DNA of 46,265 nucleotides from contig LVAT01000014.1 of the NCBI GenBank assembly GCA_001604135.1, forward strand, positions 1 through 46,265, written 5' to 3'. The notes below the pieces were generated by a model. The model was given only the letters and a program-made list of their open reading frames with translations. It had not been told where the DNA came from and did no database searches. The stretch is from Clostridiales bacterium Firm_14 (GTDB lineage Bacteria; Bacillota; Clostridia; Saccharofermentanales; Saccharofermentanaceae). The position numbers and the translations under genes are program-made. Below, piece by piece: positions 1 to 46,265 of the stretch; within the stretch, counting starts at the first letter, position 1; the number at the start of each line of letters is the position of its first letter.

Positions 1-73
1 ACTTCGTTCGCTTGTGCGGAAAAGCCTCGGAAACAACTTTATTTCTATAGAAAAAGATAATGTCAGAGATCAA

Positions 74-97
74 AAAGGGCACTTCAAAGTGCCCTTT
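74..97 (-). terminator. Intrinsic terminator of the scf operon
   Basis: A 10-bp perfect stem (AAAGGGCACT with AGTGCCCTTT) around a four-base loop lies just beyond the scfB stop codon. Read on the minus strand it is followed by a T run (complement of the A run at 72-76), as expected for a rho-independent terminator. The plus strand also has a T-rich tail after 97, so it may work in both directions. Confidence 0.85.
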
Positions 98-101
98 GTT
101 T

Positions 102-1487
102 TTATTCTTTCTTTTCGCCGGGCTGTTCCAGACCTGAGGTCAGGAGCTTGACCGCGATCGCGCATTCGATACGCTTTTTGAAGATATCGCAGCCCATCTT
201 GTAGATGCCGTTGATGTCGCCTGAAGCGTGATAGGAATTGGCAGCGCATCCGCCGGAGCAGTAGAGCTTTGCCCAGCAGTCCTTGCATTCGGGACGGCTG
301 TAAGCGTTGCAGCAGGAGAACTTATCCTGAAGCTCAATATTCTTAACGCCTTCGTAGATGGAACCCATCTTGTATGCGTCGTCGCCTACGAACTGGTGGC
401 AGGGATAGAGGTCACCCCATGGCGTTACTGCCAGATACTCGGTGCCGGAGCCGCAGCCTGCGATCCTCTTATAGATGCAGGGACCGCATGTGAGGTCGAG
501 CATATAGTGGTAGAACGTGAAGGGCCTGCCTTCCTTGTAATGCTGTACCATGAGTCTTGCGAGCTCTTCGTACTGCGCAAAGACGGTGGGCAGGTCTTCC
601 TCTGTGATAGCGGAAGGGCTGGAAGGATCGGTAACAACAGGCTCCATGGAGAGCTCTGTGAAACCCAGGTCTAACATCTGCTTAATGTCGTTTACGAAGT
701 CTGTGTTGAAATGAGTGAAGGTGCCGCGCATGTAATAGCTTAAGTTGCCGCGCTTTGCGACAAACTTCTGGAAGTTCGGAACGATCTTGTCGTAAGAACC
801 GTGGCCTGCATAGTCGACTCTGAAACGGTCATTAACTTCCTTACGGCCGTCCAGAGAGAGGACGACGTTATGCATTTCCTTATTACAGAATTCCGTGACC
901 TCATCGTCTAAGAGCATGCCGTTTGTCGTAAGGGTGAAACGGATATTCTTGTTGTGGAGCTTCTCCTGTTCGCGGCCGTAAGCAACGAGCTGCTTTACGA
1001 CATCCCAGTTCATGAGAGGCTCGCCGCCGAAGAAGTCGATATCAAGGTTCTTGTGGAAGCCTGAATTCTCGATGAGGAAATCGATAGCCTTCTTGCCGAC
1101 CTCATAGCTCATGATGGCGCGCTCGCCGTGGTACTTGCCCTGGCTTGCGAAGCAGTAAGAGCAGTTGAGGTTGCATGTGTGGGCAACATGGAGGCACAAG
1201 GCCTTGATCTTGAAGTTCTTCTTCCTGAAATCCTTGGCCAGGTGCTCATATTTGTCGGGAGCGTAGAGTTTACCGGCTGTCTTAAGGTCATCTATGTCAG
1301 CGATGCATTCTTCGGCATCTTCTCGTGTGATGCCGTGCTTTTCGATCGCTTTGGCGATAACTTCTTCAGCGGGCTCGTTTTCGTACCATTGGATCATGTC
1401 ATAGGCGACTTCGTCGACCATGTGAATGGAACCCGAATAGCAGTCGAGCACGATGTTAAGACCTTCAAATTGATAACAGTGGATCAT
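102..1487 (-). CDS. scfB: SCIFF peptide maturase, radical SAM/SPASM thioether-forming enzyme
   Basis: A 461-residue radical SAM enzyme expected to install thioether cross-links in the neighbouring six-cysteine SCIFF peptide. Visible parts in order: an N-terminal region of about 90 residues that in this family carries the peptide-binding (RRE) fold; the radical SAM cluster motif CNLNCSYC at residues 105-112; the GGEPLMNW motif typical of SAM binding; and a cysteine-rich SPASM domain from about residue 330 (CGPC, CGSG, CHQF, CKDC, CSGGC) holding auxiliary Fe-S clusters. The ATG is preceded by GGGAG at a good distance. It follows scfA on the same strand, separated by an internal terminator. The pairing of precursor and maturase is nearly universal in Clostridia; the biological role of the product is not settled. 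Confidence 0.95.
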   Translation of the reverse strand: MIHCYQFEGLNIVLDCYSGSIHMVDEVAYDMIQWYENEPAEEVIAKAIEKHGITREDAEECIADIDDLKTAGKLYAPDKYEHLAKDFRKKNFKIKALCLHVAHTCNLNCSYCFASQGKYHGERAIMSYEVGKKAIDFLIENSGFHKNLDIDFFGGEPLMNWDVVKQLVAYGREQEKLHNKNIRFTLTTNGMLLDDEVTEFCNKEMHNVVLSLDGRKEVNDRFRVDYAGHGSYDKIVPNFQKFVAKRGNLSYYMRGTFTHFNTDFVNDIKQMLDLGFTELSMEPVVTDPSSPSAITEEDLPTVFAQYEELARLMVQHYKEGRPFTFYHYMLDLTCGPCIYKRIAGCGSGTEYLAVTPWGDLYPCHQFVGDDAYKMGSIYEGVKNIELQDKFSCCNAYSRPECKDCWAKLYCSGGCAANSYHASGDINGIYKMGCDIFKKRIECAIAVKLLTSGLEQPGEKKE

Positions 1488-1507
1488 CTAAAAACTCCCG
1501 ATTACAT

Positions 1508-1536
1508 AAAAAAAGGTCCCACGTAAAATGAGACCT
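1508..1536 (-). terminator. Intercistronic terminator between scfA and scfB
   Basis: On the minus strand AGGTCTCA and TGGGACCT form an 8-bp stem (one G-U pair) around a 7-base loop, followed directly by seven T residues. It sits in the 73-bp gap between the precursor gene and the maturase gene. The likely effect is partial termination, giving far more precursor mRNA than maturase mRNA, as seen in many RiPP operons. That stoichiometric role is an inference. Confidence 0.75.
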
Positions 1537-1560
1537 CTTAGGCTTCAAGATAAATTCAGC

Positions 1561-1707
1561 TTATTTATTGAGCTGCTCGCAAGGCTGGTTAGCAACACCG
1601 CAAGATGTCTTGCATGCAGACTGGCAAGATGTCTGGCACTCGCCGCATCCGCCTTCCTTAGCTGACTTCTCGAGATCTCTTGTCTCAATTGTAACGATTC
1701 TTGTCAT
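1561..1707 (-). CDS. scfA: Six-cysteine peptide SCIFF (RiPP precursor)
   Basis: A 48-residue peptide starting MTRIVTIETRDLEKSAKEGG and ending in a tail with six cysteines in the pattern CxxCxxxCxxxCxxxCx(6)C, each a potential thioether donor for ScfB. This matches the SCIFF family (six cysteines in forty-five residues), which has a conserved leader and an almost invariant cysteine spacing across Clostridia. The ATG at 1707 was chosen because GGAG lies upstream at a good distance. A longer reading frame back to 1767 would start inside the promoter. A strong promoter directly upstream and a terminator directly downstream suggest that the precursor is made in excess as a short transcript. Confidence 0.95.
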   Translation of the reverse strand: MTRIVTIETRDLEKSAKEGGCGECQTSCQSACKTSCGVANQPCEQLNK

Positions 1708-1738
1708 AGTATTAATCTCCCTCGTTTTTAATACGTGA

Positions 1739-1767
1739 ATTATACTTTGATGATCTATAACAGTCAA
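1739..1767 (-). promoter_or_regulatory. Promoter of scfA
   Basis: On the minus strand a -35 TTGACT (1762-1767) and a perfect -10 TATAAT (1739-1744) are 17 bp apart. The -35 overlaps the last bases of the decarboxylase gene, so scfA is transcribed independently of it. The start of transcription should lie near 1732, giving a 5' UTR of about 25 nt. Confidence 0.8.
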
Positions 1768-3149
1768 GGCAAAACGGGTATCAGTCCCTTATAGTCGCGA
1801 CCTCCGCCCATGTGCAGGTGGATATCGCCCCTTGAGAGGATCCTGACAGTGTCTTCCGTAATGACTTCGCCGGGCATCAGGATCGGAATTCCCGGAGGAA
1901 AGCCGTAGATGAATGCACCGGATGGTCTTCCGATGCAGAATTCAGGTTCCAATTCAACGCAGCGGAGCCTTGACCCGGCAGCTTCCTTTAATGTCATGGC
2001 AAATCTGGGGTAGGGCCTTGAGATGAACTGCGATTCGGAATAAGGGCTGTCCACGGCGTCATCTACCGTCCGGACCGCATCGCAGAAACGCTTTACCGAA
2101 TCGATCGTGTCACCGATGCCTGTCATGGCGATAAGGTGCGAAGGGAAGCTTGCTTCGCATTCGATGTTGAATGTTCCTCTGAGCTGGTCGAAAAGGAAAT
2201 CGCCGTAGCCCATTATCACGAACTTTGACCTCTCCCTGACGGGCGCTTCCCAGAGCCTGAAGTTACGGAGGCCGCGGAGGTTCTCCTCAGCATAAGCAAT
2301 CGCTTCCTCCCACGGCTTTAAGATTTCAGGACCCTTGGAATAGAGAGTCGAGAGGCACTTGGATACGCCGCCTAAGAGTATGTAAGAGGGGGATGAAGTC
2401 TCAAAGATATCAAGGCCTCTTCTTATGAGTGCTTCTTCAACGGGACATCCTTCGTTAAGCAGCATTACCGCCGTCTGAGTAGGTGAAGACAATGTCTTGT
2501 GAAGGCTCTTTATCACGATATCGCCCTTTGAATCAGGGCCGAAGAAATTATCGTCCAGTCCCAGATGCGCGCCGTGCGCACTGTCGGTAATGAGGAGGGC
2601 ATCGTATTTTCGCGTGATCCTGAAGATCTCGTCCATGTCTGACAGGACGCCTTCATATGTAGGCGAAGTGACGACAACTATCTTGAGCGACGGATCTCTG
2701 GCAAGGTATCTCTCGACGTCAGAAGGCGATACGTGGCCTGCGAAAGGAAGTCCTATGTCGAAGGCAGGCATCAAAGGAACAATGGAACTGCCGGTAAGTT
2801 CGATCGCATTCCAGACTGAAAGATGGCAGTTCATCGCAGTAAGAATCTTCGAATTAGGATAGAGGATCGATGCGCTCCAGATGGCAGCGAGGATCAGCGC
2901 GGAAGAGCCGTTAACGGAAATGAAGGCATTTCGAGCTTTCCAGATGGAAGCAGCGCAGTCTTCCATATCCTTAAGGATTCCTGTAGGGGAATGGAGGTTA
3001 TCGAATCCGCCGATCTCGGTGATGTCGCGCATGAAAGCCTGTGACACGAAGTCAGGATTGCGCTTGCCGCCGGGCATGTGCATCGGCAGAGGATCGGTTC
3101 CAAGATAGAGCTTCAATGCAGCTCCGAGTCTGTCGTTGTCATACTTCAT
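1764..3149 (-). CDS. Orn/Lys/Arg decarboxylase-family PLP enzyme
   Basis: A 461-residue PLP-dependent fold-type I protein of the Orn/Lys/Arg decarboxylase family (short form, like Bacillus YaaO/SpeA). Seen: the N-terminal HMPGGKRN motif (family HTPGHKxG), the PLP aspartate in ITDSAHGAHLG near residue 190, and the PLP lysine in IKSLHKTLSSPTQTA near residue 218. The family C-terminal motif appears as GFPPGIPILMPGE. Its substrate among arginine, lysine and ornithine cannot be told from sequence; a role in polyamine synthesis is the usual one. The ATG at 3149 has AGGAGG 9 bp upstream; a TTG two codons earlier is too close to that site. It lies upstream of scfA on the same strand, but scfA has its own promoter. 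Confidence 0.85.
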   Translation of the reverse strand: MKYDNDRLGAALKLYLGTDPLPMHMPGGKRNPDFVSQAFMRDITEIGGFDNLHSPTGILKDMEDCAASIWKARNAFISVNGSSALILAAIWSASILYPNSKILTAMNCHLSVWNAIELTGSSIVPLMPAFDIGLPFAGHVSPSDVERYLARDPSLKIVVVTSPTYEGVLSDMDEIFRITRKYDALLITDSAHGAHLGLDDNFFGPDSKGDIVIKSLHKTLSSPTQTAVMLLNEGCPVEEALIRRGLDIFETSSPSYILLGGVSKCLSTLYSKGPEILKPWEEAIAYAEENLRGLRNFRLWEAPVRERSKFVIMGYGDFLFDQLRGTFNIECEASFPSHLIAMTGIGDTIDSVKRFCDAVRTVDDAVDSPYSESQFISRPYPRFAMTLKEAAGSRLRCVELEPEFCIGRPSGAFIYGFPPGIPILMPGEVITEDTVRILSRGDIHLHMGGGRDYKGLIPVLP

Positions 3150-3201
3150 GCGCAATTACCTCCTTAGATGTAAGGTAACACAAAAAAGAAGTATAAAGAA
3201 G

Positions 3202-3230
3202 TTGACATCTTAATTCTACACTTGTAGAAT
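3202..3230 (+). promoter_or_regulatory. Promoter of blaI-like gene with embedded palindromic operator
   Basis: TTGACA (3202-3207) and TAGAAT (3225-3230) are 17 bp apart. The perfect 18-bp palindrome ATTCTACACTTGTAGAAT at 3213-3230 fills the spacer and the -10 box. Its TACA-N2-TGTA core is the known recognition pattern of BlaI/MecI repressors, so the gene immediately downstream very likely represses itself. Confidence 0.85.
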
Positions 3231-3254
3231 GTTGAAAAACATATAAGGGGAAAT

Positions 3255-3626
3255 ATGCATATGAAAGAAACATCTATTGGTGACAGCGAATATAAGTTGA
3301 TGGAGCTCATTTGGGAATATTCACCGATCGCATCGGGCGAGTTATCCACCATGTGTGAGATGATCCACGGCTGGAAGAAGACCACGGTCTATACAATGCT
3401 CAAAAGACTTCAGGATAAGGGCTTTATCCAGAGTGAGAAGTCCACTATCACATATCTGATAGGCCGCGATGAACTCCAGAAGCAGCAGAGCGAGGAACTC
3501 GTCGAGAAGAACTTCAAGGGTTCTCTGCCTATGTTCGTCAATGCTTTCTTAGGTGGAGGCAAGAAGATGAGCAAGGAAGATGCCCAGAGTCTTATCGACA
3601 TGATCGAACAGCATACGGAAGAATAA
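3255..3626 (+). CDS. BlaI/MecI-family transcriptional repressor
   Basis: A 123-residue protein with the winged-helix domain of the BlaI/MecI/CopY family: an N-terminal helical part (SEYKLMELIWEYSP, matching the family's E-x-x-V-M-x-x-x-W pattern), the recognition-helix region KKTTVYTMLKRLQDKGFI, and a C-terminal dimerisation helix ending near residue 120. BlaI proteins bind TACA-N2-TGTA dyads as dimers and are inactivated when a partner M56 protease triggers their cleavage. The partner protease gene starts 25 bp downstream. A second ATG at 3261 is equally well placed behind AGGGG, so the start is uncertain by two codons. Its probable targets are its own promoter and the promoter at 6330. Confidence 0.93.
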   Translation: MHMKETSIGDSEYKLMELIWEYSPIASGELSTMCEMIHGWKKTTVYTMLKRLQDKGFIQSEKSTITYLIGRDELQKQQSEELVEKNFKGSLPMFVNAFLGGGKKMSKEDAQSLIDMIEQHTEE

Positions 3627-3651
3627 GGAACATATTCAGGGATAGAGTGTT

Positions 3652-6228
3652 ATGAGTTATATATTTTCCAAAGTATTGGAGATGAGCCTTTACGGCAGTA
3701 TTGCCATACTTGTCGTTTTATTGTTCAGGCTTATCTTCAAGAAATGCCCCAAAAAGGTCATGATCCTTTTCTGGATCATAGTTGCGTTAAGGCTTGTACT
3801 GCCGTTTAATTTCAATTCGCCGACGAGCCTCCTTAACTTCGGCAAGTTCATCCAGCCGAAGACAGTATCGGCAGAGCCCACGACCTACGATCCGGAGACG
3901 AGATTAAGAGAGATCGCTGTAGTCGACACCGCACCTGTGGTTGTGGAACAGAATGCACCTGATACTGCCGTAATTGATAACGGCTCTGATGCTCCTGAGA
4001 CCGCTCCCGTGGTTACTGAACAGGCTCCGAAGGTGACGTTCAAGTCAGTGCTTCCGTATATCTGGCTCACCGTTATGGTAGGCATGCTCATTTTCTCAGC
4101 GATAAGATATTCAATCTTCTATTCAAGGGCGAGATGGAGCTCACGCTCTTTCGACGGCAGATATTACATGGCCAATGATATCGATTCGCCATTCGTTGTA
4201 GGTATCATAAAGCCGAAGATCTTTTTCCCGATCAACATGGATGACGACGAGCGCGAATATGTCCTTAATCACGAGTGGACGCACATCAAGAACAAGGACG
4301 GACTTACAAAGCTTCTAAGCTATATCGTCCTTTGCATCCACTGGTTCAATCCGCTCGTATGGCTCGCTTTCTTTATGCTCTGCGCAGATATCGAAATGCG
4401 TGTCGATGAGGAGACCACGAGCAATTTCAACCTTTCAATGGTAAAGGAATACTGCAAGTCTCTCGTAAGACATGCGGCTGACGACAATAAGGGCGCATTC
4501 ATGCAGAGCACCGCATTCAGCGGCCTGAGCTTCGGAGGCATGGAGACCAAGATGAGGATCAAGAATCTCCTGTCCCATAAGATATCGTCAAGAGAGATCC
4601 AGATAGCTTCCATCTGCGTTACGCTTGTCTTCTCACTCCTAGTATCTGCATCTTCTGTTGATCACCAGCCATGGGTCAGGGAGAAGCCTTCCGAGCCCGG
4701 AGAGAGCGCTGCAGTTGCAACGTCTGATACTACGGAATCTACGCCTTCTGAGGCTACTACTGAGACGACAAAGACCAGAAGATGGGATGCTGCATTCATT
4801 GATCCTTATATTGAATTCATTAATCAAAGCGTATCTGACAATGAGGCGAATAAGGCATATTACAAGTATGCTTTCATTTATGTTGATGATGATCTGATCC
4901 CCGAACTCGTTCTGGAAAAACCGACAGAGGGAGCGAACAACTCAGTCAGTCTCTATACTTTCAAAAATGGAAAGGTTACACCGGTCTTTGAGGATGGCGT
5001 GAAAATGGATCCGGAAGAGGCTTATTACTATGTCCCTTTTGAAGATTTCATTGTGTATCACAAGGCGAATACCGCAGGTACTCAGTTCGAAGATAAGCTC
5101 TATTCATTAAATGATCTTATTTCCGGCGCAGCGCCTAAGGGCAAAGGCCTTTCCGAGGATCCCTCATATTCTATCGACGGCAAGACTGTCACACAGAATG
5201 AATATTTCGAGTACTTCCGCAACCGCGAATTAGAACTGATCTGCGGCAAAGTCAAGATCGATAAGGCTATAAGGATCCTTGAAGATCAGAAGACTTCAGG
5301 TGGAACCAAGATCCCTTCTGACATCTCAGATGATCCGGAAGTTACGGGGACAGTTGAGACAACCACAGAGACAACGGCAGAGCCTGAAGTATCGGTCACC
5401 CCTACGCCCACATCTGCGCCGGTTAACAGCACAGAAGCCACAATGGCGACAACAGCAGGCACTGCCCAGACCACGGCTTCCCCTAAATATGGTTCTGTTA
5501 AAGATATGAAGGACGGAAAGACACTGCCCTTCGATTACAATAACAACACCGGCACGCTTGAATGTGATTACGGTTCATTCTATTACGAGCGTGGCCAGAG
5601 TGCCGATAAGGTCCACATTGTACATAATGGAAAGAGTTATTCATTAAATATCTATACTGACAGATCCAAATCGATCCTGTTAAATGCTTCTCTTATCAAA
5701 GCCAACGGGAAAGCATACATTTACATAAATACGCTGCTTAAAGATAACTCTTTTGATGTCAGTGTATATGAAGTAAGTGACAGTGATATTAAATATATCG
5801 GACACTGCACAGGTATTGCTCTGCCTGTTGATATAAAAGATCCATATAGATTCAACTGCTCCATAATTAACGGCGACGACCTGACTATCAGTTTGAGCAG
5901 AGATTTCAAGGTAGCTTCCAAAACCGGTTTACCTGTTGTAGCTGACTATATGTGCCGTGTTAAAGCCTTGAAGGACGTAAAGGCTGCACGCGATATAACA
6001 GGCTATATCGTCAGGAATGGCAAGGTTACAACTGAGACGATGACGATCAAGGCAGGAGATCCGGTAAGTCCCGGCGAGCTTAACGAAGTCTCGTATTTTG
6101 ATATCCAAGACATAAACTCAGGCAATGTCGTCAGAGTGGACTTTGAACCGCTCCTGAACGAATACTACGCCATGAACGATGAACGCTGGGTGTACAGGGC
6201 AATCTTAAGTCTGATCAGGCAAGCATGA
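3652..6228 (+). CDS. M56-family (BlaR1-like) membrane metalloprotease with novel C-terminal ectodomain
   Basis: An 858-residue membrane protein expected to sense an outside signal and inactivate the adjacent BlaI repressor. Order: two N-terminal membrane helices (about 8-28 and 35-52), a Pro/Thr-rich external loop, a third helix near 130-150, and the cytoplasmic zinc protease domain with HEWTH at 207-211. Further helices follow near 220-245 and 318-337. After a Thr-rich linker comes a globular region (about 380-560) with IYVDDDLIPELVLE, a motif common in clostridial secreted proteins. A second Thr/Pro-rich linker leads to a final 245-residue domain. That last domain is homologous to two repeats in the downstream lipoprotein. 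The penicillin-binding sensor of true BlaR1 is absent, so the ligand is probably not a beta-lactam. Confidence 0.85.
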   Translation: MSYIFSKVLEMSLYGSIAILVVLLFRLIFKKCPKKVMILFWIIVALRLVLPFNFNSPTSLLNFGKFIQPKTVSAEPTTYDPETRLREIAVVDTAPVVVEQNAPDTAVIDNGSDAPETAPVVTEQAPKVTFKSVLPYIWLTVMVGMLIFSAIRYSIFYSRARWSSRSFDGRYYMANDIDSPFVVGIIKPKIFFPINMDDDEREYVLNHEWTHIKNKDGLTKLLSYIVLCIHWFNPLVWLAFFMLCADIEMRVDEETTSNFNLSMVKEYCKSLVRHAADDNKGAFMQSTAFSGLSFGGMETKMRIKNLLSHKISSREIQIASICVTLVFSLLVSASSVDHQPWVREKPSEPGESAAVATSDTTESTPSEATTETTKTRRWDAAFIDPYIEFINQSVSDNEANKAYYKYAFIYVDDDLIPELVLEKPTEGANNSVSLYTFKNGKVTPVFEDGVKMDPEEAYYYVPFEDFIVYHKANTAGTQFEDKLYSLNDLISGAAPKGKGLSEDPSYSIDGKTVTQNEYFEYFRNRELELICGKVKIDKAIRILEDQKTSGGTKIPSDISDDPEVTGTVETTTETTAEPEVSVTPTPTSAPVNSTEATMATTAGTAQTTASPKYGSVKDMKDGKTLPFDYNNNTGTLECDYGSFYYERGQSADKVHIVHNGKSYSLNIYTDRSKSILLNASLIKANGKAYIYINTLLKDNSFDVSVYEVSDSDIKYIGHCTGIALPVDIKDPYRFNCSIINGDDLTISLSRDFKVASKTGLPVVADYMCRVKALKDVKAARDITGYIVRNGKVTTETMTIKAGDPVSPGELNEVSYFDIQDINSGNVVRVDFEPLLNEYYAMNDERWVYRAILSLIRQA

Positions 6229-6251
6229 ATATAGATAATGCTGTTTAAACG

Positions 6252-6276
6252 AAGGGAGCTTTAAGCTCCCTTTTTT
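6252..6276 (+). terminator. Intrinsic terminator after the M56 protease gene
   Basis: AAGGGAGCTT and AAGCTCCCTT form a short GC-rich stem followed by a T run (6271-6276). It closes the repressor-protease transcript, so the lipoprotein gene downstream depends on its own promoter. Confidence 0.85.
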
Positions 6277-6305
6277 CGTGCCCTCGAAAACGGTTTCAAA
6301 AAATA

Positions 6306-6321
6306 TTCTACAAATGTAGAA
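6306..6321 (+). promoter_or_regulatory. BlaI-type operator O1 upstream of lipoprotein promoter
   Basis: The perfect 16-bp palindrome TTCTACAAATGTAGAA has the same arms as the operator in front of blaI and differs only in the two central bases. It lies about 9 bp upstream of the -35 box. Binding by the BlaI-like protein is inferred from the shared sequence and the family's known TACA-N2-TGTA core. Confidence 0.85.
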
Positions 6322-6329
6322 AAAAAGTC

Positions 6330-6358
6330 TTGACATGTGTTTTCTACAATTGTAGAAT
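6330..6358 (+). promoter_or_regulatory. Promoter of lipoprotein gene with operator O2
   Basis: TTGACA (6330-6335) and TAGAAT (6353-6358) are 17 bp apart, an architecture identical to the blaI promoter. Operator O2, TTCTACAATTGTAGAA (6342-6357), covers the spacer and -10. A bound repressor dimer would block RNA polymerase directly. Confidence 0.88.
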
Positions 6359-6374
6359 GACGCTCGTAAGGTTG

Positions 6375-6405
6375 TTCTACGTTTGTAGAATCTACGCATG
6401 TAGAA
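6375..6405 (+). promoter_or_regulatory. BlaI-type operators O3 and O4, abutting, in the 5' UTR
   Basis: TTCTACGTTTGTAGAA (6375-6390) and ATCTACGCATGTAGAA (6390-6405) follow each other with centres 15 bp apart, about one and a half helical turns. Both keep the CTAC...GTAG arms but have TACG instead of TACA in the left half, so they are probably weaker sites. They lie just downstream of the expected transcription start. Confidence 0.75.
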
Positions 6406-6433
6406 CAGCCGATAATATACGGAGGAAATTAAA

Positions 6434-8284
6434 ATGAAGTTTATAGCAAAACCTATTAAGAGAGGCAGAATTACTGAATCAGCACTTGCAGCGGTTATCC
6501 TTTCAGGAGCCATTGCGGTCACAGCTTCCGGATGCACGGCAGAGATCAAGCTGGCAGACGGAACGCCCATCGGAAGTGTAGTTATCAATGACGAGGCGCT
6601 CGCTTCAGGCATTACGGTAAATCAGCAGGGAGCAAATGCAGATGTTATTACTGATCCTTCAGTCGTTTTACCGGATGATAACTTCGATGAGAACACAGAT
6701 ACAAAAGAGAGCGATATCCCGGAGACAACACCAGCAGCTAACAAGACAGAGCCGGCAAAGACAACCGAGGCTCCAGCAGAGACAACACCCAAGGCTACTG
6801 AAACCCAGAAAACCGATGCGCTCGATTCTGTGAAGGATGGTTCTGTCTTGAAGTTAAGAGACGGTAACGATGGTGTTAAGTTTACAGACAATGAGGGATG
6901 GGGTTATGTATTCCACCACCCGTCTACAACAGGCAGGGTGTGGGTCCAGGTTGAGGATAAAGGTTTTGTACTCCCTATTAAAAACTCTGAACTCGGAGTA
7001 AGCGAATCATTCCTTTTAAAGAAAAACGGCCAGGTATATCTCTACATCAGCGCTATGCACGGCGGAGATAATTGTGAGATCAATGTATATTCTCTTGAAT
7101 ATGGTTCCATAAATTATGTCGGATGCTATGAAGGCCTTTATGCCAGCGAGATCAATTCGGTCGATTCATTCTCCTGCTACGAGCATTACGGACGCAATTA
7201 CATGTTCACGCTTCATGGATTTTTCAAAGTAGGAAATGACGGAATGCCGGTGCTTGCAAATAACATCCGCAGTATCTATAACACATCTCCTTCAAGGATC
7301 AAGTCTGATTACAGAGGTCAGATCATAAGAGACGGAAAACTGACTAATGAATCTAAGATCATCAATAAGGGTGACGTTGTAGAACTTATCAAAACGGACT
7401 TGGAGAACTTTATTGATGTAAAAATGCAAGACGGCACTGTTCTCAGGCTTTACTGCACAAAGAATTTCAATGAAGCAGATAAGAATAATAAAGCAAATGC
7501 AATCTTCAGCTTATTTGAGATCGCTAAGGATTTTGACGAAGAAAAGGCCGGAACAGTTAACGCGATGGGTAACGGACGCGTAATGGTCTTCCAGGCAAAC
7601 GACAAGAAGCGCACACTCGATTCTGCATACGGTTCATTCGTTGTTGAGAATAATATTGACAGTCAGAAGATCCAGATTACTTACAACAGACACGCCTATG
7701 TTCTTCCCGTACACACTGATAATTCCGGACTCAGGATCGGCAGCACATTCCTTATTAAGACAAACGGCAAGGCATTTATCTATGTAACATCCTGCATGGA
7801 CGAAGATCTTTGTGACATCAATGTTTATGAAGTAAATGACAGCTCGATCAGGTTTGTGGGACACCACGAAGGAATGTATATTCATTGTAATATGACAAGT
7901 ACCGACAAGTTCCTCTGCTATGAGAATGACGGAATGAACGGCGTGATGAGTATCACAAGATACTATAAGGCATCAGCTAACGGTATGCCGGTGATCGCAG
8001 ATACAACCTGCTACGTGAAGTTAAGCGTAAAAGTAAAGGCTTCCAAGGATATTACAGGTTATGTTGTAAAGGGCGGAAAAGCCACAAATGAGAAATATAC
8101 GATCAAGGCCGGAGACCAGATCAGTTTCACCGAGTTTAACGAAGTAACTTATTTCGATATTACAGACAGCAAGACAGGCACCATCGTCAGAGTAAGCTCC
8201 GAGCCTTTGCTCAACGAGTACTACGACGATAAGGATAATCATTGGGTTTATAAGGCATTATTAAGCCTCGTCGAAATGTTATAA
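6434..8284 (+). CDS. Thr-rich lipoprotein with two copies of the M56-protein C-terminal domain
   Basis: A 616-residue secreted protein. The N-terminus has basic residues, a hydrophobic stretch and a lipobox-like TASGC (Cys34), indicating a lipoprotein anchored on the outer face of the membrane. A Thr/Pro/Glu-rich linker (about 85-130) is followed by two related domains, about 131-365 and 375-616. The second closely matches the last 245 residues of the M56 protease; shared blocks include SYFDI/TYFDI, EPLLNEYY, and WVY(K/R)A(L/I)LSL at the end. I do not recognise the domain as a named family. Start: GGAGG seven to eight bases before the ATG. Its promoter carries multiple BlaI-type operators, so it appears to be the main target of the adjacent repressor-protease pair. 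Confidence 0.8.
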   Translation: MKFIAKPIKRGRITESALAAVILSGAIAVTASGCTAEIKLADGTPIGSVVINDEALASGITVNQQGANADVITDPSVVLPDDNFDENTDTKESDIPETTPAANKTEPAKTTEAPAETTPKATETQKTDALDSVKDGSVLKLRDGNDGVKFTDNEGWGYVFHHPSTTGRVWVQVEDKGFVLPIKNSELGVSESFLLKKNGQVYLYISAMHGGDNCEINVYSLEYGSINYVGCYEGLYASEINSVDSFSCYEHYGRNYMFTLHGFFKVGNDGMPVLANNIRSIYNTSPSRIKSDYRGQIIRDGKLTNESKIINKGDVVELIKTDLENFIDVKMQDGTVLRLYCTKNFNEADKNNKANAIFSLFEIAKDFDEEKAGTVNAMGNGRVMVFQANDKKRTLDSAYGSFVVENNIDSQKIQITYNRHAYVLPVHTDNSGLRIGSTFLIKTNGKAFIYVTSCMDEDLCDINVYEVNDSSIRFVGHHEGMYIHCNMTSTDKFLCYENDGMNGVMSITRYYKASANGMPVIADTTCYVKLSVKVKASKDITGYVVKGGKATNEKYTIKAGDQISFTEFNEVTYFDITDSKTGTIVRVSSEPLLNEYYDDKDNHWVYKALLSLVEML

Positions 8285-8317
8285 AAGATCACTCCTCTGA
8301 TATACAGCACACAAAAG

Positions 8318-8347
8318 AAAACGGACTGTCAGATGACAGTCCGTTTT
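8318..8347. terminator. Bidirectional terminator between convergent genes
   Basis: AAAACGGACTGTC and GACAGTCCGTTTT form a perfect 13-bp stem with loop AGAT. Each strand ends in a short T run. It lies between the lipoprotein gene (plus) and the zinc-ribbon gene (minus) and can serve both. Confidence 0.85.
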
Positions 8348-8370
8348 AGATTAAACGCTTATTAATTTAA

Positions 8371-9213
8371 TTAAGGATTGATTACTGTGAAGCTGTAGCC
8401 TGATACAACATCGGAATCCTCATAGATCGTCTTCTGCATCTGAAGAGCTGTGGAGAGGAGAAGTGTATAAGGTGAGAGCTTACCCTTAAGAAGTTCAACA
8501 TCTGAACCGTAGCTGATAGCCTGAGCTTCGTCGTCTGAGAGCAGCATGTACTGTGAAACGAGGAAGAGGGATCTGACTCCAACGTTCATGTGAACGAGCT
8601 TGTTGTTGATGGAGTATGTCGGGTTGGAGCTTGAAGAAGCGCCTGACAATCTGCTACTGAAGGAAAGACCCAATGTGGATGTAGCACCCAGTGAGCTTGT
8701 CTCTTCCTGAATGAAGAGAGGCTTGCCTTCGATACCGACCTTACCGACTTCGTGGAAGAGAGCGATGATGATAGCGGACTCTTCGTCGAGCTGAGGCATG
8801 ATCGTATCCTTAATTCTTAAGAGCTGCTTAGCAACGGAAACGCTTCTGATAAGGAGACCCTTCTCGCATGCGAGAGAACCCTTAACTTCTGCAGGTGCTG
8901 TGAGCCAGGATGTTCTGTTCTCGAGGAAATCGATGAAGTGATCGAATTCGGTCTTTCTCTTAACGATAGCAGCCTTGAGCTGTTCATAAAGAGTATCAAC
9001 GTTGTCCTTATTTACCTCGATCATCGGCATGATACCGGCAACCTTATCGGACTTGCCTGTAGCTGCTGCAGAAACAGCTGCTGCCTGCGGAGTAACTACA
9101 GCGGTATCGTTGCCGCCTGCACTCTCGTCTGCTGATGTGAATGTATACTTACACTTAGGGCATCTGATAGCCTGATTGGCAATGACCATACCGCAATCGG
9201 GACATTTCTTCAT
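8371..9213 (-). CDS. Zinc-ribbon protein with a degenerate HD-like domain
   Basis: A 280-residue cytoplasmic protein of unknown function. The N-terminus is a zinc ribbon (CPDCGMVI...CPKCKYTF), followed by an Ala-rich linker and, from about residue 75, a helical domain. The stretch IIALFHEVGKVGIEGKPLF, then LVHMNVGVRSLFLVSQYMLLSDDEAQAI and a C-terminal PYTLLLSTALQMQ, resembles the layout of small HD-type phosphohydrolase domains. The diagnostic HD pair is HE here, and later metal-binding His and Asp positions appear lost, so it may be a binding protein rather than an enzyme. The ATG at 9213 was chosen because AGGAGG lies 7 bp upstream; a longer frame to 9255 runs through an inverted repeat. 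The HD assignment is from memory of family patterns and is tentative. Confidence 0.65.
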   Translation of the reverse strand: MKKCPDCGMVIANQAIRCPKCKYTFTSADESAGGNDTAVVTPQAAAVSAAATGKSDKVAGIMPMIEVNKDNVDTLYEQLKAAIVKRKTEFDHFIDFLENRTSWLTAPAEVKGSLACEKGLLIRSVSVAKQLLRIKDTIMPQLDEESAIIIALFHEVGKVGIEGKPLFIQEETSSLGATSTLGLSFSSRLSGASSSSNPTYSINNKLVHMNVGVRSLFLVSQYMLLSDDEAQAISYGSDVELLKGKLSPYTLLLSTALQMQKTIYEDSDVVSGYSFTVINP

Positions 9214-9228
9214 GTTGTGACCTCCTGT

Positions 9229-9256
9229 TTTGCGGTTCAAAAATATAAACCGCAAA
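9229..9256 (-). repeat. 9-bp perfect inverted repeat upstream of the zinc-ribbon gene
   Basis: TTTGCGGTT (9229-9237) and AACCGCAAA (9248-9256) flank a 10-base A/T-rich loop, immediately before the ribosome-binding site at about 9221-9226. It has no T run and could be a repressor site or a 5' UTR hairpin. Confidence 0.6.
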
Positions 9257-9525
9257 TATAATTTAAAACCATTTTACAACCTTATTTTTACATAATCAAT
9301 AAGAAAACATTTTTAAATACTGGGTTTTATTGTTATTTTTACCATCAATTTTTATTTATTTTCGAAAAATAAAAGACACTGACGAGGGGGTGTCAGTGTC
9401 TTAAGGAGGGTGTTATGAAGTAAGGAACAATTACTTTGAACAACCATATCTTACCACCCTCAATATTTACTTTAAGATTCAAAAAAGGCAAAATAGTGGC
9501 AAAGAATTAAGCAAAACGGGAGGAA
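9257..9525. other. AT-rich intergenic region with hairpin and two-codon ORF
   Basis: This divergent region is very AT-rich. It holds a perfect 11-bp hairpin at 9373-9402 (AAGACACTGAC/GTCAGTGTCTT). On the plus strand this is followed at once by AAGGAGGG and the mini-ORF ATGAAGTAA at 9415-9423. A pairing between GAGGGTG (9407-9413 region) and CACCCTC (9455-9461) would enclose the mini-ORF. I could not identify a convincing promoter for the downstream gene and saw no other coding sequence. Confidence 0.5.
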
Positions 9526-9795
9526 ATGAGCTTGACACTTGAAGGCAGACTCTTTGTCGCAAACAGGATGACTGAGATAAAAGAAGTCACTACGGAGGAC
9601 ACGGATACCTCCTATTCCAAGTGTTTGGAGAAGGCTCTGATCGAGCTTTGCAAGCAGATGGACATTCCCGTCCCCATGTGGATGAAGAAGAATACCAAGG
9701 AATTTGCGGCTTTCGGCCAGACGATCTTTTTCCGTGAACAGTACACGGAGAACGTCAGATTCGACAGATTCCAGATAAGAGTTATCGAAGCCTGA
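9526..9795 (+). CDS. Conserved small protein of unknown function
   Basis: An 89-residue soluble protein that I do not recognise. It has no membrane segment or signal peptide. It is rich in Glu, Lys and Thr at the N-terminus, has a central helix (KCLEKALIELCKQMDIPVP), a PMWMKKNTKEF motif and a C-terminal strand-like segment (RFDRFQIRVIEA). The ATG at 9526 lies only 2 bp after GGAGG; a TTG at 9532 is spaced 8 bp and may be the true start. The stop TGA overlaps the ATG of the next gene (TGATG), so the two are translationally coupled and probably functionally linked to the flavoprotein downstream. Confidence 0.75.
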   Translation: MSLTLEGRLFVANRMTEIKEVTTEDTDTSYSKCLEKALIELCKQMDIPVPMWMKKNTKEFAAFGQTIFFREQYTENVRFDRFQIRVIEA

Positions 9796-11042
9796 TGAGT
9801 AAGAGGGTAGGCATAATCGGAGGCGGCGCAGCAGGGCTTTTTGCGGCCTGCCAGTTAAAAAGGCTTAAAGGCAGCAGCAATATTGAAATAACTATATTAG
9901 AGAAGAATCCCGTGCCCGGTAAAAAGCTTATCCTCACAGGCCACGGACGCTGCAACATCACCAACAGAAAAGACATAAACAAGCTTAAAGAAGGTTATCA
10001 CGACGCAGACAAGTTCTTATATCCGGCGTTAAAGGAGTTCGGACCGGAAGATACAGTCAGGCTTTTCGAGAACGAGATAGGATTGAAGACAAAGGAAGAA
10101 GACAACAACAGGATATTCCCGGTCTGCGACAGCGCGGTAACCGTAAGAGACAGGCTTGTTTCTTATATTACCGGCAGTACAAAGACAGTCTGTGACTGCG
10201 CCGTTAAGGCTATCCGGAAGACCACGGAGTTTGAGGTCGATACGGCTAAGGGCAAGTTCACGTTTGATAATCTTATCTTATGCTGCGGCGGAAGCTCATT
10301 CCCGAAGACGGGCTCTGCAGGAGATTCATACAGGTTCGCGAAAGAACTTGGCCACGATGTGATCCCTGTAAGGGGCGCGCTGGCACCATTGAAGGCGGCA
10401 GGAAATGACAGGGACTTTTGCAAGAGCTTAAGCGGTGTTCCGGTAAATGCACGCGTCTCGCTATACAGTGAGGGGAAGAAGGCCGCATCAAAAGAAGGAG
10501 AGCTGCTGTTTGCCGAATTCGGCGTTACTGGTCCTTCCGTAATGGAGATATCAAGGGAAGTGCCCAAGGATATCAGCGGTAAGGATGTATATATTGAACT
10601 CGATCTCGTTCCATCCATGAGCGACGAGGAGTTCGATAAGGAGCTTCAGAACCTGATAGGACAGCACGCTGATACGAAGATAACCACGCTGTTATCAAGG
10701 TTCGTTCCGCAGTCTGTTGCAGCTGAGACAGCGAAAAGGGCAGGGACGGAAGGCCTTTATGCTCAGGGCTTTACGAAGGAGAACCGCAAGAACGTCTGCC
10801 GTGAGATGAAGCACCTTAAGATAAGCCTTGCAGAGGCTGTGGACATCAATATCGCATATGTTACCAGAGGCGGTGTGCCTCTTAAGGAAATAGACAGGAA
10901 GACCATGGAATCTAAGGTCATTCCGGGCCTCTACATAATCGGCGAAGCTCTGGACATAGACGGCATCAGCGGAGGATATAACCTCCAGGCATGCATGAGC
11001 GAAGCATATCTTGCTTCCAAGAATATCCTTAATTCAAATTAA
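9795..11042 (+). CDS. BaiN/HI0933-family FAD-binding oxidoreductase
   Basis: A 415-residue flavoprotein of the HI0933/YhiN family. The N-terminal Rossmann motif IIGGGAAGLFAACQL binds FAD. It is followed by KKLILTGHGRCNITN, the family signature, an internal LILCCGGSSFPKTGSAGD block, and a C-terminal FAD-binding motif GLYIIGEALDIDGISGGYNLQ. The family includes proteins annotated as aminoacetone oxidase or BaiN (a gut bile-acid reductase), but the substrate of most members is unknown and those names should not be taken literally. The start overlaps the stop of the preceding small gene. The stop is 11 bp from the converging divIC gene, with no clear terminator between them. Confidence 0.85.
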   Translation: MSKRVGIIGGGAAGLFAACQLKRLKGSSNIEITILEKNPVPGKKLILTGHGRCNITNRKDINKLKEGYHDADKFLYPALKEFGPEDTVRLFENEIGLKTKEEDNNRIFPVCDSAVTVRDRLVSYITGSTKTVCDCAVKAIRKTTEFEVDTAKGKFTFDNLILCCGGSSFPKTGSAGDSYRFAKELGHDVIPVRGALAPLKAAGNDRDFCKSLSGVPVNARVSLYSEGKKAASKEGELLFAEFGVTGPSVMEISREVPKDISGKDVYIELDLVPSMSDEEFDKELQNLIGQHADTKITTLLSRFVPQSVAAETAKRAGTEGLYAQGFTKENRKNVCREMKHLKISLAEAVDINIAYVTRGGVPLKEIDRKTMESKVIPGLYIIGEALDIDGISGGYNLQACMSEAYLASKNILNSN

Positions 11043-11053
11043 ACTATCGGGAG

Positions 11054-11368
11054 TCAGTTGCTGTACTTGTCGCCTGATACTCGGAAGATTACCTCGCCGG
11101 GATAGACCATGTCGAGCTGTGTTCTTGCTACGCTCTCGACATAAGAATCATCCTTGCCGAATTCTTCCTGTGCTCTGATCTGCTTAAGCTTGTCCGATAA
11201 AGCTTCAGACTGTGCGACGAGAGAGGAGTTCTCAGCCTTAAGGCGCTCCTTCTGTCTGTTGATGTTGGCATATTTGGTGATGCAGAGAATACCGACGACA
11301 ACGCAGACAATGCAGATCATTGCCGTTAAGAATGATATTCCGCCAGTTTTGCGTCTGACCTTGCGCAA
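11054..11368 (-). CDS. divIC: Septum formation initiator family protein (DivIC/FtsB-like)
   Basis: A 104-residue bitopic membrane protein expected to act in the divisome with FtsL and DivIB. It has a short basic cytoplasmic N-terminus (RKVRRKTGG), one membrane helix (about 13-33), then a coiled coil (INRQKERLKAENSSLVAQSE) and a C-terminal segment SVARTQLDMVYPGEVIFR matching the family's ARExLGLVxPGE pattern. The TTG at 11368 was chosen because AGGAGG lies 6 bp upstream; no ATG is suitably placed, and the frame extends back only without a ribosome-binding site. It lies downstream of rqcP on the same strand, the order seen in Bacillus, but without the yabP and yabQ genes that lie between them there. 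Confidence 0.88.
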   Translation of the reverse strand: MRKVRRKTGGISFLTAMICIVCVVVGILCITKYANINRQKERLKAENSSLVAQSEALSDKLKQIRAQEEFGKDDSYVESVARTQLDMVYPGEVIFRVSGDKYSN

Positions 11369-11409
11369 AATATGCCTCCTTAAATAGAGCGATATACAGT
11401 AATTATTAC

Positions 11410-11444
11410 TTAACCCCGGGTTCAAAACAACAACCCGGGGTTAA
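11410..11444. terminator. 13-bp GC-rich hairpin between rqcP and divIC
   Basis: TTAACCCCGGGTT and AACCCGGGGTTAA form a perfect 13-bp stem around a 9-base loop. No T run of note follows on either strand, so it may be a weak terminator, an mRNA-stabilising or processing hairpin, or a protein site. It separates rqcP from divIC. Confidence 0.5.
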
Positions 11445-11478
11445 ACTTAAAGTACTTGTAATATTAGTGACGCAGATT

Positions 11479-11721
11479 TCACTCAAGGAGCTCGTACATC
11501 GATGCGGCCTCTTCTTTTCTGACCGTTTCCTGAAGCGATAAGACCCTGAACTTGACCTCGCCGCTTCCGAACAGGATCGATACGACATCTCCCACCTTAA
11601 GCTTTACCGAAGGCTTTGCAGGTTTGCCGTTCACGGTAACTCTGCCTGCCTGGCATACGTCATTTGCGACCGTTCTGCGCTTAATTACTCTGGAGAGTTT
11701 AAGGAATTTATCAAGCCTCAT
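11479..11721 (-). CDS. rqcP: S4-domain RNA-binding protein RqcP (YabO/HslR type)
   Basis: An 80-residue S4-domain protein: MRLDKFLKLSRVIKRRTVAN begins the RNA-binding motif, followed by GRVTVNGKPAKPSVKLKVGD. In Bacillus the orthologue RqcP works with RqcH in ribosome-associated quality control, binding 50S subunits carrying stalled peptidyl-tRNA to add alanine tails. The ATG at 11721 has AGGAG 6 bp upstream. The gene start overlaps the end of recR by about 11 bp, indicating co-translation. The neighbourhood (recR before, divIC after) supports RqcP rather than the heat-shock protein HslR of proteobacteria. Confidence 0.88.
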   Translation of the reverse strand: MRLDKFLKLSRVIKRRTVANDVCQAGRVTVNGKPAKPSVKLKVGDVVSILFGSGEVKFRVLSLQETVRKEEAASMYELLE

Positions 11722-12334
11722 TATTATCTCCTGCAAGGATAACCCTTCCCTTAAGAGCGGAAAGGAGTGTTAAGTCATCTGCATATTCGATATCCGATCC
11801 CATGGGAAGGCCGGAAGCCAATCTTGATACCCTGATGCCTGAAGGTCCGACCATTCTCGAGAGATAGAGAGCCGTGGCATTGCCTTCGGCAGTCTGGTTG
11901 GTCGCGATGATGAGCTCTGATACTTCAGGGTGATCTGCAAGGCGCTTTATGAGATCAGGTATGGTCGTATCCGAAATGCTCATGGATTTCATCGGGTTAA
12001 AAACACCGTGAAGAACATGATAGAGTCCCTTATATTCATGGGCGCGCTCGAAAGTGGATACGTCCCTGGGTGATTCAACGACAAGGACCGTAGTCTTGTC
12101 TCTCATAGGATCCGAGCATATAGGGCAGGGATCAGAGTCCGTGAAATTCTGGCAGCAGGAGCATCTCTTGGTAGACTGCCTTGCCGCCATGATCGAGGAC
12201 GTCAGAGCTTCGGCATCCTTGTCATCCATTGCGAGGATGTGGAATGCCAGACGCTGAGCAGACTTGCCGCCTATGCCGGGAAGACTGCTTAACTGAGCTA
12301 TGAGATTCTGAATCGAAGGCGAATATCTTGCCAT
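11711..12334 (-). CDS. recR: Recombination mediator RecR
   Basis: A 207-residue recombination protein that with RecO and RecF loads RecA at gaps. Visible: an N-terminal helix-hairpin-helix (LSSLPGIGGKSAQRLAFHI, residues about 13-31), a four-cysteine zinc finger (CSCCQNFTDSDPCPIC), a Toprim domain with VVESPRDVSTFE, and a C-terminal RLASGLPMGSDIEYAD motif with the Walker-like DDLTL ending. Length is close to the family norm of about 200. The ATG follows the ybaB stop within the overlap TGATAATG, consistent with the classic dnaX-ybaB-recR operon. Confidence 0.97.
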   Translation of the reverse strand: MARYSPSIQNLIAQLSSLPGIGGKSAQRLAFHILAMDDKDAEALTSSIMAARQSTKRCSCCQNFTDSDPCPICSDPMRDKTTVLVVESPRDVSTFERAHEYKGLYHVLHGVFNPMKSMSISDTTIPDLIKRLADHPEVSELIIATNQTAEGNATALYLSRMVGPSGIRVSRLASGLPMGSDIEYADDLTLLSALKGRVILAGDNNEA

Positions 12335-12336
12335 TA

Positions 12337-12675
12337 TCAGAAGGGCATCTTCATGCCGCCGGTGATGGAGCCGATGCGCTCCTGGTTGGTCTTGTCGATC
12401 TGTGCCAGAGCCTGGTTAGCTGCAGCGATGATGAGATCCTGGAGACCTTCGATATCATCAGGATCAACTACGTCCTTTGCGATCTCGACACTCTCGAGTT
12501 GGTGCTTGCCGGTAACAACTACTTTAACGAGCTCGCCGCCTGCTGTGCCTGTAAAACGCATTTCCTGGATCTCGGCCTGAGCCATCTCGATCTGTCTCTG
12601 CATTCTCTGAGCCTGAGCCATAACCTGGCTCATGTTGCCGCCCATTCCCATTCCGCCACGGAATCCTTTAGCCAT
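12337..12675 (-). CDS. YbaB/EbfC family nucleoid-associated protein
   Basis: A 112-residue protein with the Met/Gln/Gly-rich N-terminus of the family (FRGGMGMGGNMSQVMAQAQR), then the core strand region TGTAGGELVKVVVTGKHQLESV and the DPDDIEGLQDLIIAAANQAL helix. YbaB/EbfC dimers bind DNA in a tweezer-like fold with little specificity. It sits between dnaX and recR as in most bacteria. A good ribosome-binding site (GGAGG) precedes the ATG. Confidence 0.95.
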   Translation of the reverse strand: MAKGFRGGMGMGGNMSQVMAQAQRMQRQIEMAQAEIQEMRFTGTAGGELVKVVVTGKHQLESVEIAKDVVDPDDIEGLQDLIIAAANQALAQIDKTNQERIGSITGGMKMPF

Positions 12676-12714
12676 TTTGAAAACCTCCGAAAATTAATCT
12701 AATCAATTATATGC

Positions 12715-14982
12715 TTAGTCACCGAAATGAAAATCCGTAGGAACGCCCAGATTCTGTGAGCGCTCATTCAAGTCATCAAGCTTCTTGTCGAGCTCTGACT
12801 CCTGGTTCTTCTTCTCGAGATTTGAATACTGTGTCTTTGTGCAGAGGTAGAGATGCTCTGCGCCGAACTCGTCCTTGATGCCTGCGGAGATCTGTCTGAA
12901 TGCCTGGGATCTCTTAAGGTTGGACAAGAGCTTTGTGTCTTTGTCTTCGAAAACGATATACGCGGAAGTACCGTCCTTGCGGAGCTTTGTCTGCTCTAAG
13001 ATGACCGCGATATTATCGTTGCTCTCCTTGAGCTTTGTCGTGATGTTAGTCCATCTGAAATCGACGTCGGTGGACTCATTGCTGAATGTAGGAGCCCTGA
13101 CGCCTGATCTCGGCCTGCCGTCTACGATAAGGCCGCTCTTGTCTGCCTGAACAGCCAGCTGTGAGCGGGGCTGCACGGGAGCATCCTGCACAGGCTCTTC
13201 TGCGGGAGCTTCCTTGCCGATGCCGTCTTCCAGATCCTTCAAGAAAGATGAAGAAAGGCCTGCGAAGATCCCTGCTGAAGGAGCGGACTTGTCTTCGGGA
13301 AGATTGAATGAGAAGCCGGAAGGTTCAGAAGGTTCTTCTGGTTCGGGTTCATCCGTGCCGAAGCTTAACTGCGGTTCAGTCTCCCTGGGCATAAATGAGA
13401 ATATCGTAGGCTCGGAATGATCGTTAAATGATTCATCTCCGGGAATATATGCATCGTCGTCATCAGGACCAGCAGCGGGCTCTTCCGGTTCAGGCTCTTT
13501 TACAGAAGTGCTTTCCGCAGAAGGCGTGAAAAGAGCATCGAAAGATGATAAGGAAGGCTCGCTTGCCTTGGGCTCAGAAGGTGCCTGGCTAAATGAGAAC
13601 AATCCTGAAGGTGCAGAAGACGGCTGGGGCCTGTAAGGAGCCGGTGCGGTAAAAGCAGGCTTTTCTTCCGGTTCGGGCTTTTCTTCAGGCTCTTCGTCCT
13701 TGGCAGGCCCTATGGGAGCAGCAGAAGGTTCCTCAGATGCCTTTGCGGGTTCTTCTTCCTTCTTGGGTTCGGCCGGCGCAGGTGCTGCTTCAGGTTCTTT
13801 CTTCTCTTCGATCGTGAGCGTTGCAGCTGCTGCAGCCTGCTTCTTCTCGAAGTCAGGGATAACTATAGGTGTTACCGGCAAAGCTGATTTTCTGCCGCAG
13901 AGGCGCATCAGCATGAGCTCAAAGCTCGTGGGAATATCCGGAGACTTGCGGAGCTCGGCATATTCCTTGGAGAGGTAACTTATATAACCGGTCAATGTAT
14001 CGGCACTGACTTTGGCAGCTGTCTGATACATGTCCTTGATCGTTTCCTTAGGGTAGGGCAGATAGATGATAGGGTCTGCCTTGACTCTGATTATGAGAAG
14101 GTCTCTGAAATAAGCGGCGAGATCCAGCGTGAAACGTGCCTGGTTCTTGCCTGAAGCATTTAAGATCTCGCAAAGATCGATGAGTTCGTCGAATCTGGCA
14201 TCGATAAGGCAGTTAGCCATCTTGAAGAGGAATGAACTGTCAACGGTGCCCGTGATCTTCTCGACGTCCTGAGATGAGATCTCCTTGTCGCCGCCGGAGA
14301 TGGCAGAAATCTGGTCGAGCAGGGAGAGCGCGTCACGGAGAGCGCCGTCTGATCTCGATGCGATGAGGCGGAGGGCGTCATCGGAAGCCTTGATGCCGGA
14401 CTTGCCGCAGACTTCTCTTAATCTTCCGGTAATGAGATCTAACGGGATCCTCTTGAAATCGTATCTCTGGCAACGTGAAATGATCGTCGCGGGGATCTTA
14501 TCTGATTCCGTTGTCGCGAAAAGGAAGATAACGTGCTTCGGAGGTTCCTCGATGGTCTTAAGGAGAGCATTGAAAGCACCCTTTGAGAGCATGTGGACCT
14601 CGTCGATTATATAAACTTTGTAAGTTGTTCTGGTGGGAGCGAAATTTACTTCCTGAAGGATCGGCCTGATGTCATCGACACCGTTGTTGGAAGCAGCATC
14701 CATTTCCGTTACGTCAAGGATGGAACCGTCTAAGATGCCCTTGCATGTGGGGCATTCGTTACAGGGATTGCCGTTAACAGGGTGCTCGCAGTTGACGCTT
14801 CTGGCGAAGATCTTGGCGATGGTGGTCTTGCCCGTACCGTGCTGACCGCAGAAAAGATAGGCATGAGCTAATTTCTTAGAGACTACTGACTGCCTTAATG
14901 CGGTTACAGCGGCCTCCTGACCTACTACGTCATCAAAAGTAAGGGGCCTATATTGTCTGTAGAGAACGATATGATCTTCCAT
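12715..14982 (-). CDS. dnaX: DNA polymerase III subunit tau (DnaX)
   Basis: A 755-residue clamp-loader ATPase. The AAA+ module is complete: Walker A GQHGTGKTT near 46-54, a zinc site (C...CNECPTC), Walker B IIDEVHMLSKGAFNALLKTI, and the sensor 1 region FLFATTESDKIP, then domains II and III. A long linker of about 270 residues (roughly 375-640), very rich in Glu, Pro, Ala and Ser, follows and is mostly disordered in appearance. The C-terminal portion (about 640-755) probably contacts the polymerase. No slippery A-run for a gamma product was evident. It is preceded by the SRP RNA gene and followed by ybaB-recR, a conserved Firmicutes arrangement. Confidence 0.96.
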   Translation of the reverse strand: MEDHIVLYRQYRPLTFDDVVGQEAAVTALRQSVVSKKLAHAYLFCGQHGTGKTTIAKIFARSVNCEHPVNGNPCNECPTCKGILDGSILDVTEMDAASNNGVDDIRPILQEVNFAPTRTTYKVYIIDEVHMLSKGAFNALLKTIEEPPKHVIFLFATTESDKIPATIISRCQRYDFKRIPLDLITGRLREVCGKSGIKASDDALRLIASRSDGALRDALSLLDQISAISGGDKEISSQDVEKITGTVDSSFLFKMANCLIDARFDELIDLCEILNASGKNQARFTLDLAAYFRDLLIIRVKADPIIYLPYPKETIKDMYQTAAKVSADTLTGYISYLSKEYAELRKSPDIPTSFELMLMRLCGRKSALPVTPIVIPDFEKKQAAAAATLTIEEKKEPEAAPAPAEPKKEEEPAKASEEPSAAPIGPAKDEEPEEKPEPEEKPAFTAPAPYRPQPSSAPSGLFSFSQAPSEPKASEPSLSSFDALFTPSAESTSVKEPEPEEPAAGPDDDDAYIPGDESFNDHSEPTIFSFMPRETEPQLSFGTDEPEPEEPSEPSGFSFNLPEDKSAPSAGIFAGLSSSFLKDLEDGIGKEAPAEEPVQDAPVQPRSQLAVQADKSGLIVDGRPRSGVRAPTFSNESTDVDFRWTNITTKLKESNDNIAVILEQTKLRKDGTSAYIVFEDKDTKLLSNLKRSQAFRQISAGIKDEFGAEHLYLCTKTQYSNLEKKNQESELDKKLDDLNERSQNLGVPTDFHFGD

Positions 14983-15024
14983 AATTAGTTCCTTAAGCCG
15001 GTTTCAAAAGCAAATAATAAAAAA

Positions 15025-15172
15025 GTTCGTCCCGCCCGAACTGCCGTCGGTAAGGCTTGACCCGCGGCGCACTCCGTAAACCGCTTACTGCTGCTTCCTT
15101 CCGGACCTGACAGGGTTCACAGCCCGAAATCGCACGGGACCTTGGCCGGCGGCAGACCGCGCGGGACGAACT
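15025..15172 (-). ncRNA. ffs: Signal recognition particle RNA (small type)
   Basis: On the minus strand the segment contains the hallmark domain IV of bacterial SRP RNA: GTCAGGTCCGGAAGGAAGCA, with the GGAA tetraloop and the asymmetric loop that binds Ffh. The two ends pair (GTTCGTCCCGC with GCGGGACGAAC), followed inside by a second helix (CTGCCGCCGG with CCGACGGCAG), giving a rod-like molecule of about 148 nt. A T-rich stretch follows the 3' arm and could end transcription. An ATTATA complement of TATAAT at 15191-15196 is a likely -10. The position just upstream of dnaX is typical. Confidence 0.95.
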
Positions 15173-15261
15173 CGTATTTCAAACACATGAATTATAACAT
15201 AAAAGAAAAATATGACACTTCTATTATTAGGACAATCTACGGAAAGCGAGACTATTTTCGC

Positions 15262-16503
15262 TTATTTATAGCACTGCTCAATATATTTCTGCGTATAACT
15301 GCCGAGTGTGGCTATAGCCGTGCCTGCGTCACTTGAATTATAGGCTTCGACGTAGATGATGAGCGCAAAAGGTTCCTTGTAATCCACGATCGCGCACTCC
15401 ATGTATGCCTTTCGCTCGGTATTGCGGCCGAGAATGTGAAGGATCCTCGTATCCTGGGGGAAAGCGGCAGCCAGAGGAGATTCGATCTCGTTTGCTGCGA
15501 GGTCGTTTACAAGTCGCTGGTTTACCTGGGGGTTGATCGTGAATGTGCGGTAGATGTAGGAGAGATACTGGCCCATGTCATAGCAGGAAATCGTTCCGGA
15601 AGTACGGAATTCCTTGCCGCTGTAATCCTTATAGATGACCTTGTCATCGTATGAGACATAGCCGCTGATCTTCTTGATCGCTGCAAGCGTTTCTTCCATT
15701 CCGCCGAGATTGTTGATCAGGTAATTTAGAGCGATGCTGTCGTTCTTTGCGATCGAATAATAGAGGATGGTCCTCATGTAGAACTGTTTGCCGTAGGAGT
15801 ATGTTTTTGCGATGTATGAGGAATTGCGCGCCCCCTTATAGTTTCCGTCATAGGTAACGATCTCGGAAAGGGGACCTGTTATGCCGGCGTTCTTGTCGTA
15901 ATAAACGAGGGCGATCGGGATGGCCATTGCGCCTGAAGGGAGGACCGGGTCGAGCTCGTCTACGCCCAGACGTTCGCCGCTGGACAATGAGATGAACTCA
16001 AAGCAGATCCTCATATTGGTGTGGTTTCTCTGATAAGCCTCAACCTGTTCCTTAAGCTCATCGAGATACACGGCGCGCTGCTGGTAGGATGCAGTCTGGA
16101 TCTCAATGGGCTTAAAGCTGAAGTTCCTGTCCTCCATGAAGGGGTCAGGCGCATTGTCCTGCGAACGGCCCGTGCCTTCAGGTGAGAGCGTAGGCGTAGG
16201 CGTTGCAGCGAGCACCGCATGCGGTACGGTGGTCGTTGCAGTCGTCGTAACCTGAGTAGTTGTTTCGGTTGTTGTGTGTACCGGTCTCTGATATGCCGAA
16301 TAAGCGGTAGTCGTACTGGTTGCCGCACCGACAAGTCCGGGATACATGAGCCTGTAAGTATCCTGTGCGGACGCTATGGAGCTTATGAATACTACTACGA
16401 AAGTAATCGCAAGCAGTATCAGAATGATCACGAGCGTGCGCTTTTTGCGGGATGTCTTTATCCCTTCGGCCTTTTTCAGAAATGTCGGATTCGGTCTTAC
16501 CAT
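15262..16503 (-). CDS. Membrane-anchored beta-lactamase-fold protein, likely catalytically inactive
   Basis: A 413-residue protein with a basic N-terminus, one membrane helix (about 23-45), a Thr/Pro-rich external linker (about 60-115), and a C-terminal domain resembling class A beta-lactamase-like serine hydrolases. The usual catalytic SxxK motif should fall at LPSGAMAIPIAL (Ser190), but the lysine is replaced by methionine. The second motif is the atypical SIAKNDSIALNYLI and no clear KTG is visible (HILGRNTERKAY is in that region). A binding or sensing role is more likely than hydrolysis. It starts 6 bp after the fhs stop, so is probably co-transcribed with it, though no functional link is obvious. 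Confidence 0.72.
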   Translation of the reverse strand: MVRPNPTFLKKAEGIKTSRKKRTLVIILILLAITFVVVFISSIASAQDTYRLMYPGLVGAATSTTTAYSAYQRPVHTTTETTTQVTTTATTTVPHAVLAATPTPTLSPEGTGRSQDNAPDPFMEDRNFSFKPIEIQTASYQQRAVYLDELKEQVEAYQRNHTNMRICFEFISLSSGERLGVDELDPVLPSGAMAIPIALVYYDKNAGITGPLSEIVTYDGNYKGARNSSYIAKTYSYGKQFYMRTILYYSIAKNDSIALNYLINNLGGMEETLAAIKKISGYVSYDDKVIYKDYSGKEFRTSGTISCYDMGQYLSYIYRTFTINPQVNQRLVNDLAANEIESPLAAAFPQDTRILHILGRNTERKAYMECAIVDYKEPFALIIYVEAYNSSDAGTAIATLGSYTQKYIEQCYK

Positions 16504-16509
16504 TAAATA

Positions 16510-18183
16510 TCAGAACAGTCCCGTAATTACGCCATTGTTATCGATGTTGATATCCATTGCGGCAGGGTGCGGGGGAAGGCCCGGCATGGTTACGATAGTA
16601 CCCGTGAGGATAACGAGATAACCTGCGCCTGCTGAGATATAACAGTCTCTGACAGTAAGTGTGAAGCCTTCCGGATTGCCGAGTTTCTTCGGATCGTCGG
16701 AAAGCGAATATTGTGTCTTTGCAATGCAGATAGGGAGGTTTCCGTAGCCCTTCTCAACGAATTCGTTGATCTTAGCCTGTGCTTCGGGAAGGATGTCTAC
16801 CTTGCCTGCGCCGTAAACCTTTGTAGCGACCTTTGTGATCTTCTCTTCGACGGAATCCGTAAGCTCGTAGCTGTAAACGGGATTCTTCGGCTTGTTCTGA
16901 TCAAGGATCGAAAGTGCCTTGTTGGCAAGATCGATACCGCCTTCGCCGCCCTTGGCAAAGATCTCTGCGGGAGCGAATTCTGCACCCGTAGCCTTGCATG
17001 CTTCCTCAACGATGGCGAGCTCTTCTTCGGTATCCGTAAGGAATCTGTTGGATGCAACGAGAACCGGGATGCCGAAATTCTGCATGTTCTGAATGTGTCT
17101 CAAAACATTTGCGAGGCCGGCCTTAACTGCTTCCGGATTAGGATTGGAGAGCTCTGCCTTAGGAATGCCGGCATTGTACTTAAGAGATCTTACAGTTGTA
17201 ACGATTACTACGAGATCAGGCCAGATGCCGAGATCTCTGCACTTGATATCAAGGAACTTCTCAGCGCCAAGGTCTGCACCGAAGCCTGCTTCGGTAACTA
17301 CGATATCGCTGAGCTTTAATGCTGTCTTAGTTGCGATGCATGTGTTGCAGCCGTGTGAGATGTTCGCGAAAGGTCCGCCGTGAACCAGTGCGGGAACGCC
17401 TTCCAAGGACTGGACGAGGTTAGGGCACATAGCGTCCTTAAGGCATGTAACAAGGCTTCCGGTTGCTCCGAGCTGGCCTGCTGTTACGATGTTTCCGTCC
17501 ATGTCGTAAGCGATTGCGATCCTGTCTAATCTTACCTTCAGGTCATCCATGTCCTTTGCGAGGCAGAGGATCGCCATGATCTCTGAAGCTGCCGTGATCT
17601 GGAATATCTCGGGACGCGTTACGCCCTTTGTGCCACCGCCGACACCGACAGTAACTGCACGAAGGCACCTGTCATTCATGTCGAGGCATCTCTTCCACAA
17701 GATCCTGTCCTTATCGATGTTGAGGCTGTTGCCCTGGAATAAGTGATTGTCGATGAGTGCTGCAAGAAGGTTGTTTGCAGTCGTTATAGCGTGGAGGTCA
17801 CCTGTGAAGTGAAGGTTGATGTCCTCCATGGGGACGACCTGAGAATAACCGCCGCCGCAGGCACCGCCCTTGACGCCGAATACAGGTCCCAATGAGGGTT
17901 CTCTTAATGCCAGGATAGGATTCTTGCCCACAAGCTTTAAGCCCTGTGCGAGGCCGATGCTTACTGTTGTCTTTCCTTCGCCTGCCGGCGTAGGATTCAT
18001 CGCGGTAACGAGAATGAGCTTGGCACCGGGTCTTTCAGGCAGATCCCTAATGTAGTTTAACGGGAGCTTTGCTTTGTATTTTCCGTAGAATTCGAGCTTA
18101 TCAGGATCTATTCCTGCCTGCTCTGCAACTTCTGCGATGGGCTTGATCTTTGCACTCTGGGCTATCTCGATATCACTAAGCAT
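16510..18183 (-). CDS. fhs: Formate-tetrahydrofolate ligase
   Basis: A 557-residue enzyme that makes 10-formyl-tetrahydrofolate from formate, THF and ATP, feeding purine synthesis, formyl-methionyl-tRNA and the acetyl-CoA pathway in some anaerobes. Visible: the ATP-binding loop TPAGEGKTTVSIGLAQGL near 67-84, the conserved EPSLGPVFGVKGGACGGGYSQ region (about 95-115), LHFTGDLHAI, and the C-terminal GYLVILTGTIVTMPGLPPHPA. Length and motifs are those of a complete family member. GGAGAGG precedes the ATG. Upstream lies a divergent region shared with veg. Confidence 0.98.
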   Translation of the reverse strand: MLSDIEIAQSAKIKPIAEVAEQAGIDPDKLEFYGKYKAKLPLNYIRDLPERPGAKLILVTAMNPTPAGEGKTTVSIGLAQGLKLVGKNPILALREPSLGPVFGVKGGACGGGYSQVVPMEDINLHFTGDLHAITTANNLLAALIDNHLFQGNSLNIDKDRILWKRCLDMNDRCLRAVTVGVGGGTKGVTRPEIFQITAASEIMAILCLAKDMDDLKVRLDRIAIAYDMDGNIVTAGQLGATGSLVTCLKDAMCPNLVQSLEGVPALVHGGPFANISHGCNTCIATKTALKLSDIVVTEAGFGADLGAEKFLDIKCRDLGIWPDLVVIVTTVRSLKYNAGIPKAELSNPNPEAVKAGLANVLRHIQNMQNFGIPVLVASNRFLTDTEEELAIVEEACKATGAEFAPAEIFAKGGEGGIDLANKALSILDQNKPKNPVYSYELTDSVEEKITKVATKVYGAGKVDILPEAQAKINEFVEKGYGNLPICIAKTQYSLSDDPKKLGNPEGFTLTVRDCYISAGAGYLVILTGTIVTMPGLPPHPAAMDINIDNNGVITGLF

Positions 18184-18353
18184 TTTTGACCTCTCCTATC
18201 AGTTTTTAGAGTAATGCTACGATTGTATTGTAAAAAGAGAGCCTTTTCAATGAGAGTTAAAAGCTGTTCTGTAAGAAAATAGAAAAACTTCTACCTAACC
18301 ACTATATTTTGTGAGATTACTGGTGTTTTTTTACTAAATGTTGTGTTTCCGCG

Positions 18354-18382
18354 TTGACAATATGTCAAGGAAATGTTAGCAT
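18354..18382 (+). promoter_or_regulatory. Promoter of veg
   Basis: A perfect -35 TTGACA (18354-18359) and TAGCAT -10 (18377-18382) are 17 bp apart. The -35 is also half of the small inverted repeat TTGACA-ATA-TGTCAA. The expected transcript has a 5' UTR of about 80 nt. The orthologous veg promoter of Bacillus is famously strong. Confidence 0.75.
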
Positions 18383-18468
18383 TGGTGCAAGTTTGGTAAT
18401 ATTTCCGTAATGTTCCTTTAAGGCGTTTGCAATATTTATCAACAATTCTCCTGGTGGAGGGAAGACGT

Positions 18469-18738
18469 ATGATTATCAGTTCCGATTTGGAAATGTGCAA
18501 GGGTAAGTTTCAAGAGCTCATCGGCAAGCGTATAGTTTGCAAGACCAACGGCGGACGCAAGAGGATCATCACATACATCGGTACAGTAGAGCACTGCTAT
18601 CCCAATGTTTTCACAATGCTTTGCAAGAATGAAGCAGGCAAGGAGTCTCTCGTATCTTTCTCATACATCGATGTTCTCACAAGAACAGTCAGAGTAGGCA
18701 TCATGCCTGAGAAGTCACAGGAAGAAGTAGCAGTCTGA
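18469..18738 (+). CDS. veg: Veg family protein
   Basis: An 89-residue protein of the Veg family. The core GKFQELIGKRIVCKTNGGRK followed by YPNVFTMLC and SFSYIDVLTRTVRV matches Bacillus Veg (LGKRLTLKANGGRR, YPSVF, SYSYADILTETV). Veg folds as a small beta-barrel; in Bacillus it stimulates biofilm matrix gene expression by an unclear route, and its wide conservation suggests a more basic role. The ATG at 18469 has GGAGG about 7-8 bp upstream; the longer frame back to 18427 has no ribosome-binding site. A terminator follows, so it is monocistronic. Confidence 0.9.
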   Translation: MIISSDLEMCKGKFQELIGKRIVCKTNGGRKRIITYIGTVEHCYPNVFTMLCKNEAGKESLVSFSYIDVLTRTVRVGIMPEKSQEEVAV

Positions 18739-18763
18739 TCCTGAACTATTAAGCTAATCACAA

Positions 18764-18808
18764 AGCGCTGTCAGAACTGATTTGGTCAGGTTTTGACAGT
18801 GCTTTTTT
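18764..18808 (+). terminator. Terminator after veg
   Basis: AGCGCTGTCA (18764-18773) and TGACAGTGCT (18794-18803) form a 10-bp stem with one G-U pair around a 20-base loop, with TTTTTT at 18803-18808. It separates veg from ispE. Confidence 0.85.
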
Positions 18809-18843
18809 GTTGGGCTTTGAGGGGTACCTTAAGGCTCCGGGTT

Positions 18844-18872
18844 TTGATTTATCATGCCCATAAGGGTAAAAT
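18844..18872 (+). promoter_or_regulatory. Promoter of ispE
   Basis: TTGATT (18844-18849) and TAAAAT (18867-18872) are 17 bp apart, placing the start of transcription about 38 bp before the ATG at 18917. An upstream in-frame ATG at 18854 lies inside the spacer, which argues against it being the gene start. Confidence 0.7.
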
Positions 18873-18916
18873 TAAATTACAAACCTTTCTTTTGTCAGAT
18901 CTTTCAGGAGTTCATC

Positions 18917-19867
18917 ATGGATTCTTACGAAATAACAGCTAATGCCAAATTGAATCTTTTCTTGCGTATTCGCGGGATACTTCCAAACGGCTATCACAGC
19001 TTATATTCGATAATGCAGGAAATAGATCTTGCAGATAACCTCACGATCAACATCTATCCTGAGCGCGAGAGCGGATTTGACATCAAGTGCATCGGCAGAA
19101 ATGATATCGATCCCGAGAAGAATCTCTGCAGCAAAGCAAAGGACAGATTCCTGTCCTCGCTCCGCAAGAAGGCCGTGAATGACCCTTCGATCGAAGGCGC
19201 TGAGAAGTGGCAGAGAAACGAATTTCCTTATATTGAGATCGTCCTTACCAAGCGCATCCCTTCCGAATCGGGAATGGGCGGCGGAAGCTCTGATGCGGCA
19301 GCGGTCCTCATGGTCCTTCAGGAGCATTTCGGATGTCCCTTCACGGACGAAGAGCTTAACCAGCTGGCTGTAAATGTCGGTGCTGACGTTCCGTTCTTCC
19401 TTTACGGCGGAACATGCCTCTGCGAGAAAGTAGGCGAGGACATAAGGGTAGTAGAACCGCTCTCCGATATTCAGCTTCTTATCGTAAAACCCAAGGAAGG
19501 AGTATCAACTCCCGAGTGCTTCCATGCCATAGACAGCAAGCCTTTGCCGGCATTCGACGAAGACCGCTATGAGGCATATATCGCAGGACTTAATGAAGAT
19601 GAGGGCGATGCCCTTACAAGATTCCTTAAGGGCGGAGATCTCCTTACGAACGATCTCGAAATGCCGTCGGAGGAGAAGGTCCCGCTGATAAAGAAAGTAA
19701 GGGAGACGCTTCTTGCCACAGGCGCAAGATACAGCCGCATGACCGGTTCCGGCAGCGCCGTTTTCGCGATGTATGACAGCATTGATCTCAGGGATAAAGC
19801 TTACGGTCAGATAAAGAACGATCCTGATTTCTCAGACTGCGATCTGTTCCTGTCAAAGACTATCTGA
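18917..19867 (+). CDS. ispE: 4-diphosphocytidyl-2-C-methyl-D-erythritol kinase
   Basis: A 316-residue GHMP kinase of the MEP isoprenoid pathway; it phosphorylates CDP-methylerythritol at the 2-hydroxyl. Seen: N-terminal ANAKLNLFLRIRGILPNGYH (family AKINLxLxVxGxRxDGYH), the ATP-binding glycine loop IPSESGMGGGSSDAAAVL near residues 113-130, ADVPFFLYGGT, and the C-terminal MTGSGSAVFAMYD motif. AGGAG lies 6 bp before the ATG at 18917. Its last 15 bp overlap the end of the converging GNAT gene. The veg-ispE neighbourhood is shared with Bacillus, but sspF is missing between them. Confidence 0.96.
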   Translation: MDSYEITANAKLNLFLRIRGILPNGYHSLYSIMQEIDLADNLTINIYPERESGFDIKCIGRNDIDPEKNLCSKAKDRFLSSLRKKAVNDPSIEGAEKWQRNEFPYIEIVLTKRIPSESGMGGGSSDAAAVLMVLQEHFGCPFTDEELNQLAVNVGADVPFFLYGGTCLCEKVGEDIRVVEPLSDIQLLIVKPKEGVSTPECFHAIDSKPLPAFDEDRYEAYIAGLNEDEGDALTRFLKGGDLLTNDLEMPSEEKVPLIKKVRETLLATGARYSRMTGSGSAVFAMYDSIDLRDKAYGQIKNDPDFSDCDLFLSKTI

Positions 19868-20392
19868 TCTCCTGGCAAAAAGGCCTCTCATATAACCTCT
19901 GGAATTCTCAGAATCAATTAGTTCGAATCCTCTCTTACCGTAGAATTCGACCATGTTTTTATTGGTTGCCGCAGAGTGCAGGAGTATGCATTCCGCGCCT
20001 TTTTCGCGTGCGAGGTCAACGGCTCTCGTCATGAGGTCTATTCCGAGGCCTGTCTTTCTGAACTTTTCGAGCACCGCAAATCTGGAGATGTAAAAAGACT
20101 TGCCCATGTCCTTCAAGTATTCGAAAGTCTTGTCCGAGAAATTGTAGACAAGGGGATTGGGGCATTCCTTGATGCAGATGGAACCGACGATCCTGCCGCC
20201 GGTCTCAGCCACGAGGCAGGTCTGCCTTGATATTCTGTCGGCAACGCTCTCGATGCTCTCGGTCATCGCTTCGAGCATCGAAGAAGATATGCCCGAATCC
20301 GCGCAATAAGTAAGCATCGCGCTTCTTAAGAGGCGCGATACTTCAGGTGCGTCAGTGACGCTTGCGATTCTTATTACGGGACTGTCTTTCAT
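19853..20392 (-). CDS. GNAT-family N-acetyltransferase, last gene of the arg operon
   Basis: A 179-residue GCN5-type acetyltransferase. The acetyl-CoA-binding motif A is visible as FAVLEKFRKTGLGIDLMTRA near 105-124 (pattern R/Q-x-x-G-x-G/A), followed by ECILLHSAATNKNMVEFYGKRGF, the family's motif B. The ATG overlaps the argF stop (TGATG), so it is co-translated with argF. Given that argJ is missing from the operon, it is a candidate for the acetylglutamate-forming step, but sequence alone cannot show the substrate; it could equally be an unrelated small-molecule or protein acetyltransferase. Its 3' end overlaps ispE by 15 bp in a convergent arrangement. Confidence 0.85.
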   Translation of the reverse strand: MKDSPVIRIASVTDAPEVSRLLRSAMLTYCADSGISSSMLEAMTESIESVADRISRQTCLVAETGGRIVGSICIKECPNPLVYNFSDKTFEYLKDMGKSFYISRFAVLEKFRKTGLGIDLMTRAVDLAREKGAECILLHSAATNKNMVEFYGKRGFELIDSENSRGYMRGLFARRSDSL

Positions 20393-21315
20393 CAGTTAAG
20401 GAAGCAGTTTACGAGGATTGCCTTGTGAGCGTGGAGTCTGTTCTCTGCTTCGTCGAATACAACGCTCTGAGGTCCGTCGATGACGTCTTCTGTTACTTCA
20501 TAGCCTCTGTAAGCAGGGAGGCAGTGCATGAAGATGGCATCCTTATGAGCTACGCCCATGAGCTTGGAGTTGACCTGATAGTTCTTGAAGATCTCAACTC
20601 TCTGAGCCTTCTCAGCTTCCTGGCCCATTGATGTCCATGTGTCTGTATAGATAACGTCAGCGCCTTCAGCTGCCTCGAAAGGATCTTCAGTCATGAGGAT
20701 CTTGGAGCCTGTTACCTTCGCATCTTCCTGAGCTTCGAGCACATACTTGTCAGGGCAGGTGTAAGCCTTAGGGGAAGCTACGGAGATGTCCATTCCTGCC
20801 TTTGCGCAAGCGTGGAGGAGGGAATTGGCCATGTTGTTTCCGTCGCCTAAGTAAGCCATCTTGAGGCCCTTAAGTGCACCCTTGTGCTCCTTGATCGTAA
20901 GGAGGTCAGCCAATACCTGTGTAGGGTGCTGGTCATCTGTAAGACCGTTGATAACAGGAACCTTTCCGTACTTTGCGAGGTCTTCAACGTCCTGATGCTT
21001 GAATGTTCTGATCATAATGCCGTCGACCATGCCGGACAGAACGTTAGCAGTATCGTAGATGGTCTCGCCTCTGCCGATCTGGATGTCGTTGTTGCTTAAG
21101 AAAAGTGCCTGACCGCCTAACTGATACATGCCGACTTCAAAGGAGACTCTTGTTCTCGTGGAGGACTTCGTGAAGATCATGGCAAGGGACTTGCCCTTAA
21201 GAAGGTGGTGCTCGATGCCGGCCTTTGTCTTTGCCTTAAGGTCTACTGCAACGTCCAAAAGATAATCAAGATCTTCAAAAGAAACGTCTCTGTGGAAATC
21301 AATATAATGCTTCAT
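20392..21315 (-). CDS. argF: Ornithine carbamoyltransferase
   Basis: A 307-residue enzyme that joins carbamoyl phosphate and ornithine to give citrulline, the sixth step of arginine synthesis. The carbamoyl-phosphate loop SSTRTRVSFE (about 53-62), DDQHPTQVLADL, the ornithine-binding loop FMHCLPAYRGYEVTEDVIDG and the usual C-terminal AENRLHAHKAILV are all present. It is the fourth gene of the argC-B-D-F operon. AGGAG precedes the ATG at about 9 bp. An anabolic role fits the operon better than a catabolic (ArcB) role because no arcA or arcC lies nearby. Confidence 0.96.
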   Translation of the reverse strand: MKHYIDFHRDVSFEDLDYLLDVAVDLKAKTKAGIEHHLLKGKSLAMIFTKSSTRTRVSFEVGMYQLGGQALFLSNNDIQIGRGETIYDTANVLSGMVDGIMIRTFKHQDVEDLAKYGKVPVINGLTDDQHPTQVLADLLTIKEHKGALKGLKMAYLGDGNNMANSLLHACAKAGMDISVASPKAYTCPDKYVLEAQEDAKVTGSKILMTEDPFEAAEGADVIYTDTWTSMGQEAEKAQRVEIFKNYQVNSKLMGVAHKDAIFMHCLPAYRGYEVTEDVIDGPQSVVFDEAENRLHAHKAILVNCFLN

Positions 21316-21339
21316 TTGTAATTACTCCTTGGTTGTCGG

Positions 21340-22725
21340 TTATTGATCGTCGTTGTCGATAATGTCTATGTCTTTGTTGTCTTTGACGTCTTTGCCGTCC
21401 GTAAGCCCTAACTGGTCGAGCTTGTCGATCTTTGCGTTGTTTACGCTTGCAGCAGACTCTTTGATCTGTTTTTTGGTAGGGATGGCGTCTTTGATCTTTT
21501 CGAAGACATTCTTGGGGCCCTGTACGTTCTTGAGGATCTTATCAAGAGCCTTGATGAACTGGTTTGCCTGAACCTTGGTAATGATGAGCGGAGGTGCAAG
21601 CCTGATCGTCGATTTGCCGATGGCGCTTACGAGGATGCCCATGGTGAATAACTGTTCGCGCATGCCCTGGGCCGTGATCGTGTCATCGAATTCGATGCCG
21701 ATGAGGAGACCCTTGCCCCTTACCGAGCGGATGCAGTTGTATTTAGCCCTTAACTTATTGAGCTTCTCGAAAAGTTCTTCGCTTACTTCTCTTACGTTAT
21801 CGATGATGTTCTCTTCTTCGATCGTCTCCATGACGGCATTTCCTGCTGCGCAAGCCAGAGGATTTCCGCCGAATGTCGAACCGTGATCACCGGGCTTCAT
21901 GCCTGTTGCGACTGCATTTGTCGTGAGCATTGCACCGATCGGAACGCCGCCGCCCAAACCTTTTGCGAGTGTCATGATGTCGGGCTGCACGCCGTAGTTC
22001 TGATAGCAGAACATCTTGCCGGTACGTCCTACGCCTGTCTGAACTTCGTCGAAGATGAGAAGGATACCCTTATCGACACAGAGCTTCTTGATTGCCTGGA
22101 TGTATTCCAGGTCAGCGGGATGAACGCCGCTCTCGCCCTGAACGAGTTCGAGCATGATGGCAGCTGTCTTGGGTGTTACTGCCTCGATCATTGCATCGAT
22201 GTCGTTATAAGGAACATAGACAAATCCCGGAAGATTGGGAGAGAAAGGCCTCTGGAACTTCTCCTGGCCTGTAGCGGCAACGGTTCCCATGGTCCTTCCG
22301 TGGAAGCTCATGGTAGCCGTGATGATCTCGTATTTATCAATATCCTTATAGTAGAAGAAACTGCGTGCGAGCTTGATTGCCGCTTCGTTTGCTTCTGCGC
22401 CGGAATTGCAGAAGAATACCTTGTCTGCAAAGCTTGCGCGGCAGAGCCTGTAAGCGAGCTCTGACTTCTGCGGAATGTAGTAGTAATTGCAGGCGTGGAT
22501 TATGTTCTTAGCCTGTGAACAGATCGCCGATGTGAGCTTCGGATGAGCGTAGCCCAGGCAGTTAACTGCGATACCGCCGATCATGTCCAGATATTTCTTG
22601 CCTTCGGTGTCATAGAGATAGCAGCCCTTGCCCTTTGTGAATGCAACAGGGAGGAGGTTAAATACCTGAAGACAATAATTCTTGTCGTAGTCCTGAATCA
22701 GGGAGAGATCATTTTCTATACTCAT
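21340..22725 (-). CDS. argD: Acetylornithine aminotransferase with a charged C-terminal tail
   Basis: A 461-residue class III PLP aminotransferase that converts N-acetylglutamate semialdehyde to N-acetylornithine. Present: [20 protein letters not shown] for phosphate binding, [18 protein letters not shown] with the cofactor aspartate, and the PLP lysine in [16 protein letters not shown]. Family members are about 400 residues; here the catalytic domain ends near residue 398 (FIKALDKIL) and about 63 residues follow, rich in Lys and Asp and low in complexity ([18 protein letters not shown] at the end). The function of this tail is unknown. The start overlaps the argB end by 17 bp, with AAGGA upstream. 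Confidence 0.94.
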
Positions 22726-23653
22726 AATGTTCCTTTTTCTCCTTTACGATCATAGTGCCGATACCATTCTTGGTAAATGTTTCGAGAATAATAGAATGAG
22801 GTATTCTTCCATCTATTATGTGTGCCCGGTCGACACCGCGCAATACCGTATCAAGGCAGCCCTCGATCTTCGGGATCATTCCGCCCTTGATTATGCCCTC
22901 CTCGACGAGATCCTTGATGTCCTTCTCGTCCAAAACAGGGATGATGTAGTCAGAACCGTCTTCGAGCTTTCTTAAGACGCCGCCGACGTCTGTAAGCGTG
23001 ATTAGCTTGGAAGCGCCGAGTGCAACGGCTACTTCAGCTGCGACAGTATCTGCATTGATGTTATAGCTCTCGCCGTCCTTGCCGACGCCGATTGGAGCGA
23101 TGACGGGGATATACTCGTCATTTGCGAGCATAGAGATCACCTTGGTGTTGATCTTCTTGATCTTGCCTACATAACCGATGTCGATGGCGTTGCCTTCAGC
23201 ATCTTCAGTCAGCTTTTCTGCTTCGATGAGGTTGCCGTCGATACCAGAGATACCGATGGCCTTAGCTCCTTTGCCGCAGAGAGTGGAAACGATGTCCTTG
23301 TTGGTCTTGCCGATCAATACCATCTGGGCATAGCCCATAGTCTCTTCATCTGTATACCTTAAGCCGTTTACGAAATGGGACTCCTTGTTGACCTTGCTGA
23401 GCATGTCGCTGATGTCAGGTCCGCCGCCGTGAACGATGACGGGGTTGATGCCGATGTACTTGAGGAGCGTGATATCGTCCATGACAGACTGCTTCAGCTC
23501 TTCGTTGATCATTGCATTTCCGCCGTACTTGATAACGAAGGTCTGACCCCTCATCTTTCTGATGTAGGGAAGTGATTCGATAAGGATCGAAGCCCTGTCG
23601 ACGTTATTTTTCATGTCTCCCGTGATAACGGGATTTTCTTTCTGTCCTGCCAT
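22709..23653 (-). CDS. argB: Acetylglutamate kinase
   Basis: A 314-residue amino acid kinase that phosphorylates N-acetylglutamate, the second step of arginine synthesis and often the arginine-feedback step. Visible: [19 protein letters not shown] (nucleotide-binding start near 38-56), [34 protein letters not shown] and [12 protein letters not shown], all family landmarks. An N-terminal helix before the kinase core (about residues 15-35) is the element linked to hexamer formation and arginine inhibition in related enzymes, suggesting but not proving feedback control. It starts 2 bp after the argC stop. Confidence 0.96.
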
Positions 23654-23655
23654 AA

Positions 23656-24732
23656 TCAGATACCTCTTACGATATTCTTAAGTCCGGTCGTCTCATCGAA
23701 GCCGAACATTGCGTTTGCTGCCTGGATTGCCTGGAGCGCTGCGCCCTTGCCGAGATTGTCCTGTGCCGAGAAGAGCTTGATCATTCCTGTGTCGGGATCG
23801 AAAACACCGTTGATGTCGATATAGTTCGAACCTGCTACGGCCTTTACGTCCGGCAGCGTCTTTCCGGGAAGTACTCTTACAAAGTTCTCATCCTTATAGA
23901 ATTCACTGTAGATCTCATTGATCTTTTCAGAGGATACGTCCGTGAAATCCTTTGAGGGCTTTACGTAGATGCTTGCGAGCATTCCGCGTTTGAAAGGAGC
24001 CAGATGGGGAGTAAAGGTTACCTTGATGTCTCCCGGATTCTTTCCTGCGAGAAGTGAGCACTGCTCGGCGATCTCCGTTGTGTGGCGGTGTCCTACGGCA
24101 CCATAGGGCTTAAAAGCTTCGTCTGTCTCGCAGAATGCATATGCGAGATCTGCTTTTCTGCCTGCGCCGCTTACGCCTGATGTCGCATCGATGATGATGG
24201 AATCCTCGTCGATAAGATGATTCTTAAGGAAAGGAGCCAGTGCTATGAGCGAGCATGTCGGATAGCAGCCGGGATTTGCAACGAGCTTAGCTGTCTTAAG
24301 TTCATTTCTGTAGAACTCGGGAATTCCGTAAACTGCTTCTGCGAGAAGCTCCGGATTCGGGTGGGTAAGCTTATATGACTTCTCATATGTAGCAAGATCC
24401 TTGTATCTGAAATCACCGCTGTGATCTATTACTTTTGCGCCTGCCTTAAGGAGCTCGGGAACGATCTTTGCGGATACTCCGTGGGGGAGTGCCGTGATGA
24501 CCAGATCTGAATCCTTGGCAACTTCCTCATAGGGAAGATCTTCACAGACAACGTCTACGATGCCCCTGAATTCGGGATAGATCTCTGAATAAGGCTTGCC
24601 TGCAAAAGTCTGGCTTGTAAGATGTCGGAATCTGAAGCAGGGGTGTCCGGCAAAACCTCTTACGAGTTCCGCACCGACATATCCTGTGGATCCTATAATA
24701 GACACATACTTTACAGATTCTTCAACCGCCAT
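23656..24732 (-). CDS. argC: N-acetyl-gamma-glutamyl-phosphate reductase
   Basis: A 358-residue NADPH-dependent enzyme that reduces acetylglutamyl phosphate to the semialdehyde, the third step of arginine synthesis. It has the N-terminal Rossmann motif [20 protein letters not shown] and the catalytic cysteine motif [15 protein letters not shown] near residue 155, followed by [12 protein letters not shown] and the histidine-containing HRHTTEI. Length is within the family range. GGAGG lies 8 bp before the ATG. It is the first gene of the operon and has a promoter with an ArgR-like box. Confidence 0.96.
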
Positions 24733-25207
24733 TTTAATTGCCTCCGATTAGGGTGAATAATCCCCACCCTGATGTTTGATTTATGCAATATAATGCATAA
24801 ATATTCAAAAGTCAACTGAAACCTGCATAAATATATTACATAATATTATCCGTGGGGATCTTCCCGCATAATAACGCATAAGCAGCAAATGTTTATAAAA
24901 TGCCGTTAAAGTTCATTGAAACGTAACATAAAAAGTCCTTTTTTCGGGCCTGAAAAGATATATTGCACAATTCCGAAAAAGGCGAAAAATGCCTCAAATT
25001 ATTAGATTTGCCGCTTTTTCTTGTACAACACACACAAAATAATTTAAGGGCAATTGATATATTTACCAAGCAACGGAAATTACTATGCCAAAATAGCAAA
25101 ACTTTTTTTGTTGAGTGTGTCATATAGTAAAGAAATTTGCGTTTTGATACTATTCTCGTAGTTATCTTGCCCACATATGGGTGGGCTATTTTTGGAGGTT
25201 ATAAGTT
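24733..25207. other. Divergent intergenic region between argC and the sugar-ABC ATPase gene
   Basis: The 475-bp AT-rich stretch holds the arg promoter and boxes in its first 110 bp. In its middle lies a compact three-helix fold at 24975-25020: an outer stem GAAAAAG/CTTTTTC enclosing two hairpins, AGGC/GCCT and CAAAT/ATTTG. Just before the downstream gene is a small hairpin GCCCAC/GTGGGC (25169-25186) followed by TATTTTT and the ribosome-binding site. An open frame at 24893-25174 on the minus strand looks non-coding. I found no clean promoter for the gene at 25208. Confidence 0.55.
24787..24815 (-). promoter_or_regulatory. Arg operon promoter with ArgR-type box in the spacer
   Basis: On the minus strand -35 TTGACT (24810-24815) and -10 TATATT (24787-24792) are 17 bp apart. 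The spacer contains TGAATATTTATGCA (24794-24807), close to the ArgR consensus TGAATWWWWATTCA. Additional related half-sites (TGCATAAAT and its inverse ATTTATGCA) occur at 24779-24787, 24794-24802 and 24823-24831. A repressor here would exclude polymerase when arginine is plentiful. An argR gene is not in the window. Confidence 0.72.
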
Positions 25208-26323
25208 ATGGCAAGTTTATCTTTCCAGCACGTTTACAAGAAGTATGAAGGCGGCGTTGTCGCAGTTTCAGATTTCAATCTTGACGTAGCAGATAAGGAA
25301 TTCGTTATCCTCGTAGGACCTTCCGGATGCGGTAAGTCAACAACACTCCGTATGCTCGCTGGTCTCGAAGATATTTCAGAGGGTGAAATTTATATCGACG
25401 ATCGTTGTGTAAACGACGTTCTCCCTAAGGACAGAGACATCGCAATGGTATTCCAGAACTACGCTCTCTATCCTCACATGTCAGTTCGTGACAACATGGC
25501 TTTCGCACTTAAGCTCAGAAAGATGCCTAAGGACGAGATCAACCGCCGTGTTCAGGAAGCAGCTAAGATCCTTGAGATCGAGCACCTTTTAGACAGAAAG
25601 CCTAAGGCACTCTCCGGTGGTCAGCGTCAGAGAGTTGCTCTCGGCCGTGCTATCGTACGTGACCCTAAGGTCTTCCTCATGGACGAGCCTCTCTCCAACT
25701 TGGACGCTAAGCTCCGTGTACAGATGCGTGTTGAGATCACAAAGCTCCACCACAGACTTAAGACAACATTCGTTTACGTTACACACGACCAGACAGAAGC
25801 TATGACGATGGGTACCAGAATCGTAGTTATGAAGGACGGCTTCATCCAGCAGGTTGACTCTCCTACGGAGCTCTATGACAACCCGGTTAACACATTCGTT
25901 GCAGGATTCATCGGAATGCCTCCTATGAACTTCATCAATGCTGTTATCAACGTTGAGGGTTCTGACGTATTCGTTTCTTTCGAGAACGTTACGATCAAGC
26001 TTCCTGAGAGATATGCAGTTGAGGAAGTTATGGAGCGCGACGGTCAGGAAGTTATCTTCGGTGTAAGACCTGAGGCTATCACAGACGATATCACATACGT
26101 AACAGATCACCCTGAATCAGCATTCACAGCTGACGTAGACGTCGTAGAAATGCTCGGTGCTGAGACATATCTCTATGTCACAGTTAACGGATCTCTCCCG
26201 CTCACATGCCGCGTTGACCCTACAACATCCCAGTCCGCAGTTGGTCAGGTTGTTGACCTTGCAGTTGACTCCAACCGTATCCACCTCTTCGACAAGGATA
26301 CAGAGCAGAGCATCATTTCCTAA
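25208..26323 (+). CDS. Carbohydrate ABC transporter ATP-binding protein (MsmX/UgpC/MsmK type)
   Basis: A 371-residue ABC ATPase of the CUT1 sugar-importer class. Walker [19 protein letters not shown] near 37-54, Q-loop region [21 protein letters not shown], signature [14 protein letters not shown] near 135-148, Walker [16 protein letters not shown] and switch histidine [10 protein letters not shown] are all intact. The C-terminal third is the OB-fold regulatory domain ([11 protein letters not shown]..., GVRPEAI). No permease or binding-protein genes lie nearby, so like MsmX in Bacillus it probably powers several importers encoded elsewhere. GGAGG lies 9 bp before the ATG and a strong terminator follows, so it is monocistronic. 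Confidence 0.93.
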
Positions 26324-26350
26324 TAGTAATTAATCTTAGAACCTCAATTC

Positions 26351-26391
26351 AGAGGCCGTGAATTCTAAATAAGAGTTCACGGCCTCTTTTT
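26351..26391 (+). terminator. Terminator after the sugar-ABC ATPase gene
   Basis: AGAGGCCGTGAA and TTCACGGCCTCT pair in a long GC-rich stem around a short A/T loop, followed by TTTTT at 26387-26391. Confidence 0.92.
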
Positions 26392-26426
26392 GTGTGGCAA
26401 ATCAGTGTCAGTTCTGCCCATAAAAC

Positions 26427-26455
26427 TTGCACCTTTTAAAGAAAAATAATATGAT
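26427..26455 (+). promoter_or_regulatory. Promoter of the PucR-like regulator gene
   Basis: TTGCAC (26427-26432) and TATGAT (26450-26455) are 17 bp apart, about 50 bp before the gene. It probably drives the regulator and perhaps the ftsE-ftsX-M23 genes that follow without a terminator. Confidence 0.7.
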
Positions 26456-26506
26456 TTAATGTAGCGTTTTATGGACGTTCATATTGCTTCTTGAGAGGTG
26501 GAAACC

Positions 26507-27613
26507 ATGGAAGAGATCAAAAAATGCATGCGTCAGGTAAAGACAATTATTTCCGTTAACTGCGGAGTGATTGATACGGCCGGTAAGATTTTAGCTGCAA
26601 CGAATGAGATCGGTGAAGAAGAGACAGATCCTTCTTTCAGAGCCGTTGTTTCATCAGACAACCTTTTCGCTTCCACCGCTGACAGAACTTATCTGAAAGT
26701 ATTTATCGGAGAACAGCTCAAGTACATCCTCTATATCGAGAGCACTGATCCTGATGCGAAGATCTCTTTGCAGCTCATTGCCGAGTGGATGAAGACACTC
26801 GTTAAGGAGAAGGGCACTGATGCGGAGAAGGCTATCTTCATCCGTAATGTATTGCTCGACAACGAGATCAGATCCGAAGTCCCCATGATCGCAAGAGGAT
26901 ATAAGATCGACTGCAATAATCCGAGGCTCGTTCTCGTTGTAAGGACAGGCGCAGAGCAGAGTGCCGAGGCATTCGAGATATTACAGAACCTTTATACGGA
27001 TTCCGATGTTGCTACGGTCATCTCAATGGATGACACGACAGCGATCGTAATCATCGACGCTCTTGAATCACAGGTAAGTGAGGATACAAAGGACAGCTTC
27101 ATCGAGGAAACTTCACAGTCCGTACTGGCATGCCTCACATCAGAAGGCTGCAAGGCTAAGGTTGCCGTAGGCTCTGTTGTAGGTTCGTTCATGGACATCA
27201 GCAAGTCTTATTCGGATGCCATGACGGCTCTTAAGGTGTCCAAGATCTTCGACGGCGAATCAGACCTCTCCAGATATGACAAGCTCGGTTTGGGCAGACT
27301 TATCTATCAGCTCCCTAAGCCGCTTTGCGAGATGTTCATCAGGGAAGTGTTCCCCAACGAAGCATTTAAGCAGTTAGATGAAGAGACCAGGACCACGATC
27401 GATACATTCTTCGCGAATGACCTCAACGGTTCTGAGACTTCAAGAGAGTTGTTCGTTCACAGAAATACTCTCGTATACAGACTCGAAAAGGTTAAGACCA
27501 AGACAGGCCTTGACTTAAGGAAATTTGACGACGCGGTACTCTTTAAGATGGCGACTATGGTAAGAACCTACATTGACTATCTTAACGATACCAATGACAA
27601 CAAGATCAGGTAA
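26507..27613 (+). CDS. PucR/CdaR-type helix-turn-helix regulator
   Basis: A 368-residue cytoplasmic protein with the C-terminal helix-turn-helix of the PucR/CdaR family: ANDLNGSETSRELFVHRNTLVYRLEKVKTKTGLDLRKFDDA, near residues 305-345, split here at its centre by the N(T)L recognition turn. The N-terminal half resembles a ligand-binding (GAF-like) region and the middle part, with IVIIDALESQ and KSYSDAMTALKVSKIF, matches the family's central domain. Known relatives respond to purines or sugar acids, but the signal here cannot be read. The ATG at 26507 is chosen because GAGGTG is 6 bp upstream; a GTG at 26498 is alternative. It lies directly before ftsE. Confidence 0.8.
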   Translation: MEEIKKCMRQVKTIISVNCGVIDTAGKILAATNEIGEEETDPSFRAVVSSDNLFASTADRTYLKVFIGEQLKYILYIESTDPDAKISLQLIAEWMKTLVKEKGTDAEKAIFIRNVLLDNEIRSEVPMIARGYKIDCNNPRLVLVVRTGAEQSAEAFEILQNLYTDSDVATVISMDDTTAIVIIDALESQVSEDTKDSFIEETSQSVLACLTSEGCKAKVAVGSVVGSFMDISKSYSDAMTALKVSKIFDGESDLSRYDKLGLGRLIYQLPKPLCEMFIREVFPNEAFKQLDEETRTTIDTFFANDLNGSETSRELFVHRNTLVYRLEKVKTKTGLDLRKFDDAVLFKMATMVRTYIDYLNDTNDNKIR

Positions 27614-27618
27614 ACAAA

Positions 27619-29115
27619 TTGATTGATTTTATTGACGTAGAGAAAACATATGCTTCCGGAGTTGAAGCCTTAAAGGGGATCAACTTAACGATTGAAGACG
27701 GCGAATTCGTCTTTGTAATAGGAAAATCAGGATCAGGAAAGTCTACCCTTCTCAAGTGCATCACTTGTGAGGAGAGACCCACTTCAGGCAAAGTAACTAT
27801 CGATAATTTCGATATATCACATATGAGCCGCGCGCTCGTACCTTATTTGCGCCGTAAGATCGGCATGATCTATCAGGACTTCCGTCTTATCGAGACAAAG
27901 ACCGTCGCCGAGAATGTAGCATTCGCAGGCGAGATCATCGGCGTACCCAAGCAGAGCCTCATGAATACGGTTCAGATCTGCTTATCCGTAGTAGGACTTA
28001 AGGATAAGGCAGACTGCTTGCCGCAGGAACTCTCAGGCGGTGAGCAGCAGAGAGTTGCCATTGCACGCGCAATGGTAAACAACCCGAGCCTCATCGTTGC
28101 AGACGAGCCTACGGGAAACCTTGACCCGGAGACATCCGAGGCCATCATGGCGATGCTCCTTGAGATCAACAGAAACGGCGGAACCACGGTAATCATCTGC
28201 ACACATGACAGCACGATGGTTGACCGAATGAAGCAGCGAGTAATCGAGATCGATGACGGTCTCATCTTAAGAGACGAGAAGGACAGCAGCTACAGGGGCG
28301 AGACTGATCACGATGCGCTCGCAGTGCAGTCACAGAGAACGTCTCTTTACAGCGGTGCTGCAGCAAGCACGGTTGCTTTTGGTGACGACGAAGCATATAC
28401 CGACGATTATGATGATGCGGAATATGCTGATACAAAATCGATTCCCGCACCCGAAGGCGTACTCTTCGGAGAGACAACAGCAAGGGAATATGAGCCGGTT
28501 GAAGAATCCTTCAAGCCCGAATTCGACCTTGATAAGGATGTTAAGCCCATTACCTCTATCCCTGATGAGATATTTAACGGAGAGACCGAACCGAAGGTAA
28601 CAGAGATTACCGAGGTTTTCGAGATCACGGAAGAATCTGCAGAACAGGAAGAACCCGAGATCGAAGCGCCTGCGCCTGTTGAAGTGAAGGCTGCTACAGA
28701 AGAACCCGTTGCTCCCGCTGCAGAAGTCAAAGAAGAGATCAAGGAAGAAGTCATAGAAGAAGTAAAGGAACCTGAAAGGGCTGAGGTCATTGAGATCAAC
28801 ATCCCTGAAGATACATCTTCCTTCTCATTCGGCGATGAGGAGAAGAAGGCTCCCGCCGCTCCTGCAAAGGCTCCCGCTAAAAAGAACCTTAACCTCGATC
28901 CTGACATCGATCCTGATGAGGATCTGTCATATCCCCACGAAGAACCTGACAATACCAGGCTGATCAAGCGCGAGTTCAAGCGCAGGGAGAGGGAAGAAAA
29001 GGCTGCTTTGAAGGAAGCAAAGCGCAAGGAAAAGCTTGATAAGAAGAAAAAAGTCAGAAGGACAGATTTCAAGCCCGGAACCGATATTGATATGATGCCG
29101 GAGGATGATGAATAA
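27619..29115 (+). CDS. ftsE: Cell-division ATP-binding protein FtsE with long acidic C-terminal tail
   Basis: A 498-residue protein, more than twice the usual length of about 230. The first ~220 residues are a normal FtsE: Walker A GKSGSGKSTLLKCI near 36-49, QDFRLIETKTVAENVAF, signature LSGGEQQRVAIARA, and Walker B LIVADEPTGNLDPETSEAI. The remaining ~275 residues are low-complexity and rich in Glu, Pro, Ala and Lys, ending in a basic helix (REEKAALKEAKRKEKLDKKK). The tail continues in frame with no sign of a frameshift. The start is a TTG at 27619 with only a weak AGG upstream. FtsE, with FtsX, controls a periplasmic or extracellular murein hydrolase. Confidence 0.9.
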   Translation: MIDFIDVEKTYASGVEALKGINLTIEDGEFVFVIGKSGSGKSTLLKCITCEERPTSGKVTIDNFDISHMSRALVPYLRRKIGMIYQDFRLIETKTVAENVAFAGEIIGVPKQSLMNTVQICLSVVGLKDKADCLPQELSGGEQQRVAIARAMVNNPSLIVADEPTGNLDPETSEAIMAMLLEINRNGGTTVIICTHDSTMVDRMKQRVIEIDDGLILRDEKDSSYRGETDHDALAVQSQRTSLYSGAAASTVAFGDDEAYTDDYDDAEYADTKSIPAPEGVLFGETTAREYEPVEESFKPEFDLDKDVKPITSIPDEIFNGETEPKVTEITEVFEITEESAEQEEPEIEAPAPVEVKAATEEPVAPAAEVKEEIKEEVIEEVKEPERAEVIEINIPEDTSSFSFGDEEKKAPAAPAKAPAKKNLNLDPDIDPDEDLSYPHEEPDNTRLIKREFKRREREEKAALKEAKRKEKLDKKKKVRRTDFKPGTDIDMMPEDDE

Positions 29116-30011
29116 TGACCGTAAGAGCTTTAATTAATTCAATCAAAGAAGGCTTTCGCGGAATCATCAGACATCCGCTCGTAACCATTGCCTCAATTAC
29201 GACCATCATGTTGATGCTCATAATCATGGGCGCTTTCTATATGTTCTCCGTTAATGCGAGAAGGATCATGAGAAAGCTTTCACAGAGACCTCCTATCGAG
29301 GTATATATGACACTCCAGTCAACAGAAGAAGAGAGAACAGCTGTTGCCCAGAAGCTTGCTGAAAACCCGAACATCATCGAGTACACGATGGCTTCTCCAG
29401 AAGAGAACTACAACAACTTCAAGACAAATCTCGGATCTTCTTCATCCATCCTCGATGACTTCGATTACAACATGTATCTGCCTTATACATTCAGCATCAG
29501 GCTTCAGGATCCTGCTCTGGCCAATGAAGTATGTGCTGAGATCGGGACATATACGGGCGTTTCCAAGGTTGCCCAGGAAAGCAACGTAATGACGTTCCTT
29601 ACCAAGGCATCCAGGATCGTAAACGTTACTACGGCAGTGTCGTTCGTTGTCCTGTTCGTAATCGCATTGTTCATCATCTCAAACATGGTCCGTATTTCCG
29701 TTTACTCGAGAGCTTCAGAGATCGAGATCATGAAGTTCGTCGGCGCGACCAACAACTACATCAGGCTTCCTTACATTACGGAAGGTGCCATCGTAGGCCT
29801 GTTCAGCGCTCTGACATCATGGGCCATCACGACGATCGTTTATCATTCTGTCTATGCAAAGGCAATGAGCTCGATCGATCCGACAAGCTTTTATTCCCTG
29901 GCTACGACAAGATCACTCATGTGGCATGAGCTTGTCATTCTGGTCATCATGGGATTAATAATAGGTGCAGTAGGAAGCGGTATTTCAGTACGTCAATATA
30001 TTAAAGTGTGA
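29115..30011 (+). CDS. ftsX: Cell-division permease-like protein FtsX
   Basis: A 298-residue membrane protein with one N-terminal helix (about 20-45), a large extracellular domain of about 120 residues (PPIEVYMTLQS..., NMYLPYTFSIRLQDP), and three C-terminal helices, the FtsX topology. FIISNMVRISVYSRASEIEIMK, the block preceding the GATNNYIRLPYITEGAIVGL helix, is family-typical. It overlaps the ftsE stop by one base (TAATG), so the pair is co-translated. FtsX relays ATP hydrolysis by FtsE to an outside hydrolase, which is probably the next gene's product. Confidence 0.93.
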   Translation: MTVRALINSIKEGFRGIIRHPLVTIASITTIMLMLIIMGAFYMFSVNARRIMRKLSQRPPIEVYMTLQSTEEERTAVAQKLAENPNIIEYTMASPEENYNNFKTNLGSSSSILDDFDYNMYLPYTFSIRLQDPALANEVCAEIGTYTGVSKVAQESNVMTFLTKASRIVNVTTAVSFVVLFVIALFIISNMVRISVYSRASEIEIMKFVGATNNYIRLPYITEGAIVGLFSALTSWAITTIVYHSVYAKAMSSIDPTSFYSLATTRSLMWHELVILVIMGLIIGAVGSGISVRQYIKV

Positions 30012-30019
30012 GGCATATT

Positions 30020-31354
30020 ATGATAAACACGGAAACTATTGAAAGAAACGAGAAGATCGAGAAAAAGGGTAATAGGATAATAAAGAAAGCAGCGATGTTC
30101 CTTGTCGCTCTGCTCTGCTGTCTGGCAGCAACGGCATCAAGCTCATGGCTTACATCAGAGCGTGTTGTTGCAGTAGGCGGCGTCCCGATCATTGTCAACA
30201 AGGTCACTCAGGAAGACATCAACAATGCCAAGAAAAAGAGAGACAATGCAAAAGCTGAAGCCAAGAAGGCTCAGGATAAGATCTCAAGCCTGAAGGACCA
30301 GAAGCAGCAGCTCACAGGCGAGCTCTCCAAGCTTAATCAGGCAAATGCCGAGCAGAAAGCACAGTATGAGCTTATCTACGAACAGCTTCAGGCTGCTTTG
30401 GATGAGAAGGCTCAGGCTTTGGATGAATACATCGAAGCACAGGAGCACTTAGAGCAGCAGCAGAAGCTCTTCACGGACAGGATTACGATCATGTTCGAAT
30501 ACCAGAACAAGTCAACGCTGGAAGTCCTTCTGGAGTCTGACAGCCTTGCAGGTTTCTTTACGAACATGGAAGTCATCTCCCTTATTGCAGATGCAGATGC
30601 CCAGGCAGTAGACATGCTCCAGGCTGCATTAGACGATGCTGAGCTCCAGGCAGACCTTAAGCTCCAGCACGCTGAAGAGATGCAGGGCATTGCTGATGAG
30701 AAGAAGAGACAGTTAGATGAGCTCGAGAAGCTTATCGGTCAGACTGAGGCTACGATCGACGACGTTAATACGAGCATCGATTCCTGGGAGAAGAAGGAAG
30801 ACGAGCTTGAGGCTGAGGCAAAGAAGCTCGAAGCCAAGATCAAGAGCCTCCAGACCCAGTACAACAAAGAAAATGCAGCTACAGGCGGCGGTGGAGCCGG
30901 CACTACTACATATAACAGCGGCGGAACAAAGACCGTCGGCGGTGTCACATGGCGCTGGCCTACATATACGACAAGCATCACATCTTACTACGGATACAGA
31001 ATCCACCCTGTCTATAAGACAAAGAAGTTCCACTCCGGCGTAGATATCGGTGCAGGCTACGGCAATACGATCATGGCAGCTGCTTCAGGTACGGTAATCC
31101 TCGTTTCAGAACCTGTTGAAGGTAAGAACAAGGGCGGTTCCGGTTACGGCAACTACTGCATCATCGACCACGGCAACGGATATACTACACTTTACGGCCA
31201 TGCCAGAGACATCTATGTCAAGGAAGGCCAGAAGGTTACAAGAGGCAAGGCTATCGGCGAAGTCGGAAGCACAGGCACATCAACCGGCGCGCACCTCCAC
31301 TTCGAAGTCCGTATCAACGGCGGCACGGTAAATCCTCTTAACTATCTGCCTTAA
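30020..31354 (+). CDS. M23 peptidoglycan hydrolase with N-terminal coiled coil (FtsEX effector)
   Basis: A 444-residue secreted protein. A signal-peptide-like hydrophobic segment (AAMFLVALLCCLAATASSSW) near 20-39 is followed by long coiled coils to about residue 285, rich in Ala, Gln, Glu and Lys. A Gly-rich linker leads to a LytM/M23 zinc peptidase with HSGVDIG, TLYGHARD and HLHFEVRING, which hold the zinc and catalytic residues. Coiled coil plus a hydrolase next to ftsEX is the layout of PcsB/CwlO/EnvC-type effectors, which are inactive until FtsEX moves the coiled coil. The ATG at 30020 is preferred, with TGAGG 7 bp upstream; a GTG at 30008 overlaps ftsX. Confidence 0.9.
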   Translation: MINTETIERNEKIEKKGNRIIKKAAMFLVALLCCLAATASSSWLTSERVVAVGGVPIIVNKVTQEDINNAKKKRDNAKAEAKKAQDKISSLKDQKQQLTGELSKLNQANAEQKAQYELIYEQLQAALDEKAQALDEYIEAQEHLEQQQKLFTDRITIMFEYQNKSTLEVLLESDSLAGFFTNMEVISLIADADAQAVDMLQAALDDAELQADLKLQHAEEMQGIADEKKRQLDELEKLIGQTEATIDDVNTSIDSWEKKEDELEAEAKKLEAKIKSLQTQYNKENAATGGGGAGTTTYNSGGTKTVGGVTWRWPTYTTSITSYYGYRIHPVYKTKKFHSGVDIGAGYGNTIMAAASGTVILVSEPVEGKNKGGSGYGNYCIIDHGNGYTTLYGHARDIYVKEGQKVTRGKAIGEVGSTGTSTGAHLHFEVRINGGTVNPLNYLP

Positions 31355-31360
31355 TCATTC

Positions 31361-32104
31361 ATGGACGATAGTTTCTACGACGTTCTTGCCCTTCATTACG
31401 ACGATCTTCAGATAAACGGCGATACTTCAGCCTGGGGACCATATATCTTGGGTCTCATCACTGATTACTGCAGGATATCTGACCCCACGGTAACGGATCT
31501 TGGCTGCGGTACGGGTGTCGTTACTAATTTCCTCGCTTCAAAGGGACTGAATGTAACAGGTGTCGATCTGTCACCCGACATGCTCTCACTTGCTTCGGCA
31601 GGAGATGAGACGGGAACGGTTTCCTGGATCTGCGCTGACATCACTTCTTATGAAGGAACAACATGCGGCTGCTTCATTTCAACGATGGATACAGTAGGTC
31701 ACATTATCGATCCCGATGATCTTTCCGGAATATTTAAGAACGTATCAGACAGCCTTGAAGACGGCGGAGTCTTCATCCTCGATACGACAACGAAGAATCA
31801 TTTCGAGAAGTCTTTGGGCGAGAATGTTTTCTATGAAGACTACGATGATTTTACGCTCCTCTGGGTAAATCATTACGATAAGGAGAACAGGATCAATCAC
31901 GCTGAGCTCACGCTTTTCGAGCTGACGGATGATGATCTCTACGAGAGATATGACGGAGAGCTTACTGCCAGATTCTATTCTCCCGAAGAGATAGAGGGAA
32001 TGGCAGAGAAGGCAGGACTTAAGAAGCTTGCCGTATTCGGAGAGCTTAACAGGGAAGAACCTTCGGATAAGGATGAACGCATCTTCTTCGTATTCGGTAA
32101 ATAA
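31361..32104 (+). CDS. Class I SAM-dependent methyltransferase
   Basis: A 247-residue cytosolic methyltransferase of unknown substrate. The SAM-binding motif I is visible as VTDLGCGTGVVTNFLASKGLN near 45-65 split around GCGTG, followed by VTGVDLSPDML (motif II) and WICADITSYE. The C-terminal part (ARFYSPEEIEGMAEKAGL) is common in methyltransferase 25-type small-molecule enzymes. The ATG is 6 bp after the M23 gene stop and has no Shine-Dalgarno, suggesting translation by reinitiation and a single transcript with the ftsEX group. It has no evident functional link to division. Confidence 0.85.
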   Translation: MDDSFYDVLALHYDDLQINGDTSAWGPYILGLITDYCRISDPTVTDLGCGTGVVTNFLASKGLNVTGVDLSPDMLSLASAGDETGTVSWICADITSYEGTTCGCFISTMDTVGHIIDPDDLSGIFKNVSDSLEDGGVFILDTTTKNHFEKSLGENVFYEDYDDFTLLWVNHYDKENRINHAELTLFELTDDDLYERYDGELTARFYSPEEIEGMAEKAGLKKLAVFGELNREEPSDKDERIFFVFGK

Positions 32105-32124
32105 TTTATATATAAGGAAAAGAC

Positions 32125-33030
32125 ATGGCAGATAACGCATATTACGTACCGGGCGCGCCCGAAGATTTAAGAAAAGACCACATCGTCAGAGCCGAAGGCC
32201 TGGGCGGTCTGGTAAAGTGCCTTTGCGTAAGCACGAGGACCGTATGCGAGACTGCCAGGAAAATGCATCAGATGTCACCTGCAGCAACGGCGGCTCTGGG
32301 CAGATTCATGACAGGTTCCATTCTGATCTCGGAATCGATGAAGAATCCCGGCGATACACAGACAACGATAATAAGGGGCGACGGCCCAATGGAAGGCATG
32401 ACCTGCGTTACCGACTACGGCTTCAAGGTCAGGGCATATCCGATGGAGCCCGTAGTCCCGACAGAATATCACAAGCCCGGCAAGATAAATGTCGGTGCGG
32501 CAGTAGGCAAGGGAAGCCTTACGGTCGTAAGAGACATCGGCCTTAAGGAACCTTATGTCGGAGTATCAGAACTGGTTTCCGGCGAGATCGCTGAAGACTT
32601 TGCCTATTATCTGGCCAAGTCCGAACAGACAAAGTCGATAGTATCTCTCGGCGTATTGATCGAAAAAGGCGAAGTCTCCCAGGCAGGCGGACTTATGGTC
32701 CAGCTCCTTCCGGGTGCAGGCGAAGACGAGATATCTTATCTCGAGAAGAGAGCGGCAGGTTTCCCTGAGATATCGTTCCTCTTCAGTGAAGGTTTTACGC
32801 CCGCGCAGATAATCGACCTCTTCATGGGTGATCCCGACCTCAGATATCTTGACGGTCAGGAAGTAGAGTTCAAGTGCAACTGCAGCAGGGAAAGAATGCT
32901 GTCAGGACTTGCCGCTCTGGGCAAAAATGACATAGAAGAGATCACAAAAGACGGCAAGCCGGTAGAGACTGTCTGCAGATTTTGCAACAGTAAATACGTT
33001 TTTGAGCCCGATGAGCTTAAAAATATCTAA
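32125..33030 (+). CDS. hslO: Redox-regulated chaperone Hsp33
   Basis: A 301-residue Hsp33 protein. The N-terminal folding domain includes GPMEGMTCVTDYGFKVRAYP and the helices up to about residue 240. The C-terminal redox switch has the zinc-binding pair CNC (in FKCNCSRERM) and CRFC (in VCRFCNSKYVF), four cysteines that form disulfides under oxidative stress and activate the chaperone. Both pairs are intact, so redox control should work. AAGGA precedes the ATG. It follows the methyltransferase by 20 bp and lies directly before the ribosomal promoter. Confidence 0.96.
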   Translation: MADNAYYVPGAPEDLRKDHIVRAEGLGGLVKCLCVSTRTVCETARKMHQMSPAATAALGRFMTGSILISESMKNPGDTQTTIIRGDGPMEGMTCVTDYGFKVRAYPMEPVVPTEYHKPGKINVGAAVGKGSLTVVRDIGLKEPYVGVSELVSGEIAEDFAYYLAKSEQTKSIVSLGVLIEKGEVSQAGGLMVQLLPGAGEDEISYLEKRAAGFPEISFLFSEGFTPAQIIDLFMGDPDLRYLDGQEVEFKCNCSRERMLSGLAALGKNDIEEITKDGKPVETVCRFCNSKYVFEPDELKNI

Positions 33031-33058
33031 AAATATAGGCAAAACTGTAAAAAAGTGC

Positions 33059-33087
33059 TTGCAAATCCCAAAACAAGATAGTAGAAT
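33059..33087 (+). promoter_or_regulatory. Promoter of the S10-spc ribosomal protein operon
   Basis: TTGCAA (33059-33064) and TAGAAT (33082-33087) are 17 bp apart. Transcription should start near 33094, leaving a leader of about 320 nt before rpsJ. I saw no second promoter within the cluster, though inner ones are possible. Confidence 0.75.
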
Positions 33088-33093
33088 ACCTTT

Positions 33094-33416
33094 CGCACGC
33101 GTCTAAACAGGGCGTATTATGCCCTTGCAAACGAGTGATAAGGCTTTGATAACGGAGATTGCCACGAGGTAAGGCGCCAGCTGCGCGATAACTTACGAGG
33201 TGGGTAACTTCGAAGGAGCCGAAGGCAGAGGATACGATCCGATGCCGTCTCAGAACCCGATGGTTCGGAGAGTTCGAAGCAGTACGTTACTGCCCAGAGA
33301 ACCAAAGTGCCGCCTTAAGGAGGTAACTGGATAGTCTGGGTTTTTGAATGGAAAGCCAAGACACTCCCGACAGGGTTGAGAAAAAGAAATACAGCTTATA
33401 GAAGGAGGCCAACAAA
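33094..33416 (+). ncRNA. Structured 5' leader of the S10 operon (candidate cis-regulatory RNA)
   Basis: About 320 nt with no long reading frame and many local pairings: AGGGC/GCCCT (33108-33124), GTAAG/CTTAC enclosing GCGC/GCGC (33171-33200 region), CTTCG/CGAAG, GAACC/GGTTC, CAGTA/TACTG, CCTTAAGG, and CCCAGA/TCTGGG. The last helix is followed by TTTTT near 33340, which looks like an attenuator. The E. coli S10 leader is bound by L4, but this sequence does not look like it. I did not recognise a riboswitch, tmRNA, RNase P or intron core. The structure calls are by eye. Confidence 0.55.
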
Positions 33417-33734
33417 ATGGCAACAAAGACAACAATGGTCAGAATTAAGCTTAAGGCTTATGATCACAAGATTCTCGACGAGAGCGCAAAGCTTATCGTA
33501 GATGCACTTGCTCGTGACGATGCAAGCTTCTCCGGTCCTATCCCGCTCCCTACTGAAAAGGAGATCATCACGATCCTCCGTTCACCTCACGTAAATAAGG
33601 ATTCACGTGAGCAGTTCGAGCAGAGAACTCACAAGAGAATCATCGACGTCTACACACCGTCCTCCCAGACGATGGAAGACATTGCAAAGCTTGACATGCC
33701 TGCAGGCGTTACTATTGAAGTAAAGGTCAAATAA
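33417..33734 (+). CDS. rpsJ: Small ribosomal subunit protein uS10
   Basis: A 105-residue protein with [21 protein letters not shown] at the start, [29 protein letters not shown] in the middle (split around the RSPHV motif that contacts 16S rRNA), and [20 protein letters not shown] at the end. It is a full-length member and also the NusB partner in antitermination in other bacteria. AAGGAGG precedes the ATG. First gene of the S10-spc cluster, behind a long leader; no tuf or fus gene lies upstream. Confidence 0.98.
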
Positions 33735-33845
33735 TAACGCTTAACGGCTTAATCGGTTTTTACAGGATTGCCAAGCCGTAAGAACCGAGGTCACGTTCTT
33801 CGGAATACCGTTGAACCAATAACCTAAATAGGAGGAAAGAACTTT
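33735..33845 (+). promoter_or_regulatory. Structured rpsJ-rplC intercistronic element with pseudoknot potential
   Basis: The gap is unusually long for this cluster. ACGGCTT (33744-33750) can pair with AAGCCGT (33773-33779), while CGGTTTTTAC (33754-33763) can pair with GTAAGAACCG (33778-33787). The arms interleave, so the helices form an H-type pseudoknot or are mutually exclusive. They lie about 60 nt before the rplC start. A regulatory role is inferred. Confidence 0.5.
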
Positions 33846-34472
33846 ATGACGAAATTCATCATTGGCAGAAAGTCCGGCATGACACAGTTGTTCGACGATA
33901 ACGGCAACGTAATTCCGGCAACCGTTATAAGCTGCGAGCCTATGTACGTGCTCCAGAACAAGACGGTAGAGACTGACGGATACAAGGCCTGCAAAGTAGG
34001 CACCGGTTCCATCAGAGCAAAGCTTGTAAACAAGCCTGACGCAGGACAGTTCAAGAAGGCTGACGTTGAGCCTAAGAGAATTATCCGCGAATTCACACCC
34101 GACGAGGAGTACAGCCTCGGACAGGAGATCAAGGTATCCGATATGTTTGCAGTCGGCGACAAGGTTGACGTATCAGGCGTATCAAAGGGTAAGGGTTTCC
34201 AGGGTAATATTAAGCGTCACGGCCAGAAGGGCGGACCTGACGGCCACGGCTCCATGTATCACAGAAGAGTCGGTTCCATGGGCGCTACTTCCACACCCGG
34301 TAGAGTTGTACCCGGTAAGAAGATGCCTGGACACATGGGCGCAGTTAACTGCACAGTACAGAACCTTAGCGTTGTCATGGTTGACGGCGACAGAGGAATC
34401 CTCGTAATCAGAGGCGCAATTCCCGGTCCTAAGGGCGGCATCGTAACAGTACAGAATACTGTTAAGGCATAA
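33846..34472 (+). CDS. rplC: Large ribosomal subunit protein uL3
   Basis: A 208-residue L3. Starts with KFIIGRKSGMTQLFDDNG, with the long loop region GKGFQGNIKRHGQKGGPDGHGS (split at HGQ) that reaches to the peptidyl transferase centre, and GRVVPGKKMPGHMGAV, all well conserved. Length is normal. GGAGG precedes the ATG; a structured spacer separates it from rpsJ. Confidence 0.98.
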   Translation: MTKFIIGRKSGMTQLFDDNGNVIPATVISCEPMYVLQNKTVETDGYKACKVGTGSIRAKLVNKPDAGQFKKADVEPKRIIREFTPDEEYSLGQEIKVSDMFAVGDKVDVSGVSKGKGFQGNIKRHGQKGGPDGHGSMYHRRVGSMGATSTPGRVVPGKKMPGHMGAVNCTVQNLSVVMVDGDRGILVIRGAIPGPKGGIVTVQNTVKA

Positions 34473-34489
34473 GACGGAGGAACAAAATA

Positions 34490-35113
34490 ATGGCTAAAAT
34501 TGATGTTAAAGATTTGACAGGTGCCGTTACGGGTTCCATCGAGCTTTCCGATGAGATTTTCGGCATCGAGCCCAACGAATCTGCTATGTCTACAGTTGTT
34601 AGAAATCAGCTTGCAAACAGAAGACAGGGCACACAGAAGACAAAGACAAGAAGCGAAGTATCCGGCGGCGGTAAGCGCCCCTACAGACAGAAGGGTACAG
34701 GTCGCGCTCGTCACGGTTCAACAAGATCCGCTCAGTATGTTGGTGGCGGCATCATCTTTGGACCTACACCCAGATCATACAGCTACACAGTACCTAAGAA
34801 GATCAAGAGACTTGCTCTTAAGTCTGCTCTCTCTTCCAAGGTTGCTTCCGAGAAGATGATCGTTATCGAGAACATGGATCTTGCTGAAGTTAAGACAGCA
34901 GCAGTTGCTAAGGCACTTAAGGCTATCGGCGCAGGCAATTCTTCACTCATCGTTCTTGAGGGCGTAAACAGAAACGCAGAGCTTTCTGCAAGAAATATCA
35001 AGGATGTTAAGACAGCACTCGTTAACACGATCAATGTTATGGACATCCTCAAGTATGACAGCTTCGTAGCTACTAAGGCTGCAGTTGAGAAGATCGAGGA
35101 GGTATACAAGTAA
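34490..35113 (+). CDS. rplD: Large ribosomal subunit protein uL4
   Basis: A 207-residue L4 with the conserved extended loop KTRSEVSGGGKRPYRQKGTG and ARHGSTRSAQYVGGGIIFGP (about 55-95) that lines the exit tunnel. In E. coli L4 represses its own operon by acting on the S10 leader; whether this applies to the leader here is unknown. The stop overlaps the start of rplW (TAATG). Confidence 0.98.
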   Translation: MAKIDVKDLTGAVTGSIELSDEIFGIEPNESAMSTVVRNQLANRRQGTQKTKTRSEVSGGGKRPYRQKGTGRARHGSTRSAQYVGGGIIFGPTPRSYSYTVPKKIKRLALKSALSSKVASEKMIVIENMDLAEVKTAAVAKALKAIGAGNSSLIVLEGVNRNAELSARNIKDVKTALVNTINVMDILKYDSFVATKAAVEKIEEVYK

Positions 35114-35466
35114 TGAAGTCCCCCTATGATGTAATCATCAAGCCCATCATCACAGAGAAGACGATGGCTAGCACAGAAGAAGGCAAGTACACATTCGTAG
35201 TTGCACCTGACGCTGAGAAGCCTGAGATCAAGGCAGCAGCTGAGAAGCTCTTCGGTGTTAAGGTTCTTGCTGTTAACGTTGCAAACTTTGACGGTAAGAA
35301 GAGAAGACTTAGAAATAAGCCCGGCACGACACCTGCTTACAAGAAGGCAGTTGTTACTATCGCTACAGACGCAGTTGAGGCTACATACCTCGGCAAGGGC
35401 GGCAAGGCAGTTAAGACCGGCGCAAAGAACAAGACATCAATCGAAGAATTCGGTTTTGGTCAGTAA
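35113..35466 (+). CDS. rplW: Large ribosomal subunit protein uL23
   Basis: A 117-residue L23, somewhat longer than the usual ~95-100 because of a Gly/Lys-rich C-terminus (about the last 20 residues, GKGGKAVKTGAKNKTSIEEF). The core begins DVIIKPIITEKTM and includes FGVKVLAVNVANFDGKKRR. L23 sits at the tunnel exit and is the docking site for trigger factor and SRP. The gene overlaps rplD by one base. Confidence 0.97.
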   Translation: MKSPYDVIIKPIITEKTMASTEEGKYTFVVAPDAEKPEIKAAAEKLFGVKVLAVNVANFDGKKRRLRNKPGTTPAYKKAVVTIATDAVEATYLGKGGKAVKTGAKNKTSIEEFGFGQ

Positions 35467-35488
35467 TGTAATCAAGGAGAGATAAAAA

Positions 35489-36319
35489 ATGGCAGTAAAA
35501 ACATTTAAACCTACTTCTCCCGCAGTTCGTGGAATGGCCATAGCTGACTATTCCGTTCTTACAAAGAAGGACCCGGAGAAGAGCCTTCTTAAGTCAAGGA
35601 AGAAGACAGGCGGCCGTAACTCTTATGGCCGTATCACGGTTCGCCATATCGGCGGCGGTAACCGTACAAAGCTCAGAGTAATCGACTGGAAGCGTGACAG
35701 AGTAGGAATCCCTGCAACTGTCAAGGCAATCGAGTACGATCCTAACAGAACAGCTTACTTGGCACTCATTCAGTATGTTGACGGTGTTAAGTCCTACATC
35801 CTCGCTCCCGAGGGCCTCAAGGTAGGTCACAAGGTTGAGAGCGGCCCGGATGCAGATATCCTCAACGGCAACGTTCTTCCTATTTCCTCTATCCCGGTAG
35901 GTACAGTTATCTGCTGCGTAGAGATGAATCCCGGCAAGGGCGCTCAGCTCGTTAGAACAGCAGGAGCTTCAGCTCAGCTCATGGCTAAGGAGAATGGTTT
36001 CGCTCAGATCCGTCTTCCTTCCGGCGAAGTTCGTATGGTTCCCGAGAAGTGCCGCGCAATGATCGGTTCCATCGGCAACGCTGAGCACGAGAACGTTAAG
36101 CTCGGTAAAGCAGGTAAGTCCAGACATGCTGGCGTCAGACCTTCTGTTAGAGGTGTCGTAATGAACCCTAACGATCACCCTCACGGCGGTGGTGAAGGTA
36201 AGTCTCCTATCGGTCTTCCCGGCCCTGTTACACCTTGGGGTGTTCCTACATTGGGTAAGAAGACACGTAATAAGAAGAAGCAGTCCAGCAAGTACATTGT
36301 TAAGTCTAGAAAGGCATAA
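35489..36319 (+). CDS. rplB: Large ribosomal subunit protein uL2
   Basis: A 276-residue L2, essential for subunit association and the peptidyl transferase centre. Conserved blocks: [20 protein letters not shown] (about 38-57), [20 protein letters not shown] with the histidine-rich loop near 225-240, and [20 protein letters not shown] near the C-terminus. AAGGAGAG precedes the ATG. Confidence 0.98.
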
Positions 36320-36331
36320 GGAGGCAGTTCA

Positions 36332-36613
36332 ATGAGTAGATCAACCAAAAAGGGCTATTACGTTCAGGACGCTCTCATGAAGAAGGTCGAGGCGTTGAAT
36401 GCAGCCAACGACAAGAAGATCATCCAGACCTGGTCTAGAGCTTCAACGATTTTCCCTGAATTCGTCGGCCACACAATCGCTGTATACGACGGTCACAAGC
36501 ATGTTCCGGTATACGTTACTGAGGACATGGTAGGACATAAGCTTGGCGAGTTCGCACCTACACGTAAGTTCGGCGGCCACACAAGCAACGAGAAGTCCGC
36601 TTCTAACTCATAA
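36332..36613 (+). CDS. rpsS: Small ribosomal subunit protein uS19
   Basis: A 93-residue S19: [20 protein letters not shown] at the start, [20 protein letters not shown] and [20 protein letters not shown] in the core, [13 protein letters not shown] near the end. It lies at the 30S head near the A-site tRNA. GGAGG precedes the ATG by about 8 bp. It ends before the rplV ribosome-binding site. Confidence 0.98.
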
Positions 36614-36626
36614 GGAGGAAATTTCT

Positions 36627-37103
36627 GTGGAAAAGATTATTTTAAGCAGAGACAATATTGAGAAGAACCGCGAGAAGATCCTCGAAGCTTATGCGGCACC
36701 TTCCAAGTCTTCAAATAAGCTCCCCACTCCTACAAAGAAGCAGAGAAAGCTTCTCGGAATGGGTAGAGACAGAGGAACAGCTACAGCTAAGTACGTTAGA
36801 ATTGCTCCCCGTAAGGTAAGAGTAGTTGCTAACCTCATCAAGGGTAAGTCTTTAGATGATGCTTATGCTATCCTCACATACACTCCCAAGGCAGCATCAC
36901 CTGTCATCGCAAAGGTTTTGAAGTCTGCTGAAGCTAACGCTGTCAACAACTTCGACCTCTCCAGAGACAAGCTTTATGTTGCTGAGTGCATTTCCAACCC
37001 CGGCCCGGTTCTCAAGAGATACATCCCGAGAGCAAGAGGTTCGGCTAGTTCGATCAAGAAGAGAACAAGTCACGTTACTGTAGTTCTCAAGGAAAGGGTA
37101 TAA
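36627..37103 (+). CDS. rplV: Large ribosomal subunit protein uL22 with N-terminal extension
   Basis: A 158-residue L22. The family core (about 110 residues) begins at [20 protein letters not shown] near residue 51 and ends with the tunnel-lining hairpin [18 protein letters not shown]. The first 50 residues are an extra segment, Lys/Asn-rich and partly helical ([18 protein letters not shown]), that ordinary L22 lacks. The start is a GTG at 36627 with AGGAGG 8 bp upstream; an ATG frame upstream overlaps rpsS and has no such site. Whether the extension is translated fully should be checked. Confidence 0.93.
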
Positions 37104-37115
37104 GGAGGTTTAAGC

Positions 37116-37865
37116 ATGGGTCAGAAAGTTAACCCGAATGGACTTAGAGTAGGCGTTATCGATGACTGGAGCTCACACTGGTATGCCGACAAGAAAACCT
37201 TTTCCGATTGTCTTGTCGAAGATCAGAAGATCCGTGAGTTCGTATTGAAGGCTGTTGAGCCTATCGCAAGAGGCAACGCTAAGAAGCCCGTAGACGAGAG
37301 CCGCACAAATGTTGCAGGCGTTTCCAAGGTCATCATCGACCGTAAGGGCACAGACAGAATCAACGTTATTGTTAAGACAGCTCGTCCTTCACTCGTAGGT
37401 GGAGACAAGGGCTCCGGAAGAATGGCTCTTAAGGATGCACTTGAGAAGGAATTCAACAAGAACGTATCCAAGGATAAGAAGAGAGTATTCACTGTTGATA
37501 TCGAAGTTATCAAGAACAGTGATACAGATGCACTCCTCGTAGCTCAGAACATCGCTTCACAGCTCGAGAACCGTGCAAGCTTCAGAAGAGCAATGAAGAG
37601 AGCAATGCAGATGGCTATGAAGCAGCCCGGCGTTCTCGGAATCAAGACAAAGTGCTCCGGCCGTTTGGGCGGTGCCGAGATCGCAAGATCCGAGACATAT
37701 CACGAGGGCACCATCCCGCTTCAGACACTCCGTGCTGATATCGATTACGGATTTGCAGAGGCAAAGACAACATACGGTATCATCGGCGTTAAAGTCTGGA
37801 TCTACAAGGGTGAGGTATTCGGCCAGAAGAGCCAGTCAAAGAAGTCTGAAGGAGGAAAAGCTTAA
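37116..37865 (+). CDS. rpsC: Small ribosomal subunit protein uS3
   Basis: A 249-residue S3, somewhat longer than the usual ~215-235. N-terminus [22 protein letters not shown]-domain region [15 protein letters not shown] with GDKG in place of the usual GKKG/GKGG loop, C-terminal domain [19 protein letters not shown] and [20 protein letters not shown]. An insertion near residues 50-65 ([15 protein letters not shown]) accounts for part of the extra length. S3 lines the mRNA entry tunnel. The stop overlaps the rplP start. Confidence 0.97.
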
Positions 37866-38296
37866 TGTTACTTCCTAAGAGAACAAAGTATAGAAAGCAG
37901 CAGAGAGGCCGTATGAAGGGCCAGGCTCACCGCGGCAACTTCGTAGCTTACGGTGATTACGGACTTCAGGCACTTGAACCCTGCTGGATCAAGTCAAATC
38001 AGATCGAAGCAGCACGTATCGCAATCAACAGATACGTAAAGCGTGGCGGTAAGGTATGGATCAAGATCTTCCCTGATAAGCCGGTATCAAAGAAGCCTGC
38101 ACAGGTCCGAATGGGTTCAGGTAAGGCAGCAAACGAGTACTGGTGCGCAGTAGTTAAGCCGGGCAGAGTTCTTTTCGAGATCGCAGGCGTTACTGAGGAA
38201 CAGGCAAGAGAAGCAATGAGACTTGCAGGACACAAGCTCCCTTGCAAGACAAAGTTTATCGCAAAGGTAAAGGAGGAAAGCACAAATGAAGGTTGA
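37865..38296 (+). CDS. rplP: Large ribosomal subunit protein uL16
   Basis: A 143-residue L16: [20 protein letters not shown] at the start, [20 protein letters not shown] (with the arginine-rich region following), [20 protein letters not shown], and a C-terminal basic tail. It helps position A-site tRNA. The gene overlaps rpmC by 11 bp, whose ribosome-binding site lies inside its 3' end. Confidence 0.98.
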
Positions 38297-38486
38297 AGAA
38301 ATCCGCAAGATGTCTGATGAAGAACTTTCTTCTGAGCTCGCCTCTTTGAAGGAAGAACTCTTCAAGCTCCGCTTCCAGCATGCAACAAACCAGCTCGATA
38401 ATCCGGCTCAGATTGCACAGGTTAAGCGTGATATCGCAAGAGTAATGACAATTCAGCGCGAGAAGCAGCTCGCTGCTAATAAGTAA
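38286..38486 (+). CDS. rpmC: Large ribosomal subunit protein uL29
   Basis: A 66-residue two-helix protein with [40 protein letters not shown] and [17 protein letters not shown], the standard L29 pattern. It binds near the tunnel exit beside L23. AAAGGAGG lies about 8 bp before the ATG, within rplP. Confidence 0.97.
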
Positions 38487-38500
38487 GGAGGAGACGACAA

Positions 38501-38758
38501 ATGGCTGAGAGAAATTTAAGAAAAACCAGAGTCGGTCTCGTTACATCCGACAAGATGGATAAGACGATCACAGTTTCCGTCGTAGAGCACGTTAAGCACC
38601 CTCTTTACGGAAAGATCATGAAGAGAACATACAAGCTTAAGGCTCACGATGAGAACAATGAGGCTCACGAGGGCGATAAGGTTGAGGTTATGGAGACACG
38701 CCCGATTTCCAAGGATAAGCGTTGGAGACTCGTAAGTGTCGTTGAGAAGGCTAAGTAA
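38501..38758 (+). CDS. rpsQ: Small ribosomal subunit protein uS17
   Basis: An 85-residue OB-fold protein: [40 protein letters not shown] and [20 protein letters not shown] are typical of S17. It binds helix 11 of 16S rRNA early in assembly. AAGGAGG precedes the ATG. Confidence 0.98.
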
Positions 38759-38782
38759 GGCGATTAAAGGAGGATATATCAG

Positions 38783-39151
38783 ATGATTCAGGTTGAATCC
38801 AGACTCAGATCTGCCGACAACACCGGAGCAAAAGAGCTTCTCTGCATCAAAGTTTTGGGTGGCTCTTGGAGAAAGTACGCCAACATCGGCGACGTTATCG
38901 TTTGCTCCGTAAAGAGCGCTGCTCCCGGCGGCATGGTCAAGAAGGGTGATGTAGTTAAGGCAGTTGTCGTACGTTCCAAGCAGGGCGTAAGAAGAAACGA
39001 CGGCTCATATATCAAGTTCGACGAGAATGCGGCAGTCATCATTAAGGAAGACAAGAATCCCCGCGGAACTCGTATTTTTGGACCCATAGCAAGAGAGTTA
39101 AGAGATAAGGATTACATGAAGATCCTGTCTCTCGCTCCGGAAGTTCTTTAA
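38783..39151 (+). CDS. rplN: Large ribosomal subunit protein uL14
   Basis: A 122-residue L14: [60 protein letters not shown] and [20 protein letters not shown]. It forms an intersubunit bridge. AAAGGAGG precedes the ATG. Family-standard length. Confidence 0.98.
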
Positions 39152-39165
39152 GGAGGAATAGACAC

Positions 39166-39519
39166 ATGGCTAAGAGTAGTGTTCATGTAAAGAAAGACGA
39201 CCAGGTCATTGTCATTTCCGGCAAGGACAAGGGCGCAAAGGGTAAGGTTCTCATGGTAGATGAGAAGAAGGGCAGAGTTTACGTTGAAGGCGTAAATATG
39301 GTCAAGAAGCATCAGAAGGCCAGAACACAGACAGCTCCTTCCGGAATTGTTGAGCGTGAAGGTTCCATCGATGCATCCAACGTAATGCTCGTTGACCCCA
39401 AGACAGGCAAGCCTACGAGAGTTGGCTACCGTATCAACGAAGATGGTTCAAAGTCCAGGATCGCTAAGAGATCCGGCGAGGTCATCGATACGGTTTCAAA
39501 GGCTAAGAAGGGGGAATAA
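39166..39519 (+). CDS. rplX: Large ribosomal subunit protein uL24
   Basis: A 117-residue KOW-domain protein with HVKKDDQVIVISGKDKGAKG at the start, VYVEGVNMVKKHQKARTQTA, and VMLVDPKTGKPTRVGYRINE near the end. It nucleates 50S assembly at the 5' end of 23S rRNA. AAGGAGG precedes the ATG and rplE follows after 3 bp. Confidence 0.97.
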   Translation: MAKSSVHVKKDDQVIVISGKDKGAKGKVLMVDEKKGRVYVEGVNMVKKHQKARTQTAPSGIVEREGSIDASNVMLVDPKTGKPTRVGYRINEDGSKSRIAKRSGEVIDTVSKAKKGE

Positions 39520-39522
39520 TCA

Positions 39523-40062
39523 ATGACCAGATTAAAGGATAAGTACATTTCCGAAGTAGCACCCGCACTTCAGGAGAAGTTCAAGTACAGCTCACCTATG
39601 CAGATCCCGAAGGTCGACAAGATCGTCCTCAACATGGGTGTCGGTGAGGTTAAGGATAACCCGAAGGCTCTTGAGAGCGCTATGCGCGACATGGGCATCA
39701 TTGCAGGTCAGAAGCCTGTAGCAACAACAGCAACAAAGTCAATCGCAGCCTTCAAGCTCAGAGAGGGCATGAAGATCGGATGCAAGGTTACTTTGAGAGG
39801 CGATAATATGTATTACTTCCTCGACAAGCTCGTAAGCCTTGCTCTTCCTCGTGTACGTGACTTCCGCGGAATTAATCCCAACTCTTTCGACGGTCACGGC
39901 AACTATGCGATGGGTATCAAGGAGCAGCTCATGTTCCCTGAAATCGACTACGATAAGATCGACAAGATTCGCGGTATGGACATCATCATTGTTACTACTG
40001 CCGGAACAGACGAAGAGGCATTCGAGCTCTTGAAGCTCTTGGGCATGCCTTTCCGCAAGTAA
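39523..40062 (+). CDS. rplE: Large ribosomal subunit protein uL5
   Basis: A 179-residue L5: the [20 protein letters not shown] block, [60 protein letters not shown] and the C-terminal [20 protein letters not shown]. It binds 5S rRNA in the central protuberance. GGGGG precedes the ATG. Length normal. Confidence 0.98.
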
Positions 40063-40080
40063 TTTGGAGGAGAATAACAC

Positions 40081-40266
40081 ATGGCAAAGAAGTCAATGAT
40101 TCTTAAGTCTCAGAAGACACCCAAGTTTTCCACTCAGCAGCACAATCGTTGCAAGATCTGCGGAAGACCTCATGCTTATATCCGTAAGTACGGCATCTGC
40201 CGTCTCTGCTTCCGCGATTTGGCATACAAGGGAGAGATTCCGGGCGTAAGAAAGGCAAGCTGGTAA
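40081..40266 (+). CDS. rpsZ: Small ribosomal subunit protein uS14, zinc-binding type
   Basis: A 61-residue S14 of the short zinc-containing (C+) type: four cysteines in [20 protein letters not shown] bind one zinc, followed by [18 protein letters not shown]. This type is usual in Firmicutes; a zinc-independent paralogue may exist elsewhere for zinc starvation, but is not in the window. GGAGG precedes the ATG. The 53-bp gap to rpsH has a short ACAGTT/AACTGT stem. Confidence 0.98.
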
Positions 40267-40319
40267 CAGTTTTCTTTCTTAAGAATTAGAACTGTCCATA
40301 TTTAACAGGAGGAAGAATT

Positions 40320-40715
40320 ATGCAGATTACAGATGCAATCGCAGATATGCTTACAAGAATCCGCAATGCCGGTACTGCTGGACACGCTACAGTTGATGTT
40401 CCCCAGTCCAACATGAAGAAGGCTATTGCTCAGATTCTCCTTGATGAAGGATACATTGAGAAGTTCGAGACACTTGAGGGTAATACTCAGGGTGTTATCA
40501 GAATCACACTCAAGTATTCGGGCAGAAAGCCGGTTATTTCCGGAATCAAGAGAATCTCCAAGCCTGGTCTTCGTACCTATGCGGATAAAGAGAATCTGCC
40601 TCGCGTACTCAATGGCTTAGGCGTTGCTATCATCTCTACATCTAAGGGTGTTATGACTGATAAGCAGGCTAGAAAGCTTGGTGTAGGCGGCGAAGTTCTC
40701 GCTTATATTTGGTAA
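40320..40715 (+). CDS. rpsH: Small ribosomal subunit protein uS8
   Basis: A 131-residue S8: [20 protein letters not shown] at the start, [20 protein letters not shown], and [20 protein letters not shown] with the C-terminal [15 protein letters not shown]. It binds the central domain of 16S rRNA. In E. coli S8 represses the spc operon translationally. AGGAGG precedes the ATG. Confidence 0.98.
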
Positions 40716-40831
40716 TTTTGGGAAGGTCTCTTAGAGAGATCTTCTTAAAATATATACATCTCTGAAAAGCCTTGGGTCATGGCGACATACCCGGCCCAAA
40801 GGTTAAATCTTAAGAGCAGGAGGAAAAATTT
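40716..40831 (+). promoter_or_regulatory. rpsH-rplF intercistronic hairpins
   Basis: In this 116-bp gap, GAAGGTCTCT (40722-40731) pairs with AGAGATCTTC (40735-40744) around a 3-base loop, followed by A/T-rich bases but no clean T run. A second helix joins CCTTGGG (40770-40776) with CCCAAAGG (40795-40802), competing with GGGT/ACCC inside it. The first could be an RNA processing site or weak terminator; the second lies about 30 nt before rplF. Confidence 0.5.
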
Positions 40832-41371
40832 ATGTCAAGAATCGGCAGAATGCCCATAGTCGTTCCTGCAGGCGTTGATGTTAAGATCGACGGCCAGCAC
40901 GTAACGGTTAAGGGCGGCAAAGCAGAGCTCTCACTTGATGTTCATCCGGACATCACAGTAAAGCTGGAGGATGGACAGATCACAGTTACTCGTCCTTCCG
41001 ATGACAAGAATCATCGTGCACTCCACGGCCTTACAAGAGCACTCATTCAGAATATGGTAACCGGTGTACACGAGGGTTTCACAAAGACTTTGGAGATCAA
41101 CGGTGTAGGTTACAGAGCATCTAAGGCTGGAAACAAGGTTACATTCAACCTTGGTTATTCACATCCTATCGAGATGGTTGAACCCGAAGGCATCACAATC
41201 GATGTCAAAGACAATCAGGTCATCGTACAGGGCGCTGACAAGCAGCTCGTAGGCGAGACAGCAGCAAAGATCCGTTCTCTTAGAGTTCCTGATGTTTATA
41301 AGGGCAAGGGTATTAAGTATGCCGGCGAGCACCTTATCATCAAGGAAGGTAAGACCGGTGCTAAGAAGTAA
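40832..41371 (+). CDS. rplF: Large ribosomal subunit protein uL6
   Basis: A 179-residue L6 with SRIGRMPIVVPAGVDVKIDG, VTVKGGKAELSLDVHPDITV, NGVGYRASKAGNKVTFNLGY and the C-terminal RVPDVYKGKGIKYAGEHLII. It lies near the sarcin-ricin loop. AGGAGG precedes the ATG. Full length. Confidence 0.98.
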   Translation: MSRIGRMPIVVPAGVDVKIDGQHVTVKGGKAELSLDVHPDITVKLEDGQITVTRPSDDKNHRALHGLTRALIQNMVTGVHEGFTKTLEINGVGYRASKAGNKVTFNLGYSHPIEMVEPEGITIDVKDNQVIVQGADKQLVGETAAKIRSLRVPDVYKGKGIKYAGEHLIIKEGKTGAKK

Positions 41372-41393
41372 GGCGCAAAGGGGGTAAATCAAC

Positions 41394-41762
41394 ATGATTG
41401 GTAGAATTGATAAAAACGAAATTCGCAAGAGAAAGCATGTTCGTGTAAGAAAGAAGATTTCCGGAACAACAGAGTGCCCTCGTCTTTGCGTATATAGAAG
41501 CAACAGCCACATTTACGCTCAGATCATCGATGATACAAAGGGAGTTACACTTGTTAGTGCTTCCACACTCGACAAGGAGATCAAGGGCTCCGTATCCGTT
41601 GGCAGCAACATCGAGGCAGCTAAAGCAGTTGGTAAGCTTGTCGGTGAGCGCGCAATTGCCAAGGATATCAAGGACGTAGTATTTGACCGTGGCGGATATC
41701 TCTATCACGGAAGAGTACAGGCTTTGGCAGAGGCGGCAAGAGAAGCCGGTCTCTCATTCTAA
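41394..41762 (+). CDS. rplR: Large ribosomal subunit protein uL18
   Basis: A 122-residue L18: [40 protein letters not shown], and the C-terminal [20 protein letters not shown] with AAREAGLSF. It binds 5S rRNA with L5. A GGGGG site precedes the ATG. Confidence 0.98.
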
Positions 41763-41780
41763 TCGGGAGGAGCAAGTTAG

Positions 41781-42299
41781 ATGGCTTTAGAGTCTAAGAA
41801 CATTTCAAGAGAAGAAAAGAAGGATAAAGAGTTCGAAGAGCGCGTTATCCACATCGGCCGTGTTTCCAAGACTGTTAAGGGCGGTAAGAACATGAGATTT
41901 GCTGCTCTCGTAGTTATCGGAGACAGAAAGGGCCGTGTAGGTAAGGGCATCGGTAAGTCTACCGAAGTTCCGGACGCTATCAGAAAGGGTATCGAAGAAG
42001 CTAAGAAGAACATCGTTGATGTTTCTATCGTTAACGGTACTATCCCTCACGAGACGATCGGTGAATTCGCTGCAGCTCACATCGTTATGAAGCCTGCTGC
42101 AAACGGTACCGGTGTTATCGCCGGCGGTCCTGTTCGTTCAGTTTGCGAACTTGCCGGTATCACAGATATCCGTACAAAGTCTATCGGATCCAACAATCCT
42201 AATAACATGGTCAACGCTACGATCGAGGGCCTTAAGTCCTTGAAGTCTGTCGAGGAAGTTGCAAGACTCCGCGGCAAGTCTGTTGACGAGATTAAGTAA
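41781..42299 (+). CDS. rpsE: Small ribosomal subunit protein uS5
   Basis: A 172-residue S5 with [20 protein letters not shown] at the dsRNA-binding start, [40 protein letters not shown] and [20 protein letters not shown]. It contributes to the mRNA entry site and decoding fidelity. GGGAGG precedes the ATG. Confidence 0.98.
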
Positions 42300-42314
42300 G
42301 GAGGCCCGCTTTAA

Positions 42315-42494
42315 ATGGCTAACATCAAGATTACGCTTGTCAAAAGCATCAATAAGGCAAGAGAGTCCGAGAAGGCTACAGTTAGAGCTTTGGGCTTAAG
42401 AAAGATCGGTCAGACTGTTGAGAAGGCTGACAATGAGGCTACACGCGGCATGATCAAGAAGGCTGTTAACTACGTAGCCGTAGAAGAGAATTAA
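42315..42494 (+). CDS. rpmD: Large ribosomal subunit protein uL30
   Basis: A 59-residue protein: MANIKITLVKSINKARESEK, then ATVRALGLRKIGQTVEKADN, then EATRGMIKKAVNYVAVEEN. It has the family's short beta-alpha-beta fold pattern. AAGGAGG lies upstream of the ATG at 42315 at about 10 bp. It is easy to miss because of its size but is the expected gene between rpsE and rplO. Confidence 0.97.
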   Translation: MANIKITLVKSINKARESEKATVRALGLRKIGQTVEKADNEATRGMIKKAVNYVAVEEN

Positions 42495-42506
42495 TGGAGG
42501 TGCCAC

Positions 42507-42950
42507 ATGAAGCTCAATGAAATGACTTCCGCAGGCAACGCAAAAGCATATCGTAAGGGTAGAGGTCCCGGATCCGGTAACGGTAAGACATCCGGCCGTG
42601 GCCACAAGGGTCAGAACGCTCGTTCCGGCGGCGGTGTACGTCCCGGTTTCGAAGGTGGTCAGATGCCCCTTTACAGACGTCTCCCTAAGAGAGGCTTCAA
42701 CAACAAGAGATTTGCTCCTGCTTACATTGAAGTAAACATCGGAGATCTTGAGGTTTTCGATAACGGAACAGCAGTAGATGCTAAGGCTCTTTCTGAAAAG
42801 GGCGTCATCACTCTTCCTAAGAACAACGACGGCATCAAGATTCTCGGCAACGGCGAGCTCACAAAGAAGCTCGATGTAACAGCAGCAAAGTTCACAGCTT
42901 CTGCAAAAGAGAAGATTGAGAAGGCCGGAGGCACGGCAACGGAGGGCTAA
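42507..42950 (+). CDS. rplO: Large ribosomal subunit protein uL15
   Basis: A 147-residue L15: [60 protein letters not shown], and a C-terminal globular part ending [14 protein letters not shown]. The N-terminal basic arm threads into the 23S rRNA. GGAGG precedes the ATG. secY begins 5 bp after the stop. Confidence 0.98.
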
Positions 42951-42955
42951 TAGGC

Positions 42956-44299
42956 ATGAATGGTATTTTCGATACTGCAGTAAACGCTTTTCGTGTAGAG
43001 TCTATACGTAAAAGACTGCTCTATACCTTCATGATCCTGGGCATCTTCATGCTCGGCGGCCTCGTACCTGTACCGGGAATCGACGGTGAGAAGTTCACCA
43101 CGGTTATCCGTCAGTGGGGCCAGCTTGGTAGCATCATGGATCTCATCTCAGGTGGTGGACTTATGCACGCCTCCATCCTGTCTCTTGGTGTATCACCTTA
43201 CATCAACGCATCGATTATCATTCAGCTTCTTACTGTCGTAATCCCTGCTTTGGAAGAAATGTCCAAAGAAGGTGAAGCCGGCAGAAAGAAGATGGATAAG
43301 ATCACACGTATATCGGCAATCGTACTGGCATTCGTCCAGTCTTGCCTGTTCTGCTATTCAACACGTTCTGCATTGAATGCCGCTCTTCCTGTATGGCTCA
43401 ATGCAGCACTCGTTGTATTAGTATTTACTGCCGGTGCTGCTATCGTTGTCTTCTTAGGTGAGAAGATCAACGACAAGGGTATCGGTAACGGCGTATCTTT
43501 GATAATCTTCGCAGGTATCGTTACACGTCTTCCTGACATGGCCAGGACACTTTATGAGAAGTGTGTTGATATCAGCGACTCAATTGAGAATGCAGTTTTG
43601 GGATCTATTGTCGGAATTCTTGTATTCATCGCGGTAACAGCTATCTCGATCCTCATCATCGTATTTGTTCTTTATGTTCAGAACGCTGAGAGAAGAATTC
43701 CCGTCCAGTATTCAAAGAAGGTTATCGGCAGACAGACAAGAGGCGGTAACAGGGACTATATCCCGCTCAAGGTTAACATGTCCGGTGTTATGCCTGTTAT
43801 CTTCACAATGTCACTTTTGGCTGTTCCTTCGATCATTATTAACCTGTTCTTCAACAACAGCACTAATCCTGTTGTTACCTGGCTCAAGGAAACATTTACG
43901 GGCAGTGCTTACTACTACATCATCTACTTCCTGCTTGTTATTGCTTTTACATTCTTCTACACACAGATCAATTTCCATCCTGTAGAGATTGCAAACAATA
44001 TCACCAAGAACGGCGGTATGATCAATGGTATCAGATCAGGTAAGCCTACAACCGATTTTATTAAGACGACAGCTTTCAGGCTCAACTGGATCGAGGCATT
44101 CTTCCTCGTTCTCGTCTGCATCGTTCCTACTATCATCGGTATCCTTACAGGTTTCGAGAACGTTTGGTTCGCCGGTACATCAGTATTGATCCTTACGGGT
44201 GTTGCAAACGACTTGATCGTTCAGGTTGAGGGTGAACTTGAGATCAGAAGTCCTAAGGGATTCCTTGAAGATCTTACGATCAAGACAGGCAGAAGATAA
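42956..44299 (+). CDS. secY: Protein translocase subunit SecY
   Basis: A 447-residue channel protein with about ten membrane helices. Visible landmarks: the plug-region SGGGLMHASILSLGVSPYINASIIIQLLT near 67-95 split at SLG, the cytoplasmic loop NAERRIPVQYSKKVIGRQTRGG near 240-262 that contacts SecA and the ribosome, and the C-terminal YTQINFHPVEIANNITKNGG. It is the last gene of the cluster. In many Firmicutes adk, map and infA follow; here a terminator does. Confidence 0.97.
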   Translation: MNGIFDTAVNAFRVESIRKRLLYTFMILGIFMLGGLVPVPGIDGEKFTTVIRQWGQLGSIMDLISGGGLMHASILSLGVSPYINASIIIQLLTVVIPALEEMSKEGEAGRKKMDKITRISAIVLAFVQSCLFCYSTRSALNAALPVWLNAALVVLVFTAGAAIVVFLGEKINDKGIGNGVSLIIFAGIVTRLPDMARTLYEKCVDISDSIENAVLGSIVGILVFIAVTAISILIIVFVLYVQNAERRIPVQYSKKVIGRQTRGGNRDYIPLKVNMSGVMPVIFTMSLLAVPSIIINLFFNNSTNPVVTWLKETFTGSAYYYIIYFLLVIAFTFFYTQINFHPVEIANNITKNGGMINGIRSGKPTTDFIKTTAFRLNWIEAFFLVLVCIVPTIIGILTGFENVWFAGTSVLILTGVANDLIVQVEGELEIRSPKGFLEDLTIKTGRR

Positions 44300-44325
44300 T
44301 AATCACTGCATAAAAAGTATTATTC

Positions 44326-44357
44326 AAGAGGTTGTCTCATGTGAGGCAACCTCTTTT
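44326..44357 (+). terminator. Terminator after secY
   Basis: AAGAGGTTG (44326-44334) and CAACCTCTT (44347-44355) pair, with a further CTCA/TGAG helix inside, giving a nearly continuous stem. A short T run closes it at 44354-44357. It ends the S10-spc transcript. Confidence 0.88.
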
Positions 44358-44385
44358 GTCAAAATGACCTTATCTGGATTATAAT
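44356..44385 (+). promoter_or_regulatory. Promoter of the Mbeg1-like gene
   Basis: TTGTCA (44356-44361) and a perfect TATAAT (44380-44385) are 18 bp apart. The predicted transcription start, about 7 bp after the -10, falls at the gene's ATG (44393), so the mRNA may be leaderless. The -35 overlaps the secY terminator's T run. Confidence 0.6.
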
Positions 44386-44392
44386 AGGCCGC

Positions 44393-45547
44393 ATGGGAAG
44401 CATACTTGACTATCTGGCATGGAGAGGCGACCTGCCTCTCTCTAGAGATCCTTTTAACTGCATCGACGCATTGCTTTTGTCGTCGCTGTCTTATATTGAC
44501 TTCGCTGATATCGTTCCCGGAAAAGGACAGGGAAAGGTAACAATGAGGGAAGCTTCAAAACAGTTCTTCAAGCGCCATTCGGAAGAGGAACTTTCCAATG
44601 ACAAGTCATTTATAAACTTCTGTCCTTCGATCTTAAGGGCTCTTGCTAACAGCAACAGGTTCAGGGGCGCAATGCTCTCGAACTTTGTAGACGATACGGA
44701 CATCGGAAGGGAGATCCAGTTCGGAGCGCTCGAGATAGAGACATCAGACGGCATAGCCTTCATCTCTTTCAGAGGAACCGATGACAGGATAATCGGATGG
44801 AAGGAAGATTTTAATCTCAGCTACATGACGGTTCCTGCCGAGACGGAAGCCGTACTCTATCTTCAGGAGGTCATGGGCGGCAGGACGCAGGATATCCGTA
44901 TGGGGGGCCACTCCAAAGGCGGACATCTGGCTATCTATGCAGCATCACAGACCGTGCCTGATATCGCAGAGCGCATAAAGAACATCTACAGCTTTGACGG
45001 TCCGGGATTCGGATTCAATAAAGAGATCTTGGAGACGTCACAGTTCAGGTTTATTCAGCAGAAGATCGAAAAGTATATTCCCCAGACTTCGATTGTCGGA
45101 AGGCTTCTGACGAGCTCGGTTGAGCCTGTGGTCATCAGGAGCAATGAAAAAGGAATAATGCAGCACAATCCGCTTTCCTGGGAGGTCGAAGGCAAGGAAT
45201 TCTATAAGCTTGCATCGGCTGACAAGGTAAGCGATACCTTTGCTGAGACTATGTCATCCTGGCTTGATGAGATGAGCTTTCTTCAACGAAAAGTATTCGT
45301 GGATGACCTGTTCTCGGTCTTTGAGGCATCAGGGTGCGAGACCATGAGCTCGATGACCAAGATGGGCGTAAGGAGAGCCAAGGCCCTGATCACCAGAATG
45401 AGAGAGATAAACGACTCGGGCGGTAAGGTCAGGACATTAGTTAAGCTCTTCTTCGTGAACCTTGACGTCGTCAAGGAAGGCAAAGAGGCGCTTGCCGACA
45501 AAAAAGATGCGCTTGTCGACATAATCAAAAAGAACGGAAACAAATAA
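44393..45547 (+). CDS. Mbeg1-like alpha/beta hydrolase (DUF2974 type)
   Basis: A 384-residue protein with the N-terminal pattern SILDYLAWRGDLPLSRDPFN typical of Mbeg1-like (DUF2974) proteins in Clostridia and other gut Firmicutes. The nucleophile elbow is GGHSKGGHLAIYAAS (GHSKG, Ser near residue 179), with FISFRGTDD earlier forming the oxyanion part and FDGPGFGF after it, as in class 3 lipases. No signal peptide is visible, so it is cytoplasmic or leaderless-secreted. The substrate is unknown. No Shine-Dalgarno precedes the ATG at 44393; the start is fixed by the conserved N-terminus. Confidence 0.82.
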   Translation: MGSILDYLAWRGDLPLSRDPFNCIDALLLSSLSYIDFADIVPGKGQGKVTMREASKQFFKRHSEEELSNDKSFINFCPSILRALANSNRFRGAMLSNFVDDTDIGREIQFGALEIETSDGIAFISFRGTDDRIIGWKEDFNLSYMTVPAETEAVLYLQEVMGGRTQDIRMGGHSKGGHLAIYAASQTVPDIAERIKNIYSFDGPGFGFNKEILETSQFRFIQQKIEKYIPQTSIVGRLLTSSVEPVVIRSNEKGIMQHNPLSWEVEGKEFYKLASADKVSDTFAETMSSWLDEMSFLQRKVFVDDLFSVFEASGCETMSSMTKMGVRRAKALITRMREINDSGGKVRTLVKLFFVNLDVVKEGKEALADKKDALVDIIKKNGNK

Positions 45548-45550
45548 TCA

Positions 45551-46099
45551 ATGCTATACATAATGAGACACGGGAAGACCGACTGGAACCTGCTTCACAA
45601 GCTCCAGGGCAAGACGGATATCCCGCTTAATGACATGGGAAGACAGATGGCAAGGCAGGCCAGTGAGCGCTATAAGGATGTTCACTTTGATGTCTGCTAC
45701 TGTTCTCCGCTTTCAAGAGCCAGGGAGACTGCCAAGCTTGTTTTAGAGGGCAGGGATGTCCCGATAATAATAGATGACAGGTTATCCGAGATGGGCTTCG
45801 GCATCTATGAAGGCGTCCAGGAGGTGTTTGAGAAGCCTGAGTGTCCTGTAAGGGTTCTTTTCTTTAATCCCGAGAAGTATGTGGCACAGGGCGGAGCAGA
45901 GAGCCTGGAAGAACTTCTTAAGAGAACTAATGAGTTCCTGGATGAAGTTGCATATCCTCTGGTAAACGAAGGCAAGGATGTCCTGATCCTGGGACACGGC
46001 GCTATGAACAGCGCGATCATCGGCAATGTACAGCATAAACCGCTAGAGGAATTCTGGGCTGAAGGCATCGAAAACTGCCGTTTGATCAAGATCCTATAA
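45551..46099 (+). CDS. Histidine phosphatase family protein
   Basis: A 182-residue phosphoglycerate-mutase-type phosphatase. The catalytic RHGKTDWN lies at residues 6-13 (RHGxTxxN), CYCSPLSRARETAKLVLEGR carries the second arginine, and GHGAMNSAIIGN near residue 153 has the second histidine. This family includes broad-specificity phosphatases and cobalamin or sugar-phosphate enzymes; the substrate cannot be read. It starts 3 bp after the Mbeg1 stop without a Shine-Dalgarno, indicating reinitiation from the upstream gene. Confidence 0.88.
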   Translation: MLYIMRHGKTDWNLLHKLQGKTDIPLNDMGRQMARQASERYKDVHFDVCYCSPLSRARETAKLVLEGRDVPIIIDDRLSEMGFGIYEGVQEVFEKPECPVRVLFFNPEKYVAQGGAESLEELLKRTNEFLDEVAYPLVNEGKDVLILGHGAMNSAIIGNVQHKPLEEFWAEGIENCRLIKIL

Positions 46100-46103
46100 A
46101 ATT

Positions 46104-46154
46104 TCCCCATAAAAGGAGCGACCACCCGGGAAAGGGTGGCCGCAAATATGGGGA
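46104..46154. other. Nested hairpin downstream of the histidine phosphatase gene
   Basis: An outer stem TCCCCAT (46104-46110) with ATGGGGA (46148-46154) encloses an inner stem GCG-A-CCACCC (46118-46127) with GGGTGG-C-CGC (46134-46143), one mismatch. On the plus strand no T run follows; on the minus strand four T residues follow the inner stem, so it may be a weak terminator for a converging gene beyond the window. The rest to 46265 is AT-rich and shows no gene. Confidence 0.5.
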
Positions 46155-46265
46155 TAATAGGAATAGAAAAATGTCTTTGTTGATAAATGAAGTATAGTTT
46201 ATTTAGAGACGAATTTCAACGACATAAATTTAATGATTATTAAATGATATTTGAAAGAAATATTA

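Follow-up and report, generated by a model that had tools for sequence, protein, structure and literature searches.

The closest described systems are BlaI-BlaR1-BlaZ and MecI-MecR1-MecA of staphylococci and Bacillus licheniformis, and the locus described here resembles them in having a BlaI-family repressor, an HExxH protease of family M56 and an extracellular C-terminal sensor. BlaI/MecI systems use operators of the TACA-N2-TGTA type, as does this locus. The BlaR1 sensor is described as akin to class D beta-lactamases and thus as recognising the same sort of molecules as the enzyme which is induced (parts of PMC9834060 and PMC7593790). A second precedent is RsgI6 of Clostridium thermocellum, the GH10 ectodomain of which is 57% identical to Xyn10D (part of PMC4711584). 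The likeness lies in a transmembrane regulator whose outside module is like the surface or secreted proteins of the regulated set, as far as described in the same part of PMC4711584. RsgI proteins differ in acting by anti-sigma factor release and in carrying known carbohydrate modules, whereas the present locus has a putative repressor-inactivating M56 protease, and the anti-sigma (RsgI) N-terminal domain was not found in the M56 protein using Pfam. The slpA S-layer cassette of Clostridioides difficile is a surface protein gene swapped by recombination between conserved flanks, and SlpA is a structural S-layer protein not known to have a matched sensor. SlpA is named as a phage receptor in the portion of the Clostridioides difficile literature covered here.

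Unlike in BlaR1 and MecR1 systems, the regulated gene encodes a lipoprotein without family match that shares a close domain (44%) with the sensor. A penicillin-binding (class D beta-lactamase-like) sensor domain gave no Pfam match in the M56 protein at E values up to 1. The NCBIfam BlaR1 model scored 87.8 on the M56 protein against a cut-off of 400, and the best stretches of the BlaR1/MecR1 models, which stayed below cut-off, lay only within aa 174-333. Genome-wide, the perfect operators stand only at blaI and the lipoprotein, so a beta-lactamase or PBP2a is not in the perfect-operator regulon. The system is a variant of BlaI-M56 signalling, and what is most surprising is that the domains of sensor and output are matched and exchanged between species. 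The first-pass annotation had called the system previously undescribed, which stands for the domain in the libraries searched but not for the sharing of a domain by sensor and target, which has precedents in RsgI6/Xyn10D and in BlaR1 and the class D beta-lactamases. No description of the sensor-output design was found by title or by the start of the abstract in the open-licence literature, among the matches listed.

Organisation of the locus and its operators

The window, meaning the whole stretch of 46,265 nucleotides that was analysed, contained the following features.

3202-3230, + strand: blaI promoter-like site (TTGACA, 17-base spacer, TAGAAT) with the TACA-N2-TGTA operator (3217-3226) inside
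3255-3626, + strand: BlaI-family repressor, 123 aa (PF03965, 78.8 bits, E 5e-22)
3652-6228, + strand: membrane protease of family M56, BlaR1-like, 858 aa (PF05569 at aa 7-305 with 143.6 bits)
4762-5331, + strand: aa 371-560 of the M56 protein, an extracellular middle region which varies between species and was not found in the lipoprotein
5485-6225, + strand: C-terminal domain copy of the M56 protein (M56C), aa 612-858, by local alignment
6306-6405, + strand: group of four operators ahead of the lipoprotein gene, at 6306, 6342, 6375 and, with a single mismatch, 6390
6330-6358, + strand: lipoprotein promoter-like site (TTGACA, 17 bases, TAGAAT) with the second operator inside
6434-8284, + strand: lipoprotein, 616 aa, with a lipobox-like TASGC (judged by eye), a Thr/Pro/Glu-rich linker and two domain copies
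6812-7531, + strand: diverged lipoprotein copy L1, aa 127-366, by local alignment
7532-8281, + strand: lipoprotein copy L2, aa 367-616, by local alignment, with an AlphaFold2 model

The proposed BlaI/BlaR1-like scaffold was borne out by the PF05569 match, by an HEWTH (HExxH) motif at aa 207 and by the adjoining BlaI gene. Motif and hydropathy placed the last membrane-like helix at aa 315-338, and the protease is followed by the middle region, a Thr/Pro-rich linker and then the domain. In Pfam, the M56 protein matched M56 and, weakly, M48 only, and the lipoprotein had no match. Adjoining the locus, window positions 102-1767 hold a SCIFF ranthipeptide and a radical SAM maturase (TIGR03973, TIGR03974); the maturase start also stood beside the locus in 9 of the 13 other loci read.

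Operators of the form TTCTAC-N4-GTAGAA were located at 3214, 6306, 6342, and 6375, with a single-mismatch copy at 6390, and at both promoter-like sites an operator lies between -35 and -10. In the genome of 3,120,228 bases, TCTACANNTGTAGA occurred at 3215, 6307, and 6343 only, while the reversed-pattern control gave 0; the operators at 6375 and 6390 are weaker and lie 3' of the TCTACANNTGTAGA sites. Since TCTACANNTGTAGA is unique to this locus, the perfect-operator regulon consists of the sensor operon and the lipoprotein. When one mismatch was allowed in TTCTACNNNNGTAGAA, the control gave 23 matches against 11 for the motif, so that weaker sites of a wider regulon are not judgeable from this count. 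The operators are placed as for repression of both blaI-M56 and the lipoprotein. TACA-N2-TGTA operators and a co-regulated lipoprotein had been claimed, and the same operator is indeed present at the blaI promoter and upstream of the lipoprotein.

The domain shared by the M56 ectodomain and the lipoprotein

Local alignment of M56C (the last 247 aa) with L2 gave 43.9% identity over 244 aa (E 9e-73), that of L1 with L2 gave 28.6% over 248 aa (E 7e-35), and that of M56C with L1 gave 24.1% over 224 aa (E 1.6e-18). The alignment scores for the three copies stood 24 to 79 standard deviations above 500 shuffles, and L1 is a diverged third copy (24-29% to the other two). With identities of 24-44% and the shuffles far below, the claim of one domain common to the M56 ectodomain and both lipoprotein halves proved correct. 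A common block order was confirmed in part, as the EPLLNEYY and WVY blocks are present in M56C and L2 but missing from L1, in which only the general order is kept. In its own genome the domain was found at three places, all within this locus, whether the search used the M56 copy by itself or either of two profiles.

Searches of Pfam and NCBIfam gave no match better than E 0.007 for any of 31 domain copies, and the domain profile against PDB sequences gave a best E of 0.025, to an antibody fragment. The AlphaFold2 model of L2 (pLDDT 89.2, pTM 0.84) was mostly beta, with two helices toward the end. With this model, Foldseek found nothing convincing in the PDB (best E 0.0098, TM 0.30) or among the viral structures of BFVD (best E 0.011). 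VIA returned chiefly propeller pieces over residues 1-165 with Z up to 8.8, a level which VIA itself terms common; its best row, against a beta-propeller, had Z 8.8 and rmsd 3.5 over 124 residues (model 23-164), again at the common level. The domain, described at first as unnamed, is so in the libraries searched, with no match in Pfam and NCBIfam and no convincing structural match. Closure of L1 and L2 into one joint propeller was unsupported by the tandem L1-L2 model (pTM 0.54, pLDDT 79.7), for which 22 Foldseek rows had E <0.001, none of them with a TM by query above 0.18 (rows shown: 0.12-0.18). A phage or defence origin was rejected, since PADLOC gave 0 matches at E 0.01 for the M56 protein, the lipoprotein, and the lipoprotein of a second type (see below), and PHROGs gave no match for the lipoprotein.

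Exchange between species and distribution of the domain

Comparison of the window with a related genome (G005) showed identities of 98% for BlaI, 96% for the M56 protease, 68% for the middle region, 27% for the ectodomain, 28% for L1, and 36% for L2. At the DNA level (E 1e-6), the match ran from 964 to 5378 at 86.6%, returned at 6254-6688 at 85% (promoter, operators, and signal sequence) and resumed at 8284, where the stop codon of the lipoprotein gene ends. The breakpoints coincide with gene parts and delimit two stretches.

5379-6253: exchanged stretch 1, M56 ectodomain, without G005 DNA match at E 1e-6, both sides at 85-87%; just one short piece near 6001-6253 in a laxer search
6689-8283: exchanged stretch 2, mature lipoprotein, without G005 DNA match at E 1e-6 save 49 bases; short pieces of 35-51 bases in a laxer search

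Against G033, the block 3439-8173 was 97% identical and the flanks 84-92%, and against G050, the two lipoprotein copies were 97 and 100% identical and the protease 75%. The genome G008 was mismatched, with an ectodomain of G005 type (57%) and a lipoprotein of window type (65 and 74%). Judging from these alignments, the ectodomain and the mature lipoprotein are exchanged between species. The swapping of both parts suggests that the sensor and the surface protein recognise the same changing thing, and the pattern indicates strong selection on the target of recognition.

Two trees were generated without the near-copies of G033, G025, and G050 and without the genomes G155 and G156. In the tree of 25 copies (9 M56 and 16 lipoprotein), from which solo genes, the M56 tail of G067, and an extra gene of G008 were absent as well, six M56 copies were set apart by a branch with support 100/99, and those of the window, G023, and G059 fell among the lipoprotein copies. 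A single clade of the nine M56 copies was rejected by an AU test run after the first tree had been seen (p-AU 0.0043). In the tree of 32 rows, the same six M56 copies and the extra G008 gene formed a branch with support 100/98, and the M56 copy of the window was joined with L2 copies at support 89/72. Because M56 and lipoprotein copies are intermixed on the tree, the sensor and lipoprotein domains appear to have replaced one another at least once. The similarities of M56C and lipoprotein also covaried given the protease (partial Mantel r 0.61 and 0.64, p 0.002 and 0.001; n=10 genomes, some nearly identical to each other), which could come from physical linkage alone.

A profile of the three copies matched 15 of 118 related genomes (own included), all in the genus of the window; the matching genomes with names are Saccharofermentans, Ruminococcaceae or Clostridia assemblies, part of which carry RUG labels, which we take to denote rumen assemblies. 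Among 188 genomes of the order, the profile of 31 copies matched 44, which belong to 2 of 30 genera, the second (sister) genus matching only weakly. In the class it matched 11 of 291 genomes, nine of them weakly and outside the window's genus and two within it. The locus was present at the same chromosomal site with the same flanking genes in 14 Saccharofermentans-like genomes (window included; for G025 one flank only is on the contig), and 12 of these had a complete M56 frame carrying the domain. The M56 frame of G025 is cut by the contig end, and that of G050 ends early, with a separate short frame bearing the domain. This split M56 gene (G050, L060:2649-4740) and the shortened BlaI and lipoprotein frames of G033 (L055:9186-9401 and 4654-6399) may reflect decay of the circuit in some species, or assembly faults.

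Further genes were seen at some of these loci. In G050 (L060:4989-13003), a sortase pilus operon lies between the M56 gene and the lipoprotein and comprises, by Pfam, a signal peptidase, an FctA-type pilin, backbone and Cna_B pilins, and two sortases. A pilus operon with frames of equal size and near-identical starts lies in G156 (L107:5985-13996) between two operator-bearing lipoprotein copies. Extra cassette genes near operators were found in G008 (L050:7501-8874), G059 (L062:6479-7675), and G063 (L063:6224-7522); the extra G008 gene has an M56-type domain copy and groups with M56 copies on the tree, and the first profile detected no domain copy in those of G059 and G063.

Among the loci read, TACANNTGTA was present near the start of 21 of 30 domain genes without M56 part vs 15 of 152 other genes, the count covering genes with at least 250 bases upstream and domain matches above 100 bits. 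Of the nine domain genes without operator near the start, two come immediately after an M56 gene and another is the fragment in G050. Five operator-less domain genes (L057, L065, L112, L126, and L127) have no M56 gene within the stretch read, so the domain is not confined to this circuit. Co-occurrence of the domain with BlaI-M56 pairs and operators was thus mostly positive overall: it held in the syntenic locus, but domain lipoproteins are also found away from it. In G148, the M56 tail is C-type-lectin-like (PF00059 above cut-off), and the tail of G159 is near-identical to it.

L109:1816-3372 and L111:8468-10054: M56 proteins with a C-type-lectin-like tail

Behind the lectin-tailed M56 genes of G148 and G159 stand single-domain lipoproteins with the focal domain, some with operators. 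Matching of sensor and lipoprotein is therefore not obligatory, and this arrangement suggests that the domain stood first in single-domain lipoproteins and was then taken up by the M56 protein.

Recurrence at other M56 loci and possible function

In BLAST, 8 of 44 M56 tails, the focal one among them, matched a neighbouring gene, the design thus recurring with unrelated domains, and 36 had no match. The own genome contains seven M56 loci, six of them with tails of at least 80 aa, and three of the six match a neighbouring lipoprotein: the focal tail, L119 (47% over 235 aa), and L122 (29% over 488 aa). The partner lipoprotein of L122 has a weak solute-binding match (PF13416, 23.5 bits, below the cut-off of 27), and L121, L123, and L124 showed no match between tail and neighbour. 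Five of the 38 tails from other families of the class (L141, L149, L150, L160, and L163) matched a nearby frame with a signal-like start, such starts being judged by eye and other frames lying in between in L150 and L160. This survey drew on 39 of the listed M56 places in other genomes, one of which (L158) was dropped for its short frame; it passed over places whose frames were shorter than about 440 aa and one that scored below the family cut-off, and several stretches end at contig ends, so that neighbours can be missed. When tails were compared with non-M56 genes of other loci, 5 of 1,936 pairs matched, four of them within one genome (hand count). The three tail types of the own genome had no match at E 1e-3 to lipoproteins of the other types.

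The L119 locus (L119:5929-9450, contig C13 of the own genome) is a second BlaI-M56-lipoprotein operon with a different shared domain, and two TTTATAARTGTAAA repeats stand upstream of its blaI. Its tail matches 16 genomes (own included), of which M56 loci were read in four (own, G020, G033, and G050); in each of these, one or more homologous lipoproteins adjoin the M56 gene that bears the tail. The M56 tails of this type are 44-73% identical among themselves vs 70-88% for the proteases, and hypervariability of the second type was rejected on these figures, so that, of the two types compared, only the focal locus shows the exchange. The L122 locus (L122:1181-7354, C20) encodes an M56 protein of 1094 aa with an ectodomain resembling a large-lipoprotein family, and this protein shares 48% identity with a lipoprotein close to a different M56 gene (L124:8771-14001, C45).

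The M56 sensor probably switches on the surface lipoprotein. The BlaI/M56 scaffold argues that the M56 protease relieves BlaI in response to a signal from outside, a mechanism shown for BlaR1 (part of PMC9834060). The leading reading, to which we give a little less than an even chance, is an autoregulated BlaI/M56 pair in which the sensor and the induced lipoprotein bind the same ligand. BlaI would repress its own operon and the lipoprotein gene; an extracellular ligand would bind the M56 ectodomain, upon which the M56 protease would inactivate BlaI. The lipoprotein, with two domain copies on a flexible stalk, would then be made and, on the cell surface, bind ligand of this kind, capturing or neutralising it, and its competition with the sensor would end the signal. 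Owing to variation of the ligand, recombination would exchange ectodomain and matched lipoprotein body between species, leaving BlaI, protease, promoter, and signal sequence in place. Ligand binding, BlaI cleavage, induction, and feedback are steps that we infer. The domain held in common, the exchange affecting sensor and lipoprotein alike, and the recurrence at other loci argue for an output that binds the same thing as the sensor, and RsgI6/Xyn10D is the clearest precedent (in the part of PMC4711584 cited above). The mixed types of G008, the nine of 30 domain genes without operator, the tails of G148 and G159, and the 36 of 44 unmatched tails count against the leading reading.

An unlikely alternative is that the lipoprotein regulates the sensor: its domain would bind the M56 ectodomain like-to-like and keep the protease off, and loss of the lipoprotein or its capture by a wall component, phage or other cell would free the sensor, so that the circuit would gauge its own surface lipoprotein. 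A perfect-operator regulon of sensor and lipoprotein only agrees with such a circuit, and copies that intermix on the tree and covary are as expected for an interface needing a match; however, G008 combines unlike types, and the lipoprotein domains of G148 and G159 go with a different sensor tail.

Distinctly improbable, in our judgement, is a general surface- or wall-binding module used for anchoring, with the signal sensed elsewhere, for example by the middle region of the M56 protein, which varies too (68% vs 96% for the protease, against G005). Operator-less domain lipoproteins and the weak distant relatives in the sister genus and the class (11 of 291 genomes, two of the window's genus) would fit this role, but an anchoring module is not expected to be the most exchanged part of a locus. 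Neutral duplication, in which the lipoprotein domain was copied into the neighbouring gene and kept alike by gene conversion with no functional link, would account for adjacent genes and intermixed copies but is very improbable in view of the recurrence with other domains (8 of 44 tails vs 5 of 1,936 tail-other-locus pairs) and of the second type, paired at 4 of 4 loci though its M56 tails are only 44-73% identical.

If, as in the leading reading, sensor and lipoprotein share a recognition domain, the output, which is easily expressed as a soluble domain, could be used as bait for the ligand. We know of no ligand for most M56 sensors beyond beta-lactam resistance, and the pairing of sensor and neighbour provides a rule for guessing the targets of M56 sensors from sequence. 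It is conceivable, though we regard it as doubtful, that M56 serves in Clostridia as a general plug-in sensing platform that has repeatedly captured the recognition domain of its output, and that in the window's genus one such pair became a polymorphic cassette of matched proteins by which a variable partner is sensed and answered. If this is true, the parts of the cassette would be exchanged together or separately, driven by phage, bacteriocin, predator or neighbouring cells.
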